Part shown: piece by piece, positions 1 through 58,978 of the stretch | Numbering within the stretch: the stretch's first letter is position 1 | How the letters are laid out: every line of letters starts with the position of its first letter | Source: Nitrospirota bacterium | Lineage (GTDB): Bacteria > Nitrospirota > Thermodesulfovibrionia > Thermodesulfovibrionales > UBA1546 | Direction: 5' to 3' | Length of the DNA: 58,978 nucleotides | NCBI GenBank assembly: GCA_026387575.1 | Contig: JAPLLK010000064.1 | Span: 1-58,978, forward strand | Notes under the pieces: model-generated | Told to the model about the DNA's origin: nothing | The model's database searches: none | What the model saw: only the letters and a program-made list of their open reading frames with translations | Position numbers and translations under genes: made by a program

Positions 1-793
1 CGTAAAAGAGATAGAAGAAGCGCTTCTCAACGGTGAGGCAGACCTTGCTGTCCACAGCATGAAGGATGTGCCTACTGACTTTCCGAAAGGACTTCATCTC
101 GCTGTTATATGCAAGAGGGAAGACCCAAGGGATGCGTTTATTACAGCAGGGGTTAGTGAAAGGAAAATTAAAAGATTTAAAGACCTGCCAAAAGGTGCGA
201 CCGTTGGCACAAGCAGTCTGAGGCGTTCATGCCAGCTCCTGAGCATAAGGCCTGATTTGAAGATAGAACAACTAAGGGGAAATCTTGACACAAGGCTGAG
301 AAAGCTTGATGAAGGACATTTTGACGCTATCATCCTTGCAGCAGCAGGGGTTAAGAGGCTCGGTTGGGCAGAGAGAATAACAGAGATACTTGAGCCTGAT
401 ATAAGCCTTCCTGCGATTGGACAGGGCGCAATCGGGATTGAATGCAGGATTGACGATGATTTTATCAATAAGCTTATTGCTCCGCTTAATCACAGTGAGA
501 CATCCATCTGTGTCCGCGCTGAAAGGGCATGTCTTAAAAAACTTGAAGGCGGCTGTCAGGTTCCGATTGCAGCACATGCGACACTTAACAACGCCAAGTT
601 GTCAATGGATGGATTAGTCGGTAGCGTAACAGGCGACAGGATTATTAAGAGCCATGTAGAAGGAAATCCCCAAAATGCCGAATCCCTCGGTCTCAAACTC
701 GCGGAAGATTTACTTTCAAAAGGAGCAAAAGAGATTCTTGATGAGGTTTACGGCAAGAACATCAGCCCTGTTAACGGTGAAATAGCAAGCTGA
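1..793 (+). CDS. hemC: Hydroxymethylbilane synthase (porphobilinogen deaminase), 5' truncated by window edge
   Basis: Frame open from base 1 (VKEIEEALLNGEADLAVHSMKDVPTDFP...), GTSSLRRSCQL, LRGNLDTRLRKL, GGCQVPIAAHA motifs. Confidence 0.96.
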   Translation, partial: VKEIEEALLNGEADLAVHSMKDVPTDFPKGLHLAVICKREDPRDAFITAGVSERKIKRFKDLPKGATVGTSSLRRSCQLLSIRPDLKIEQLRGNLDTRLRKLDEGHFDAIILAAAGVKRLGWAERITEILEPDISLPAIGQGAIGIECRIDDDFINKLIAPLNHSETSICVRAERACLKKLEGGCQVPIAAHATLNNAKLSMDGLVGSVTGDRIIKSHVEGNPQNAESLGLKLAEDLLSKGAKEILDEVYGKNISPVNGEIAS

Positions 794-794
794 A

Positions 795-2006
795 CTATTT
801 CCCCTCAATCTTCAAAAACTTCCTCTTCCCTGCCTTGAAAAGGTAAGTCCCGGACTTGAGTTTTGCGTCAGGATTGTCGCATTTTTTGTCATCAATTGTA
901 ACACCGCCCTGCTTTATAAGCCTCATTGCCTCGCCTGTGCTTGAGCAGAGACCTGAGAGTTTCATTATCTTCGGAACCCACATCTCATCGTCTTCCCATT
1001 TAAGCTCAAAAACAGGTATCTCATCAGGCATTCCCTTATCCTTAAAAATATGCCCGAATTCTTCTTTGGCTTTCAAGGCATCATCTTTTCCCCAGTATCT
1101 TTCTACAATCTCCAGTGCAAGATTTTCTTTGGCGGTTTTAGGATGGATAGCGCCTTTTTCTATTCCCTTCTTCAGTGCGCTGAGTTCATCAATTGATATA
1201 TGGCTCAGAAGTTCATAGTACCTGAGCATGAGGGTATCGTTTATTGACATTACCTTTCCGAACATATCCTTTGGCTGTTCCGTAATCCCGATGTAATTTC
1301 CAAGGCTCTTTGACATCTTGTTCACGCCGTCCAGTCCCTCAAGCAAAGGCATGAGAACAACAGCCTGCTCTTCAACCCCCATTTTCCTCTGCAAAGTTCT
1401 TCCCATAAGTATATTGAACTTCTGATCTGTGCCTCCAAGTTCAACATCTGCTTTCAGATGTACAGAGTCGTATCCCTGAAACAGAGGATAATAGAATTCA
1501 AGTATTGTTATGTCCTGCTGGCTTTCAAATCTTTTCTTGAAATCCTCTCTTTCAAGCATCCTTGCAACTGTCTGCATTGAGCCAAGTCCGACAATATCCA
1601 TAACGCTCATCTTTGTGAGCCACTCGCTGTTAAATAGCACCTTTGTTTTTTTAGGATCCAATATCTTAAATATCTGCTCTCTGTATGTCCTGGCGTTTTT
1701 TAAAACATCTTCCTTTGTCAGCGGTTTTCTCACCTCTGACCTGCCGGTAGGATCTCCAATCATTCCTGTGAAATCACCGATAATAAATAATATCTCATGC
1801 CCCAGTTCCTGAAACTGTCTCATCTTTTCAAGCAGCACTGTATGGCCGAGATGGATATCAGGAGCAGTTGGGTCAAACCCTGCCTTTATCTTTAAAGGAG
1901 TGTTCTTTTTTACAGACTTCTCAAATTTGGCAAGGAGCTCTTTTTCGCTGATTACTTCAACAGCCCCTCTTTTGATTATCTCAAGTTGTTTCTCAGGTGT
2001 AAGCAT
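795..2006 (-). CDS. tyrS: Tyrosyl-tRNA synthetase
   Basis: 403 aa; [16 protein letters not shown] (HIGH), KMSKSLGN (KMSKS), C-terminal S4-like domain. Confidence 0.97.
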
Positions 2007-2117
2007 GGGATTTATGATAACCCCTTAAGGTGATTGCAGTCAATTTTTATATCCTGCCCTCATTATCTTGACTTTATTCCTACTAAAAAGATATACTTTC
2101 TCCTCTGGAGAAAAATA

Positions 2118-2258
2118 ATGGGAACATATACTACATACCATCCTCACAAGATTAAAAGGAAACGGACACACGGCTTCCTTGAGCGCATGAGTTCAAAGGG
2201 AGGACGCAAGGTCATTCAAAGAAGAAGGGCAAAGGGCCGGAAGAAACTGGCCGTTTAA
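2118..2258 (+). CDS. rpmH: 50S ribosomal protein L34
   Basis: [46 protein letters not shown]; start placed at internal ATG of the ORF. Confidence 0.96.
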
Positions 2259-2345
2259 TCTTTGATTCCTTATCGCAGTCGGGGCTTTACACCTATGAAC
2301 CTTATTAATAATGTGAGCGGCTCTGATGCATACAGTGGAGAGTGC

Positions 2346-2570
2346 ATGGCGGGAGATATAATTAAAATTATTTTATTAGGGGCTATAAAGCTCTATAAAT
2401 ATGCAATCTCGCCATTATTGCCTGACAGTTGCCGGTTTGTGCCTACCTGTTCTGAATATTCGGCAGAGGCAATAGAAAAATACGGCGCTGTAAAGGGCAG
2501 CTACCTCTCATTGAAGAGAATACTAAAATGCCATCCGTTTCATAGCGGCGGCTATGACCATGTAAGGTAA
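2346..2570 (+). CDS. yidD: Membrane protein insertion efficiency factor YidD
   Basis: [51 protein letters not shown]...[11 protein letters not shown]; start at internal ATG. Confidence 0.95.
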
Positions 2571-2578
2571 ACAGAATA

Positions 2579-4168
2579 ATGGGAACAGAAAAAAGAACAT
2601 TAATAGCTATAGTCCTTTCAATAATCATCCTTCTTGGGTATCAGTTTTTATTTCCTCCTCAGCCGCAGAAGCAACCGGCAACCGAACAGGCAAAAGAAGA
2701 AAAGAAAGAAAATAAAGTGCAGGAGACTGTCAAGCCTGTTTCCGTTCCTGCTTCAAAACCAACAGTATCCCCAACAGAAGAAAAAGAAGTCAGGATTGAA
2801 ACAGGCCTTTATTCTGCAACTTTTTCGTCAATAGGCGGAACGATAAAAAAATGGGAATTAAAAAAGTATAAAGATAAAGAAGGGCTGTCTGTGGTCCTTC
2901 AGCAGGGACAGAGCGTTTATCAACCTCTAAGCATGGGGTCCCAGAATAATTTTAATCTTGCAAAGGTAAGTTTTAGAATCTCAGGCAGAGACCTGAACCT
3001 TGATGAAAACACAAACACAGGCGCCATTGTTTTTGAATATGCAACCTCCGAATCTTCCATAAGAAGAACTTACACTTTTTATAATGACAGCTACAAGATT
3101 GACCTTAAGGATGAAGTTGCGGGGTTGCCTGAATACTGGATAACGCCCGGCACTGACTTCGGTATTTATGACAAAAAAGACAAGTCAGCGCATCTCGGCC
3201 CTGTACTACTTAAAGATGCAGAGAAAATAGAGTTTGACGCAAAAAAACTGAGCGAGACTAAAAGCTATCAGGGCAGGCTGAAATGGATTGCTCAGGAGGA
3301 TAAATATTTCTTTTCAGCTATTGTGCCTGTAACTCAGATGGATGAGGCAAAGGCATGGAAAGTTCAGGATGCGTCAGTTATCGCGTTCAAGGGAAAATCC
3401 GGCATTAATAATTTTATCGTTTATGCCGGGCCGAAAGAACACGACACCCTAAAAAAATTAAATGTCGGGCTTGAGCACATCATTGATTTCGGCTTTTTCT
3501 CTATCATATCAAGACCGCTGTTCTGGCTTATGAAATTCTTTCATAACTTCATGGGGAATTACGGATGGGCCATAGTGCTTTTGACAATAGTAACACGAAT
3601 TCCATTTATCCCGCTTCTAAACAAAAGTCAGGCATCAATGAAAAAGATGCAGGAAATCCAGCCCAAAATGGCTGAGATAAAAGAAAAATATAAGAAGGAC
3701 CCGCAGAGGATGCAGAAGGAAACAATGGAGCTTTACAAAAAACACAAGGTAAACCCCCTTGGGGGCTGCCTTCCTATGCTGCTGCAGATTCCTGTATTCT
3801 TTGCGTTATATAAGATATTATCAATCGCTATTGAATTGAGAGGCGCACCGTTCCTGCTCTGGATAACAGACCTCTCAGGCCCGGACACGCTTTTCGGGCA
3901 CATCCCTTCATGGTTCCCTTTGATTGGCGGTTTCGCTGTCGGTCCACTACCGATTGCCATGGGGATTACAATGGTCATCCAGCAGAAAATGACACCTTCA
4001 TCAGCCGACCCTGCCCAGCAGAAGATGATGATGCTCATGCCGATTATATTTACATTCATGTTCCTTAACTTTGCGTCAGGACTCGTACTTTACTGGCTGG
4101 TAAATAACCTGCTTTCAATTGCTCAGCAGTTTCATGTGAACAGAAAACTTGCGAAAGAAAAAGCGTAA
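2579..4168 (+). CDS. yidC: Membrane protein insertase YidC
   Basis: 529 aa; N-terminal TM, periplasmic domain, C-terminal 60KD_IMP domain (NKSQASMKKMQEIQPKMAEIKEKYKKDPQRMQKETMELYKKHKVNPLGGCLPMLLQIPVFFALY). Confidence 0.97.
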   Translation: MGTEKRTLIAIVLSIIILLGYQFLFPPQPQKQPATEQAKEEKKENKVQETVKPVSVPASKPTVSPTEEKEVRIETGLYSATFSSIGGTIKKWELKKYKDKEGLSVVLQQGQSVYQPLSMGSQNNFNLAKVSFRISGRDLNLDENTNTGAIVFEYATSESSIRRTYTFYNDSYKIDLKDEVAGLPEYWITPGTDFGIYDKKDKSAHLGPVLLKDAEKIEFDAKKLSETKSYQGRLKWIAQEDKYFFSAIVPVTQMDEAKAWKVQDASVIAFKGKSGINNFIVYAGPKEHDTLKKLNVGLEHIIDFGFFSIISRPLFWLMKFFHNFMGNYGWAIVLLTIVTRIPFIPLLNKSQASMKKMQEIQPKMAEIKEKYKKDPQRMQKETMELYKKHKVNPLGGCLPMLLQIPVFFALYKILSIAIELRGAPFLLWITDLSGPDTLFGHIPSWFPLIGGFAVGPLPIAMGITMVIQQKMTPSSADPAQQKMMMLMPIIFTFMFLNFASGLVLYWLVNNLLSIAQQFHVNRKLAKEKA

Positions 4169-4222
4169 TCGCTAAAGCTCACTGGCAGCGTACTCGCCGT
4201 CCAGCGCAGCGTTTTGTTAAAA

Positions 4223-4513
4223 TTATTTTAATTGTTTTTTTATCCAGGCAGGATTTCTACGGCAATCAAGAATCGCATAAACCAATGTTTCAGCATCAGA
4301 TAATTTATAATAAATGGCAAACGGAAAACGTTTTGAAAGCATGCGGTGATAACCGAAGTATACGGGATGGATTCCGGCGTAAACTTGCAAGGAATCAATG
4401 TCAGAAAATAGAGAGTCTATAAAATAATTCCCGAGGCCGACTGATTGTTTATCATAAAAATAAAATCCATCGATCAAGTCTTGTGACGCGGATTCAAGAA
4501 TACGAATTTTCAT
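4223..4513 (-). CDS. RelE/ParE-family toxin
   Basis: 96 aa MKIRILESASQDLIDGFYFYDKQSVGLGNYF...LVYAILDCRRNPAWIKKQL; overlaps upstream antitoxin by 4 nt. Confidence 0.8.
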   Translation of the reverse strand: MKIRILESASQDLIDGFYFYDKQSVGLGNYFIDSLFSDIDSLQVYAGIHPVYFGYHRMLSKRFPFAIYYKLSDAETLVYAILDCRRNPAWIKKQLK

Positions 4514-4722
4514 TTGCAGGATTTTCTAATTCTTTCTTTTTCTCCATCCCAAGCATTAAATTTTTCTTTGCCCTTGGCCACAGATTTTTCGCGCTGAGAT
4601 AAAATATCTTTATGCCATGATGGTGAAGCGACTGCATTTGCATGTTTACATAAATCATCCCACAGTAATTCCATAGCCCGAATTTTATCCCTTGTTGTCA
4701 TTTGGTCGAGTTGTAATACCAT
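4510..4722 (-). CDS. Addiction-module antitoxin component (TIGR02574-like)
   Basis: 70 aa; RAMELLWDDLCK...PSWHKDIL pattern, directly upstream of RelE-like toxin. Confidence 0.7.
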   Translation of the reverse strand: MVLQLDQMTTRDKIRAMELLWDDLCKHANAVASPSWHKDILSQREKSVAKGKEKFNAWDGEKERIRKSCK

Positions 4723-4980
4723 ATACTTTCACCTCGCATTTTTTTATTAAAGCATATATGTATATTTTTTAATATTTTAGAGTAAAAAGTCAAAGCTCTC
4801 GGCTTTCGATTTCTTAATTTTCTTCATTATAATTTACACACAACGACCGAAATGAAGCGCAGGGCACAGACCTGAAACTGAAAACTAACAAGCGTTATTC
4901 CCTGTCGCCTCGATTTTATTGTTGTACACTGTCTTATTTATGTTTTAATGGTTGCTGGCCCTATTTCCCCAGTTGCATGT

Positions 4981-5220
4981 TTACCATGCTGAAAGCAATT
5001 CCCAGCCTTTGCTCAAATAGGAATCCTCAATGGCGTTTTCAGCAAAAAATGGGTAAATAAGCCATGATATTCCAAATGTAATTGCAGCAAGAACCAGAGA
5101 AATTATAAAATGCTTCCATGCGCCATGTTTTGCAAAATAAAGAGGTCCGAATAGAAAAGTCCACAGTGCCGGATGGCTTGTTTCAACTCTATAGTCATTT
5201 ATAGGATTACGAAATGTCAT
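4981..5220 (-). CDS. Small membrane protein, HPALWTFLFGPLYFAKHG motif
   Basis: 79 aa ORF with hydrophobic segment. Confidence 0.5.
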   Translation of the reverse strand: MTFRNPINDYRVETSHPALWTFLFGPLYFAKHGAWKHFIISLVLAAITFGISWLIYPFFAENAIEDSYLSKGWELLSAW

Positions 5221-5376
5221 CTTAAAATTCCTCCCTTGCTCTTACAGCATACAACTTGCTGATAGACGACAATGCCGTCTTTTTGTTCATTATTTTTTTA
5301 TATTCGTACAACGTGGAGGTTCAGTGGGAGCCGGCTTTTTCGGCGATCCACTGCAGCCGATGGTTAGAAGGTTTCA

Positions 5377-5829
5377 TTATTGTCCTAGAATCATGTTTGG
5401 TATGTTTTTCTTTTGCCACTCTTTGCCTTCATTGGATATATTTGTAATGACTACGCCCCCTTCCGTTACAAGGGTAATTTTGGGCTTAACCTGATCGCGA
5501 AAATCGATGGTGCCAGAAGCCGTTGTTCCATACTGATTTTTCCCTTTGATTTGATGCACGCCCTTAGAAACAATCTGTTTTTCAACGACAAGATAAACTT
5601 GGGCTTGAGTCAGTATTCCTATACCTGCTATGCCTTCAAAAATACTAACGATATCGAGTGACGTGCCAGTATATTCCAAGTGACCAATGATCGGGGGTTT
5701 GTAAGATTTGTTATCTATTTTGAATTCTATGGCTATGTTTGTGCCGTAGCCAGAATCTGGATCACCCGCAAAACATACTGAATGGGCTGCAAAGATTATG
5801 ATGAAGCACAACGAGATTCTCCTAATCAT
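5377..5829 (-). CDS. Hypothetical secreted protein
   Basis: Start placed at MIRRISLCFIIIFAAHSVCFA, a plausible signal peptide; no family recognised. Confidence 0.5.
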   Translation of the reverse strand: MIRRISLCFIIIFAAHSVCFAGDPDSGYGTNIAIEFKIDNKSYKPPIIGHLEYTGTSLDIVSIFEGIAGIGILTQAQVYLVVEKQIVSKGVHQIKGKNQYGTTASGTIDFRDQVKPKITLVTEGGVVITNISNEGKEWQKKNIPNMILGQ

Positions 5830-5969
5830 ATTCTCTCCTTCTAACAATTACTATAGGAACCGTCGTATTTTCTGAAAACTGATTAGAATATAGCATACCT
5901 TACAGATTTTCTAAAGAGAAAAAGTTGTATAAAATCAATTATGGGGTAGTTTCACTATTTAAATTATTA

Positions 5970-6111
5970 GGGACACATCCCATATTTTTCTTCTCTGATT
6001 TCTTCGTTGTTTTCCATAAAAAGTTTAACACAAATACTCGCTAAAGTTTCTCTCCATCTTTAAAGAAATCTTCCGATGCAGCTATTTTTAAGAAATATGG
6101 GATGTGTCCCC
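5970..6111. repeat. MITE/REPIN-like element with ~22-bp inverted termini
   Basis: gggacacatcccatatttttctt (5970-5992) versus reverse complement of aagaaatatgggatgtgtcccc (6090-6111). Confidence 0.75.
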
Positions 6112-6230
6112 AGTTTTCCCATATTATTGTAGATTATAGAAATCAAAGACGGGATAGGCAAGAAAAAGTATCCATCCTGAAATTATTCCAAAATCCCGGA
6201 TTCATCATCTTCTAAGTTATACTATTAATC

Positions 6231-7613
6231 ATGATTCTTGACGACACCATAGCCGCCGTCTCAACTCCTCCCGGCGAAGGCGGAATCGGCATTGTCAGGC
6301 TCACAGGAAAAGACGCAATAAAAATAGCAGACAGGCTATTTAATTCTTCAAAAGGCAAAACCCTCTTTGATTCAGCTTCGCACAGAATAATCTATGGCTT
6401 TATAAAAGACTCATCCACAGGCGAAACAGTGGATGAGGTGCTGGTCTCAATAATGCGCTCGCCTAATACCTACACCAGAGAGGATATTGTTGAGATAAAC
6501 TGCCACGGCGGGATGTCCCCTCTGAGAAATGTACTTGAACTTGCGGTTAAACATGGCGCACGGCTTGCTGAACCCGGAGAGTTCACAAAAAGGGCCTTTT
6601 TAAACGGAAGGATTGACCTGAGTGAGGCAGAGGCCGTGCTTGACCTCATAAGGGCAAAGACAGATGAGTCGCGAAGAATCGCCCTTGAACAGCTCAGAGG
6701 CAGGCTCTCTGAAAAAATTCTAAATCTCAGAGAGCAGCTTACAAAGATATGCGTCTTCATCGAGGCTTGCATAGATTTTCCGGAAGAGGACATAGAGCTT
6801 GCATCGAAGAAGGAAATCATTGAATCAGCAGAGACAATCCTGAAAGAGCTTGCGTCCCTTCTAAAAAGTTACGATGAAGGCAGATTTTTCAGAGAAGGGC
6901 TTGCAGCGGCAATCGTTGGAAAGCCTAATGTCGGAAAATCTTCTCTCCTAAATGCGCTTCTTCAGAAAGACAGGGCGATTGTCACAGATACCCCCGGCAC
7001 AACAAGGGACACAATTGAAGAATATCTGAATATCAACGGCTTGCCTCTTCGCATAATTGATACAGCAGGGATAAGAGAATCGCATGACATGGCAGAGAAA
7101 GAAGGAATTAAAAGAAGCATCAGGGCAATGGAAGATGCGGATTTAGTCATAGCTGTTATTGACGGCAGTGAGCCTCTGAAAGATGAAGACATTGAGGTGC
7201 TCGGAAAGACAAGAGGCAAAAACACAATAATAGTTATTAATAAATCTGACCTGCTGGTACATGGAAAGACTGCTTCACAGCTTGCGACCTATACCTCCAC
7301 AATATTAGAGGTGTCTGCAACACGCGGAGACGGACTGGAGAAACTGAAAGAAAGCATATTCCGGTCTTCGGTTAAAAATTGGGAAGAGCAGAAGGAAGGT
7401 GTTATCGTTACGAACCTAAGGCATAAGATTGCAATTCAGGCCGCTTATGATTCTCTCAAGGATGCGATTAAGGCAATTGAAACTGACAAGCCGCTTGAGA
7501 TAATTGCAATTGAATTCAGAGATGCGCTTGACAGGCTCGGAGAGATTGTAGGCGCTGTAACAACAGATGATATCCTCAACAGGATATTCAGCGATTTCTG
7601 CATTGGAAAGTAA
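6231..7613 (+). CDS. mnmE: tRNA-5-carboxymethylaminomethyl uridine GTPase MnmE (TrmE)
   Basis: 460 aa; DTIAAVSTPPGEGGIGIVRLTG, GKPNVGKSSLLN, DTPGTTRD, C-terminal FCIGK. Confidence 0.98.
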   Translation: MILDDTIAAVSTPPGEGGIGIVRLTGKDAIKIADRLFNSSKGKTLFDSASHRIIYGFIKDSSTGETVDEVLVSIMRSPNTYTREDIVEINCHGGMSPLRNVLELAVKHGARLAEPGEFTKRAFLNGRIDLSEAEAVLDLIRAKTDESRRIALEQLRGRLSEKILNLREQLTKICVFIEACIDFPEEDIELASKKEIIESAETILKELASLLKSYDEGRFFREGLAAAIVGKPNVGKSSLLNALLQKDRAIVTDTPGTTRDTIEEYLNINGLPLRIIDTAGIRESHDMAEKEGIKRSIRAMEDADLVIAVIDGSEPLKDEDIEVLGKTRGKNTIIVINKSDLLVHGKTASQLATYTSTILEVSATRGDGLEKLKESIFRSSVKNWEEQKEGVIVTNLRHKIAIQAAYDSLKDAIKAIETDKPLEIIAIEFRDALDRLGEIVGAVTTDDILNRIFSDFCIGK

Positions 7614-7622
7614 AAGGAAGAA

Positions 7623-8243
7623 TTAACTTTTCACCGCTGCCGACATCTCAGCTTTTTTGATGGAACTTTGAAGGTATTCTTTGAACTTGGAAGACACCAG
7701 CCATTTAATCCCTAATTTCTCAGCCCATTTTATTATCCCCTGGTCTGCTGTTACAAGCAACGCATCAAGCTCCCGTGCAAGCAGAATGAGGTCAACATCC
7801 TCCTTGCTGTCAATAATCCCTTCTCTCAAAGCCTCTCTGTATTTTCTCCTCATGTCCTTAACAATCTCTTCTTCGCCTGCTTTTGAAACACCCCTCACAG
7901 CCTTCTCTGCCACCCTGAGCCCCTTATTAATCCTCTCTCTCATGTCTTCTATCAATTCATAGAGCAGAAATGCAGGGCATGTAAGCTCATGTTTCTTGGG
8001 AGGTTTTTGCTGAAGGACAATGAGCAGGTCTCCTGATATTTTTTCAGGTTCTATGAAATTAAGGAGTTCCTCAAATATGGATGGCGGCATATAGAACTCA
8101 AGGTGAGGAATCTGCGCTGCTAAGAACAGGAAGCTTTCAAGCGCCTCTGTAGGTGTCCTGCCAAGGCTCTCGCGAACCTCCGGATTTACAAAAAGGCTTG
8201 TATCTAAAACTACAGCACTCTTTTTAAATTTTGCCTGCCCCAT
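7623..8243 (-). CDS. HARP-like RNA-free ribonuclease P (PIN domain)
   Basis: 206 aa; VVLDTSLFVNPEV, FLYELIEDMRERINKGLRVAEKAV, RRKYREALREGIIDSKEDVDLILLARELDALLVTADQGIIKWAEKLGIKW resembles Aquifex-type HARP. Confidence 0.86.
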   Translation of the reverse strand: MGQAKFKKSAVVLDTSLFVNPEVRESLGRTPTEALESFLFLAAQIPHLEFYMPPSIFEELLNFIEPEKISGDLLIVLQQKPPKKHELTCPAFLLYELIEDMRERINKGLRVAEKAVRGVSKAGEEEIVKDMRRKYREALREGIIDSKEDVDLILLARELDALLVTADQGIIKWAEKLGIKWLVSSKFKEYLQSSIKKAEMSAAVKS

Positions 8244-9537
8244 GAAGTTTGAACGTATATGTATTCCAGTTATTGCAGCTCGGGCACCTGCCGGACCAGT
8301 CCTGTGATAAATAGCCGCAGGCTGAACACCAGTAAGGAAGCCGGAATGCTATTTTCATGTCCACAGCTTTTTTGAATTCCACCGCTGCCTTGTCGCATTG
8401 ATTGCGCCTGAGATAGAGGTCACCCATTATCTGGTAAAGTTCAGGGGACGCCATCCCGCTTGCATCAACGTAAGAAAATGTTTCAAATGCATCATCTATC
8501 ATCTCAAGCCTGTAATACAGCTTCCCAAGCAGAAATCTCAGCGCATGGTTCTGGGGCTTCTTTGACAGGCTGTTTCCATAAAGCCTTATGAGCCTTGCAG
8601 GTTCTCCGATGTTTATAAGCAAATCTTCAAGCCTTGCAAGAATTATCAAGGACGATGTCTGATCATAGCTCTTTTCAAGAAAGTCAACGGCATCTTCTGA
8701 CTCGCCTTCCCTGAGCATTACCTCGGCAAGTCCGATGTATGCCGGCACAAAATCTACATCCAGCCTGAGCAGTGTCCTAAACAGTTTCTTTGCCTTTTCA
8801 ATATCCCCGCGTTCAAGACTATAACGGCCGTATTCATACTTATACCCAAGGAGGTTCATCTGCTCCCTCTGCCGGTCCTTTTCTGTATGCTCATGTTTCA
8901 GTATCGTCTTCTGCACATCAACAAGCTCGTCCCATTTTTCATCCCTTTCGAGAATAGCCCTCTTTTTGTAGAGAGCGCTTAGGTTGTCAGTATCTATGTC
9001 AAGGATTTTCTCTATGTAATTCAGCGCCTCTGCCCACCTTCCTGTTTTTTCCATCAGGGTTTCAAGCGAGAACAGCACCTCGGGGTTCTGCTGGTTGGAA
9101 GCAAATGCCTTGTTATAGAAGTTCATTGCCTTCTGATAGTCTTCTTCCGAAGATGCGATGTCGCCGAGCCTGAGCAGCGCGTCAAGATGTTTCGGCTCTT
9201 CTGCAAGGATGCTTTCAAGCGATTCCTTTGCTTCATCCTCATTATGAGCAAGAAGCGCATTCAGCGCCTTTGAATACATCTCCTGAACCCTTGCCTCTTT
9301 TTTCTGCCTGCGCTGATACTGAAGATTATCTATAAAGCGTTTTGTGTCTCTTATAGTAAAGACAACGAGCATCGCAAGCGCTCCTGCGACACATGAAAAG
9401 AGTATCAGGGCTATCTTAGGAGTCTCATATGCGTCACCAAAAGGTATTTTGATTGTTGTTATTTCCTGATTGACATATGCAAAACCCCCAAGCCCTGCAA
9501 GAAAAAGAATGAATATAAATATTGCGATCTTCCCCAT
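8224..9537 (-). CDS. LapB-like TPR protein with N-terminal LapA (DUF1049)-like membrane domain and C-terminal rubredoxin-type zinc ribbon
   Basis: Two N-terminal TM segments plus YVNQEITTIKIPFG, TPR array, CSACGYLSQDWSGRCPSC. Confidence 0.85.
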   Translation of the reverse strand: MGKIAIFIFILFLAGLGGFAYVNQEITTIKIPFGDAYETPKIALILFSCVAGALAMLVVFTIRDTKRFIDNLQYQRRQKKEARVQEMYSKALNALLAHNEDEAKESLESILAEEPKHLDALLRLGDIASSEEDYQKAMNFYNKAFASNQQNPEVLFSLETLMEKTGRWAEALNYIEKILDIDTDNLSALYKKRAILERDEKWDELVDVQKTILKHEHTEKDRQREQMNLLGYKYEYGRYSLERGDIEKAKKLFRTLLRLDVDFVPAYIGLAEVMLREGESEDAVDFLEKSYDQTSSLIILARLEDLLINIGEPARLIRLYGNSLSKKPQNHALRFLLGKLYYRLEMIDDAFETFSYVDASGMASPELYQIMGDLYLRRNQCDKAAVEFKKAVDMKIAFRLPYWCSACGYLSQDWSGRCPSCNNWNTYTFKLHGAGKI

Positions 9538-9539
9538 TG

Positions 9540-9854
9540 TCAGTTATGACCCTTTCCTTCTACAGGTATCCTCGGCGCATCAAGCCAGAGTTTTTCAAGT
9601 TGATAGTATGCCCTTGTTTCTTCTTCAAACACATGAATAATGATATCTCCGTAGTCCATTAACACCCAGTGGCTGTAATTCAGCCCTTCAATTCCGACAG
9701 GACGAATGCCTTTTTTTGAAAAGTTCTCTTCTATTGCCTCAGCAATTGCCCTGACATGTGTTGTGCTTTCTCCTGAGCAGATAATGAAAAAATCTGCAAT
9801 CACAGATAAGCCTTTCAGCTCGAGGACAAGCACACCCACGGCTTTCTTATCCAT
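9540..9854 (-). CDS. rsfS: Ribosome silencing factor RsfS
   Basis: DKKAVGVLVLELKGLSVIADFFIICSGESTTHVRAIAEAIEE...GDIIIHVFEEETRAYYQLEKLW; true start may lie upstream of the ORF start. Confidence 0.95.
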   Translation of the reverse strand: MDKKAVGVLVLELKGLSVIADFFIICSGESTTHVRAIAEAIEENFSKKGIRPVGIEGLNYSHWVLMDYGDIIIHVFEEETRAYYQLEKLWLDAPRIPVEGKGHN

Positions 9855-9920
9855 TGCTATCTTCGCTGCTGCAAGGGCTTTGGCTTTACTTTTTATTAAA
9901 GGATTATCCTCCTTTCACAA

Positions 9921-9986
9921 TTAAGGTTAGAAGTGGAAAGTTAGAAGTTCTAAATCTGAAATCCTTAACTTTCAACTTTTAACTTT
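9921..9986. repeat. AT-rich imperfect inverted repeat between rsfS and nadD
   Basis: aaggttagaagtggaaagttagaag ... cttaactttcaacttttaactt. Confidence 0.6.
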
Positions 9987-10634
9987 ATAAATCTTATGAG
10001 TAATTATATAGGATTCAACTTCTTCTGGCAATAGGTATTTTATACTTTTTCTGCGCTTTATCAGCTTTCTGATGCCGGTTGCTGATATCTCAACAGGCGT
10101 GATATGCATCATTATTATATCCCTGCCGTTCTTTAGCCTTGTTTTATAGGTTTGAAGCTTTGCATTATCAAGCTTTTTAAGGATATTTTTGTTTATCTTC
10201 AGATATGGTGAAGAGGCAAGTCCTGTGAATTTAAAAGCCGGCCTTGAGACCACTATAAAATCTGCAAGGCTGACGAGCTTATCGGGCTGCCACCAGTTAG
10301 GGATGTCAATAAAAGCATCAATGCCGGCTATAAAATAAAGCCTTGCCCCGGGATAAATGCGGCGCAGTTTTTCAAGAGTGTCTACGGAATAAGATTTATC
10401 CTTCTTTTTGTATTCAATATCAGAAACAGCAAAGGAGCGGTTTTTAGATATGCCAAGCCGCACCATCCTGTACCTGTGTTTTGCGTCTGCAAGCTCTGTG
10501 TCCTTGAGCGGAGGATTGCCTGACGGCACAAAGATAATCTTATTGAGTCCGAGTTTTTCCTTCACCTCTTCTGCGGCTGTGAGATGCCCGTAGTGGATTG
10601 GGTTAAAGGTCCCGCCGAATATGCCGAGTTTCAT
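9972..10634 (-). CDS. nadD: Nicotinate-nucleotide adenylyltransferase
   Basis: MKLGIFGGTFNPIHYGHLTAAEEVKEKLGLNKIIFVPSGNPPLK. Confidence 0.96.
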   Translation of the reverse strand: MKLGIFGGTFNPIHYGHLTAAEEVKEKLGLNKIIFVPSGNPPLKDTELADAKHRYRMVRLGISKNRSFAVSDIEYKKKDKSYSVDTLEKLRRIYPGARLYFIAGIDAFIDIPNWWQPDKLVSLADFIVVSRPAFKFTGLASSPYLKINKNILKKLDNAKLQTYKTRLKNGRDIIMMHITPVEISATGIRKLIKRRKSIKYLLPEEVESYIITHKIYKVKS

Positions 10635-10832
10635 ATCTTGATTCTGCTCCGAAATAAGATTTTCAGTTACATTATTATGTGCGGGAGTGTATTGTCAAGA
10701 AATTGTTGATTCTCTCAGCCTTTAAATACCCTTCCTGCTCCAGAAGTTTTTTAGGGTAAAGTGCGCTTCCCCACCTTCCGCGCTATGGGACTATTGAACT
10801 TTATAAGATTGAGAGGATAGGCTGCTTTTTAT

Positions 10833-13637
10833 TTAGGAAGCCTTTTGCAAAATCATCTCAAGGTCATTGGGATCAAATGAAACTGCAAGGCTCCATTCGC
10901 CGAAACCGCCGTGCTGATTTACAGCCCTGCACCATTCATCTAAAAATACTCTTTTGGTTTTGTCCTGTTCGCTATCCTGCCCTTTGGTTTCAAGAATGAG
11001 ATGTTCGCCATTCTTTAACTTTATGATGAAATCGGGGAAATATCTTCTGATTACCCCTTGATAGTTGTAAAGAACAGTAAACCCTAAATGGTCATTCTTG
11101 ACGAATGATTCAACCGCCGCATTTTCGCTGATTGTTTTTGCTTCGAGATATTCCCATTTGCTGTCAACAACGGTGAAGTTGATGTGTGAATTTCCAAAAC
11201 TCTCACAGGGCTTGCTTGTCCACCATGTTCTAACGTCACTAGTTGAACGAATGGGGTGTTCCTTGTCAAATACCGGAGTGAGTTGCGTTGTGTTGTCTGC
11301 ACGAATTTCATTCCAGATGTGCTGAATGACCTTGTTCATATTCAGCATAATGAGTATCCGCTTGCGGACTTCATCCTGATTGAACAATGGATTCTTAATC
11401 TGGATTTTCTCCGAGTAAATAAACTGCTCAATGATACCGATTAACTGGATGAGAAATGTTTCCTTACTGCCTTTCCAGTCAGGTTTTTTCTCTGAATTGT
11501 AAATCGTTGATGCTATTCTGAAGATGATTGACTGCAAGCGAAATTTCTCTCCAATCTCTTTTAAATCAATCTCCGTCAATGCAGCTGGATTCGGTTTCCC
11601 GGCAATGATGGCGGCCAACTCAGCTTCTGTTATTGAGTCGTATGGGTTAATATCAAGCGGTTTTACATTCGATAGGTTGATCGTAAGCTGTGGTTTATAA
11701 ACATGATCAATTCGCAGAATGTTTGGGAACGAAATTTCATGTTCTACTTTTTCTTTAACTGGTTCAATCTTGGTTTTTGGTAGCGGCGGCGGAGGCGGAG
11801 GGCCGTCTGTTCCGCCTTCATGCGGCAGGAATGTAAATGGCACTCCGAAAATATTTACATACTCCGGTTCAAACAAGCCCGTTTCTTTGTTGACATCATA
11901 TTCTGTCCTTCTCAGGCCGCGTCCGACTACCTGCTCACATAACAACTGGCTGCTGAAAGCCCGTAAGCCCATTATGTGTGTAACAGTTTTTGCATCCCAT
12001 CCTTCGCTAAGCATACCTACGGAAATCACATTCTGAATCTGCTCACCTGGTTCACCAATCCGCCCAACCGTATTAACTGTGCATCTTATTAACTCTGCCT
12101 GTTGTTTCTTGGTAAGCTTCTTCTCTTTAGGCTCATCATTTTCATCGTCTGCTTCTTCTCCAGAAATATCAACTTCTTCTGTTTCTGCTTCGGCCTTTTC
12201 TAATATGCTGCTGTCAATTTGCAAAGTCCTTTGCGGATTGCACAAATCACCTAACCCTGCAACAGAAAGCAAAAATGAATCTCGATCAAAAGAGGTTTTT
12301 ATCCGTCCCGATGTATAAGTAGTGTTTGCAACGGTAATCATCACCGGCGGAATTTTATGTCTGGCCTTCTCCCAATCGTCTTTAGTGGCTTGCCAGTCCT
12401 TGCCCAAAAGCAGATAGGCATTTTTTATGAGGTCGGGAAGCGGGGCGCTGTCTTCAGCCTTTCGGTTGATGTCATCTTTCACAGTCTCATCCATGTAAAT
12501 GTGATACAAACGAGAACGCAGGTTATTATCCACGTTTCCATCATCACGGATGACCACCCTTGGCGTTTTTACCAATCCTGACTCAATCGCATCGTTCAAG
12601 CCGAAATCGCTGACTATCCATGAAAACAAGGCTTCTTCAGTCGCTTTTTTGCCGGAAGGCGCAAACGGAGTTGCCGATAAATCAAAGCAACGTATGATGC
12701 CCCTTGCCCTATGAACTCTGTCTAAACCGCCTACCCAAACAGTGCTTTCTTCAATGTCCTCTTTTTTTACGCCTCTTATCTTGCTCTCAGCCGGAACACG
12801 CCATGCATGGTGTGCTTCATCATTTATCACAATAAGGTTTGTTGCCGATGCCATGTCGCTTAAAACCTCACGCACATAAGCTTCGTCACTCTTTGAGCCG
12901 CGCTTGTCAACGGTTTTTTTCTTCCCTATCTTTTCTTCAGTGTCCCAAGCTAATGTATGCCAGTTAATGATTTTTATCTTGCCCTGCCGCAAAGTTTCCA
13001 TCAATCCCGAGGGCACAACATTAAATTCTTCGTAGTAATTTTCTTTGTCGAAAGGATTGAGAACTGACAAGCGGCTGCGAACGGTTAAGCCAGGAGCAAC
13101 AACCAACACATTTTTTGAGAACCGGATATCTTTGCTGTTGGTAACCTTGTTAAGCACTTGCCATGCAATGAGCATACTCATCACAATGGTCTTGCCTGAA
13201 CCCGTCGCCATCTTGCTGCACCAGCGACTGAAATCTCCGCCATCTCCTGGAATTTGGATTCCTGTTCTGTCTGCGTCCGGTGCCTCGGTTAGCCATATTA
13301 AGGTTTCAATCGCTTCCAGCTGGCAAAAGAAAAAGCGTTTGTCCTTTCTTTCTTCGGGGTCTTGCCAATGCTGCAATAATCTCTTGGTGATACCTGTAAC
13401 GCCAGAATAACCCTGTTCTCTCCACTTCACTATGCGCGGGCGGATGGTATTGACCAATTCTATTTCAATGAAAATACCGGGGTCGTCAAAAGCCCTTGAA
13501 CTCTCAGAAGCGACAATATAGCCAGCCGGTCTACGGCCACTCTGCAAAACAAATTCCCTTGTATCACGGAGATATTCCCAATACTGCCGAGGTTCTTCGT
13601 AAGGCGAGTTAATGATAAGCTTGTCTATCTTCTTCAT
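10833..13637 (-). CDS. Type III restriction endonuclease subunit Res (helicase-nuclease)
   Basis: 934 aa; ATGSGKTIVM, NDEAHHAW, SEGWDAKTVTHI, C-terminal PDFIIKLKNGEHLILETKGQ PD-(D/E)xK-like motif. Confidence 0.9.
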   Translation of the reverse strand: MKKIDKLIINSPYEEPRQYWEYLRDTREFVLQSGRRPAGYIVASESSRAFDDPGIFIEIELVNTIRPRIVKWREQGYSGVTGITKRLLQHWQDPEERKDKRFFFCQLEAIETLIWLTEAPDADRTGIQIPGDGGDFSRWCSKMATGSGKTIVMSMLIAWQVLNKVTNSKDIRFSKNVLVVAPGLTVRSRLSVLNPFDKENYYEEFNVVPSGLMETLRQGKIKIINWHTLAWDTEEKIGKKKTVDKRGSKSDEAYVREVLSDMASATNLIVINDEAHHAWRVPAESKIRGVKKEDIEESTVWVGGLDRVHRARGIIRCFDLSATPFAPSGKKATEEALFSWIVSDFGLNDAIESGLVKTPRVVIRDDGNVDNNLRSRLYHIYMDETVKDDINRKAEDSAPLPDLIKNAYLLLGKDWQATKDDWEKARHKIPPVMITVANTTYTSGRIKTSFDRDSFLLSVAGLGDLCNPQRTLQIDSSILEKAEAETEEVDISGEEADDENDEPKEKKLTKKQQAELIRCTVNTVGRIGEPGEQIQNVISVGMLSEGWDAKTVTHIMGLRAFSSQLLCEQVVGRGLRRTEYDVNKETGLFEPEYVNIFGVPFTFLPHEGGTDGPPPPPPLPKTKIEPVKEKVEHEISFPNILRIDHVYKPQLTINLSNVKPLDINPYDSITEAELAAIIAGKPNPAALTEIDLKEIGEKFRLQSIIFRIASTIYNSEKKPDWKGSKETFLIQLIGIIEQFIYSEKIQIKNPLFNQDEVRKRILIMLNMNKVIQHIWNEIRADNTTQLTPVFDKEHPIRSTSDVRTWWTSKPCESFGNSHINFTVVDSKWEYLEAKTISENAAVESFVKNDHLGFTVLYNYQGVIRRYFPDFIIKLKNGEHLILETKGQDSEQDKTKRVFLDEWCRAVNQHGGFGEWSLAVSFDPNDLEMILQKAS

Positions 13638-13642
13638 GTGCC

Positions 13643-16168
13643 TTATAAGCGGATAATCTTTAAACTCTCGATGCCCCGCGCATCAATGATCTTCACGGCT
13701 ACGACCTTGCCTGGTGTAAATGGCAGTGATGTTGTGCCGCCGAATACCTGTATCTTGTCCTCGTCAATTTCCGCTTTAAGATTTTTCGCCAGCGTCGACC
13801 ACCCTTCTTTTGCTCCTGCCATTGGAAAGAATACCTGTGAAGGGAACAAACTCCTTCCGTCATAGTCATGATCCAGCATCCACATGGCAATGTCGCCTTT
13901 GCCGCCGCTTTCAACTGTTCCTGTTTTCGGATTGTAGTAATCAAAGCCCTGCACTTCCACCTGATATTTGCCTTTGTTTTCTTTGCTTTTTAATTCACGT
14001 ATTAATACATCAGGCTGACCGATAAGCCAAAAGCTTTCATTGCTGCTCCGTTTCTTTTTCAAATCATCGGTGAACAGGTCGGCGTTCATCTGCGCTTTGA
14101 GAAAGACCGTCCTGGTGATCTCAGGATTCATCTCGTCAATGTCTTTTGCGGCCTCTTCGTCAAACTGCAAGGCGCAGAACAGGAGAATATCGGGCTTGTA
14201 AGGCTTCACTTCCTCCCATGCTAACTCAACCGTTCTTTGCTCTAACGGTGCGTGTTCTGGGCCAAATACAACATATACTTTTTTAGGCTTCGCTTCTTTT
14301 GTTTCAGCCTCTGCCTGAACATATCTTAATCCTCTCGCCGTTTCTACCCGTGTAAATTCAATCAACTTGCCGCCTTTGGCTCTCACGCCTGCGCGGAGCA
14401 ATTCATCTTTCCACTCACTTTGACGCAATGTTTCGCCGCTCCGTGCAACTGATGTATTTGTAGTTATATTCCCCTCTTGAGAGGGGGCAGGTGTATGTTC
14501 TTCTTCCAATGATCTTGCCACTGGCGCGGGAACAGCTTCAACAGTGAAAGGACCAGTAACTCGTTGTCTTTTATTGTCAATAAAAGGTTGGTCATACAGA
14601 GTTTCCTGTCCTGGAGGCTCATTGTTGGCAATACTTTTGAGGGTAATATGTGGAACTGTCTTGTATTTAAACCCGCTGCCTACACCTTCATGCTGATGTG
14701 CCAGTTCATAATAATCAAACACAGCCGTCATTAATCGCTGTTTTGCAAGCGTAATAGATACTCTCGATGTATCGCAAGTGATCCATCTTCTGCCCCAGTT
14801 CTCAGCTGCGAATGCCGTAGTACCGCTGCCACAAGTAATATCTATAACAAGGTCGCCGGGGTCTGTGGCCATGAGAAGACAGCGTTGAATAACTCTCGAA
14901 TACGTCTGAACTGCATAGATTTTTTTCTCAGCAAAAGTTGATGGTACAGTATCAGTCCAAATATTATTATAATGTCCGAATGGAAAATCAGTGACATATC
15001 TTTTATACTTCAACCAATTACCTACCTGAATAAATCTATCCCTCTTTCTTAAGTTTACTAACCCATCATATCCAGTTTTCCAATGATAATTGTTGTCTGG
15101 CTTGTAACTTTTTTCGTTAAACTCTATTTCCACAACCTCGTTAGATCCCCCAGGCGAAAGAAGATTATCATGAAAAAAACATTTATCTTTAGCAAATTCT
15201 TTAATTGACTTTATTTGTTTCAGTTCACCATTTGCATCTTCAATACAGTTGTACTTTTCGAACAACTCAATATCCGATAATTCCCGAAACAAAGGTCTAA
15301 ATTTCTCCTTTTCAAATCTTTCTTTATTCTTGGCAAAGACAAGTAGGTAATCAGCTACATTGTCAACACTTAAGGAGCCTCGATAATAAATCTTTTGAAA
15401 GGTGATTTGAGATATGAAATTTTCTTTTCCAAATACTTCATCTAATAAATTCCTAATTAAATGAATATTTTCATCACTAATTTGTAGAAAAATACAGCCA
15501 TTATCTTTTAATAATTCTTTCGATAATATGAGACGGTCTCTTATATAACTTAAAAAACTGTGTATGCCCAATTCCCAAGTATCACGAAATGCTTTAATCA
15601 TCTCCGGCTCGGCGGTCAGGTCTTCGTCTTTACCATCTTTTACATCCCGCTTGTTCACAAACGGCTGAAAGTTGCTGCCGTATTTAATCCCATAAGGCGG
15701 GTCAAAATAGATCATCTGAACCTTGCCACCCATGCCTTCTTTTTCTATCAGCGAGTTCATCACCAATAGACTGTCACCGGCAATAAGACGGTTGCTCCAG
15801 TTCTCTTTGTGCTTATAAAACTCTATGGCTTCACGGAGGGGTTTCTTATCCGCTTCAAATAATGAAGGCTGGCTGTCAGCCTCCTTTTCTTTCCTAACAT
15901 TTTCAATAATCCTGCGCGGGTCTATGCGCTCATGCACATGCAGGCTTACGGTAGGAACTTCAAAGCTGGTATGCTCGGCTTTGCCAGCCCATTGCAGTTG
16001 AGGGTCAAGGTGCGGGTCGTAAGCGTATTTCTTTTTTTTCAGGTCGCCATTGTCGGTGTGAGCGTCAACCAATCCCACAGGTGGGTTGTTCAGCCGCTGT
16101 TTGTCTTTGTGCTCGTATTGCTCAATAGGTTTTTGTTTATTAGTTGTTTCTTTCTTTTTGCGTGCCAT
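13643..16168 (-). CDS. Type III DNA methyltransferase subunit Mod
   Basis: 841 aa; IYFDPPYGIKYGSNF, DITCGSGTTAFAAENWGRRWI. Confidence 0.93.
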   Translation of the reverse strand: MARKKKETTNKQKPIEQYEHKDKQRLNNPPVGLVDAHTDNGDLKKKKYAYDPHLDPQLQWAGKAEHTSFEVPTVSLHVHERIDPRRIIENVRKEKEADSQPSLFEADKKPLREAIEFYKHKENWSNRLIAGDSLLVMNSLIEKEGMGGKVQMIYFDPPYGIKYGSNFQPFVNKRDVKDGKDEDLTAEPEMIKAFRDTWELGIHSFLSYIRDRLILSKELLKDNGCIFLQISDENIHLIRNLLDEVFGKENFISQITFQKIYYRGSLSVDNVADYLLVFAKNKERFEKEKFRPLFRELSDIELFEKYNCIEDANGELKQIKSIKEFAKDKCFFHDNLLSPGGSNEVVEIEFNEKSYKPDNNYHWKTGYDGLVNLRKRDRFIQVGNWLKYKRYVTDFPFGHYNNIWTDTVPSTFAEKKIYAVQTYSRVIQRCLLMATDPGDLVIDITCGSGTTAFAAENWGRRWITCDTSRVSITLAKQRLMTAVFDYYELAHQHEGVGSGFKYKTVPHITLKSIANNEPPGQETLYDQPFIDNKRQRVTGPFTVEAVPAPVARSLEEEHTPAPSQEGNITTNTSVARSGETLRQSEWKDELLRAGVRAKGGKLIEFTRVETARGLRYVQAEAETKEAKPKKVYVVFGPEHAPLEQRTVELAWEEVKPYKPDILLFCALQFDEEAAKDIDEMNPEITRTVFLKAQMNADLFTDDLKKKRSSNESFWLIGQPDVLIRELKSKENKGKYQVEVQGFDYYNPKTGTVESGGKGDIAMWMLDHDYDGRSLFPSQVFFPMAGAKEGWSTLAKNLKAEIDEDKIQVFGGTTSLPFTPGKVVAVKIIDARGIESLKIIRL
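14469..14493. repeat. G/C-tract palindromic short repeat inside mod
   Basis: ttcccctcttgagagggggcaggtg; encodes HTPAPSQEGN in frame. Confidence 0.6.
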
Positions 16169-16354
16169 GTTATTCCATTAAACTGACTCCGCCCTCAGTT
16201 GTTTATCTATTTTTGGAGTAGAAAGACTGCCCTGTATCAACATATTATGTTGAATTATCTACATTAAATATAGACTATGTCAATTAAAATCATTATTTGA
16301 GGTAGTTTTAATAAAGCCTTCCGGCAAGCGATTATTAACTGTTCTGGAGGATTT

Positions 16355-16675
16355 ATGAGGACTACTAAGAAATTGCTTGGCGAAAGAATTAAGGAATTAA
16401 GGAAATCAAGAAAGCTGTCTCAGGACAGGCTCTCTGAACAAGTTGATATAGACCCAAAACATCTGAGCCGTATAGAAGTAGGGAATAGCTATCCGTCCCT
16501 CAATACTCTTGAGAAAATAGCTATAGCTTTAAATGTAGAAATAAAAGAGTTCTTTGAGTTTGAACATCTTAGTGGTCAAAAGGAATTGATTAATAATGCC
16601 ATCAAATTGCTTAGAGAGAGTGACAAGGAGAGAGTCAAACTTATTTCAAAAGTTATTAAGGCAATAGTTACTTAG
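16355..16675 (+). CDS. XRE/Cro-CI-type HTH regulator
   Basis: LGERIKELRKSRKLSQDRLSEQVDIDPKHLSRIEVGNSYPSLNTLEKIAIAL; divergent from the type III RM locus. Confidence 0.92.
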   Translation: MRTTKKLLGERIKELRKSRKLSQDRLSEQVDIDPKHLSRIEVGNSYPSLNTLEKIAIALNVEIKEFFEFEHLSGQKELINNAIKLLRESDKERVKLISKVIKAIVT

Positions 16676-16719
16676 AACTTTCACTGGGCACATCCTCTGC
16701 TAGCAGTATGGCAGTATAT

Positions 16720-17241
16720 TCAATAATATCTCTGTTCCGGTTTTATGCCGATTGATTCAAGCCATTCTGTTATTGTCTTTTTCATTGCGCCTGCATTCAG
16801 CGCAAACCATTTCTTTCTGTGCTCAGGAAAAGTGGAAAGCGTCTTTTTGAACCTGCTGAATGAGTCGTGGCTGTTGAGAGCGGCTGAGAGTTCATCGTGC
16901 GGCCTGAGTTCATCAATCTCCTCTGTAAATCTTTTCATGAGGCTGTATGCCTCCTGAGACTTGCGCTCCGGGATTCTGACATATCTTTGCTTTTCAGAGA
17001 ATATTCTTATTGCAAGCTCCACTTCATCTTCAATCCACTCAGGCATGTCATACACTTCGAGCAAGGATTCATCAATCAGTTCATCGCCTTTGTAAAGACT
17101 GCCCTTTGCTCCTTCAAGCGCATCTACTGAGATTGTTTTAATCTCTCCTGTCTCAAGGTCAAGAAAGTAGTCAAATGCATCCCTTGAGACATCTTCCATT
17201 GCCTTCTGAATTTCATTGAAATCTATCTTTAAAAGCTTCAC
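16720..17241 (-). CDS. UPF0158 family protein
   Basis: 173 aa; FDYFLDLETGEI...RYVRIPERKSQEAYSLMKRFTEEI, HRKKWFALNA. Confidence 0.75.
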   Translation of the reverse strand: MKLLKIDFNEIQKAMEDVSRDAFDYFLDLETGEIKTISVDALEGAKGSLYKGDELIDESLLEVYDMPEWIEDEVELAIRIFSEKQRYVRIPERKSQEAYSLMKRFTEEIDELRPHDELSAALNSHDSFSRFKKTLSTFPEHRKKWFALNAGAMKKTITEWLESIGIKPEQRYY

Positions 17242-18498
17242 CTACTCTCTAATCTGTCCATCCCCAAGCACGATAAACTTTGTGCATGTGAGTTCTTCAA
17301 GCCCCATCGGCCCCCTTGCATGAATCTTGTCAGTTGATATTCCTATCTCAGCACCGAGGCCGAACTGATAACCGTCATTCAATCTCGTGGATGCATTAAC
17401 GAAAACAGCGGATGAATCAACCTCACGCAGAAATCTCATTGCCTTCTCATAATTCTCCGTTACAATCGAATCAGAATGAGCAGAGCCGTATTTTGCGATA
17501 TGATCTATTGCTTCATCCATATCCTTGACAACCTTCACATTCAGGATGAGGTCCAGATACTCCATATAAAAATCATCTTCTTTCACGGCAGCGATGGACT
17601 TATCTATCTTCCTTGTCGCAGGACATCCCTTAAGGCTGACCTTTGCATCTTTAAACCTCTTAATCATTGATGGGAGAAATGCCTTTGCAACCTTTTTGTC
17701 AATGAGCATTGTCTCCATTGCATTGCAAGTACCGGGTCTCTGGACTTTTGCATTAAAACATATATCTTCAGCCATTTTCAGGTCAGCGTCCCTGTCAACA
17801 AATACATGGCATACTCCCTTGTAATGCTTAAGCACCGGGATTCTTGAATTTGCCGTGACTGTTCTTATCAGCCCTTCGCCCCCGCGCGGGATTATGAGGT
17901 CAATAATCCCCTCAAGTTTAAGCATCTCCATCACTGCTTCTCTTTCAGGTATATCAATGAATGTTATTGCGTCTTCATCAAGCCCTGCCGTCTTTGCCAC
18001 ATCCCTCAGTATCTTTACAATCGCCTTGTTGGAGTTTATCGCCTCAGAGCCTCCTCGCAGAATGACCGCATTTCCTGCCTTAAGGCATAGGCTTGTTGCA
18101 TCTGCCGTAACATTAGGCCTTGATTCATAGATGATTCCGATAACTCCGATAGGCACGCGCATCTTTCCGACAACCATTCCATTGGGCCTCTGCCACATCT
18201 TTATTACTTCTCCCACAGGGTCAGGAAGCGCTGCAACCTCAATCAGTCCCTGAGCCATCTCATTTATGCGTTGGTTATTCAGGGCAAGCCTGTCTATCAT
18301 CGCCTTTGAAAGTCCCTTTTTCTCTGCAAAGGCAATGTCTTTTTTGTTTTCTTTTATAAGTTCTGCCTTGCGTTTTTTAAGCGCATCAGCCATCTTTAAA
18401 AGCGCATTATTCTTTTCTTTAGAGGACGCCCTTGCAAGCAGCCTTGCGCCTTCTTTGGCTGCCTTTGCTTTTTTTAGAACATAAGCCTTAATATCCAT
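17242..18498 (-). CDS. proA: Glutamate-5-semialdehyde dehydrogenase
   Basis: 418 aa; VPIGVIGIIYESRPNVTADA, QRPGTCNAMETMLID, TDKIHARGPMGLEELT. Confidence 0.98.
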   Translation of the reverse strand: MDIKAYVLKKAKAAKEGARLLARASSKEKNNALLKMADALKKRKAELIKENKKDIAFAEKKGLSKAMIDRLALNNQRINEMAQGLIEVAALPDPVGEVIKMWQRPNGMVVGKMRVPIGVIGIIYESRPNVTADATSLCLKAGNAVILRGGSEAINSNKAIVKILRDVAKTAGLDEDAITFIDIPEREAVMEMLKLEGIIDLIIPRGGEGLIRTVTANSRIPVLKHYKGVCHVFVDRDADLKMAEDICFNAKVQRPGTCNAMETMLIDKKVAKAFLPSMIKRFKDAKVSLKGCPATRKIDKSIAAVKEDDFYMEYLDLILNVKVVKDMDEAIDHIAKYGSAHSDSIVTENYEKAMRFLREVDSSAVFVNASTRLNDGYQFGLGAEIGISTDKIHARGPMGLEELTCTKFIVLGDGQIRE

Positions 18499-18512
18499 CT
18501 CTCCTCCGGATT

Positions 18513-19082
18513 CTATATTCGCAGGTTCAGGAAGTTTTTAAGAAGGGCTTTCCCGACTTTTGTAAGTATTGACTCAGGGTGAAACTGCACCCCTTCCACT
18601 ATAAACTCCTTATGCCTCACTCCCATTATCTCATCCTGATCAGTCCATGCAGTAATCTCAAGACAGTAAGGCAAGGTTTCTTTCTTAACAATAAGCGAGT
18701 GGTATCTTGTTGCCTCAAATGGATTCGGCAGTCCTTCATATATTGTCTTTCCGTCGTGGTATATCATGGATGTTTTTCCGTGCATGAGCCTCGGCGCCCT
18801 TATTATGTCTCCGCCGAATGCAGCTCCGATTGCCTGATGCCCTAAACACACGCCGAGGATAGGAATCTTGCCTGCAAAGTATTTTATGACATCAACAGAA
18901 ACCCCTGCCTCTTTAGGTGTGCACGGTCCCGGAGAGATAACAATCCTTTCAGGTTTTAGCTCTTCAATATCTTTTATCGTAACCCTGTCATTCCTGAACA
19001 CCGTTATATCCTCTCCAATCTCTCCAAGATGCTGGACAAGGTTGTAGGTAAAAGAATCATAATTATCAATCATCAATAGCAT
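18513..19082 (-). CDS. trpG: Anthranilate/aminodeoxychorismate synthase component II (glutamine amidotransferase)
   Basis: [42 protein letters not shown]. Confidence 0.95.
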
Positions 19083-19084
19083 CT

Positions 19085-20581
19085 CTAACTTAATCCCTTC
19101 TCTGCCATATCCACTGCCTTCATCATTCCCATAGCCTTGTTCACTGTTTCAGTATATTCCCTCTCAGGCACTGAATCAGCAACAATCCCTGCGCCTGCCT
19201 GAACATAAACCTTCCCGTCTTTTATTATAAGCGTTCTTATAGTGATACATGTATCCATGTTCCCTGAATAGCTGAAATATCCCACAGCGCCGGCATAAGG
19301 CCCTCTCTTTATCGGCTCAAGTTCATCTATAATCTCCATGGCCCGAACCTTAGGAGCGCCAGTAACAGTGCCTGCCGGAAAACATGCCCGAAGCACATCA
19401 AACGCATCAAGCCCGTTAACAAGATTTCCCTCAACATTAGACACTATATGCATCACATGGCTGTATCTTTCAACCGCCATCAATTCTGTTACCTCAACAG
19501 AGCCTTTCTCGGCAACCCTGCCGACATCATTCCTTCCGAGGTCAACAAGCATTATATGCTCTGCCATCTCTTTCGGGTCTTTCTTGAGTTCTTCCTCAAG
19601 CACCTTGTCCTCTTCCTCTGTTTCTCCTCTTTTCCTTGTGCCTGCAATAGGCCTCAGGACAATTTTTTTATCTTCAACCCTGACGAGTATTTCAGGAGAT
19701 GAGCCGACAATCTCTGTGTCTCCAGTGTCAATGTAATACATATAAGGAGACGGATTAATCATACGCAAAGCCCTGTAAACATCAAATGGGTCAACATCAG
19801 ATTTTCTCTCAAACCTCTGCGAGAGCACAACCTGAAATATGTCTCCTGCCGCAATATATTCTTTTGACTTAAGCACAGCCTCCTCAAAAGCCTCTCTTGT
19901 CTTAAAACTTGATGTGTATTTGCTGAATGTTTTTTTACTCCTGACTTCTGGCTTCTGACTTATGACTCTTGCACTTTTAAGTTTTTCAACTATGCCTTCT
20001 ATCTTTTTCACTGCCTCTTTATATGCCTTTGCAGGGCTCTTCCCCTCTACATGCACATTAGAGACAACCTTTATTTTCTGCTTAAGGCTGTCAAATATGA
20101 GCATTGTGTCAGCAAGCATAAAGAACATATCAGGCAGATCAATGCCGGTTTTTTTGCTGTCAGGAACCCGCTCAAAAAACCTGACCATATCATAGCCCAT
20201 ATATCCGACAAGGCCTCCTGAAAATCTCGGGAGCCCTGGGACATCAACAGGCATGTAAAGAGCTATCTCTTTTTTAAGCACATCCACAGGGTCATCTGCC
20301 TCAAATACAACAGGCTTCCTGCCTCTTTCTCTTATCTCTATCTTCTTTCCCCAGCCCTTTATAACCTTTGACGGATTTGTTCCGAGGAAGGAATATCTTG
20401 CCCATTTCTCTCCTCCGACAACACTCTCAAGCAGGAAGGAAGGGCTTTTGCCAATCTTTAAAAATGCGGAGACAGGAGTGTCAATATCAGCAAGGATTTC
20501 CCTATAGACAGGGATGAGATTTCCCTTTCCGCATAGAGACTTAAACTCTTTGATATCAGGATACAGCATATTGACAAACAA
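19085..20581 (-). CDS. trpE: Anthranilate synthase component I
   Basis: 498 aa; chorismate-binding motifs [53 protein letters not shown]. Confidence 0.95.
19937..19966. repeat. GACTCCTGACT-type short repeat inside trpE
   Basis: actcctgacttctggcttctgacttatgac. Confidence 0.5.
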
Positions 20582-20679
20582 GTCCTTTTTTCATTATTCT
20601 TAATAGTATAACTCATTAACTAAGACTAAGTTAATAGTTAGAAATTAGGAGTTAAGAGTTATAACTTATCTTCTTGAAT

Positions 20680-20754
<75 letters not shown>

Positions 20755-20770
20755 GATTCGTCAGGAATAT

Positions 20771-20822
20771 TTAGTTAGGAGTCCGGAGTTTTACTCACAA
20801 CTCCTAACTCTGAACTCCGAGC
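20771..20822. repeat. Inverted AACTCC-type repeat between two tRNA genes
   Basis: ttaggagtccggagtt ... aactcctaactctgaactccga. Confidence 0.6.
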
Positions 20823-20830
20823 TTCAAGAT

Positions 20831-20906
20831 GGCGGCGTACCCAAGTGGCTAAGGGGGAGGTCTGCAAAACCTTTATGCAGCGGTTCAAATCCGCTCGCCG
20901 CCTCCA
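20831..20906 (+). tRNA. tRNA-Cys(GCA), CCA encoded
   Basis: GGCGGCG...CGCCGCC acceptor stem, anticodon loop ctGCAaa, ggttcaaatcc T arm, TCCA end. Confidence 0.95.
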
Positions 20907-20984
20907 AATTTTTCGGCATTCTTAGCTCTTTTCTATAGTTATCTCTTGAATTTTCTGGCTGAAGAAGGGAATAATACAAATACC

Positions 20985-21386
20985 ATGCGGGCTAAGACAC
21001 CTCCGTTTTGTCTGCTTCTCTGTATTGCGCTTTTATCTTCAGGCTGTGCGAGCGTCTTGTTAACAGGCGCAAGCGGCGGTGTTGCATATACAGTTACAAA
21101 TGTCGCATATAAGACTGCGACTTTCCCATTTGAACAGGTAGAAGGAGCAGTACATGCAGCTTTGAAAAGGATGGGGATAAAAGAGGCAGGAAAGAAAAAA
21201 ATAGAAAACGGCGTGGAGATTTCAGCGACAACCGATAGATTGAAGATTTATATAGAGCTTGAAAGAATTACGAACAAGACAACAAAGATAAGCGTTAATG
21301 CTAAGAAAAATGTTGTTTTGAAAGACAGTGCAACAGCAACAGAGATAATAGAGCAGATTGAAACGATTCTGGAAGGAAGAAAATAA
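20985..21386 (+). CDS. DUF3568-like lipoprotein
   Basis: Lipobox LLSSGCASVL; TGASGGVAYTVTNVAYKTATFPFEQV; start at internal ATG. Confidence 0.7.
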   Translation: MRAKTPPFCLLLCIALLSSGCASVLLTGASGGVAYTVTNVAYKTATFPFEQVEGAVHAALKRMGIKEAGKKKIENGVEISATTDRLKIYIELERITNKTTKISVNAKKNVVLKDSATATEIIEQIETILEGRK

Positions 21387-21404
21387 CACAACCGTCCCAA
21401 AACT

Positions 21405-22688
21405 CTACTTTATTACCTCCGCCCCCATATGCTCCCTCAGCGCTTCTGGAATCACAATGCTTCCGTCTTTCTGCTGGAAGTTTTCAAGGATGGCGACGAC
21501 TGTTCTTCCGATTGCAAGTGCAGAGCCGTTTAGAGTATGCACAAACTCAGTTCCCTTCTTTCCTTCACGCTTAAACCTGATATTCGCCCTTCTTGCCTGA
21601 AAATCCTCAAAATTAGAGCATGAGGAAATCTCCCTGTATCTCTGCTGGCCCGGGAGCCAGACCTCGATGTCATAAGTCTTTGCCGCCGAGAAACCAAGGT
21701 CGCCTGTGCAGAGCGCAATAACCCTGTATGGCAGGCCGAACCTTTGAAGAATGTCCTCTGCATCATTGGTGAGCTTCTCAAGCTCGCTGTATGAATCTTC
21801 AGGCTTCACGAATTTTACAATTTCAACTTTATTGAACTGGTGCTGCCTTATTAATCCCCTTGTGTCTTTTCCGTATGAGCCTGCCTCGCGCCTGAAGCAT
21901 GGAGTGTATGCGGTATAGTAAATCGGCAGATCACTCTCGTTCAGAATTTCATCTCGGTGAATATTTGTCACAGGAACCTCTGCTGTAGGAATAAGATAAA
22001 ACTCAGGGTCTGCTGTCCTGAACAGTTCCATCTCGAATTTCGGAAGCTGTCCTGTGCCTGTCATGGATTCGCGGTTAACAAGAAGCGGCGGCAATATCTC
22101 CTTGTATCCTTTAGATGTGTTCAGGTCAAGCATGAAATTCATCAGCGCCCTTTCAAGTTTTGCGCCCATGCCTTTCATCAATGAAAATCTTGCGCCTGCA
22201 ATCTTTGATGCCCTGTCAAAGTCAATTATGCCGTGCATCTCTGCGATGTCCCAGTGATTCAACGGAGGAAAATCTAATTCTTTTGGAGCGCCCCATTTTC
22301 GTATCTCAACATTTTCTGCCTCGTCTTTGCCAGCAGGGACTGATTCGTGAGGGATGTTAGGGATAATCAAAAGCTCATGCCTTGCTTCTTCTTCTAAAAC
22401 TTTCAGCCGCTCTTCTTTTTCCGTTATGAAGTCAGATATGTTTTTTGCTTCTGCTAAGATTGAAACCGCAGCCTTCTTCTCTCTTTTTAATATTGCAATC
22501 TCCTGCGAGATTTTATTCCTCTGCTCTCTTTTTTCTTCGATGAGCCTGAGAAGTTCTCTCCTTTCATTTTCTATTTTCAGAAACCTGTCAAGTATGGAGA
22601 GGTCATAGTTTCTCTTCCTGAGCGACTCTTCCACTCTTGCGGTATTCTCTCTCACAATCTTTACGTCAAGCATGTCTTCCCCTCGCAA
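21405..22688 (-). CDS. serS: Seryl-tRNA synthetase
   Basis: 427 aa; [22 protein letters not shown]-terminal coiled coil, class II motifs [43 protein letters not shown]. Confidence 0.98.
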
Positions 22689-22890
22689 TGACAGTGTCTA
22701 ATTATTGTGTATAATATATCGTAATGAGACATAAAAGTGAAGCAGCGATTTTCCTGAGATTATTTTTAGAAAACAATTTTTCATTTAAAGGTCAAAAAAT
22801 TCTTGACAAAAATTTCATGTTACTGTAATTTATTTAACTTAAGAGAGCAATAAAGCTCTTTAGATTAAAATCTAACATGGAGGTAGAGGG

Positions 22891-23215
22891 TTGCATGCTT
22901 TAGGTAAACATTTATTAGTGGAGCTTAAGGATTGTGATCCTGAAATTCTCAAAAGCCTCGACAAGGTAAGAAATGCAATGGTCTCAGCGGCAAAAAAGGC
23001 CAAAGCAACCATCATATGCGGCTGTAGATATTTTTACCTGCGGCGATATTATTAAGCCCGAAGTTGCCGCTCAGTTTCTGATTGAAAAGTTCCGATGCAA
23101 AAATCCATCTGTTGTTGAGATGAAGCGCGGGATTCTCTCTCATTCAGGAGAGAGGCTGCCGTACAAGGTGAATTCTCCTGAACTAACTCTTGTAGCAGGC
23201 GGCAGGACTGTATAA
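22891..23215 (+). pseudogene. speD: S-adenosylmethionine decarboxylase proenzyme with internal frame-shifting deletion
   Basis: TTG start after GGAGG: MHALGKHLLVELKDCDPEILKSLDKVRNAMVSAAKKAKATII, then in another frame YAAVDIFTCGDIIKPEVAAQFLIEKFRCKNPSVVEMKRGIL. Confidence 0.88.
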
Positions 23216-23274
23216 CAAAAAGTTAGAAGTTTAAAGTTAAAAGTGAAAAATTGAAAACCTCTAATTTTTAATTC

Positions 23275-24030
23275 TCAATATATCCATCTCTTCTGCTTCA
23301 TTTCCCATGTCTTTGCATATTTCAGAAAAGTGTAATAGCTGTAAAGCACCGCAAGCACTAACCCGTGTCTGCCGTCCAGAAACCCGAATCTGAAAAAAAA
23401 CATCTTTATGAATGTAACCGGTGGGCGCACAAGAAAGTCCAGCATGTTAGGCACAACTCCGGTTTTTTTAAGTTCCTTTGCTGCAAGCGAGGAATAGATG
23501 TCCATCCGCTTTAAATAATCGGAGACAGAATTATACGTATAATGGACAAGTGGATTTTTAAGATACGATACGCTCCCATTGACAATTACCTTCTCGTGCA
23601 CTTCTCTATCTTCAACTTTACCTGCACTTTTCCTGAACAGCCTCAATGTATAATCAGGCCACCATCCTCCGTGTTTTATCCACCTGCCCATAAAAAAATT
23701 TTTCCTCGAGACATAAAACCCGTCATGGCTGTTTTCTTTTATTGCATTTATAACCTCTGCCTTTAATTCAGGCGTAAATCTCTCGTCAGCGTCAAGGATA
23801 AAAACCCACTGGACTTCGGCAAGGTCAACCGCCGCCTGTTTTTGCTTTGCATATCCCTTCCACTCTTTCTGTAATACCTTAGCTGTGTATTTCCTGCAGA
23901 TTTCAACAGTCCTGTCAGAACTGAATGAGTCAATGACAACTATTTCAGCGGCATCCTTTACGCTATCAAGGGCGGTTTCAATATTCGCCTCTTCATTTTT
24001 TGTTACGATTACAATTGATACGGGGATCAA
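23275..24030 (-). CDS. Family 2 glycosyltransferase (LPS core type)
   Basis: PVSIVIVTKNEEANIETALDSVKDAAEIVVIDSFSSDRTVEI, FILDADERFTPEL. Confidence 0.92.
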   Translation of the reverse strand: MIPVSIVIVTKNEEANIETALDSVKDAAEIVVIDSFSSDRTVEICRKYTAKVLQKEWKGYAKQKQAAVDLAEVQWVFILDADERFTPELKAEVINAIKENSHDGFYVSRKNFFMGRWIKHGGWWPDYTLRLFRKSAGKVEDREVHEKVIVNGSVSYLKNPLVHYTYNSVSDYLKRMDIYSSLAAKELKKTGVVPNMLDFLVRPPVTFIKMFFFRFGFLDGRHGLVLAVLYSYYTFLKYAKTWEMKQKRWIY

Positions 24031-24791
24031 TACCTTCCTCCTACCAACAGGGCATTTATAGAGCCTATGGCGACTTTTGTCTGGAGCTTCACAGGAATCC
24101 GCTTCTCATCGTCTGTCAGCCAGATATAGATGTCGCCTTTTTTATAAAAGATACCCTCTGATTTCATTAACGGCTTAATCAAGATTGTATCAACTGTGCC
24201 TGTCGGAAGCGTTACCTTTTCCTTTCTGAGCACCTGCACTTCAACATTCCAGACCTTCTTGCTGTCAACGATGGTTACGTAAACCGGCTCTCCGACAACA
24301 AGCTTCAGCGTCCTGAGATAATAGAAGCTCGACAGCGGGTCAAATATAAGAGAAGGTACATCAAAACTATGCTTTTCGTTATTGATATGGTCTATATATG
24401 TAACTTTATTGCCTGTGTTAAAAATTACCTCTTTGTCTCTTCTATGCCTGCCTTCTCTTATCCTGAGCCTATAATTGACAGGCTCTCCGACAAACATCAA
24501 TGAGGATTTTTTTGCGAGGATGCTTTCTACCCTGTCGTCAACAGTATAAAAAACAGAAACCCATTTAGCTGACTGCGCCGTAGAGATGATCTTCACGTCA
24601 TCGCCTGTTCTTGTTATCTCAAGAGTGGCTGTGCCTGCCTTGACGCCTGTCCATGTAAGCTCATATTCAAATTTTTCGGGAATGTTGAAGGATTCAGCAG
24701 TTTGCAGATTAATAAAAATCCCGACAAGAATAACTAAAACAAAAGAAGGAATTTGAACCCTTGAACCCTTGAACCCTTGAACCCTTGTCAT
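24027..24791 (-). CDS. DUF3108 domain protein
   Basis: FEYELTWTGVKAGTATLEI...SLIFDPLSSFYYLRTLKLVVGEPVYV...WLTDDEKRIPVKLQTKVAIGSINALL. Confidence 0.85.
   Translation of the reverse strand: MTRVQGFKGSRVQIPSFVLVILVGIFINLQTAESFNIPEKFEYELTWTGVKAGTATLEITRTGDDVKIISTAQSAKWVSVFYTVDDRVESILAKKSSLMFVGEPVNYRLRIREGRHRRDKEVIFNTGNKVTYIDHINNEKHSFDVPSLIFDPLSSFYYLRTLKLVVGEPVYVTIVDSKKVWNVEVQVLRKEKVTLPTGTVDTILIKPLMKSEGIFYKKGDIYIWLTDDEKRIPVKLQTKVAIGSINALLVGGRY
24753..24787. repeat. Tandem 8-bp repeat (TTGAACCC)x4 + TTG
   Basis: ttgaacccttgaacccttgaacccttgaacccttg at the 5' end of the DUF3108 ORF. Confidence 0.95.
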
Positions 24792-24807
24792 TATGGTATA
24801 TTAATCT

Positions 24808-25536
24808 ATGTTTGTTATTCCTGCAATAGATTTAAAAGGCGGACAATGCGTCAGACTCCTTCAGGGGAAAGAAGATGCTGTAACAATATATTCGGATGAC
24901 CCTGCATCAACAGCAAAGAGATGGGAGGAATCCGGGGCAAAACTCCTTCATGTTGTTGACCTTGACGGCGCATTCACAGGCAACCAGAAAAATCTTGACG
25001 CAATAATAAAGATAAGGCAATCTGTATCCATTGATATAGAGGTTGGCGGAGGGATAAGAGACATAAAAAAAATAGACGGCCTCGTCAGCATCGGTATTAA
25101 CAGAATAATACTCGGAACTGCAGTGATAGAGAACCCTTCTCTCCTGAAAGATGCCTGTGCTAAATATCCGGGCAGAATTCTTGCGGGCATTGATGCCAAA
25201 GACGGCAGGGCCGCAGTAAAAGGCTGGGTTGAGATTACTGGCACTAATGCAAAAGACCTTGCGCAGGAAATGGAAAAGGCCGGAGCAGCAGGCATAATAT
25301 ACACTGACATATCAAGAGACGGCATGCTTGCGGGCCCGAATATCCCAGCCATGAAAGAAATGGTTGAAACCGTCAGCATACCGATAATTGCATCCGGCGG
25401 CGTGTCTTCCATCAAAGACATAATATCTTTGAAGGAGATTAAGAATCTCTGGGGTGTGATAACAGGCAAGGCTATTTATTCCGGAGCAGTTGACTTGAAA
25501 GAGGCTATAAGGATTGCTCAGTCTTCCGGTTTTTGA
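24808..25536 (+). CDS. hisA: Phosphoribosylformimino-5-aminoimidazole carboxamide ribotide isomerase
   Basis: MFVIPAIDLKGGQCVRLLQGKEDAVTIYSDDP...HVVDLDGAF, IASGGVSSIKDI. Confidence 0.98.
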   Translation: MFVIPAIDLKGGQCVRLLQGKEDAVTIYSDDPASTAKRWEESGAKLLHVVDLDGAFTGNQKNLDAIIKIRQSVSIDIEVGGGIRDIKKIDGLVSIGINRIILGTAVIENPSLLKDACAKYPGRILAGIDAKDGRAAVKGWVEITGTNAKDLAQEMEKAGAAGIIYTDISRDGMLAGPNIPAMKEMVETVSIPIIASGGVSSIKDIISLKEIKNLWGVITGKAIYSGAVDLKEAIRIAQSSGF

Positions 25537-25572
25537 CAGCGCTTTTACGTCGGGGGTATAATCAATTTAACT

Positions 25573-27882
25573 ATGAAAGCACGGGCTGTTGTTTTTCTGC
25601 TAATCATTTCAGTCATAACCGGCGTATCTGTCGGCGGGTATTTTGCGTTTGCAAAAGGAATTCCTTCCATAGCAGAACTAAAACAGTACAAGCCTACGTC
25701 AGGCACCAAGATATACGCTGATGATGACACGCTTATTGGAGAACTCAAAGTCGAGAAAGGCATTTTTGTGCCTCTGAACAGGATCCCAAAACAGCTTATA
25801 GATGCGGTTATAGCTGTTGAAGATTCAAGGTTCTGGAATCATAAAGGCATAGATTACATTGCAATCGGCAGGGCTGTTTTAAAGGATATTCTCCACGCCG
25901 GACTTAAAGAAGGCGGCAGCACAATAACCCAGCAGCTCGCAAAGGTTGTGTTCCTCACCCCTGAGAAAACATTTAAAAGAAAGGTCAGGGAGGTATCGCT
26001 TGCAATAAAGATGGAAAAGAATCTTGATAAAAAAGAGATACTTGAGCTTTATCTGAACAAGATATATTTTGGCCATGGCGCATACGGCGTTGAAATGGCG
26101 TCGCGCGTATATTTCGGCAAATCAGTGGGAGAACTGACTCTGCCGGAGGCGGCAATGATAGCTGCGCTTATAAAGGCTCCCTCCACATACTCTCCTTATA
26201 ACAACCTCACAAAATCAAAGGAAAGGCAGGAGACAGTCCTTTTGCGGATGGAAGAAGAAGGATACATCAAAAGGTCTGAAAGGGAGAAGGCGGCAAAGCA
26301 GTCTCTTTATCTCTCAACGCTGAGAAGGGGCATAGAGGCAAATAATTATTTTATTGAGTATGTCAGGAAATATCTGGAGGAAAAATACGGCGAAGAGACT
26401 GTCTATAAGGGAGGGCTGAAGGTTTATACCACGCTTGACAGGGGAATGCAGGCTGCCGCGCAAAAAGCGCTTCAGGAAGGACTTAGAGAGCTTGACAAGA
26501 GAAGAGGGTGGCGCGGCCCTGTAGAGCATAAGGATATAGATGTTAAAAAAGAGATGGAGAGCAGAGATGTGTACAGCGCTGCTATCGGAGGCGGTGATGA
26601 CATAACATCAGGGCTTGTCCTTAAAGTGAGCGAAACTGAGGCTGTTATTAAGACAAGAGGGATTATCGGCAGGCTGTCAATAGCCGATGCCCAGTGGGCA
26701 GGCAATCTTCTGGATTCAAAAACAAAGAAAACCACAACGATAAAAGGATTTAATTTAACAAAGATACTCAGGCCCGGTGACATTGTTAAGGTAAAGATTA
26801 AAGGCACCAAAGGGAAAGAGGTCAGCCTTGCCCTTGAACAGGAACCTGAAGTGGAAGGCGCAGTTGTGGCAATTGAACAGAGGACAGGGTTTATAAGGAC
26901 AATTATCGGTGGCTATGATTACACCAAGAGCGAATTTAACCGCGCAATCTATGCAAAACGCCAGCCCGGCTCTGCCTTCAAGCCGATAATATATGCTGCT
27001 GCAATGGATAACGGGTTTACGCCTGCATCCATAATAAATGACGAGCCTGTCACATATAAAGGCGGGCCAAAGGGTGACTGGACACCTGAAAACTATGACC
27101 ACAAACATTACGGGCCTACAAGGCTTAGGGAGGCGCTTGCGTATTCAAGGAATGTTGTAACAGTAAAACTCGTGGACGCTATAGGGGTTGATAAAGTTAT
27201 AAAATTCACACAGAACCTCGGGCTTGAAGGCGATATCCCACATAACTTAAGCATTGCTCTTGGCAGTCTGAGCGTAACTCCGCTTGAACTATGCTCAGGC
27301 TACAGCGTATTTGCCAACAATGGACAAAGAATGAACCCCCTTGCAGTAAAATACATTACTGATTCAAAAGGGAAGATACTTGAAAGCAACGAACCTGAAG
27401 GAATGCAGGCGATAAGCAATCAGACGGCATTTCTCATAACATCAATGATGCAGGATGTAATAAATTATGGGACAGGGTGGAGAATAAAGGCTTTAGGCAA
27501 ACCTGTCGCTGGAAAGACAGGGACAACAAATGAGTACAGGGATGCATGGTTTGTTGGATATACAACAGGGATCACTGCGTCTGTATGGGTGGGGTTCGAC
27601 GATGTGAGGCCTCTCGGTTCTCAGGAAACAGGGGCAAGGGCGGCATCACCGATATGGCTAAACTTCATGAAGTATGCATCAAACATCGTAGAATCTTCTG
27701 ATTTCTCTGTGCCGGAAGGCATTGTAATGTATCCTATAGACCCGTCAACAGGGCTTCTATCAAAGGAAACCTTGTTAAAGGAATATTTTAAAGACGGCAC
27801 ACAGCCGACACAATTCTCCACTGCTCCGCCTTCTCCATCTGGAGTAGAGAGAAAGGGTGTGCCTAATCCTGATTTCGATTAA
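25573..27882 (+). CDS. Penicillin-binding protein 1A (bifunctional transglycosylase/transpeptidase)
   Basis: 769 aa; EDSRFWNHKGID, EGGSTITQQLAKVVFL, RQPGSAFKPIIY, AGKTGTTNEYRDAWFVGYT. Confidence 0.97.
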   Translation: MKARAVVFLLIISVITGVSVGGYFAFAKGIPSIAELKQYKPTSGTKIYADDDTLIGELKVEKGIFVPLNRIPKQLIDAVIAVEDSRFWNHKGIDYIAIGRAVLKDILHAGLKEGGSTITQQLAKVVFLTPEKTFKRKVREVSLAIKMEKNLDKKEILELYLNKIYFGHGAYGVEMASRVYFGKSVGELTLPEAAMIAALIKAPSTYSPYNNLTKSKERQETVLLRMEEEGYIKRSEREKAAKQSLYLSTLRRGIEANNYFIEYVRKYLEEKYGEETVYKGGLKVYTTLDRGMQAAAQKALQEGLRELDKRRGWRGPVEHKDIDVKKEMESRDVYSAAIGGGDDITSGLVLKVSETEAVIKTRGIIGRLSIADAQWAGNLLDSKTKKTTTIKGFNLTKILRPGDIVKVKIKGTKGKEVSLALEQEPEVEGAVVAIEQRTGFIRTIIGGYDYTKSEFNRAIYAKRQPGSAFKPIIYAAAMDNGFTPASIINDEPVTYKGGPKGDWTPENYDHKHYGPTRLREALAYSRNVVTVKLVDAIGVDKVIKFTQNLGLEGDIPHNLSIALGSLSVTPLELCSGYSVFANNGQRMNPLAVKYITDSKGKILESNEPEGMQAISNQTAFLITSMMQDVINYGTGWRIKALGKPVAGKTGTTNEYRDAWFVGYTTGITASVWVGFDDVRPLGSQETGARAASPIWLNFMKYASNIVESSDFSVPEGIVMYPIDPSTGLLSKETLLKEYFKDGTQPTQFSTAPPSPSGVERKGVPNPDFD

Positions 27883-27916
27883 CCCGGAAATGCAGTTCAT
27901 TCATTAGTTTTAATCC

Positions 27917-29293
27917 TTATATAAAAATCTTTCCGGGATTAAGAATATTCTTAGGGTCAAAGAGGTTTTTTATTCCTTTCATCAATTCAAGCTCATGTTT
28001 CTTTATCTCCATGCCGAGATACGGAGCCTTTGTAATCCCTATGCCGTGCTCTCCTGAGATAGTGCCTCCAAGGCTTAGCGTTACCTCAAATATCTCTCTT
28101 ATAAGAGACTCCGCCTTTTGGTATTTTTCAGCATCTTGTTTATCAAACATAATATTCACATGGATATTGCCGTCTCCTGCATGTCCGAAATTCACTATCT
28201 GTATGCCGCTTTCTTCGGAAAGCCTTCTCAGCTTTTTTAATATGTCAGGAATTTTATCTTTCGGCACAACAATATCTTCATTTATCTTTGTCTGGTTCAT
28301 ATGATAAAGCGCAGGCGATATTGAGCGTCTTGCCTCCCAGAGCTTATCACGTGCAGCTTCATCCTCTGCCATCTTTACATCCGCATTGAATGATTCGCAT
28401 ATCTCTATTATCCTTTCCGCCTGCTTTGTTATTGCTGATGGATGGCCGTCCAGCTCAATGAGAAGAAGCGCCTCAATGTTTCTCGGGATTCCAACAGGCT
28501 TGAAATTCTCTACTGCAGCGATTGTCCCTGCATCCATAAACTCAAGTGTTCGGGGTATTATTTTTGATGCTGTTATTTTCGCGACTGCTGAACCTGCTGC
28601 CTCAAGGTTATCAAACATTGCAAGCAGAGTGATGACATCTTCCGGCAAAGGAAGAATCCTGAGACGCACTTTTGTTATCACTGCAAGAGTGCCTTCTGAT
28701 CCTGTGAGTAATCTCGTAAGGTCATACCCTACAACCCCTTTTGTTGTCCTCACCCCTGTTGTTATCACATCGCTGCCAGGCAGTACTGCCTCTATCTCCA
28801 TCACATAATCCTTTGTGACACCGTACTTCAATGCCCTTGGGCCTCCGGCATTATTCGCCACGTTTCCCCCTATTGTGCAGAAATTCATGCTCGCGGGATC
28901 AGGCGGATAGAAAAATCCGAGATGCTCAAGATCACGCTGCAGCCTGCCGTTTATAATTCCAGGCTCAACAACAACATTGAGATTATTAGTATCAAGCTCT
29001 ATCAGTTTATTCATCTTCTCAAGGCTTAAGACAATGGAGCCGTTCAATGGAATGGAGCCTCCTGTCATGCCTGTGCCTGCGCCTCTCGGTGTAACAGAAA
29101 TCTCATTTTCAAAGGCATACTTCATCACCCTGACAACTTCTTCTGTGTTTTTTGGCCAGGCAACTGCCGAGGGACGGCTTTCAATTCCGGATGCGTCAAA
29201 GCCATAACAGATTAAATCCTCCGGTTCTGCAGATATCTTTATGTCAGGAAGGATATCTGTAATCTTGTTTTCCAAATGGTTATTATTTTTCAT
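27917..29293 (-). CDS. glcD: FAD-binding oxidoreductase, glycolate oxidase GlcD family
   Basis: 458 aa; TPRGAGTGMTGGSIPLNGSIVLSLEKMNKL, GEHGIGITKAPYL, NPGKIF. Confidence 0.92.
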   Translation of the reverse strand: MKNNNHLENKITDILPDIKISAEPEDLICYGFDASGIESRPSAVAWPKNTEEVVRVMKYAFENEISVTPRGAGTGMTGGSIPLNGSIVLSLEKMNKLIELDTNNLNVVVEPGIINGRLQRDLEHLGFFYPPDPASMNFCTIGGNVANNAGGPRALKYGVTKDYVMEIEAVLPGSDVITTGVRTTKGVVGYDLTRLLTGSEGTLAVITKVRLRILPLPEDVITLLAMFDNLEAAGSAVAKITASKIIPRTLEFMDAGTIAAVENFKPVGIPRNIEALLLIELDGHPSAITKQAERIIEICESFNADVKMAEDEAARDKLWEARRSISPALYHMNQTKINEDIVVPKDKIPDILKKLRRLSEESGIQIVNFGHAGDGNIHVNIMFDKQDAEKYQKAESLIREIFEVTLSLGGTISGEHGIGITKAPYLGMEIKKHELELMKGIKNLFDPKNILNPGKIFI

Positions 29294-29294
29294 C

Positions 29295-29876
29295 TTACTT
29301 TAAGATTTTCATTGTATTTAGATGGCACAATGCAAGCGCAAGCGCATCTGCGCTGTCTGCAGAAAGTTTGGTTTTCAGGCTCAGTATCTTTGAGACCATA
29401 CTCTGGACTTGATGTTTTTCTGCCCTTCCGTATCCTACTATTGCCTTCTTAACCTCAAGCGCGCTGTACTCGTAAACAGGAAGCCCTGAGGAAGCCGCTG
29501 CAACCAGCGCCGCGCCTCTTGCCTGTCCGAGGACAAGGGCAGCCTTTATGCTCTTTGCAAAAAAAACCTTTTCAATAGCAACTTCATGGGGGGAATATTC
29601 TCTTATAATGTCTGCAAGGTTGGAGTAAAGTTCTTTCAGCCTTACATTCAGCGGCTGCTTAGAAGGCAGCATGATCCTTCCCGATGCAATATAAATAGTA
29701 TCTGTAGCCTGAGATTGTCTGCTGTATACAGCAGACTGTTTACTGTCTGCTGATTTTATTATCCCGTAGCCGCAGACAATACTCCCGGGATCAATGCCGA
29801 GTATGATCCTTGGCCTATCTTTTTCTTGGCGCCTCAAAAAGTATCTCCTCCACCATCTGGCAGAGGACATGACCAA
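29295..29876 (-). CDS. ruvC: Holliday junction resolvase RuvC (true start probably downstream of the ORF start, which overlaps the SIS gene)
   Basis: IILGIDPGSIVCGYGII, VAIEKVFFAKSIKAALVLGQARG, LSADSADALALALCH. Confidence 0.94.
   Translation of the reverse strand: MVMSSARWWRRYFLRRQEKDRPRIILGIDPGSIVCGYGIIKSADSKQSAVYSRQSQATDTIYIASGRIMLPSKQPLNVRLKELYSNLADIIREYSPHEVAIEKVFFAKSIKAALVLGQARGAALVAAASSGLPVYEYSALEVKKAIVGYGRAEKHQVQSMVSKILSLKTKLSADSADALALALCHLNTMKILK
29716..29752. repeat. Palindromic short repeat inside ruvC
   Basis: tgtctgctgtatacagcagactgtttactgtctgctg. Confidence 0.75.
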
Positions 29877-30399
29877 GCGTTATGTGGGTTTCCTGAATTC
29901 TCGGGGTGTTATCAGAGGGGACAATAAACGCATATGTAGCCTTTGCTGCGAATTTCTCTCCTTTGACTCCGGTAAATGCTATGGACTTTATTTTCTTTTT
30001 CTTTGCCACATCCATCGCCTTAAGCACATTGGCTGCGCCTCCACTCGTGCTTATGGCAATAACAATGTCGCCTTCTTCTCCGAGCGCCTTAAGCTGCTTT
30101 GCAAACACATCAGAATAATCATAATCATTTGCAATAGAAGTAATGACTGCCATATCAGTATTAAGCGCAAGTGCCGGAAGGCTCGGCCTTTCCTTTTTGA
30201 ACCTGTTAACAAATTCAGCCGCTATATGAGAAGCGTCTGTTGAACTGCCGCCGTTGCCAAAGAGAATAAGTTTTTTGCCGTCGTTAAATGTGTCAGCTAT
30301 TGCTTTTGACACCTCAATTACAGCGTCAACGTTCTCTTTTATGAACTGTTCCTTGACCTTTATGCTTTCTTCAAATGCCTTTAAGATTTTTTCTTTCAT
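29815..30399 (-). CDS. gmhA: SIS-domain phosphoheptose isomerase (GmhA-like)
   Basis: GKKLILFGNGGSSTDASHIAAEFVNRFKKERPSLPALALNTDMAVITSIANDY. Confidence 0.93.
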   Translation of the reverse strand: MKEKILKAFEESIKVKEQFIKENVDAVIEVSKAIADTFNDGKKLILFGNGGSSTDASHIAAEFVNRFKKERPSLPALALNTDMAVITSIANDYDYSDVFAKQLKALGEEGDIVIAISTSGGAANVLKAMDVAKKKKIKSIAFTGVKGEKFAAKATYAFIVPSDNTPRIQETHITLGHVLCQMVEEILFEAPRKR

Positions 30400-30483
30400 A
30401 AGTGTATTGATAGAGTAATTTAATTATGCTTTACCTGTCAATTGATTTTTAGGGTAAAATATGAATAGCGGGTGTACCGAATC

Positions 30484-30912
30484 ATGAATATCCAGAGAAA
30501 CGGCCAGTTAACAGACAACATGGAAAGGGCGTCAAGACTGCGCGAGATATTTGAAATTCTCTGCGAACGTAACAAAGACATCCCCGTAATAGTTGAAGGG
30601 AAAAGAGATGCGCTTGCGCTCAGGGAACTGGGGCTTCAGGGAGAGATACTCACACTTCACAGCGGGCAGAGCATATACGACTTTTGCGAAGAGATATCGG
30701 AGAAGTTTCACCGTGTGATAATACTCCTTGACTGGGATGAAAAAGGAGAAAGTCTAAATAAAGCTCTATGCAGTCACCTGAATGGGCAGTGGGAAGAATT
30801 TTCGGCATTCAGGGAACTGCTAAAGATACTATGCCAGAAAGAAATCCAAGATATAGAGAGTATTCCGAAGCTCATCAGGAGACTTGAAGCAGATGAAACA
30901 GGTTGGCAGTAA
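30484..30912 (+). CDS. Small toprim-domain protein (UPF0292/RNase M5-like)
   Basis: IPVIVEGKRDALALRELGLQGEILTLHSG...RVIILLDWDEKGESL. Confidence 0.75.
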   Translation: MNIQRNGQLTDNMERASRLREIFEILCERNKDIPVIVEGKRDALALRELGLQGEILTLHSGQSIYDFCEEISEKFHRVIILLDWDEKGESLNKALCSHLNGQWEEFSAFRELLKILCQKEIQDIESIPKLIRRLEADETGWQ

Positions 30913-31240
30913 GGGAGAAGACCTCGCCGCTGAATTCCTCAAGGGCAGAGGGTATAGGATAATCGCAAGAAATTACAAGACTCCAATCGGCGAACTGGAT
31001 ATCATTGCAAAGGACGGAGAGATACTTGTGTTTGTTGAGGTCAAAACCCGCTCAAGCAATGCCTTCGGTTATCCATTTGAGGCCGTAGACTCACGGAAAA
31101 AACACAAACTGAAAAACCTCGCCCTGTTCTATCTTAAAAATCAGAAGAAGAACTGCGCTGCAAGATTTGATGTCATAAGCATTAGTTTAAGCGGGACAAA
31201 AAAAGAAATAGAATATATCAAGGATGCATTTGAGATATAG
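30893..31240 (+). CDS. YraN/UPF0102 family endonuclease-like protein
   Basis: GSKGEDLAAEFLKGRGYRIIARNYKTPIGELDIIAKDGEILVFVEVKTRSS. Confidence 0.95.
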   Translation: MKQVGSKGEDLAAEFLKGRGYRIIARNYKTPIGELDIIAKDGEILVFVEVKTRSSNAFGYPFEAVDSRKKHKLKNLALFYLKNQKKNCAARFDVISISLSGTKKEIEYIKDAFEI

Positions 31241-31283
31241 AGGAGTTGAAAACATCGCTATTTTTATAATAGTATATTAGTAT

Positions 31284-31369
31284 GCCGAAGTGGTGGAACC
31301 TGGTAGACACGCACGTTTGAGGGGCGTGTGGGGTAACCCATGCGGGTTCAAATCCCGCCTTCGGCACCA
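31284..31369 (+). tRNA. tRNA-Leu(GAG), CCA encoded
   Basis: GCCGAAG...CTTCGGC acceptor stem, long variable arm, anticodon loop ttGAGgg, ACCA end. Confidence 0.95.
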
Positions 31370-31370
31370 T

Positions 31371-31536
31371 TTTTTATGGCTACTATCTTCGCATCAAGAA
31401 CCATTGCGCCCTTCGGATAAAGCGCAATAGGATTTAAATCAATCTCTTCAACATACCCTGATGCTATTATTACTGAGACTGTGAGGATTGTTTTTATGAG
31501 CGCATCTTTATCTATAGCAGGCTTTCCTCTGTAGCC
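31371..31536 (-). pseudogene. C-terminal fragment of ADP-forming acyl-CoA synthetase (ATP-grasp)
   Basis: [53 protein letters not shown]; stop just upstream, no start. Confidence 0.75.
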
Positions 31537-31713
31537 CTAAAGAAGCCTGTATCCATTCACCTGCTTAATGAGGCAAAACGCGTCTTCTTATTTTAAAGGC
31601 ACAGGGGCAAAGGCGATTATGACCTTGTTGATTCAGACCTGTCAGGTCAGCTTGACACAGACTGTCAGGTCACAGAAAAGAAAATACGGCACCATCTGAC
31701 TGATTCAGGCTTT

Positions 31714-32337
31714 ATGGTCAAACAGAAGATGACTGTTGAAGGTGTTGTTTTTTTTGCAAGCGCTTACGAGGGATACATGCCCAATCCCGTGCTTAAGCGC
31801 GTGAGCACCAATCAATATGAAAAACAGTATATAAAGGGTGGCATTATTGCAGGAGGATTTTCCACGGTGCAGGGCAAATGGGAATGGCACGGGGAAAGCG
31901 TATGCCAGATCCCTGAGGACAGGAAAGAGGATGCCTATATTAACTATGTGTTTGGAAGCGAATATGACCTGAACACATTCATGAAAATTGACGCCATAGA
32001 CTCTGCCAAGCTCATTGTTGAATATTCAAACGAATGGGTGCTTGAAGACCAGAATCACCCTGACTATCCTGCAAACCAGCGGTCTTCGCGTCTCGGGCGC
32101 AATGCCATATACATACTTCAGAAAGTTGATATCAACGACAAAAACAAGGTGTCGTATGGCGCCGCATATAACATTTCCAAAAAGGATAATACGCACCGCT
32201 TGACTTACGAGCGTAAATTTAAGGATGGGAAATCCGTAGAAACATTCTATGAGTGGTTCAATGGAGGGGGAAAAACACATTTCGGCCGCTGGGAAGAGAA
32301 TGACCGTATAGTAGTCAAGTTCACAAAGAAATTCTGA
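31714..32337 (+). CDS. Hypothetical protein; ORF remains open upstream to about 31597
   Basis: 207 aa uninterrupted ORF; no family recognised. Confidence 0.5.
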   Translation: MVKQKMTVEGVVFFASAYEGYMPNPVLKRVSTNQYEKQYIKGGIIAGGFSTVQGKWEWHGESVCQIPEDRKEDAYINYVFGSEYDLNTFMKIDAIDSAKLIVEYSNEWVLEDQNHPDYPANQRSSRLGRNAIYILQKVDINDKNKVSYGAAYNISKKDNTHRLTYERKFKDGKSVETFYEWFNGGGKTHFGRWEENDRIVVKFTKKF

Positions 32338-32388
32338 CCTTCCGCATCGCAGATTTTTAAAACGAAACAAATTCTAAGACTTCTTTCA

Positions 32389-32517
32389 CTTGAGATGGAC
32401 TTTGCAAAGGAAGTTGCAGACAGGGTAGTTGTATTTGACCATGGCGATATAGTGGAAACAGGCCCGCCTGAGGAGATATTTATAAGCCCCAAGACAGAAA
32501 GGACAAAGGTTTTTTAA
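32389..32517 (+). pseudogene. C-terminal fragment of polar amino acid ABC transporter ATPase (GlnQ-like)
   Basis: [42 protein letters not shown]; no Walker A/B upstream. Confidence 0.85.
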
Positions 32518-32663
32518 ACTGTGCTGAAAAAAGGTATCATGTAAGATTGTTGAACAGATAATTTTAATGTATGGCAGCGGGTTGCTTTTTGAGGTACAAA
32601 ATGAGAATATTATATACAGGGCAGGAAGGGTGCCCTCATTCTAAGCAGGCAGGGGGTAGTTCT

Positions 32664-34418
32664 ATGAAAAAAAATAAGATTGGAGAGCTACTTATTGGAG
32701 CAGGCTTAGTTACATCCGAACAAATCGAAAATGCCCTTAAGATCCAGAAAAATAAGAATAAAAGGCTGGGCAAACTGCTCATAGAATTAGGCTATGTTAA
32801 TGAGCTCCAGGTTGCAGAAGCGCTCTCCAAGGCGTTTTTGTTCCCTATAGTTGATTGCAACAGCTATACCATAACAGAAGAGTTGCTCTCAATAATACCA
32901 AAAGGGACAGCGGAAAAGAAAATAGTTATGCCGCTTGAATTAAAAAACAAAAAACTGCTGCTTGCCGTGGCTGACCCTCTTGACTGGGAGACGATAGATG
33001 AGATTGCATTCAATACAGGATTAAATATTTCTGTTGCTGTATCCACAGAAACAAGCATCATCAATGCAATAGACAACTATTACGGATCCGCTGAAAAGAT
33101 ATGGGATGTCCTTAAAGAGATCCCTGCATATGAAGGAGTGGAGATTGTAAAAGAGGTTAAGGAAAAGGAAGAAGAAATCAGCATACAGTCAATGTATCGG
33201 CTCAGCGAGGACCCTCCAATAGTAAAGCTCGTAACTATGCTGTTTGCCAATGCCGCAACAACAGGCTCAAGCGATATCCATATTGAACCTGGAGAAAAGA
33301 ATGTCCAGGTCAGATATAGGATAGACGGTATCCTGAAGACTATAGTTAAATATCCTAAGCACATACATGACTCAGTTGTTTCCAGAGTAAAGATTATTTC
33401 AAATTTAGACATCACGAACAGGAGACTTCCGCAGGACGGCAGGAGTAAATTGCGGTTCGAAGCAAGGGATATTGATCTCAGAATATCTACAATGCCTTCC
33501 TTCTACGGCGAAAATATGGTGATAAGACTGCTGGATTCAGCAACGGGGCTTATTCCGCTTGGCAAGCTTGGCATCCCTGCGCAAATCCTTACGCCCATGA
33601 TAGACGTATTCAGCCAGCCTCAGGGCATGCTGCTTGCCACTGGGCCTACAGGGAGTGGGAAAACTACGACACTATATGCAATCTTACGTCAATTGAACGA
33701 AGAGGAATCGCATATTGTCACTATAGAAGAACCCATAGAATATCAGCTCTCCGGTATAACACAGGTAGGAATTAACGAAGCCATCGGGCTTTCTTTTCCT
33801 AATGTGCTGCGTTCCACTTTAAGGCAGGACCCGGACATCATTATGGTAGGCGAAGTCAGAGACCTCGAAACAGCTAAGATTGTAGTACGCGCTGCCCTTA
33901 CAGGGCATCTTGTATTGAGCACCCTCCATACCAATGACACCGTAGCTACAGTCACAAGGCTGTCGGATATCGGCTTAGAGCCATACCTGATAAGTTCATC
34001 CGTATCAGGCATTCTTGCCCAGAGGCTGATAAGGAGAATATGCCCTGATTGTAAAGTTGAGGCTGACCCTCCAACAGATCTGGCGAGATGGAAACTCCCG
34101 CCGATAGAAAAATTTTACAAAGGAACAGGCTGTAAAAAATGTATGAATACAGGATACAAGGGCCGTATCGGAGTATATGAATTTTTATATATGACCACAA
34201 AACTCAGAAGGTTGATTGCCAGGCGCAGCACTGCAGAGGAACTATGGGATGCAGCAAAAGAAGAGGGCATGTTGACTCTTTTTGAGGATGCAATATCAAA
34301 GGTAAGAGATGGTATCACAACATTTGAGGAGGTAGCCTCAAATATTCCATACTCACAGGCAGGGACTATTAAAGAAGATAAAAGAGAAGAGACTGGGAAA
34401 GAAGAGAAAGGAAGTTGA
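32664..34418 (+). CDS. GspE/PilB family type II secretion / type IV pilus assembly ATPase
   Basis: MshEN-like N-terminal domain, GPTGSGKTTTLYA, EDPIEYQ-like (EEPIEYQ), QDPDIIMVGEVRD, zinc motif CPDCK...CKKCMNTGYKGR. Confidence 0.95.
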   Translation: MKKNKIGELLIGAGLVTSEQIENALKIQKNKNKRLGKLLIELGYVNELQVAEALSKAFLFPIVDCNSYTITEELLSIIPKGTAEKKIVMPLELKNKKLLLAVADPLDWETIDEIAFNTGLNISVAVSTETSIINAIDNYYGSAEKIWDVLKEIPAYEGVEIVKEVKEKEEEISIQSMYRLSEDPPIVKLVTMLFANAATTGSSDIHIEPGEKNVQVRYRIDGILKTIVKYPKHIHDSVVSRVKIISNLDITNRRLPQDGRSKLRFEARDIDLRISTMPSFYGENMVIRLLDSATGLIPLGKLGIPAQILTPMIDVFSQPQGMLLATGPTGSGKTTTLYAILRQLNEEESHIVTIEEPIEYQLSGITQVGINEAIGLSFPNVLRSTLRQDPDIIMVGEVRDLETAKIVVRAALTGHLVLSTLHTNDTVATVTRLSDIGLEPYLISSSVSGILAQRLIRRICPDCKVEADPPTDLARWKLPPIEKFYKGTGCKKCMNTGYKGRIGVYEFLYMTTKLRRLIARRSTAEELWDAAKEEGMLTLFEDAISKVRDGITTFEEVASNIPYSQAGTIKEDKREETGKEEKGS

Positions 34419-34562
34419 AGTTCTATCTAAGGATGCCTTTAACAGCAAAAAACAGCAGTGCAAACTGAATATTCGCTTCTTTTGACCTTGAACTTTAGCC
34501 GCATAAATTTAAAATGACGTTTAAGATTTTGCCAGAAAGCTCTACTTACAGGGTGTCTGCTT

Positions 34563-34619
34563 TTAGGGGAAGCTTACGATTCCTTCGCCTAAATCCGGCA
34601 AAACAAAATCATAAGGCAT
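34563..34619 (-). pseudogene. N-terminal stub of 2-oxoacid dehydrogenase E2 (lipoyl domain)
   Basis: ggagagcgtt-ATG: MPYDFVLPDLGEGIVSFP*. Confidence 0.65.
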
Positions 34620-34750
34620 AACGCTCTCCTTTATCTATTCGCTCTGTTCTTTATTTAATAAAAGGATACCACGCATGTAAAAAGCAGTCAATTTGCTGCT
34701 TGCTCACAAAAATCATGTTCGGTAAGTTAAAAGAGATGTTGTGCTGATCT

Positions 34751-36187
34751 TTAAAACCTTGCTGCTATACGGGCAACATTAATGACTTTTGAAGGTAGCA
34801 CTCCGATAACCAGGACTGCTATAACTGTTATCGTAAGCGCAAGGGCTATTCCGGGAGAGACAGAAAGCTGCACTGCGGCCTTAGGTTCTTTCATGTACAT
34901 ATACATTACAATCCTCAGATAAAAATACGCTGATATTGCGCTGAATATAACCGCAATCACAGCAAGCCACGTATATCCTGCGCTTATTGCGCTCATAAAG
35001 ATATAGAACTTACCCATAAACCCTGCTGTAGGCGGAATCCCTGTGAGAGAAAACATAAATACAAGCATCAGCGCAGCAGCCAATGGATGTGTCTTTGCGA
35101 GCCCCTCATAATCAGAGATGTCATCTCCCTTAAATCCCTCTGACCTGAGCATAATCACAACTGCAAATGCGCCTATGTTCATGAATGCATAAATAAACAG
35201 ATAATTCAGAACACTTGCCGTGCCCTCTGATGTCCCTGCAATTATTCCAAGAAGCACATAACCTGCATGCGCTATTGAAGAATACGCAAGCATCCTTTTT
35301 ATGTTTATCTGTGAAATTGCGGCTATATTCCCGACGGCCATTGTGAGTATCGCTATCGGGATAAGAATGCCTGTCCATTCAATTCTTGCCGCACCGAACG
35401 CTGTCATAAAAACCCTTCCAAGAACTGCAAACCCTGCTGCCTTGGGCCCTACTGACATAAATGCAGTAATGGAAGTAGGCGAGCCCTCATAAACGTCAGG
35501 CGCCCACATGTGGAAAGGAACAGCGGCTATCTTGAATGAGAACGCCACTGCAAACATAGTCATTGAAAGCGTTAAGACGGGATTCCCTGAAAGTCCATTG
35601 ACGGATATGTAAGAAGATATCGCCTTGAGGTCTGTTGTGCCTGTAAGCCCGTATATCAGTGATGTGCCATAGAGCAAAAATGCGGAAGCGAACGCTCCGA
35701 GGAGAAAATACTTCATTGCGGCTTCGTTAGACTTTATGTCATGTCTCAAGAACCCCGCAAGCACATAGGTGCTCAATGCCATAAGTTCAAGTCCAAGATA
35801 GAGGGTTATCAGGTCTCCTGCCGACGCCATAAGCATCATGCCGAGAGTGGAAAGCAGTATAAGGCTGTAATATTCCCCGAAATTAACTTTTTCAATTGCA
35901 ATGTATTTCACTGATATAAGAACAGTAAGAACAACATTCAGCATAAAGATAAGTTTGAAGAATAGGCTATAGTTATCCGCTATAAACATTCCGTTAAATG
36001 TGATTCCTGTAGAACCGACAAGCAAATATGTAACTGCTGCAACACTGACTATGCTAAGAAATGCAATTGTCTCTTTTCTTTTAATCACAAGGTCTGCAAG
36101 CAGAATTAGAAGAGCAAGGCACGTCATTACAATTTCAGGCATAACAGGCCCAAGGTCAGGCATTGAAAATCCAGTAAGATTCGTCAT
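34751..36187 (-). CDS. nuoN: NADH-quinone oxidoreductase subunit N
   Basis: 478 aa multi-TM; GLELMALSTYVLAGF, FKIAAVPFHMWAPDVYEGSPTSITAF. Confidence 0.97.
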   Translation of the reverse strand: MTNLTGFSMPDLGPVMPEIVMTCLALLILLADLVIKRKETIAFLSIVSVAAVTYLLVGSTGITFNGMFIADNYSLFFKLIFMLNVVLTVLISVKYIAIEKVNFGEYYSLILLSTLGMMLMASAGDLITLYLGLELMALSTYVLAGFLRHDIKSNEAAMKYFLLGAFASAFLLYGTSLIYGLTGTTDLKAISSYISVNGLSGNPVLTLSMTMFAVAFSFKIAAVPFHMWAPDVYEGSPTSITAFMSVGPKAAGFAVLGRVFMTAFGAARIEWTGILIPIAILTMAVGNIAAISQINIKRMLAYSSIAHAGYVLLGIIAGTSEGTASVLNYLFIYAFMNIGAFAVVIMLRSEGFKGDDISDYEGLAKTHPLAAALMLVFMFSLTGIPPTAGFMGKFYIFMSAISAGYTWLAVIAVIFSAISAYFYLRIVMYMYMKEPKAAVQLSVSPGIALALTITVIAVLVIGVLPSKVINVARIAARF

Positions 36188-37707
36188 TTGATAATCTCCA
36201 GAATATTTTTTGCAACGCCCACTTCATGCATGCTTCCTGAATTTACCCTCTCAAGCAGATGTTTTACAGACTCATGCATGAAACCGAGAAATGCATTCGG
36301 ATAAATTCCGATCCAGAATATCAGTATAATCATCGGCAGAAGTGTGATTATTTCCCTTAAATTAATATCTGCGAGCCCTGCAACCTTCTGGTTTGTTTCC
36401 ATGAAAAATACCCTCTGATAAAGCCAGAGCATATAACCTGCGCCTATGATTACCCCTGTTGCCGCAAGCACGCCTGCCCATTGATTCGCCTTGAACCCTC
36501 CAAGGATAATCAGGAACTCTCCTATGAACCCGTTTGTCGCAGGAAGGCCTATTGATGCAAGCGTAAACACCATAAACAAAGACGCATACACAGGCATTGC
36601 AGATGCAACTCCTCCGTAATCAGAAATCTGTCTTGTATGAGTCCTGTCATAAATCATTCCGACGCTTAAGAATAATGCACCTGTGACTACTCCATGGTTT
36701 ATCATCTGAAGGATTCCGCCCTCCATGCCCTGCGAATTTAGGGCAAAGATTCCAAGTGTTACAAAACCCATGTGGCTGACAGAGCTGTATGCAATGAGCC
36801 TTTTCAGGTCTGTCTGTGCGAGACATATTACTGCGCCGTAAATTATCGCTATAACAGAAAGCGTAAGCATCACAGGCGTCATTGCCCTTGATGCATCGGG
36901 GAATAACGGCAATGAGAACCTAATAAAACCGTAAGCGCCCATCTTGATAAGCACAGCGGCAAGAATAACGCTGCCTGCTGTCGGAGCCTCTGTATGCGCA
37001 TCAGGAAGCCATGTGTGCACCGGGAACATCGGAACCTTAACGGCAAAGGCTGCAAAGAACGCCCATAAGAGCCAGATCTGTAATTGATACGGATATGTTT
37101 TTGTCATTAGTTCAAGTATGTCAAATGTCCTGCCAGCCTGATAATAAAGAACGATTATCCCGATAAGCATAAGCAAACTTCCAACAAGCGTGAAGAGGAA
37201 GAATTTCACCGCAGCATAAATCCTGTTACTCCCGCCCCACACGCCTATCAAGAGATACATAGGGATTAGCATTGCCTCCCAGAAGAGATAGAAGAGCATA
37301 AAATCCAGTGAACAGAAAACGCCTATCATTGCGCTTTCCATTATCAGAATGGAGATATAAAATTCTTTTGTCTTTGCCTTTATAGAATTCCATGAGATAA
37401 GAACGCAGAGTATTGTAATAAGGGTTGAGAGAAGGACAAACAGAATGCTTATGCCGTCAATGCCGAGACTGTAATTAATATTCAACGAAGGAACCCATGC
37501 ATGTTTTTCTGTAAACTGCATAAGGTGCGTGGACTTATTGAACTCCGTGAACAAAGGAATTGAAATTATAAAAACCGTTATGCTCACAATAAGGCTAACC
37601 CATTTTATAAGGTTCTCATTAGACCTGCTTATCAGGAGCAAAAGCACCGCACCTGCAATCGGCAGGAATATCAATGTGCTCAGTATCGGAAAACCATTAA
37701 GGTTCAT
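36184..37707 (-). CDS. nuoM: NADH-quinone oxidoreductase subunit M
   Basis: 507 aa; SLGIDGISI, FWEAMLIPMYLLIGVWGG, KVPMFPVHTWLPDAHTEAPTAGSVILAA. Confidence 0.97.
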   Translation of the reverse strand: MNLNGFPILSTLIFLPIAGAVLLLLISRSNENLIKWVSLIVSITVFIISIPLFTEFNKSTHLMQFTEKHAWVPSLNINYSLGIDGISILFVLLSTLITILCVLISWNSIKAKTKEFYISILIMESAMIGVFCSLDFMLFYLFWEAMLIPMYLLIGVWGGSNRIYAAVKFFLFTLVGSLLMLIGIIVLYYQAGRTFDILELMTKTYPYQLQIWLLWAFFAAFAVKVPMFPVHTWLPDAHTEAPTAGSVILAAVLIKMGAYGFIRFSLPLFPDASRAMTPVMLTLSVIAIIYGAVICLAQTDLKRLIAYSSVSHMGFVTLGIFALNSQGMEGGILQMINHGVVTGALFLSVGMIYDRTHTRQISDYGGVASAMPVYASLFMVFTLASIGLPATNGFIGEFLIILGGFKANQWAGVLAATGVIIGAGYMLWLYQRVFFMETNQKVAGLADINLREIITLLPMIILIFWIGIYPNAFLGFMHESVKHLLERVNSGSMHEVGVAKNILEIIK

Positions 37708-37748
37708 GCCTTGCCCCGCAAGAATTTGGATTCGTTTTGTAGTTTATT

Positions 37749-37835
37749 GCTGGCATTCCAGCTTGATGGGAATCCTTCTTCGGAAAGATTCTGGACTGAT
37801 CCCCGACGGAGCGGGGACAAGAGCCAGGATGACAA
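37749..37835. repeat. Compound palindromic intergenic repeat between nuoL and nuoM
   Basis: gctggcattccagcttgatgggaatcc ... tccccgacggagcgggga. Confidence 0.55.
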
Positions 37836-37923
37836 AGATGAAGGCTGTTTAGTCCAGATACCTCGAAGTTCTATTTTATAGTGGTTTATGTTTCTATTTT
37901 GCATTTTTAATTTTCCCTGCTCC

Positions 37924-39843
37924 TTACCTTAATAACATTACTGCCATTATTATCAACACGCCCAACGCCATTATTGCTGCATAGCGCTGTAACAAACCTG
38001 TCTGAACTTTCCTCAGAATCCGGCTGAATTCTCCGATCCCTTTTGGAATACCATTAACAATCGCCTCGATAATTTTCGCATCCGTAACCCCAATGAGTAT
38101 ATTCTTAGCTGTCCAGATTGTTGGCCGCACGATTATAAAACTGTAAAGTTCATCCACATAGTATTTATTCCAGAGGACTTTATATGTGGCATTAAATTTC
38201 TGCGCAAGCATAACAGGAATATCAGTCTTTACAAGATAGAATAATGCGGCCAGTCCTACTCCTGAAAAACCTGCGATTATTGATATCGCCATTACCAGCC
38301 ATTCCTCTGCGTGTGTGCCGTGTGCTTCGGGATGCCCAAGGACAGGGGTTAAAAATTCCGTGAAATGCTCTCCACCTCCAAGCAGATGGGGAATCCCAAT
38401 CCAGCCTGATGCAACAGCGCCGATGCAGAGAATAATCAATGGTATTGTCATAGCCTTTGGAGATTCATGGAGATGATGTTCCTGTTCGTACGTGCCCCGG
38501 AATTTTCCGTGGAACGTGAGGAATATAAGCCTGAATGAGTAGAAGGCTGTAAGAAACGCAACTACAGTCCCGATAGCCCAAACGAATTTCCCCACAGGAC
38601 TCTGTCCTGAATACGCAAGCCAGAGTATTTCATCCTTGCTGAAGAATCCTGCAAAGCCGGGCACGCCTGCAATGCTCAATGATGCAAAAAGCATTGTCCA
38701 GTATGTAATTGGCATGTATTTCTTAAGGCCGCCCATCTTCTGAAGGTCAAGCTCTCCTGACATTGCGTGCATTACGCTCCCTGCGCATAGGAAAAGAAGG
38801 GCTTTAAAGAATGCATGTGTGTAAAGATGGAACATTCCTGCGGTGTAAGCTCCGACTCCTGCCGCAAGGAACATATAGCCGAGTTGGCTGATGGTTGAAT
38901 ATGCGATAATCCTTTTTATATCATTCTGGACAAGGCCGATAGTCGCAGCAAATAGTGATGTTATAGCCCCTGTTAATGCGACAATCATTAGTGCAGTTTC
39001 AGAAAGGCTGAATATCGGACTGCACCTTGCAACGAGGAAAACACCTGCTGTGACCATTGTCGCCGCGTGTATCAGCGCACTTACAGGTGTGGGGCCCTCC
39101 ATTGCATCAGGAAGCCATACATGAAGCGGCATCTGCGCTGACTTCCCAATTGAGCCGCAGAAAAGAAGAAGCGCAATCAATGTCATAAGATGCACGTCAT
39201 ATCCAAGGAAATTAATTGTTTGTACTGCAAAGACCTTTGCCTGTGAAAAGACAGGCTCATAATAAACGGTTCCGAATGTGAGGAATATCATTATTATTCC
39301 AAGACCAAAGCCAAAGTCGCCGAACCTGTTCACTATAAAAGCCTTTTTGCCTGCGTCAGAGGCTGGTTTCTTGTCAAAGTAATATCCTATGAGAAAGTAT
39401 GAACACAAGCCGACACCCTCCCACCCGAAATACAACTGGAGGAAGTTATTAGCCATAACAAGCATCAGCATACAGAAAGTAAACAGGCTGAGATATGCAA
39501 AAAAGCGGTAGTAGCCCTTGTCTCCTTGCATATACCCAACAGAATATATATGTATCAGGGCGCTGCAAGTTGTTACAACAACAAGCATGACTGCGGTAAG
39601 CTGGTCAATAAGAAAACCCACAGAGACTTTGAATTCGCCGGAAACAATCCATGAGTAGATGTCTTCATTTACAACCTTGCCTGACAGGACATCAAGCAGT
39701 GTTATTACAGTCACAACCCATGACCCGGCAACTGCAAGTATTGATACCCAGTGGGCATTATCCTTCAAATACTTCCTGCCAAAAAGAATATTTATCAAAA
39801 AAGCGGCAAGCGGCAGAAATGGTATTAACAAATAATTGTTCAT
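37924..39843 (-). CDS. nuoL: NADH-quinone oxidoreductase subunit L
   Basis: 639 aa; FGWEGVGLCSYFLIGYYF, SAQMPLHVWLPDAMEGPTPVSALIHAATMVTAGVFL. Confidence 0.98.
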   Translation of the reverse strand: MNNYLLIPFLPLAAFLINILFGRKYLKDNAHWVSILAVAGSWVVTVITLLDVLSGKVVNEDIYSWIVSGEFKVSVGFLIDQLTAVMLVVVTTCSALIHIYSVGYMQGDKGYYRFFAYLSLFTFCMLMLVMANNFLQLYFGWEGVGLCSYFLIGYYFDKKPASDAGKKAFIVNRFGDFGFGLGIIMIFLTFGTVYYEPVFSQAKVFAVQTINFLGYDVHLMTLIALLLFCGSIGKSAQMPLHVWLPDAMEGPTPVSALIHAATMVTAGVFLVARCSPIFSLSETALMIVALTGAITSLFAATIGLVQNDIKRIIAYSTISQLGYMFLAAGVGAYTAGMFHLYTHAFFKALLFLCAGSVMHAMSGELDLQKMGGLKKYMPITYWTMLFASLSIAGVPGFAGFFSKDEILWLAYSGQSPVGKFVWAIGTVVAFLTAFYSFRLIFLTFHGKFRGTYEQEHHLHESPKAMTIPLIILCIGAVASGWIGIPHLLGGGEHFTEFLTPVLGHPEAHGTHAEEWLVMAISIIAGFSGVGLAALFYLVKTDIPVMLAQKFNATYKVLWNKYYVDELYSFIIVRPTIWTAKNILIGVTDAKIIEAIVNGIPKGIGEFSRILRKVQTGLLQRYAAIMALGVLIIMAVMLLR

Positions 39844-39847
39844 ATTT

Positions 39848-40150
39848 TCATCCCTTCATTTCGCTCATCTCATCCGCATGAACTGTGTCCTTGTTCCTGA
39901 ACAGCGCAATAATTATCGCAAGCCCTATCGCGGCCTCTGCCGCTGCGACAGTGATTATAAAGACCGCAAGAATCTGCCCTCTCATGTCCTGCAGGTAATG
40001 GCTGAATGCCACAAGGCTGATATTCACTGCATTCAGCAGAAGCTCTATTGACATGAACATTATTATGATATTCCTCCTTGTAAGGAATCCGAAGACTCCT
40101 ATCATAAAAACCACTGCGCTCAGCATCAGATACCAATTCAAAGGAACCAT
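39848..40150 (-). CDS. nuoK: NADH-quinone oxidoreductase subunit K
   Basis: [32 protein letters not shown]. Confidence 0.97.
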
Positions 40151-40686
40151 TATTTACTCCTCGTCTTTCTCTTTGCCAGGACTATTGCGCCTATAATCGC
40201 AACAAGCAGCACAAGAGAAGCTATTTCAAAAGGGAAAAGATAATCAGTGTATAAGAGTTTCCCCAGCGCCTTTGTATGAGTCTCCTGTTTTATAAATTCA
40301 ATTGAATATTTTCCGGCAGGCCCCGGCACAAAAGACCTTACCACACTCAAAACAATCACAAGCAAAGCCGTAGTTACAAAAAGTCCGGCGGGCCATGCGC
40401 CTATAAATCTTTTCACTTTAAGTTCCTCCCTAAGATTCAGAAAAAGCAAAATAAAAAGGAACAGCACGAGTATTGCTCCTGCATAAACTATAATCTGTAT
40501 TGCCGCGACAAACTCGGCGTTCAGGAACAGATAAAGACCTGCAATGTGGAAGAAAAGCAAAAGCATCCACATAACACTGTGCACAGGATTGCTTCTCGTA
40601 ACAACCAGCAGTGAAAAGATGACTATCGCAGAAGCGTAATATCCAAAAAATAATTCAGACAGCATCCTTGCTCCGCAAAAATTCAA
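40150..40686 (-). CDS. nuoJ: NADH-quinone oxidoreductase subunit J
   Basis: [46 protein letters not shown]. Confidence 0.96.
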
Positions 40687-40736
40687 AATTCAAAGTTGAA
40701 AATTCAAAATAAATGAATTCCATAATTTTATACTTC

Positions 40737-41288
40737 TCATTTTTCATTTTTTGTTCTCCTGAATACCGCCTGCCCTTCATGCCCAGTGAAGTCCTCTGAT
40801 TTTGGCCTCCAGAAATCTCTGAAATATCTCCTGGCCTTCTCTCCTGTAAAATACTTATCCCAATTTGAAAGAAGTTTTTCTTTAGTCATATAAAACGGCT
40901 CTCTTGAATAATCCGAATATTCGTAATGCTCGCTCAATGTAATTGCGCCGAAAGGGCATGCCTCAACACAGAACCCGCAGTAAATACACCTGAGAACCTC
41001 TATCTCATACCTGTCCACAACCTTTGTATGGTCCTCGCCGTCTGAGGTGTAAATATATATGCACTTTGAAGGGCAGTAAGCTCCGCATAGACCGCAGCCA
41101 ACGCACTTCATCCTGCCATCTTCATCCTTTGCAAGCGCATGAAGCCCCCTGAAGCCGGGCTTAACAGGCCTTTTAACCTTTGGATAGCGCCTCGTCACAG
41201 CGGGTGTAAACATGCTCTTTAGCGTCAATGCAAGACCCTTCAGAATCTCTACAAAGAATATCGTCCTTATAAATTTTCTAACTGTCAT
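40737..41288 (-). CDS. nuoI: NADH-quinone oxidoreductase subunit I
   Basis: Two 4Fe-4S motifs CVGCGLCGAYCPSKCI and CIYCGFCVEACPFGAI. Confidence 0.97.
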   Translation of the reverse strand: MTVRKFIRTIFFVEILKGLALTLKSMFTPAVTRRYPKVKRPVKPGFRGLHALAKDEDGRMKCVGCGLCGAYCPSKCIYIYTSDGEDHTKVVDRYEIEVLRCIYCGFCVEACPFGAITLSEHYEYSDYSREPFYMTKEKLLSNWDKYFTGEKARRYFRDFWRPKSEDFTGHEGQAVFRRTKNEK

Positions 41289-41309
41289 ATCGTTTTCTTG
41301 CCGGCATTA

Positions 41310-42362
41310 TTAAACCCATATTTTTATAAATCCTGTCAGCACTATATTGAACAGGGCTAATGGTATTAATATCTTCCACCCTATAGCCATAAGCTGGTCA
41401 TACCTGTATCTCGGGAAAGTCGCCCTGACCCAGTAATAAAAAAACATAAAGGCATAAACCTTTATCAGAAACCACACAATACCTGGCACATTCAGCAAGA
41501 AAGGCATTGCATCCATAATAAACTTCGGGATTGTCCACCCTCCTAAAAAACACAACGCTGCTATAGAAGACATTATCAGCATCGCTGTGTATTCGCCGAG
41601 GAAAAATAGTGCGAACCTGAATCCGCTGTATTCTGTAAAATACCCTGCAACAAGTTCGTTTTCAGCCTCCGGCAGATCAAAAGGGAGCCTGTTTGTCTCA
41701 GCAAATGCAGCCACAATAAATACAAAGAAACCTAAGAACTGAGGGATGGCAAACATGCCTGCAGGATGTTGTTGCTGCGCCCTGACAATATCGGACAGGT
41801 TCAGAGAGCTTGCCATCATCATAACTCCTACAAGGCTCAGTCCCATTGCAATCTCATAACTTATTACCTGTGATGCTGCCCTCAGTCCGCCAAGGAATGA
41901 ATATTTAGAGTTTGACGCCCACCCCGATAATATAATTCCATAGGCTCCGAGAGAAGACATTGCAAAAAGAAAAAGCAGGCCTATATTTATATCAGCTATC
42001 ACAAAGCCATCGAAAAACGGAAGCACAGACAATGACGTGAGAGCCGAAACCATGAATATGACAGGCGCAAGATAGAACAACGGCTTATCTGCATTCGCAG
42101 GTATAATGTCTTCCTTGAAAAAAAGTTTCACTCCGTCAGCAATCGGCTGTAAAAACCCATGCCAACCTACTTCAATGGGGCCAAGCCGTACCTGCATGTG
42201 GCCTATTACTTTGCGCTCCCAGTAAGTTGCATAAGCCACATGAAGAAGCGTTATGCCAAGAACAACAGCGATCTTTACGAGAATAATCCCAATATCTATC
42301 CCAAGCTTAATCATAGGGTTCATTCCAGCCGCATTACCTATAAACTGAAAAATGTCGTTCAT
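41310..42362 (-). CDS. nuoH: NADH-quinone oxidoreductase subunit H
   Basis: WERKVIGHMQVRLGPIEVGWHGFLQPIADGVKLFFKE, RLPFDLPEAENELVAGYFTEYSG. Confidence 0.98.
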   Translation of the reverse strand: MNDIFQFIGNAAGMNPMIKLGIDIGIILVKIAVVLGITLLHVAYATYWERKVIGHMQVRLGPIEVGWHGFLQPIADGVKLFFKEDIIPANADKPLFYLAPVIFMVSALTSLSVLPFFDGFVIADINIGLLFLFAMSSLGAYGIILSGWASNSKYSFLGGLRAASQVISYEIAMGLSLVGVMMMASSLNLSDIVRAQQQHPAGMFAIPQFLGFFVFIVAAFAETNRLPFDLPEAENELVAGYFTEYSGFRFALFFLGEYTAMLIMSSIAALCFLGGWTIPKFIMDAMPFLLNVPGIVWFLIKVYAFMFFYYWVRATFPRYRYDQLMAIGWKILIPLALFNIVLTGFIKIWV

Positions 42363-45031
42363 AAGCCAGCCTTCTCTATAGCTACTGTATTCCCATCCAG
42401 AACAGAAGCCCTTGTAACAGGCTCTATATCATAGCCCATCAATCTGTATGCACTCTTGCCTTCAAAATTATTAGTGAGCATGACTGAAAAATTGTCTAAT
42501 GCTTTATCGATAACCACAGGCAGTTCAATTGAACCAATCTTTGTGGAAACCCTGACAACTTCACCCTCTTTAAAGGAAAGCGCCTTAGCTGTATCCGGAC
42601 TTATTCTTACAACAGCCTCAGGATATATCTTCACAAGTGCAGGGGCCCTTCTGCTCAAAGTGCCTGAATGGAATAGCGGCCTCTCAATCCTAAGATAAAG
42701 TTTCCCGTTAACACTAAGTCTCTCTGCATTATGCACCTGAATCTCTTCCATCCCATCCCTTAATGGTTCTCCTTTATAAGGATAGATTCCCCCACCCTTT
42801 TCTATATCTTCATATGTAAGGTCTTTATGTAACGGAGATGCCTTGCAAATCTCATTGAATATATCTTCAGCATTGGAGTAATCGAACTTCTTACCCATAT
42901 TCCTTGCGATCTCAGAAATTATCCTCCAGTCCTCCATCCCATTCCCGTTCACTGCCTTTCTCAATCTTTGAATCCTTCTTTCCATATTTGTGAATGTCCC
43001 GTCTTTTTCAGCCCAGCTCAGTGCAGGCAGAACAACATCGGCAAGCTTTCCTGTTTCTGTAAGGAATATATCCTGAACAACAAGAAACTCAATATTTCTA
43101 AGCGCTGCTTCCACTGTCTTAGAATCAGGAAGGTTATAGACAGGGTTTTCACCCATTACATACATCGCTTTCAGAGAGCCGTTCTTTGCAGCATTAACCA
43201 TCTCAAATATCGTGAGCCCTGTTTTTCCTGGGAGTTCGCTTTCCCATATACTTTCGTATCTCCTTTTGGATTCAACATAGGACACAGGTCTATATCCCGG
43301 CAGTATATCAGGCGCGCATCCCATATCAAGAAGGCCCTGCTCATTCGCCCTATCAGAGAGGAGATAGAGCCTGCCGTTAATAAGATAGTTTATTGCTGAT
43401 AGGAGCAAGAGCTTGTAGCTTGCTCCATTGCTCTGTGCCGTCTCCTTACCTATTACTATTGATGGGTTTGTGGATTCTGAAAGGATATTCAAAAACTCAT
43501 TAAAGTCTTTCTCTTCGATTTTGCAGATATTCTTTACATCCTCGATGGAAGTGCTTATATCCTTTATCTTTGCCTCAAGTTTAGAATTTGCATCCGAAAG
43601 TCTCTTCTTATTTTTTAATACAGTAACAATACCTTCAAGCAGAATATCTTCTGTGTACAAGACTGGTACAAGCTTTTGTGGACTGAAATATTCAAGACCT
43701 TTAAAATTTCCGATTGTGAGTATGTTACCACCATTTCTTGAACATGCCCTTATCTGAAGCCCGAGGATAGGATTTACTGTTGTTGGGTCCCCGCCAATCA
43801 CAAATACAAGGTCAGAATTTGAAAGACCTGATATTATGTTTGCTGTTGCACCCTGCCCAAAGATATTCTCTATAAAACTCTGGGCGCCTGCAAAGCCTGT
43901 CCTTGCAGTGCTGTCAATGTTATTTGTCCCGAGCGCAACTCTCATAAATTTCTGGAATATATAATTGTCCTCATTCGTGCATCTCGGTGAGGCAATGCCA
44001 GCTATTGCAGGGTTGCCATACTCCTCTTTGATCTCTGACAGTTTTTTTGCAACAAGGCTTATGGCCTCTTCCCATGTCGCTTCTCTGAAGAGTTCGGAGA
44101 TTACCCCCCCTTGACTCCCCCCCTTATCAAAGGGGGGCTGGGAGAGTGTTGACTCCTGACTCCCGACTCCTGACTGTGTCTTGGGAGCTATCCTTACAAG
44201 AGGTGTTGTCAGTCTCTCTTTGCTTCCTACAAACTCATATCCGAATCTCCCCCTCGTACAGAGAAGCCCATTATTAACAACAGAACCGATTCTGGGGACA
44301 ACCCTCTTAATCACATCATCGCGAACCTGAACAATAAGAGTACATCCAACCCCGCAATAGGGACAGATTGTCTCTATCTCATTCTCCATCTGCCATGGCC
44401 TGAAGCTGTGCCTGTGAAGCCTTGACATAATTGCTCCGACAGGGCATACAGAGATGCAGTTCCCGCAGTATTCGCAATCATATTTGCCGCCCGAGAAAGG
44501 CTCAATATGAGAATGGCCTCCCCTGCTTATAACGTCAATCGCCGAGGCGCCCTGAACCCCCTCGCACATCCTGACGCATCTGGTACACATAATACATCTT
44601 TCCATGTTGCGAACAATAATCGGGTCTTCGAGGCTTTCAGGGACTTTTCTCTTCTTTTCTTTATATCTACCCTTTGCAGGCCCGTATTTTCCTACAAGGT
44701 TCTGCAATTCGCACTCTCCTGCCTTATCGCACACAGGACAATCAAGCGGATGGTTAATAAGCAGAAATTCGAGGATGCCTCTCCTGACATTGGCTGTCTG
44801 CTCTGTCTCTGTCCTGACAACCATTCCGTCAGCAACCATAAAAGTGCAAGCTGTCTGCAACCTCGGCATCTTCTCAATCTCAACAAGGCACAATCTGCAA
44901 CCGCCGTATCTTTCAAGCTGTTCATGCCAGCAGAGCGTAGGTATCTTTATGCCTGCGGACCTTGCAGCCTCAAGCACAGTGACAGGTTTTTCTAATTTAA
45001 TCTCTTTGCCGTCAATGGTAACTGTAATCAT
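42359..45031 (-). CDS. nuoG: NADH-quinone oxidoreductase subunit G (molybdopterin oxidoreductase fold)
   Basis: 890 aa; N-terminal 2Fe-2S, CPVCDKAGECELQ, ferredoxin motifs, CPYCGVGC. Confidence 0.96.
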   Translation of the reverse strand: MITVTIDGKEIKLEKPVTVLEAARSAGIKIPTLCWHEQLERYGGCRLCLVEIEKMPRLQTACTFMVADGMVVRTETEQTANVRRGILEFLLINHPLDCPVCDKAGECELQNLVGKYGPAKGRYKEKKRKVPESLEDPIIVRNMERCIMCTRCVRMCEGVQGASAIDVISRGGHSHIEPFSGGKYDCEYCGNCISVCPVGAIMSRLHRHSFRPWQMENEIETICPYCGVGCTLIVQVRDDVIKRVVPRIGSVVNNGLLCTRGRFGYEFVGSKERLTTPLVRIAPKTQSGVGSQESTLSQPPFDKGGSQGGVISELFREATWEEAISLVAKKLSEIKEEYGNPAIAGIASPRCTNEDNYIFQKFMRVALGTNNIDSTARTGFAGAQSFIENIFGQGATANIISGLSNSDLVFVIGGDPTTVNPILGLQIRACSRNGGNILTIGNFKGLEYFSPQKLVPVLYTEDILLEGIVTVLKNKKRLSDANSKLEAKIKDISTSIEDVKNICKIEEKDFNEFLNILSESTNPSIVIGKETAQSNGASYKLLLLSAINYLINGRLYLLSDRANEQGLLDMGCAPDILPGYRPVSYVESKRRYESIWESELPGKTGLTIFEMVNAAKNGSLKAMYVMGENPVYNLPDSKTVEAALRNIEFLVVQDIFLTETGKLADVVLPALSWAEKDGTFTNMERRIQRLRKAVNGNGMEDWRIISEIARNMGKKFDYSNAEDIFNEICKASPLHKDLTYEDIEKGGGIYPYKGEPLRDGMEEIQVHNAERLSVNGKLYLRIERPLFHSGTLSRRAPALVKIYPEAVVRISPDTAKALSFKEGEVVRVSTKIGSIELPVVIDKALDNFSVMLTNNFEGKSAYRLMGYDIEPVTRASVLDGNTVAIEKAGL
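44104..44178. repeat. Two abutting short repeat types inside nuoG
   Basis: ccccccttgactcccccccttatcaaaggggggctgggag + tgactcctgactcccgactcctgact. Confidence 0.75.
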
Positions 45032-45043
45032 GTTTTGGTTCCT

Positions 45044-45128
45044 GTCATTACACGTCCCGATAAATATCGGGGCGAGGTAATCTCAAAAAAGATTGCCGCG
45101 TCGGTCGTATCGACCTCCTCGCAATGAC
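45044..45128. repeat. MITE-like GTCATT...CAATGAC imperfect palindromic element between nuoF and nuoG
   Basis: gtcattacacgtcc...gaggtaatctc / gattgccgcg...cctcgcaatgac. Confidence 0.65.
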
Positions 45129-45168
45129 CTCTAAAACTTATTTTATTCCCACTCTTCATTCCCAACTA

Positions 45169-46440
45169 TTAAACTCTCAAACTTTTAAATTTACACTTCC
45201 CATCTTTTATATGTTCCTCAAACTCATTCCTGAAATGTTTTATGAAATTTTGGACAACAGATGCTGCTCCGTCTCCAAGCGGGCAGAAAGTCTTGCCAAG
45301 CATATTTCCTGAAACAGAAAGCAGAAGCTCTATGTCTCCTTCCACGCCTTCGCCGTTTTCTATCCTTTCAAGAATACTTCTCAGCCAGCCTGTGCCTTCA
45401 CGGCATGGCGTGCATTTGCCGCATGATTCATGCTCAAGGAATTTCAGCGCCCTATGGCAGACTTTTACAAGGCAGACTGTTTCGTCCATCACAATCACAG
45501 CGCCTGAGCCAAGCATGCTCCCGTGCTTTGGCATACTTACAAAATCCATAGGACAGTCTATCTTGTCCGCAGGAAGCACCGGAGTCGTAATCCCGCCGGG
45601 AAGCACAGCCTTAAGATTCTTCCCGGCCTTAATTCCTCCGCAGTGCTTATAGATTATGTCGCGCAGGATTGTACCCATAGGCAGTTCATAAACACCGGGT
45701 TTTTCAACATGACCGCTTACACAATACAGCTTTGGCCCCGGGCAATCGGAACTCCCGATCTTTGAATATTCTTCATCGCCAATTTCTATAATAAGGGGAA
45801 TATTTGACAGCGTCTCTACGTTATTGATAACAGTAGGTTTCGCAAAAACTCCCACGTTTACAGGAAACGGGGGCCTCATCCTCGGCTGTCCCTTATCTCC
45901 CTCCAGTGATTCTATTAAAGCGGTTTCTTCACCGCATATGTATGCGCCTGCGCCGCGATGAACAGCGAGATGAAACTTTATGCCCTTCCCTAAAATATCA
46001 TCACCGAGAAAATTGTTTTCATATGCCTGAGCGATTGCCTTGTTCAGGATATGATATGCGCCAGGATACTCGCCTCTCAGGTATATGTATCCGTACTGTG
46101 CTCCGATCGCGTAACCTGCTATGACCATTCCTTCTATCAGAAGATGGGGATTTTTCTCAAGTATAGGCCTGTCCTTGAAGGTGCCTGGCTCTCCTTCATC
46201 TGCATTGCATAGGAGATATTTCGGAAATTTCGTATCAGCGTAGGCAAACGACCACTTCATTGCAACAGGAAAACCTGCTCCGCCCCTTCCCCTTAACCCT
46301 GCTTTTTTCACTATATCAGTTATGTCGAGCGGCTTGTAGTCAAACGCTTTCAGAAGACTCCTGTATCCGCCAATTTTTTTATACTCGTTAATATCGGCTG
46401 AATTCGGGTTTTCTATGTTTTTTAATAAAACCTTTTCCAT
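45169..46440 (-). CDS. nuoF: NADH-quinone oxidoreductase subunit F
   Basis: GLRGRGGAGFPVAMKWSF, CNADEGEPGTFKDR, ESCGKCTPCREGTGW. Confidence 0.98.
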   Translation of the reverse strand: MEKVLLKNIENPNSADINEYKKIGGYRSLLKAFDYKPLDITDIVKKAGLRGRGGAGFPVAMKWSFAYADTKFPKYLLCNADEGEPGTFKDRPILEKNPHLLIEGMVIAGYAIGAQYGYIYLRGEYPGAYHILNKAIAQAYENNFLGDDILGKGIKFHLAVHRGAGAYICGEETALIESLEGDKGQPRMRPPFPVNVGVFAKPTVINNVETLSNIPLIIEIGDEEYSKIGSSDCPGPKLYCVSGHVEKPGVYELPMGTILRDIIYKHCGGIKAGKNLKAVLPGGITTPVLPADKIDCPMDFVSMPKHGSMLGSGAVIVMDETVCLVKVCHRALKFLEHESCGKCTPCREGTGWLRSILERIENGEGVEGDIELLLSVSGNMLGKTFCPLGDGAASVVQNFIKHFRNEFEEHIKDGKCKFKSLRV

Positions 46441-46494
46441 AACTTTAAACTTTTAATAGAACTTCATAAGTGAAACCACGGTTTGTCATCCCTC

Positions 46495-46959
46495 CTATTT
46501 GTATTTCTCCAGTATTTCCTCTATATACTTTTCCGTGAGATTCTCATAAAAATCATCATCCACAAGCATTGCCGGAGCTGTGCCGCATGCGCCTATGCAT
46601 TCCATAATGACAAGTGAAAACCTTTTGTCAGGAGTTGTCCCTCCGGTTTCAAGCCCGTATTTATTCTTAAGGAAGTCTGACAGTTTCTCTGCGCCGAGTA
46701 TCATGCATGAGACATTTGTGCATAGCTGGACAATATGCCGCCCCATGGGCTTATGCTTATACATTGCATAAAATGTCCCCACTCCTCTTGCAATTGCCCT
46801 TGGAACACCGAGAGCATCTGAAACAGCTTCATATGCATCAGCTCCGAGATACCCGAATTCTCTCTGTGCAATATAAAGAGCAGGCAATAGCGCAGCGCTC
46901 GCATCAGGATACTTCTGCCTTATCTCATTTAGTTCTTTTATCGCTGCTTTGCTCAACAT
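46495..46959 (-). CDS. nuoE: NADH-quinone oxidoreductase subunit E
   Basis: GVGTFYAMYKHKPMGRHIVQLCTNVSCMILGA, CIGACGTAPAMLVDD. Confidence 0.96.
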   Translation of the reverse strand: MLSKAAIKELNEIRQKYPDASAALLPALYIAQREFGYLGADAYEAVSDALGVPRAIARGVGTFYAMYKHKPMGRHIVQLCTNVSCMILGAEKLSDFLKNKYGLETGGTTPDKRFSLVIMECIGACGTAPAMLVDDDFYENLTEKYIEEILEKYK

Positions 46960-46987
46960 AGATTCACTCAGACTGCTTGCCTCCTTG

Positions 46988-47455
46988 TTATTTGCTCTTC
47001 CTGAACATCATGTGCATAAGGTCCATATATTCTCTATTAGTTTTTCTGACTATCCCTGTAAGGTGCATTGCAAGTCTGCGTAATATCTTGAAGGCCATGG
47101 GAAGATTTGAATGCACAATATTATCAAAAGCTGATTTCCCTATCTGTATGACCCTTGACTTTTGTTCTGCGATAATTGTTGCGTCATGTTTGATTTCATC
47201 AAGGAATGACATAATACCGAATATGCCTCCCTTTTCAAGTGTTATAATCCTATATTGGTCGCCTTCTCCGGTCATCTTATTTACACCCACCTTGCCGCTT
47301 ACTACAATATAAAGCTCACTGCCGCTGCTTCCTTCCTTAAAGATTATGTCACCTGCCTCGTATTCCTTTACCTGTACTGACCCCTTCAGCATCTCTATTT
47401 CAGAGTCGTCCAGGTCACTGAAGAAATATATTTCGCGTAACTCTTTATTTTCCAT
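46988..47455 (-). CDS. Cyclic nucleotide-binding (CAP_ED) domain protein
   Basis: YEAGDIIFKEGSSGSELYIVVSGKVGVNKMT...EKGGIFGIMSFLDEIKHDATIIAEQKSRVIQI; no C-terminal HTH recognised. Confidence 0.88.
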   Translation of the reverse strand: MENKELREIYFFSDLDDSEIEMLKGSVQVKEYEAGDIIFKEGSSGSELYIVVSGKVGVNKMTGEGDQYRIITLEKGGIFGIMSFLDEIKHDATIIAEQKSRVIQIGKSAFDNIVHSNLPMAFKILRRLAMHLTGIVRKTNREYMDLMHMMFRKSK

Positions 47456-47471
47456 AAGCCCTCCTTTTTAA

Positions 47472-48662
47472 TTACCTATCACATTCTCCCAAGACTATAT
47501 CAATAGTCCCTATGTTTGCGATAACGTCTGCGACAAATCCACCCGCGCATAATTTCGGCAGAATTGATGCATGAACAAAAGAGGGCGCTCTCACTCTCAT
47601 CCTGTATGGCTTGCCGGTGCCGTCGCTTACAAAATAAAATCCGAGTTCCCCTCTGGGGACCTCTGTAGCAGAATATATCTCTCCTTCAGGAGCAATAGGA
47701 CCTTTTGTTATGAGAACAAACTGATGTATGAGATGTTCTATGTCCTTTAAGACCATATCTTTAGGAGGCAGGGTGAACTTGGGAGAGGCAGCCATTACAG
47801 CTCCTGTTGGCAGTTTTTCAATGCACTGTTTAATTATCCTGTTTGCCTGCTTCATCTCGCCAATTCTGACAAGATACCTGTCATAGCAATCTCCGTTTTT
47901 CCCCAAAGGGACATCGAACTCAACCCTGTCATACGCATCATAAGGAGCATGTTTTCTTACGTCATAGTTCACGCCTGAGCCCCTCAGCATACCGCCTGTA
48001 AGCCCCCAGTTTACGGCCTCTTCTGCGGAAATAACACCTATGCCGACTGTCCTCTTCTTCCAGACCCTGTTTTCAGTAACAAGTGTTTCATAGTCATCCA
48101 TTCTGTCAGGAAACTCAAGAACAAACTCGTAGAGTTCATCAAGAAATTCCTGTGAAATGTCGTTCCGTACACCGCCAATCCTCGGATAACTTACCGTAAG
48201 CCTCGCCCCGCACAATGTTTCAAAAAGGTCAAGAATGCGCTCTCTTTCCCTGAATGCATACAAAAATGGAGTTGTTAGGCCTATATCAAGGACATGTGTC
48301 CCAAGCCATATAATGTGGCTTGAAATCCTTCCCATTTCAGCGACCATGGTTCTGATAAACTTTGCCCTTTCAGGCGCTTCAATGCCAAAAATTTTTTCAA
48401 CAGCATTTACATAGCCGACCTTGTTGTTCATGGATGATATGTAATCGAGTCTGTCGGTTAGGGGAAGCGCGGAAAAATATGTCCTGTTTTCTCCGAGTTT
48501 TTCTATCCCCCTGTGGAGATAACCAACATGAGGAGTGCATTTAATAACAGTCTCGCCGTCAAGGGTAAGCACAAGCCTAAGAACCCCATGGGTTGCCGGA
48601 TGCTGGGGCCCCATGCTGATGGTTAATTCTCTTGTCTCAAATGTCTTTTCTATCTGTTCCAT
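47472..48662 (-). CDS. nuoD: NADH-quinone oxidoreductase subunit D
   Basis: [32 protein letters not shown]-terminal DIVLGECDR. Confidence 0.98.
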
Positions 48663-48733
48663 AATTTTTAGTGCATAGCCTATCAGTACAATAGCGCAGC
48701 AGTTAGAAAACTGCGGTTCTGCTGCTCTATGGG

Positions 48734-49282
48734 CTATTCATGCCATTCGAAATCTTTAAATCTCTTTGCCTTGTCAAGAACTGCTCTAAACCCTGACCAT
48801 TCCTTCTCTGGCCCCTTCACAGGATAATCCTTTCTCAGTGGATGCCCTTCCCAGTCCTCAGGCATAAGGACTCTCCTGAGATCAGGATGCTCTTTAAAAA
48901 TAATCCCGAACATGTCATAACATTCCCTTTCATGCCAGTTTGCTCCGGCCCATACAGCGGTAACAGAATCAATCTCAAGACTGCTCTCAGGCACTGCTGC
49001 CTTTAACCTTATTGCATGACAGCGCTTTATAGAATAAAGATGATAGACAATCTCAAACCTTTTTTCTTTCTTTCCCGCATAATCCGCACCGCATATATCA
49101 ACAAGATAGTCAAAGCAAAGATCAGGGGCGTCGTGGAGATGCCTGCATATTTCAAGGATTCTGTCTTTCTTTAATGTAACAGCGGCCTGTTCCCTGAATT
49201 CCTTTACCTCAAGGACTTCATCCGGGAATTTCTCCTTTATCTTGTCTGCAATCTCTAATGGCTTCATCTCCACCTGCTCCAT
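48734..49282 (-). CDS. nuoC: NADH-quinone oxidoreductase subunit C
   Basis: [45 protein letters not shown]. Confidence 0.97.
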
Positions 49283-49791
49283 CTGAAGCGCTCTTTCTTT
49301 ATCTTTTCCTGAAGCTTTATTATCCCTTCAAGCAGAGCCTCCGGCCTCGGAGGACAACCCGGAATATAAACATCAACCGGCAGGAAACTATCACATCCCT
49401 GCACTGTACTGTAGGTATTGAATATGCCTCCTGAACATGCGCAGCTCCCCATTGAAATAACATATCTTGGTTCTGGCATTTGGTCATAGACCCTTCTAAC
49501 AATTTCTGACATCTTTTTCGTTACAGTGCCTGCGACAATCATGAGGTCGGCCTGCCTTGGAGATCCCCTGAAGATAACCCCCATCCTGTCCAGGTCATAG
49601 TGTGACGATCCCGCCGTCATCATTTCAATGGCTCAGCATGCAAGCCCAAAGGCCACGGGCCATAAGGACGAGCTTCTTCCCCAGTTGATGAGCTTGTCCA
49701 TTGAGGTGATAACGATATTAGGCGACAATATTTTTGTGCCTTTTTCAACCTCAACAAGCGATGGAGAAATTGTGTTTTCAATCAATCCCAT
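49264..49791 (-). CDS. nuoB: NADH-quinone oxidoreductase subunit B with in-frame UGA at codon 53 (plus-strand 49633-49635); selenoprotein or nonsense-mutated
   Basis: [52 protein letters not shown][UGA][38 protein letters not shown]... Confidence 0.93.
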
Positions 49792-50153
49792 TTAAATGCC
49801 TCCTTTTCCCATGCATAGACATAGCCGACAAACAGTATCACTATAAAAATAATCATCTCAATAAATGCATATAGTCCAATCCTGTCAAAGACAACAGCCC
49901 AGGGGTAAAGGAAAATAGCCTCGACGTCAAAGATAACAAAGAGCATAGCAACAATATAGAACTTAACAGAGAACCTGTATCGCGGCTCTCCGACAGGCAG
50001 GTTGCCTGATTCATAAGGCATAAGTTTTTCAGGGTATGGCCTTTTCAGTCTGAAAAGTTCACCGATTAATAAGGCGCCCATTCCAAAGACCGTTGCGACC
50101 ATCAAAAATATAAGAACAGGCAAATAATCCGAAGGCAAATAAGTTCCTGGCAT
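49782..50153 (-). CDS. nuoA: NADH-quinone oxidoreductase subunit A
   Basis: [42 protein letters not shown]. Confidence 0.97.
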
Positions 50154-50277
50154 AAACGTTTTATCCTAACTTTAAAATTCTAATAAATCAATTTAAATCC
50201 TACTCAATGCCGATTTTAAATCTTAATAAAATAATTAAAGTTCTTAATCTTTATTAAGTGAAAAAGCATTCAGAACC

Positions 50278-51291
50278 TCAGCATTTAAATACTTCAGCAT
50301 AAAACTTCTCATCGATTGCAAATCTGATTTTAAGAGCAACAAGATTATCCGGCAAACGCAGGCCTCTGAGCCTTATCACGTCTTTTTCTGTTGTCACAAT
50401 CCAGCCTGCATTGTTTGCTTTTGCTTCTTTAATTACCTCTTCGATGTCCTCTTTTTTATAGGAATAATGGTCGCTGTATTTTTTACTGCCCTTGAGGCTG
50501 CATCCTGCTGACAAGACAGTCTTTTTGAACGACTCAGGGCTGCCTATACCGCAGAACGCAAAAAAGTTTTTACCCTTTGCCCATTCAAACGGCATTGTTT
50601 CCCCTGACAATTTCACAAACCCTGCCGGCTTATGCATAGAAAGGAATACCGGAGTCTTTGAGTTATAGCTCTTTATTTCTCCGGCTATATCTTCAATTAT
50701 TGCCTGACGAATATTGTCTGTTTTTGTCAGGACTACAATATCTGCCCTTTCTATTTCCTTAAGAGGCTCTCTGAGCAATCCGACAGGCAGAAGCCGTCTG
50801 TTGTCAAAAGAATTCTCAGCGTCTATTAACAGAATGTTCTTATCCCTGAAAAGCTGCCAGTGCTGGAAGCCGTCGTCAAGGATAAAAAGTGTTTTAGCTG
50901 ACAGCTGGGAGCTAATAGCTGTCAGCTCTTCTATCGCAAACATTCCACCTTTGTATCTGTCAGCACATTTTACAATAGGGACATCCTTTAATATCTCGGA
51001 CATTAATAGAGGCTCATCTCCGTATAGCTGATGGCTGATGGCTGATGGCTGATAGCTGACAAATACCGGCCCTTTTGCCTTTCCCTTGTATCCTCTTGTA
51101 AGTATTATTGGATAAAAACCTCTTTTCTTCGCCTCATCAGCTATTGCAATTACAGCAGGCGTCTTTCCTGTGCCTCCTGCAGTAATATTGCCTATGCTGA
51201 TAACCTTATGTGGAAGCCGTTTTTGATGTTTTAGGGAATAATGCTTTTTGGCTGAATAGCCGAGATAGTATATGAATTCAAAAAGTGTCAT
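50278..51291 (-). CDS. lpxK: Tetraacyldisaccharide 4'-kinase
   Basis: VISIGNITAGGTGKTPAVIAIADE, ILTRGYKGK, ILDDGFQHWQL; start placed at MTLFEF. Confidence 0.95.
   Translation of the reverse strand: MTLFEFIYYLGYSAKKHYSLKHQKRLPHKVISIGNITAGGTGKTPAVIAIADEAKKRGFYPIILTRGYKGKAKGPVFVSYQPSAISHQLYGDEPLLMSEILKDVPIVKCADRYKGGMFAIEELTAISSQLSAKTLFILDDGFQHWQLFRDKNILLIDAENSFDNRRLLPVGLLREPLKEIERADIVVLTKTDNIRQAIIEDIAGEIKSYNSKTPVFLSMHKPAGFVKLSGETMPFEWAKGKNFFAFCGIGSPESFKKTVLSAGCSLKGSKKYSDHYSYKKEDIEEVIKEAKANNAGWIVTTEKDVIRLRGLRLPDNLVALKIRFAIDEKFYAEVFKC
50896..50927. repeat. AGCTGACA...TGTCAGCT inverted repeat inside lpxK
   Basis: agctgacagctgggagctaatagctgtcagct. Confidence 0.75.
51026..51060. repeat. Tandem GCTGATG(G) repeat inside lpxK
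   Basis: agctgatggctgatggctgatggctgatagctgac. Confidence 0.8.
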
Positions 51292-51411
51292 GATATAATC
51301 TTCTTTCTCCCCTCTGCCCACCCCATGTGAAGGTTGATGTCGTAGTGGAATGAAATACAGTCATTCTCCAGTAAAGCACGGCTTATTTTGTCAATAATGA
51401 ATTGAAATTTA

Positions 51412-53988
51412 TTAATCCTTACCCTTTTGTTCCAATTTATCCTCAAGGTCGCTTCCGAAAACTTCCTTTATCAGCCTTCCATCTCTCAAATATTGAAAAA
51501 ACCCTGTATAACTATTGGGACTTAAAAAGTGGAAAATATATTTCTGCTTAATTCCTGATTCCTCAAGCTCTTTATTTAGGTCTGAGAAGTGCTGCCTTGT
51601 CCATCTTAACTTTGCTTTGTTTTCATCAGAGTCATCACCATCTGACTTTACTTCCACAACTACAATATAGTCTATTCCGCCATGATGAATTTTGATGAAA
51701 AAATCAGGATTAAATTGTTGGTTTTTTTGAGGATGTTCACCTTTTCGCCATGAATACTCAACGCTGTAAAATCCTTGATCCCTTGACTTTATCCATGAAT
51801 CAATCTTTTCTGCATTGTCTTTCTTGCATAAATGTTCAACAAACCTTCTTTCAGGTTCTGCCCGTGTAAAAATAATACCAAGAGGGGTTTTAAAAAGGTA
51901 TTGGTTAATTTCTTTCTCGGCGCTCTTAGGCAGACTTTCATCGGTTTTTATTTCTTCGAGGATATCTTTTATTTCCTCCAGCAGTTCGTCGTCAAAGCTA
52001 TCTGCATAAAAAACTGTCGCATTATGTCTCAGATTTCCAACAGCCATAGATTCTTTATCCATATTCGCAGTCAAGATAGGCTGGGGTTTGGTGACCTTTC
52101 TTACATTTACTATGGTCTTTCCCTTTTTTCTTAAAAGCGTTCCGAATGTCTGAAGTATTCTCTGCCTGTTTTTCTCTACAAGCCGATCACCTTTAATTCC
52201 CCTCCTATCCATAGATGTCCTGATGATTTTTCTTATCTCATCCTTAGGAGGCAATTCATTTTTAGTATATTCGCCTTCAGGCAGTTTCAGAACACGCCCC
52301 TCCCACTCCCTCGTTTTAAATTCCTCGTAAATCTTATTTACGATTTCATCAACGCTGTAAGTGTTGTATTCTATTAATGTATTTTTTGCATAAACCTCGC
52401 CTGCAAGACTGGTATATTCTGTGCCTTTTTCATCATCCTCTACCTGCGATATAAGCTCAATAAATCCTTTTGTGTAGTCAAAGACCTCTGTATCACGGCT
52501 TGCCTCTTTCTCCTGAGGCTCTTTGTCATAGTTGATGTTGCAAAGGGCAAAATTGTATTTTGCCCTATCGCCTTCCTTTAGGACAGAGCTTGTTAATTTC
52601 ATCTCTATTTCTAGGATTTCATCTACAAGTCCTTTTATATTCCGGCTCCATGCGTCATGATTGAATACCTTTACTCTTGGCTGCGGCGTCTGGTATTCAG
52701 GCGGCACTCTAAGACCTCTTCCTAAGACCTGTGCTATTAATAACTTTGAATTAAATGCCCTATCTTTCCACGGAACGATCTGGAAAACATTATTTACATC
52801 CCACCCCTCAGTAAGCATAGACACAGATACAATCCACTCTGTTGAATCGTCTTTGTCATCAACATTTTTGAGCCTTGCCGCATTTGCCCTATGCTCCTGC
52901 GCAGAGGTAACTATCAAAACCTTCTTCTCAACTTCCCCCCTTGGCAGAGATTCTTTTTTTGATAAAAATCCCATGAGGTCTTCAGTCAATCTTTTTGCAT
53001 TTGTGATATCGTTTGTAATAAGGATAGTTAAGGGCTTTATTTTTCTGTATTTATTTTGATTCTCAATATGATTATCATAAATTTTCTGAAATTTTTCAGG
53101 GTCACCGATGCTTTCATCCTTGCTTACATAATCCACCATCTTGACTACTTTGTCATCTACTGCCTGTCTCAAAGAATATCTGTAAATGACATCGTTAAAA
53201 TACTCGTCTTCAATATATGCCGTTCCCGTGAAACCGACCATATACATAAAGTTGTAATCCGCACTCAAAAGGAAATCTTTCCATTTCTTAATATCCTGAC
53301 TTTCTCTGTCTCTGCCTGAAACTTTATTGTAGACATGGTGAACCTCATCACTTAAAACCAAGACCTTTGCCCCATTGCTCATAAGGCTGTCCTTTATGGA
53401 TGAACCTGTTTTTTCATAAACTGCATGGATATTTTCAACGCAAATATCACCGTCTTTTATAGTGCTGTTTGCGTCTATAATACGGGGATTCTTATATGCT
53501 GCATCTTTAGGGATTGTCTGTTTTAATCTGCTATCTCCGCTTAATGAAATAAACTTCTCCATAAGTCCCTTCTCTATAGTCAGGGATGGGCATAGCACAA
53601 GAACCTTGTCCACAAGTCCTAATCCGAGCATTATCTGGGCAATGCCATAAATAACATAGCTCTTGCCCGTACCTGTGGCTAAGTCAATGGTTGCAGAAAG
53701 CTTGTTGGACAGTTGTAAATGATGAAAATACTCGTTTATATCTCTATATCTGGTGTGCAGTTCGGGATTTTTATCCCAGTTTTCCCTGACCAGATCCTCA
53801 ATTGATTTATACCTGCCTGATGCGAGATAAATAATAACATTCTCTATAGCTTCACGCTGATACTGCCTGTCTCCACAGAGGACATCAAGGAATCTATCCC
53901 ATCTTGAAAGATCAAGCCTTGCGGGATCATAAGATTTGCTGACCTCTAAAACAAGGTCTTTTGTGTTATAAGTCTTTATCTCAATCAT
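51412..53988 (-). CDS. Type III restriction endonuclease subunit Res
   Basis: 858 aa; ATGTGKSYVIYGIAQ, LSDEVHHV, TEGWDVNNVFQI, C-terminal FNPDFFIKI...YIVVVEVKSDGDD nuclease-like motif. Confidence 0.92.
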   Translation of the reverse strand: MIEIKTYNTKDLVLEVSKSYDPARLDLSRWDRFLDVLCGDRQYQREAIENVIIYLASGRYKSIEDLVRENWDKNPELHTRYRDINEYFHHLQLSNKLSATIDLATGTGKSYVIYGIAQIMLGLGLVDKVLVLCPSLTIEKGLMEKFISLSGDSRLKQTIPKDAAYKNPRIIDANSTIKDGDICVENIHAVYEKTGSSIKDSLMSNGAKVLVLSDEVHHVYNKVSGRDRESQDIKKWKDFLLSADYNFMYMVGFTGTAYIEDEYFNDVIYRYSLRQAVDDKVVKMVDYVSKDESIGDPEKFQKIYDNHIENQNKYRKIKPLTILITNDITNAKRLTEDLMGFLSKKESLPRGEVEKKVLIVTSAQEHRANAARLKNVDDKDDSTEWIVSVSMLTEGWDVNNVFQIVPWKDRAFNSKLLIAQVLGRGLRVPPEYQTPQPRVKVFNHDAWSRNIKGLVDEILEIEMKLTSSVLKEGDRAKYNFALCNINYDKEPQEKEASRDTEVFDYTKGFIELISQVEDDEKGTEYTSLAGEVYAKNTLIEYNTYSVDEIVNKIYEEFKTREWEGRVLKLPEGEYTKNELPPKDEIRKIIRTSMDRRGIKGDRLVEKNRQRILQTFGTLLRKKGKTIVNVRKVTKPQPILTANMDKESMAVGNLRHNATVFYADSFDDELLEEIKDILEEIKTDESLPKSAEKEINQYLFKTPLGIIFTRAEPERRFVEHLCKKDNAEKIDSWIKSRDQGFYSVEYSWRKGEHPQKNQQFNPDFFIKIHHGGIDYIVVVEVKSDGDDSDENKAKLRWTRQHFSDLNKELEESGIKQKYIFHFLSPNSYTGFFQYLRDGRLIKEVFGSDLEDKLEQKGKD

Positions 53989-53990
53989 GG

Positions 53991-56102
53991 CTATTTCTTG
54001 ACTGATAAAACTTCTTTAAATTCATTTCCATAAATATCCACATAAACGACCATTATCTTATCCCCGCAATCCTCTTTATTCAAAGGGATAACGAGCCTAT
54101 CAAGGCGTTTCAAGTCTTCTTTAATCTCGTCTTCATTTTGTTCATCTTCTTTTTCGGTCTTCTTTTTCTTTGGCAGCAAGTCCTCTGCAAAATAAAACTC
54201 ATCCATAACAAATTCCCTGTCGTTGTAATCATTATCAATCAGAGCCATTGCAAGAGACTCAAAGTTTTTCAGTTCACTGCCTGTTTCTTCTTCAAGATAG
54301 TTGGAAAGAAATTTGGTGATATGGATTTCCATATTTCCACTTTTTTTTACAATTTTTGACTCTACATCCGGCTGTCTTATAAAGTGAAATCCTATGGCAT
54401 CATCAAGGTCGTTGACATTTTTTTTACTTTGAGGCTGTCTAAATTTCTTAAACTGCACCTTATGAAGCTCTTTTATTATTTGATATGGCACTTTCAGGAA
54501 ATAGTATTTCGTTTTGTCTATTTCGTGATAATCGCTTATAAAATCCACATAATTTGCAGGGGCAATGATATAGAGCCTTCCTCCGACCCTTTTGCCGATG
54601 TTTGAATGCAAGTCCTCAAGATATTCCTCATCCACCGATGCCTTTTTAAACTCCCAGTAAGGATAGATAACCGCATAGTATCCATCCTTCTTTTGCCCGT
54701 CTATCTTTATGCCTCCGATTTTTTTGTTAACAGGCTCTACTTCAAAAAGGTTCATCACAAACTTGATGTAATCATCGTTTTTAAGTTTAAAAACCTTCTG
54801 CAAATCGTAAAGCCCAGTGTTAACGGTTACAAAACTTCTTGCTTTTTTGCCGTATTTCTTTTTGGGTTTTTCCAAATCCTTGCTGTTCTGAATGGTTAAG
54901 ATTCTTTTCTGCATCGTATAAAAAGACAGCTTGCCGATATCGCACGCAATCCACCGCCTGCCGAGCTTTTCAGCTACTGCAGGGGTAGTTCCACTCCCAG
55001 CAAAAAAATCAAGGACGAGGTCGTTCGGCCTGGAAGCTGATAATATTACTCTTTCAAGTAACTCTTCGGGGTTTTCTGTAGGATAGCGAGCACTCCGCAC
55101 ATAACCTTTCACATCTGTCCAGTTAGAATCTACAGGTGTTTCTTCGGTTTGTAAATATTCTGGCACTCCTTTGTGTTTATTACTTGCTAAATCAGTCCAT
55201 GAATCGTTGTTTTCAATTCGAATACGCCCATCTTCAGCCATCTTGTTGATTTTTTCTTGAGAGAATGTCCAATGCCGTCCTCTTGGGGGTAACAAAACCT
55301 TTTCGAGAATTGTTCTCTCCGGTGGATTTCGCAATCCTGGAGATGACATTGGTAACCATTGAGGCTCAGCCTTTTGACCACAAAATGAACAAATTCTACT
55401 TCTAAATATTTCGTTAAACAACACATTCCCAGAATTTGAATAAAAGAAAATACAGTCTGTGGCATGATTAAATTGGTTTAAGTCCCTTAATTGTCTTTTG
55501 AAACGATTAATTACTATTTCATTCCTAAAATTACATCGGTCGAAAATTTCATCCATCGCCATTTTGATATAGTACCCAAAATGATAATCAAGACGAATAA
55601 AAATGCTTCCATCATCAGCTAAAATTTCTCTGGCAAGAATTAGTCTTCTTCTCAAAAATTCTACAAAATCAGCACCCTTTCTCTTTGCACTATATGCACT
55701 CCGCCCATTACCACCGTCATATTCATCGCCAGTCCCGAACGGCGGATCAATATAAATCAACTTGACCTTGCCTTTTACCTTATCCTTTATCAAAGGGTCT
55801 TTATTTTCACAGACTGTCTTTAAAAATTGCAGATTGTCACCAAAGACAATCATATTGCGCCAGTCTTTATCGCCTGCCGGATACTCCTCTCCGTTGAAGA
55901 CCTTTTCAACCTGCAAAGGCACAGGGAAAACACCGTCTTCATTTGCGAGGATGTCTTCTTTCCGCATCTTGCCGGCATATACAAGCTCATATTCCTTTTG
56001 CTTTGTAGGGAAGAGTTTGTACTTATAATCAGCCGGAATAGGCTCGCCTTTTTGGAGAGTCTTAACTAAAAACTGAATGTCGTATTCGTTCAGCTTGTTC
56101 AT
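53991..56102 (-). CDS. Type III DNA methyltransferase subunit Mod
   Basis: 703 aa; LIYIDPPFGTGDEYDGG, LVLDFFAGSGTTPAVAEKLGRRWIACDIG. Confidence 0.95.
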   Translation of the reverse strand: MNKLNEYDIQFLVKTLQKGEPIPADYKYKLFPTKQKEYELVYAGKMRKEDILANEDGVFPVPLQVEKVFNGEEYPAGDKDWRNMIVFGDNLQFLKTVCENKDPLIKDKVKGKVKLIYIDPPFGTGDEYDGGNGRSAYSAKRKGADFVEFLRRRLILAREILADDGSIFIRLDYHFGYYIKMAMDEIFDRCNFRNEIVINRFKRQLRDLNQFNHATDCIFFYSNSGNVLFNEIFRSRICSFCGQKAEPQWLPMSSPGLRNPPERTILEKVLLPPRGRHWTFSQEKINKMAEDGRIRIENNDSWTDLASNKHKGVPEYLQTEETPVDSNWTDVKGYVRSARYPTENPEELLERVILSASRPNDLVLDFFAGSGTTPAVAEKLGRRWIACDIGKLSFYTMQKRILTIQNSKDLEKPKKKYGKKARSFVTVNTGLYDLQKVFKLKNDDYIKFVMNLFEVEPVNKKIGGIKIDGQKKDGYYAVIYPYWEFKKASVDEEYLEDLHSNIGKRVGGRLYIIAPANYVDFISDYHEIDKTKYYFLKVPYQIIKELHKVQFKKFRQPQSKKNVNDLDDAIGFHFIRQPDVESKIVKKSGNMEIHITKFLSNYLEEETGSELKNFESLAMALIDNDYNDREFVMDEFYFAEDLLPKKKKTEKEDEQNEDEIKEDLKRLDRLVIPLNKEDCGDKIMVVYVDIYGNEFKEVLSVKK

Positions 56103-56106
56103 ATAT

Positions 56107-56553
56107 TTACCTGTCTACTTGCTTTGCTGCCTTTTCAATCCAATCCCCCAGATTTTCTCTTCCATTGTCATTATTCCATAAATATTTCCCATACCCGGCA
56201 GGGAGCGGATTTGCTCCTGTATCATCTGTATTTCCATCTTGATCTTTTATCTTGCTAATATCGATACCAATGAGTCCTTTTCCAAGCTCGATACTTCTCT
56301 TTATTTCGTATTTTACCCAAGGTCGAGTCGATGTTTCCTTACCAATGAGAACAACTGTTACAGATGTCCCATTCAGTTGTTTTTCAATCCAATTTTTTAC
56401 TGCTTGCGTTCCCTGTTTTTTAATTGCTTCCCAATCTGCTTTGTCATAAAAAGGATTTTTATCATAACCAGAAATAACATTACAATTTCTTACTTGACCA
56501 ACACGCCAAGCATCACGTGAGTAATGAAAACTAAAAAATACCTTTCTTGCCAT
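56107..56553 (-). CDS. TIR-like (MTH538/DUF1863, Thoeris ThsB-like) protein
   Basis: MARKVFFSFHYSRDAWRVGQVRNCNVI...VKNWIEKQLNGTSVTVVLIGKETSTRPWVKYEIKRSIELGKGLIGIDISKIKD. Confidence 0.88.
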   Translation of the reverse strand: MARKVFFSFHYSRDAWRVGQVRNCNVISGYDKNPFYDKADWEAIKKQGTQAVKNWIEKQLNGTSVTVVLIGKETSTRPWVKYEIKRSIELGKGLIGIDISKIKDQDGNTDDTGANPLPAGYGKYLWNNDNGRENLGDWIEKAAKQVDR

Positions 56554-56554
56554 T

Positions 56555-56995
56555 TTAACCTCCTGGTATGGTTAATAATATTAAAGCGTAAATTATAACC
56601 AAAATTGCTATAGAACAGTAAAACCAGCCTAATGTGATAGAGAACATGATTCTGAACTTTGATTGAACTTTATCTTTAAACCTATAGGCATTCATGTTAA
56701 AGAGATATTCATCTGTTTTAAGCCTGTTTTCAACAACCCATTTATATAATTCTCTATACATCTTTTCTTGCCAGAGAAAATAAGCATCCAGAAACCAGAA
56801 AACCAAAAGGGGAATGAAGGCAATCAAAACCTGATATTTGTTTCCTTTCAAAAGGAGAGTGGCTACCACCAATGTTATTGCCCAACCCTTTATCAGAAAG
56901 GAGTTTAGAGCCATTCGTTTGATAATATCTTGAATTATCTTTAATTCCTCAACAAAAAATTTTTCAATTTCTATTTTTTCAGACATTGTTATCAC
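56555..56995 (-). CDS. Small multi-TM protein (SLATT/2TM-effector-like topology)
   Basis: IKGWAITLVVATLLL, VLIAFIPLLVFWFLDAYFLWQEKMYRELYKWV, C-terminal hydrophobic segment; adjacent to TIR gene. Confidence 0.65.
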   Translation of the reverse strand: MITMSEKIEIEKFFVEELKIIQDIIKRMALNSFLIKGWAITLVVATLLLKGNKYQVLIAFIPLLVFWFLDAYFLWQEKMYRELYKWVVENRLKTDEYLFNMNAYRFKDKVQSKFRIMFSITLGWFYCSIAILVIIYALILLTIPGG

Positions 56996-57659
56996 CTCCC
57001 TTTAAAATGCCTTCTGCCTGAAAGCTGAAATATCCATTTTTACCGATAATTATGTGATCAATAACCTCAATCCCAACTATTTTACCAACTTCCATTAACC
57101 TTTGGGTTATAGCGATATCTTCTTTGCTCGGTTCAACATTTCCAGAAGGATGATTATGAACAAAAATAATCCCTGCTGCTCTGTCACTTATTGCATCAGC
57201 AAATACCTCTCTCGGATGGACAATGCTATGATTTAATGTGCCTATAAAAACAGTTCTTTTCTGTATCAGATTGGAAGCGCCATCTAAGGTAAGACTCAGA
57301 AAATACTCTTGTCTCTTATCCTTCAATTCTTCGGTTAATCTTAATACATCATCAACATTCTTAATCTTTATTCCGTCTTTTATCAGAAATCTCTTTGAAA
57401 ACTCAATGGCTGCCATAATCTGACATGCCTTAGCCAGTCCAATACCTTCAATATCTTTCAATTTCTCTAAGCTGATATTATCAAAATCATCTTGGGCCAA
57501 CCTTAAAATATCCTTTGCCACTTCAAAAACATCCTTGCCCTTTATGCCGCTGCCAAGTAAAACCGCCAGTAGCTCAAGATTAGAAAGAGCCTTTGCGCCC
57601 TTTTGTTCCACCTTTTCACGAGGCCTATCAAATTGAGGTATGGCCTTAATTTTCTTCAT
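56979..57659 (-). CDS. radC: RadC family JAB-domain protein
   Basis: PREKVEQKGAKALSNLELLAVLLGSGIKGKDV, FVHNHPSGNVEPSKEDIAITQRL, EVIDHIIIGKNGYFSF. Confidence 0.96.
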   Translation of the reverse strand: MKKIKAIPQFDRPREKVEQKGAKALSNLELLAVLLGSGIKGKDVFEVAKDILRLAQDDFDNISLEKLKDIEGIGLAKACQIMAAIEFSKRFLIKDGIKIKNVDDVLRLTEELKDKRQEYFLSLTLDGASNLIQKRTVFIGTLNHSIVHPREVFADAISDRAAGIIFVHNHPSGNVEPSKEDIAITQRLMEVGKIVGIEVIDHIIIGKNGYFSFQAEGILKGGDNNV

Positions 57660-57754
57660 AGTTATCTATAATAAGTCAACCCGTTCGGCCACATGCAGGT
57701 TTTCCTGCAATTCATGGAGCAGTTTTTGTTCTGCATTATCAAAAATACGCGGCA

Positions 57755-58630
57755 TTATTCCTCTTCCGGTTTGCCGATTAATCCCTTTGCATCTTTTTCT
57801 TCCAGTTCCAGTTTAGGAGCAGCGCTTTTTACACGCTTTTCGACCTGCTTGATATGTTCAGCAGGGGGAAGCTGTTCAGGCAGTGTGCCGCCTATACGTT
57901 TAATGGCGTCTCTAACTTCTTTACCGACGTTTTCGTGTGTCCTGATTGCTACTTGCTGATCTTTTACCTTATCTTTTGCTAATTTGTCCCGCGTCTGTGT
58001 CATACGAAACTGGTTTGCCGCTAACTCTGTAGTATCCATGCGGTCCATGAGATTTTCTTTTTCAGGTATTCTTTTCTGTTTCTTTATCGCATCCCTGCCC
58101 AGTCCGCCATACATGCCTTTATATCCGGCATCATGGAAAACCCCGAACATCCTGTCATGCACTCCTGCATCACGCGCCGCACCTGATAATGCCTTAAATT
58201 CTTCGGCTGTCTGCTTGCGAAGTTCCAAACGCTCTATATCAGCGGCAATTGCAGTAGAGATTTCCTGCCGCCGTGCCTGAACAGCAAAATACTTCTGAGC
58301 ATTGGCAATTTCAGGCTTACGCGGATCACCATTCTGAGCAATTAAATAACATGCAAAGCGGGACAGGTTATAATCAGGAACTTCACGCACGCTTCCTGAT
58401 CCAAGGTCAACCATTTTGCCGGCGCCGGCAAAATGGTTTTCAACGGTATTTCCTGATTGTTTACAGGAGGTTAGCGCCCTTTGAATTGCATCTTCAAAGC
58501 GCCGCCATTGCGTATATCCTAAAAGAGGCTGAATTTCCCGCGCGCTCCAATATTCCGCGCCATATTCATTTGTTTTCTTCAGGTCTTCAAAAGACTTGCT
58601 TCCCATTGGCACTAAATTTTTATCCGACAT
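57755..58630 (-). CDS. dinD: DNA damage-inducible protein D (DinD)
   Basis: GAEYWSAREIQPLLGYTQWRRFEDAIQRA, DYNLSRFACYLIAQNGDPRKPEIANAQKYFAVQARRQE. Confidence 0.93.
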   Translation of the reverse strand: MSDKNLVPMGSKSFEDLKKTNEYGAEYWSAREIQPLLGYTQWRRFEDAIQRALTSCKQSGNTVENHFAGAGKMVDLGSGSVREVPDYNLSRFACYLIAQNGDPRKPEIANAQKYFAVQARRQEISTAIAADIERLELRKQTAEEFKALSGAARDAGVHDRMFGVFHDAGYKGMYGGLGRDAIKKQKRIPEKENLMDRMDTTELAANQFRMTQTRDKLAKDKVKDQQVAIRTHENVGKEVRDAIKRIGGTLPEQLPPAEHIKQVEKRVKSAAPKLELEEKDAKGLIGKPEEE

Positions 58631-58667
58631 GCCCCCTCCTGAAATAAGACGCCAATAATATTATAAG

Positions 58668-58978
58668 TTATCCAGCCTCATTTCTTAAAAACTTTTCTAT
58701 CTCCTTCATCGCCCTTTCAACTGCGCCTGCCTTTTCATTGTACAAATCTTTTGCCTTGTTGCCCATAGATTTCCTTTTCTCGGGAGACTGAAGCAGTTCT
58801 TTTAGTTTTTCGCGGAGAGATGAACTTTCAGTTTCTATCGCAGCGCCCCTTTCGTAGAACTCTTTCGCAAAAGGGAAATTCTCCATGTGCGGCCCGCATA
58901 TTATCGGCTTTGCCCAGAAGGCAGGCTCAAGCAGGTTCTGCCCGCCGTGCTCTATGAAACTTCCGCCTATCACAGCAA
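58668..58978 (-). CDS. waaA: 3-deoxy-D-manno-octulosonic acid transferase, 3' part only (continues beyond window)
   Basis: IGGSFIEHGGQNLLEPAFWAKPIICGPHMENFPFAKEF. Confidence 0.92.
   Translation of the reverse strand, partial: AVIGGSFIEHGGQNLLEPAFWAKPIICGPHMENFPFAKEFYERGAAIETESSSLREKLKELLQSPEKRKSMGNKAKDLYNEKAGAVERAMKEIEKFLRNEAG

Follow-up and report, generated by a model that had tools for sequence, protein, structure and literature searches.

In-frame UGA at a cluster N2 cysteine of NuoB: a probable selenocysteine ligand in bacterial complex I

In complex I, the NADH pump of respiration, the final [4Fe-4S] cluster is N2, which hands electrons to quinone. Its strained ligation by tandem cysteines in NuoB (NDUFS7/Nqo6) has for a long time been suspected to be flexible and to take part in the chemistry. 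Selenocysteine (Sec) is a rare 21st amino acid. C85 of Y. lipolytica, which stands first in the tandem pair, is described as the most mobile N2 ligand, near the quinone-ligating tyrosine (PMC8042128); a change in N2 coordination on reduction was seen in the isolated arm and not in the intact enzyme (PMC7613608). The pKa is 5.2 with selenium, compared with 8.3 with sulfur (PMC10779653).

Bacterial selenoproteins such as FdhA and SelD combine an in-frame UGA, a hairpin (bSECIS) at an accepted spacing of 16-37 nt downstream of the UGA (PMC13188914 Fig 2) with a G in the first two loop bases, and SelA, SelB, SelD and tRNA-Sec. The locus described here is alike in all of these, and differs in that Sec in NuoB is proposed to ligate an electron-transfer cluster rather than to act as a catalytic redox thiol. 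HdrA (CxxU) and a 2Fe-2S CopZ-family protein (CU motif) are listed as selenoproteins (PMC13188914 Table 1); both are comparable as Fe-S selenoproteins, and the CU motif resembles the Cys-Sec order found here, but they are different proteins and complexes from NuoB. NuoB (NADH-quinone oxidoreductase B, PF01058) was not found among the families in the 2022 and 2026 selenoproteome inventories or in deep-Sep (PMC13188914, PMC9312934, PMC12013277). The selenoprotein NqrE (NADH:ubiquinone oxidoreductase subunit E) has a similar name in these inventories. It corresponds to COG2209, is part of Na+-NQR and has no relation to NuoB of complex I. No earlier report of Sec in NuoB or in complex I was found in the open-licence literature, and one may exist elsewhere.

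The stretch of DNA analysed (the window) is 58,978 nucleotides from an uncultured Nitrospirota bacterium of the order Thermodesulfovibrionales. It is contig 85 in an assembly of 98 contigs and 1.63 Mb that is 92% complete. It carries nuo genes in the order nuoA-B-C-D-(cNMP gene)-E-F-G, with nuoB between nuoA and nuoC. The features needed below are as follows.

49782-50153, reverse strand: nuoA, whose 3' end overlaps the nuoB start and whose stop is TGA
49264-49791, reverse strand: nuoB, complex I subunit B (NCBIfam NF005012, TIGR01957; PDB NDUFS7/Nqo6)
49636-49638, reverse strand: Cys52 (TGC), first cysteine of the N2 tandem pair; TGA, predicted to be Sec, in relatives
49633-49635, reverse strand: in-frame UGA, codon 53, second cysteine of the N2 tandem pair and proposed Sec (alignment with the tandem CC of solved complex I)
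49603-49619, reverse strand: SECIS-like hairpin TGACGG-CGGGA-TCGTCA (sequence, folding, codon conservation in TGA relatives)
49441-49443, reverse strand: Cys117, third N2 ligand, in MGSC (sequence, homology)
49354-49356, reverse strand: Cys146, fourth N2 ligand, in IPGCPP (sequence, homology)
48734-49282, reverse strand: nuoC, whose start overlaps the nuoB end
47472-48662, reverse strand: nuoD (operon position, homology query)
46495-46959, reverse strand: nuoE (named from sequence)
45169-46440, reverse strand: nuoF (named from sequence)
42359-45031, reverse strand: nuoG (named from sequence)

The gene between nuoD and nuoE (46988-47455, reverse strand) is, judged from its sequence, like those with a cyclic-nucleotide-binding domain. 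The nuoB frame (49791-49264) has 176 codons including its final stop, itself TGA, and would give a product of 175 residues if the internal UGA were read as Sec. The product matched NF005012 at 257.9 bits (cut-off 116) and TIGR01957 at 245.9 bits, and among its many solved homologues in the PDB the closest chains were complex I NDUFS7/Nqo6 (E about 1e-64 to 1e-60). The local reading is FGLA-C(52)-UGA(53)-AIEMM. The spacing 52/53/117/146 is that of the E. coli N2 cysteines, which we take to be 63/64/129/158, and the UGA is therefore the second residue of the tandem pair. The gene is thus like NuoB with a tandem Cys-Cys in its family match, its place in a nuo operon with N-module genes and all four N2 positions (Cys52, codon 53, Cys117 and Cys146), and differs in that one tandem ligand is a UGA, where homologues have Cys. 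The frame is conserved past it, with 122 further codons, as the initial annotation had proposed when it placed a UGA at 49635-49633 over the second tandem cysteine of an otherwise intact NuoB. All the remaining nuo frames seen in the operon are intact.

Downstream of the UGA, the arms TGACGG (49619-49614) and TCGTCA (49608-49603) enclose the loop CGGGA in a hairpin of 6 bp with one G-U pair, which agrees with the 5-bp stem and loop at about +19 described initially (the 5-bp reading being the same stem without that pair). The loop begins 19 nt past the UGA, compared with 22 nt in genes with the order Sec-Cys, and both spacings fall inside the bSECIS range. By its energy alone the window's hairpin is ordinary (z = 0.16; p = 0.16 against synonymous shuffles). 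It is about 1 kcal/mol weaker than that of relatives (-5.0 versus -5.9), a G-U replacing an A-U; the minimum free energy was -5.0 to -7.2 kcal/mol depending on the stretch folded, compared with -6 to -11 for the same hairpin type in relatives and a cut-off of -7.5 or lower in the bSECIS model. An Rfam search at low threshold gave no relevant match on the nuoB strand. The case for Sec depends on relatives.

The genome encodes SelA (629 bits), SelB (387 bits), SelD (355 bits) and tRNA-Sec (68.1 bits; gathering score 47), the machinery for which the initial annotation had suggested a search. Its selD (L160, G000:C23:32365-33291) has its own in-frame TGA before AAK, as in Sec-containing SelD, and selenophosphate synthesis itself therefore seems to depend on UGA decoding. 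Of 15 carriers of a TGA nuoB that are more distant, 13 had SelB above cut-off. Within the order, presence of the machinery discriminates little because it is near universal there (SelA in 152 of 177 genomes). The second intact nuoB that had been named as a counter-indication was not found in the 92% complete assembly; two other NuoB-like matches (on C72 and C59, 38-48%, at contig ends) are hydrogenase-type small-subunit pieces, and the piece on C59 adjoins a NuoCD-like hydrogenase large subunit.

The family was represented by 16 genomes; apart from the window's, seven of them carry a nuoB with TGA, always as TGA-TGC, at the first tandem cysteine. The pattern is present in many families of the order, at least 37 of whose 177 genomes have a TGA nuoB, and in a scan of GTDB r220 (one genome per species) 56 stretches matched the nuoB motif with TGATGY. 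These span Nitrospirota and Thermodesulfobacteriota (many titled Deltaproteobacteria) and include the isolate Thermodesulfatator autotrophicus S606, which is in culture. A nuoB sequence is also common to L120, the Thermodesulfovibrionales isolate Yes70-26, and a member of the window's genus (G015). In a control on 396 Nitrospirota genomes, TRR at the first codon of the pair gave 35 matches, of which 35 were TGA (no TAA, TAG or TGG); TRR at the second codon gave one match, the window. None of 395 genomes of the phylum of T. autotrophicus had TGA at the second codon. Sequencing error cannot produce this pattern. UGA at the pair is shared by relatives, with no TAA or TAG in its place in the control, but the window's UGA lies one codon later. 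All 59 distinct relatives with TGA have the Sec codon in first place in the pair, and the window alone is Cys-Sec; the position of Y. lipolytica C85 is predicted to be Sec in the relatives, and the window has its Sec codon at the next one. The initial annotation had looked to relatives for a conserved TGA and hairpin, and both are there, but the codon is the first of the pair throughout, which had not been foreseen.

The TGA genes lie in nuo operons. In 52 of the 59 distinct TGA-TGY genes nuoA, nuoC and nuoD are on the same locus, with at least one of the three in the other seven, and 122-128 codons are kept after the pair, with the sole exception of L093, which runs off its locus. Two genomes (G033 and G051) each hold two TGA-TGC copies of nuoB. 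L097 (HyVt-111) has a highly diverged TGA-TGT nuoB with no convincing hairpin, in a genome whose SelB is below cut-off, and is taken to be an incomplete bin or artefact.

In most of the TGA genes a short stem-loop lies right after the pair, with a G within the first two loop bases. The stem is retained while its sequence varies by group (TGACGA-CGGGA-TCGTCA; TGGCTGCT-GGA-AGCAGCCA; TGGCTTG-CGGGT-CAAGCCA; GGCTGC-AGGT-GCAGCC; and others), and L143 differs from L131 by a double synonymous compensatory exchange, U-A to A-U (five sequences, and not significant alone). The 26 TGA-TGY genes that encode TTGSSH all do so with ACG ACG GGN TCG TCA CAC, at a mean DNA identity of 76%. Their third-position difference is 0.00 at the stem codons and 0.28 at the loop Gly codon; at the same codons it is 0.53-0.74 (about 65%) in 14 Cys-Cys genes with the same peptide, and over the rest of the gene it is equal in the two sets (0.52 and 0.53). 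Local energy relative to synonymous codon shuffles had a mean z of -1.87 in TGA genes and 0.10 in Cys-Cys genes, the low energy being restricted to the hairpin site and to TGA genes, with values near zero elsewhere. In L095-type and L098-type genes the hairpins are weaker or bulged, and within the tested stretch they do not exceed synonymous shuffles. A test of maximal stems that left energies aside gave a weak signal because bulged stems score badly, and the energy and codon tests were used in its place. The hairpin is in place and under selection in the family, and the window has its stem, loop and spacing.

These observations are best explained if the window's nuoB belongs to a clade in which UGA, read as Sec, encodes one of the two adjacent N2 cysteines, a reading to which we give a probability of about 0.82. 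The nuoB of this clade most likely encodes a selenoprotein with Sec as an N2 ligand, as judged from sequence comparison.

In a DNA tree of the genus with the pair masked, the window stands beside L010, in a neighbourhood of both Cys-Cys and Sec-Cys relatives; support for L010 as its sister is only moderate (94/85). The near relatives L010, L011, L012 and L021 are all TGC-TGC. L010, the nearest, has an intact hairpin, suggesting that Sec was lost and then regained one codon later. A protein tree requires at least 13 changes among the three states, and its starred branches force no fewer than five changes of the Sec-Cys label; Sec was therefore often gained or lost. The Cys-Cys nuoB genes of L010, in the genus, and L071, in the order, keep the full SECIS-type codons ACG ACG GGA TCG TCA CAC and are apparent recent Sec losses; other Cys-Cys genes have ACT ACG, a first decay step. 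The window's Ala at -5 is otherwise unique (Thr in 84 of 86) and could signal relaxed constraint; its Ala at +8 is likewise unusual. These facts are compatible with a real shift of the Sec codon and, less probably, with an error on a gene that is Cys-Cys.

Such an error is the alternative that survives best. The family would contain Sec elsewhere, this lineage would be Cys-Cys, and the A at 49633 would have arisen on TGC through faulty sequencing or assembly, or would be a polymorphism of the strain. The TGC-TGC state of all four near relatives, the occurrence of TGC-TGA in no other genome of the two phylum scans and the division of the assembly into 98 contigs are consistent with this. However, the error would have to give exactly TGA, exactly at an N2 cysteine, beside a retained SECIS-like hairpin and in a genome with the full Sec machinery, and the remaining nuoB frame is clean; we consider it unlikely, though not negligible. 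Of the two options, Sec or error, between which the initial annotation had left the choice, Sec is thus favoured by the machinery, the relatives and the absence of a second nuoB, with base error in this genome keeping a small share. That the UGA is a real stop, by a nonsense mutation that broke nuoB in this lineage, is very improbable: the unusual alanines at -5 and +8 and a nuoB end branch that is the longest in the genus clade (0.073) would be in keeping with it, but the 122 later codons are conserved, the rest of the nuo frames seen are unbroken and the searches gave no substitute nuoB. Given SelB, tRNA-Sec and a hairpin at a suitable distance, the UGA should also be read through at least some of the time. 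It is barely conceivable that the whole genome has reassigned UGA, or that Cys or Trp is inserted there with no selenium. UGA read as Cys would also place an in-frame UGA at a cysteine position, but nuoA and nuoB both terminate in TGA, so that TGA is not a general sense codon here, tRNA-Sec, SelA, SelB and SelD are present, and only UGA genes show the constraint on the hairpin.

With the UGA read as Sec, SelA, SelD and tRNA-Sec would make Sec-tRNA, and SelB, bound to the hairpin just after the codon, would deliver Sec at the UGA. The ribosome would then continue to a full NuoB in which selenium replaces sulfur in one of the four N2 ligands, at the first of the pair in relatives and at the second in the window's genome. 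The likeliest history is that the genus lost Sec (TGA to TGC) with the hairpin kept, and that a single further change of TGC to TGA (C-to-A) in the next codon let the same hairpin decode Sec one residue later. It is reasonably likely, with somewhat less confidence than for Sec itself, that a selenium form of complex I exists in two phyla, that one hairpin serves either N2 codon, and that Sec moved from first to second, probably through a Cys-Cys state that kept the SECIS element. If so, a working enzyme can have selenium at either of the two tandem positions that ligate N2. As a hypothesis for the gain, selenium may tune the N2 potential or ease movement of the strained tandem ligand in anaerobes.

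Closely related enzymes offer Sec-Cys, Cys-Cys and one Cys-Sec form, and because selenium has a lower pKa and other redox properties, comparison of these forms probes the role of each tandem ligand. Annotation may also treat TGA nuoB genes as defective, and complex I would then be overlooked in these anaerobes. When the window was scanned for further frames with TGA readthrough, the one long candidate (24802-27879) proved to be a pair of ordinary genes side by side, one hisA-like and one for a penicillin-binding protein. At 51412-56102 on the reverse strand, two adjoining genes resemble, by their sequence, a type III restriction-modification pair (helicase/nuclease and DNA methylase).
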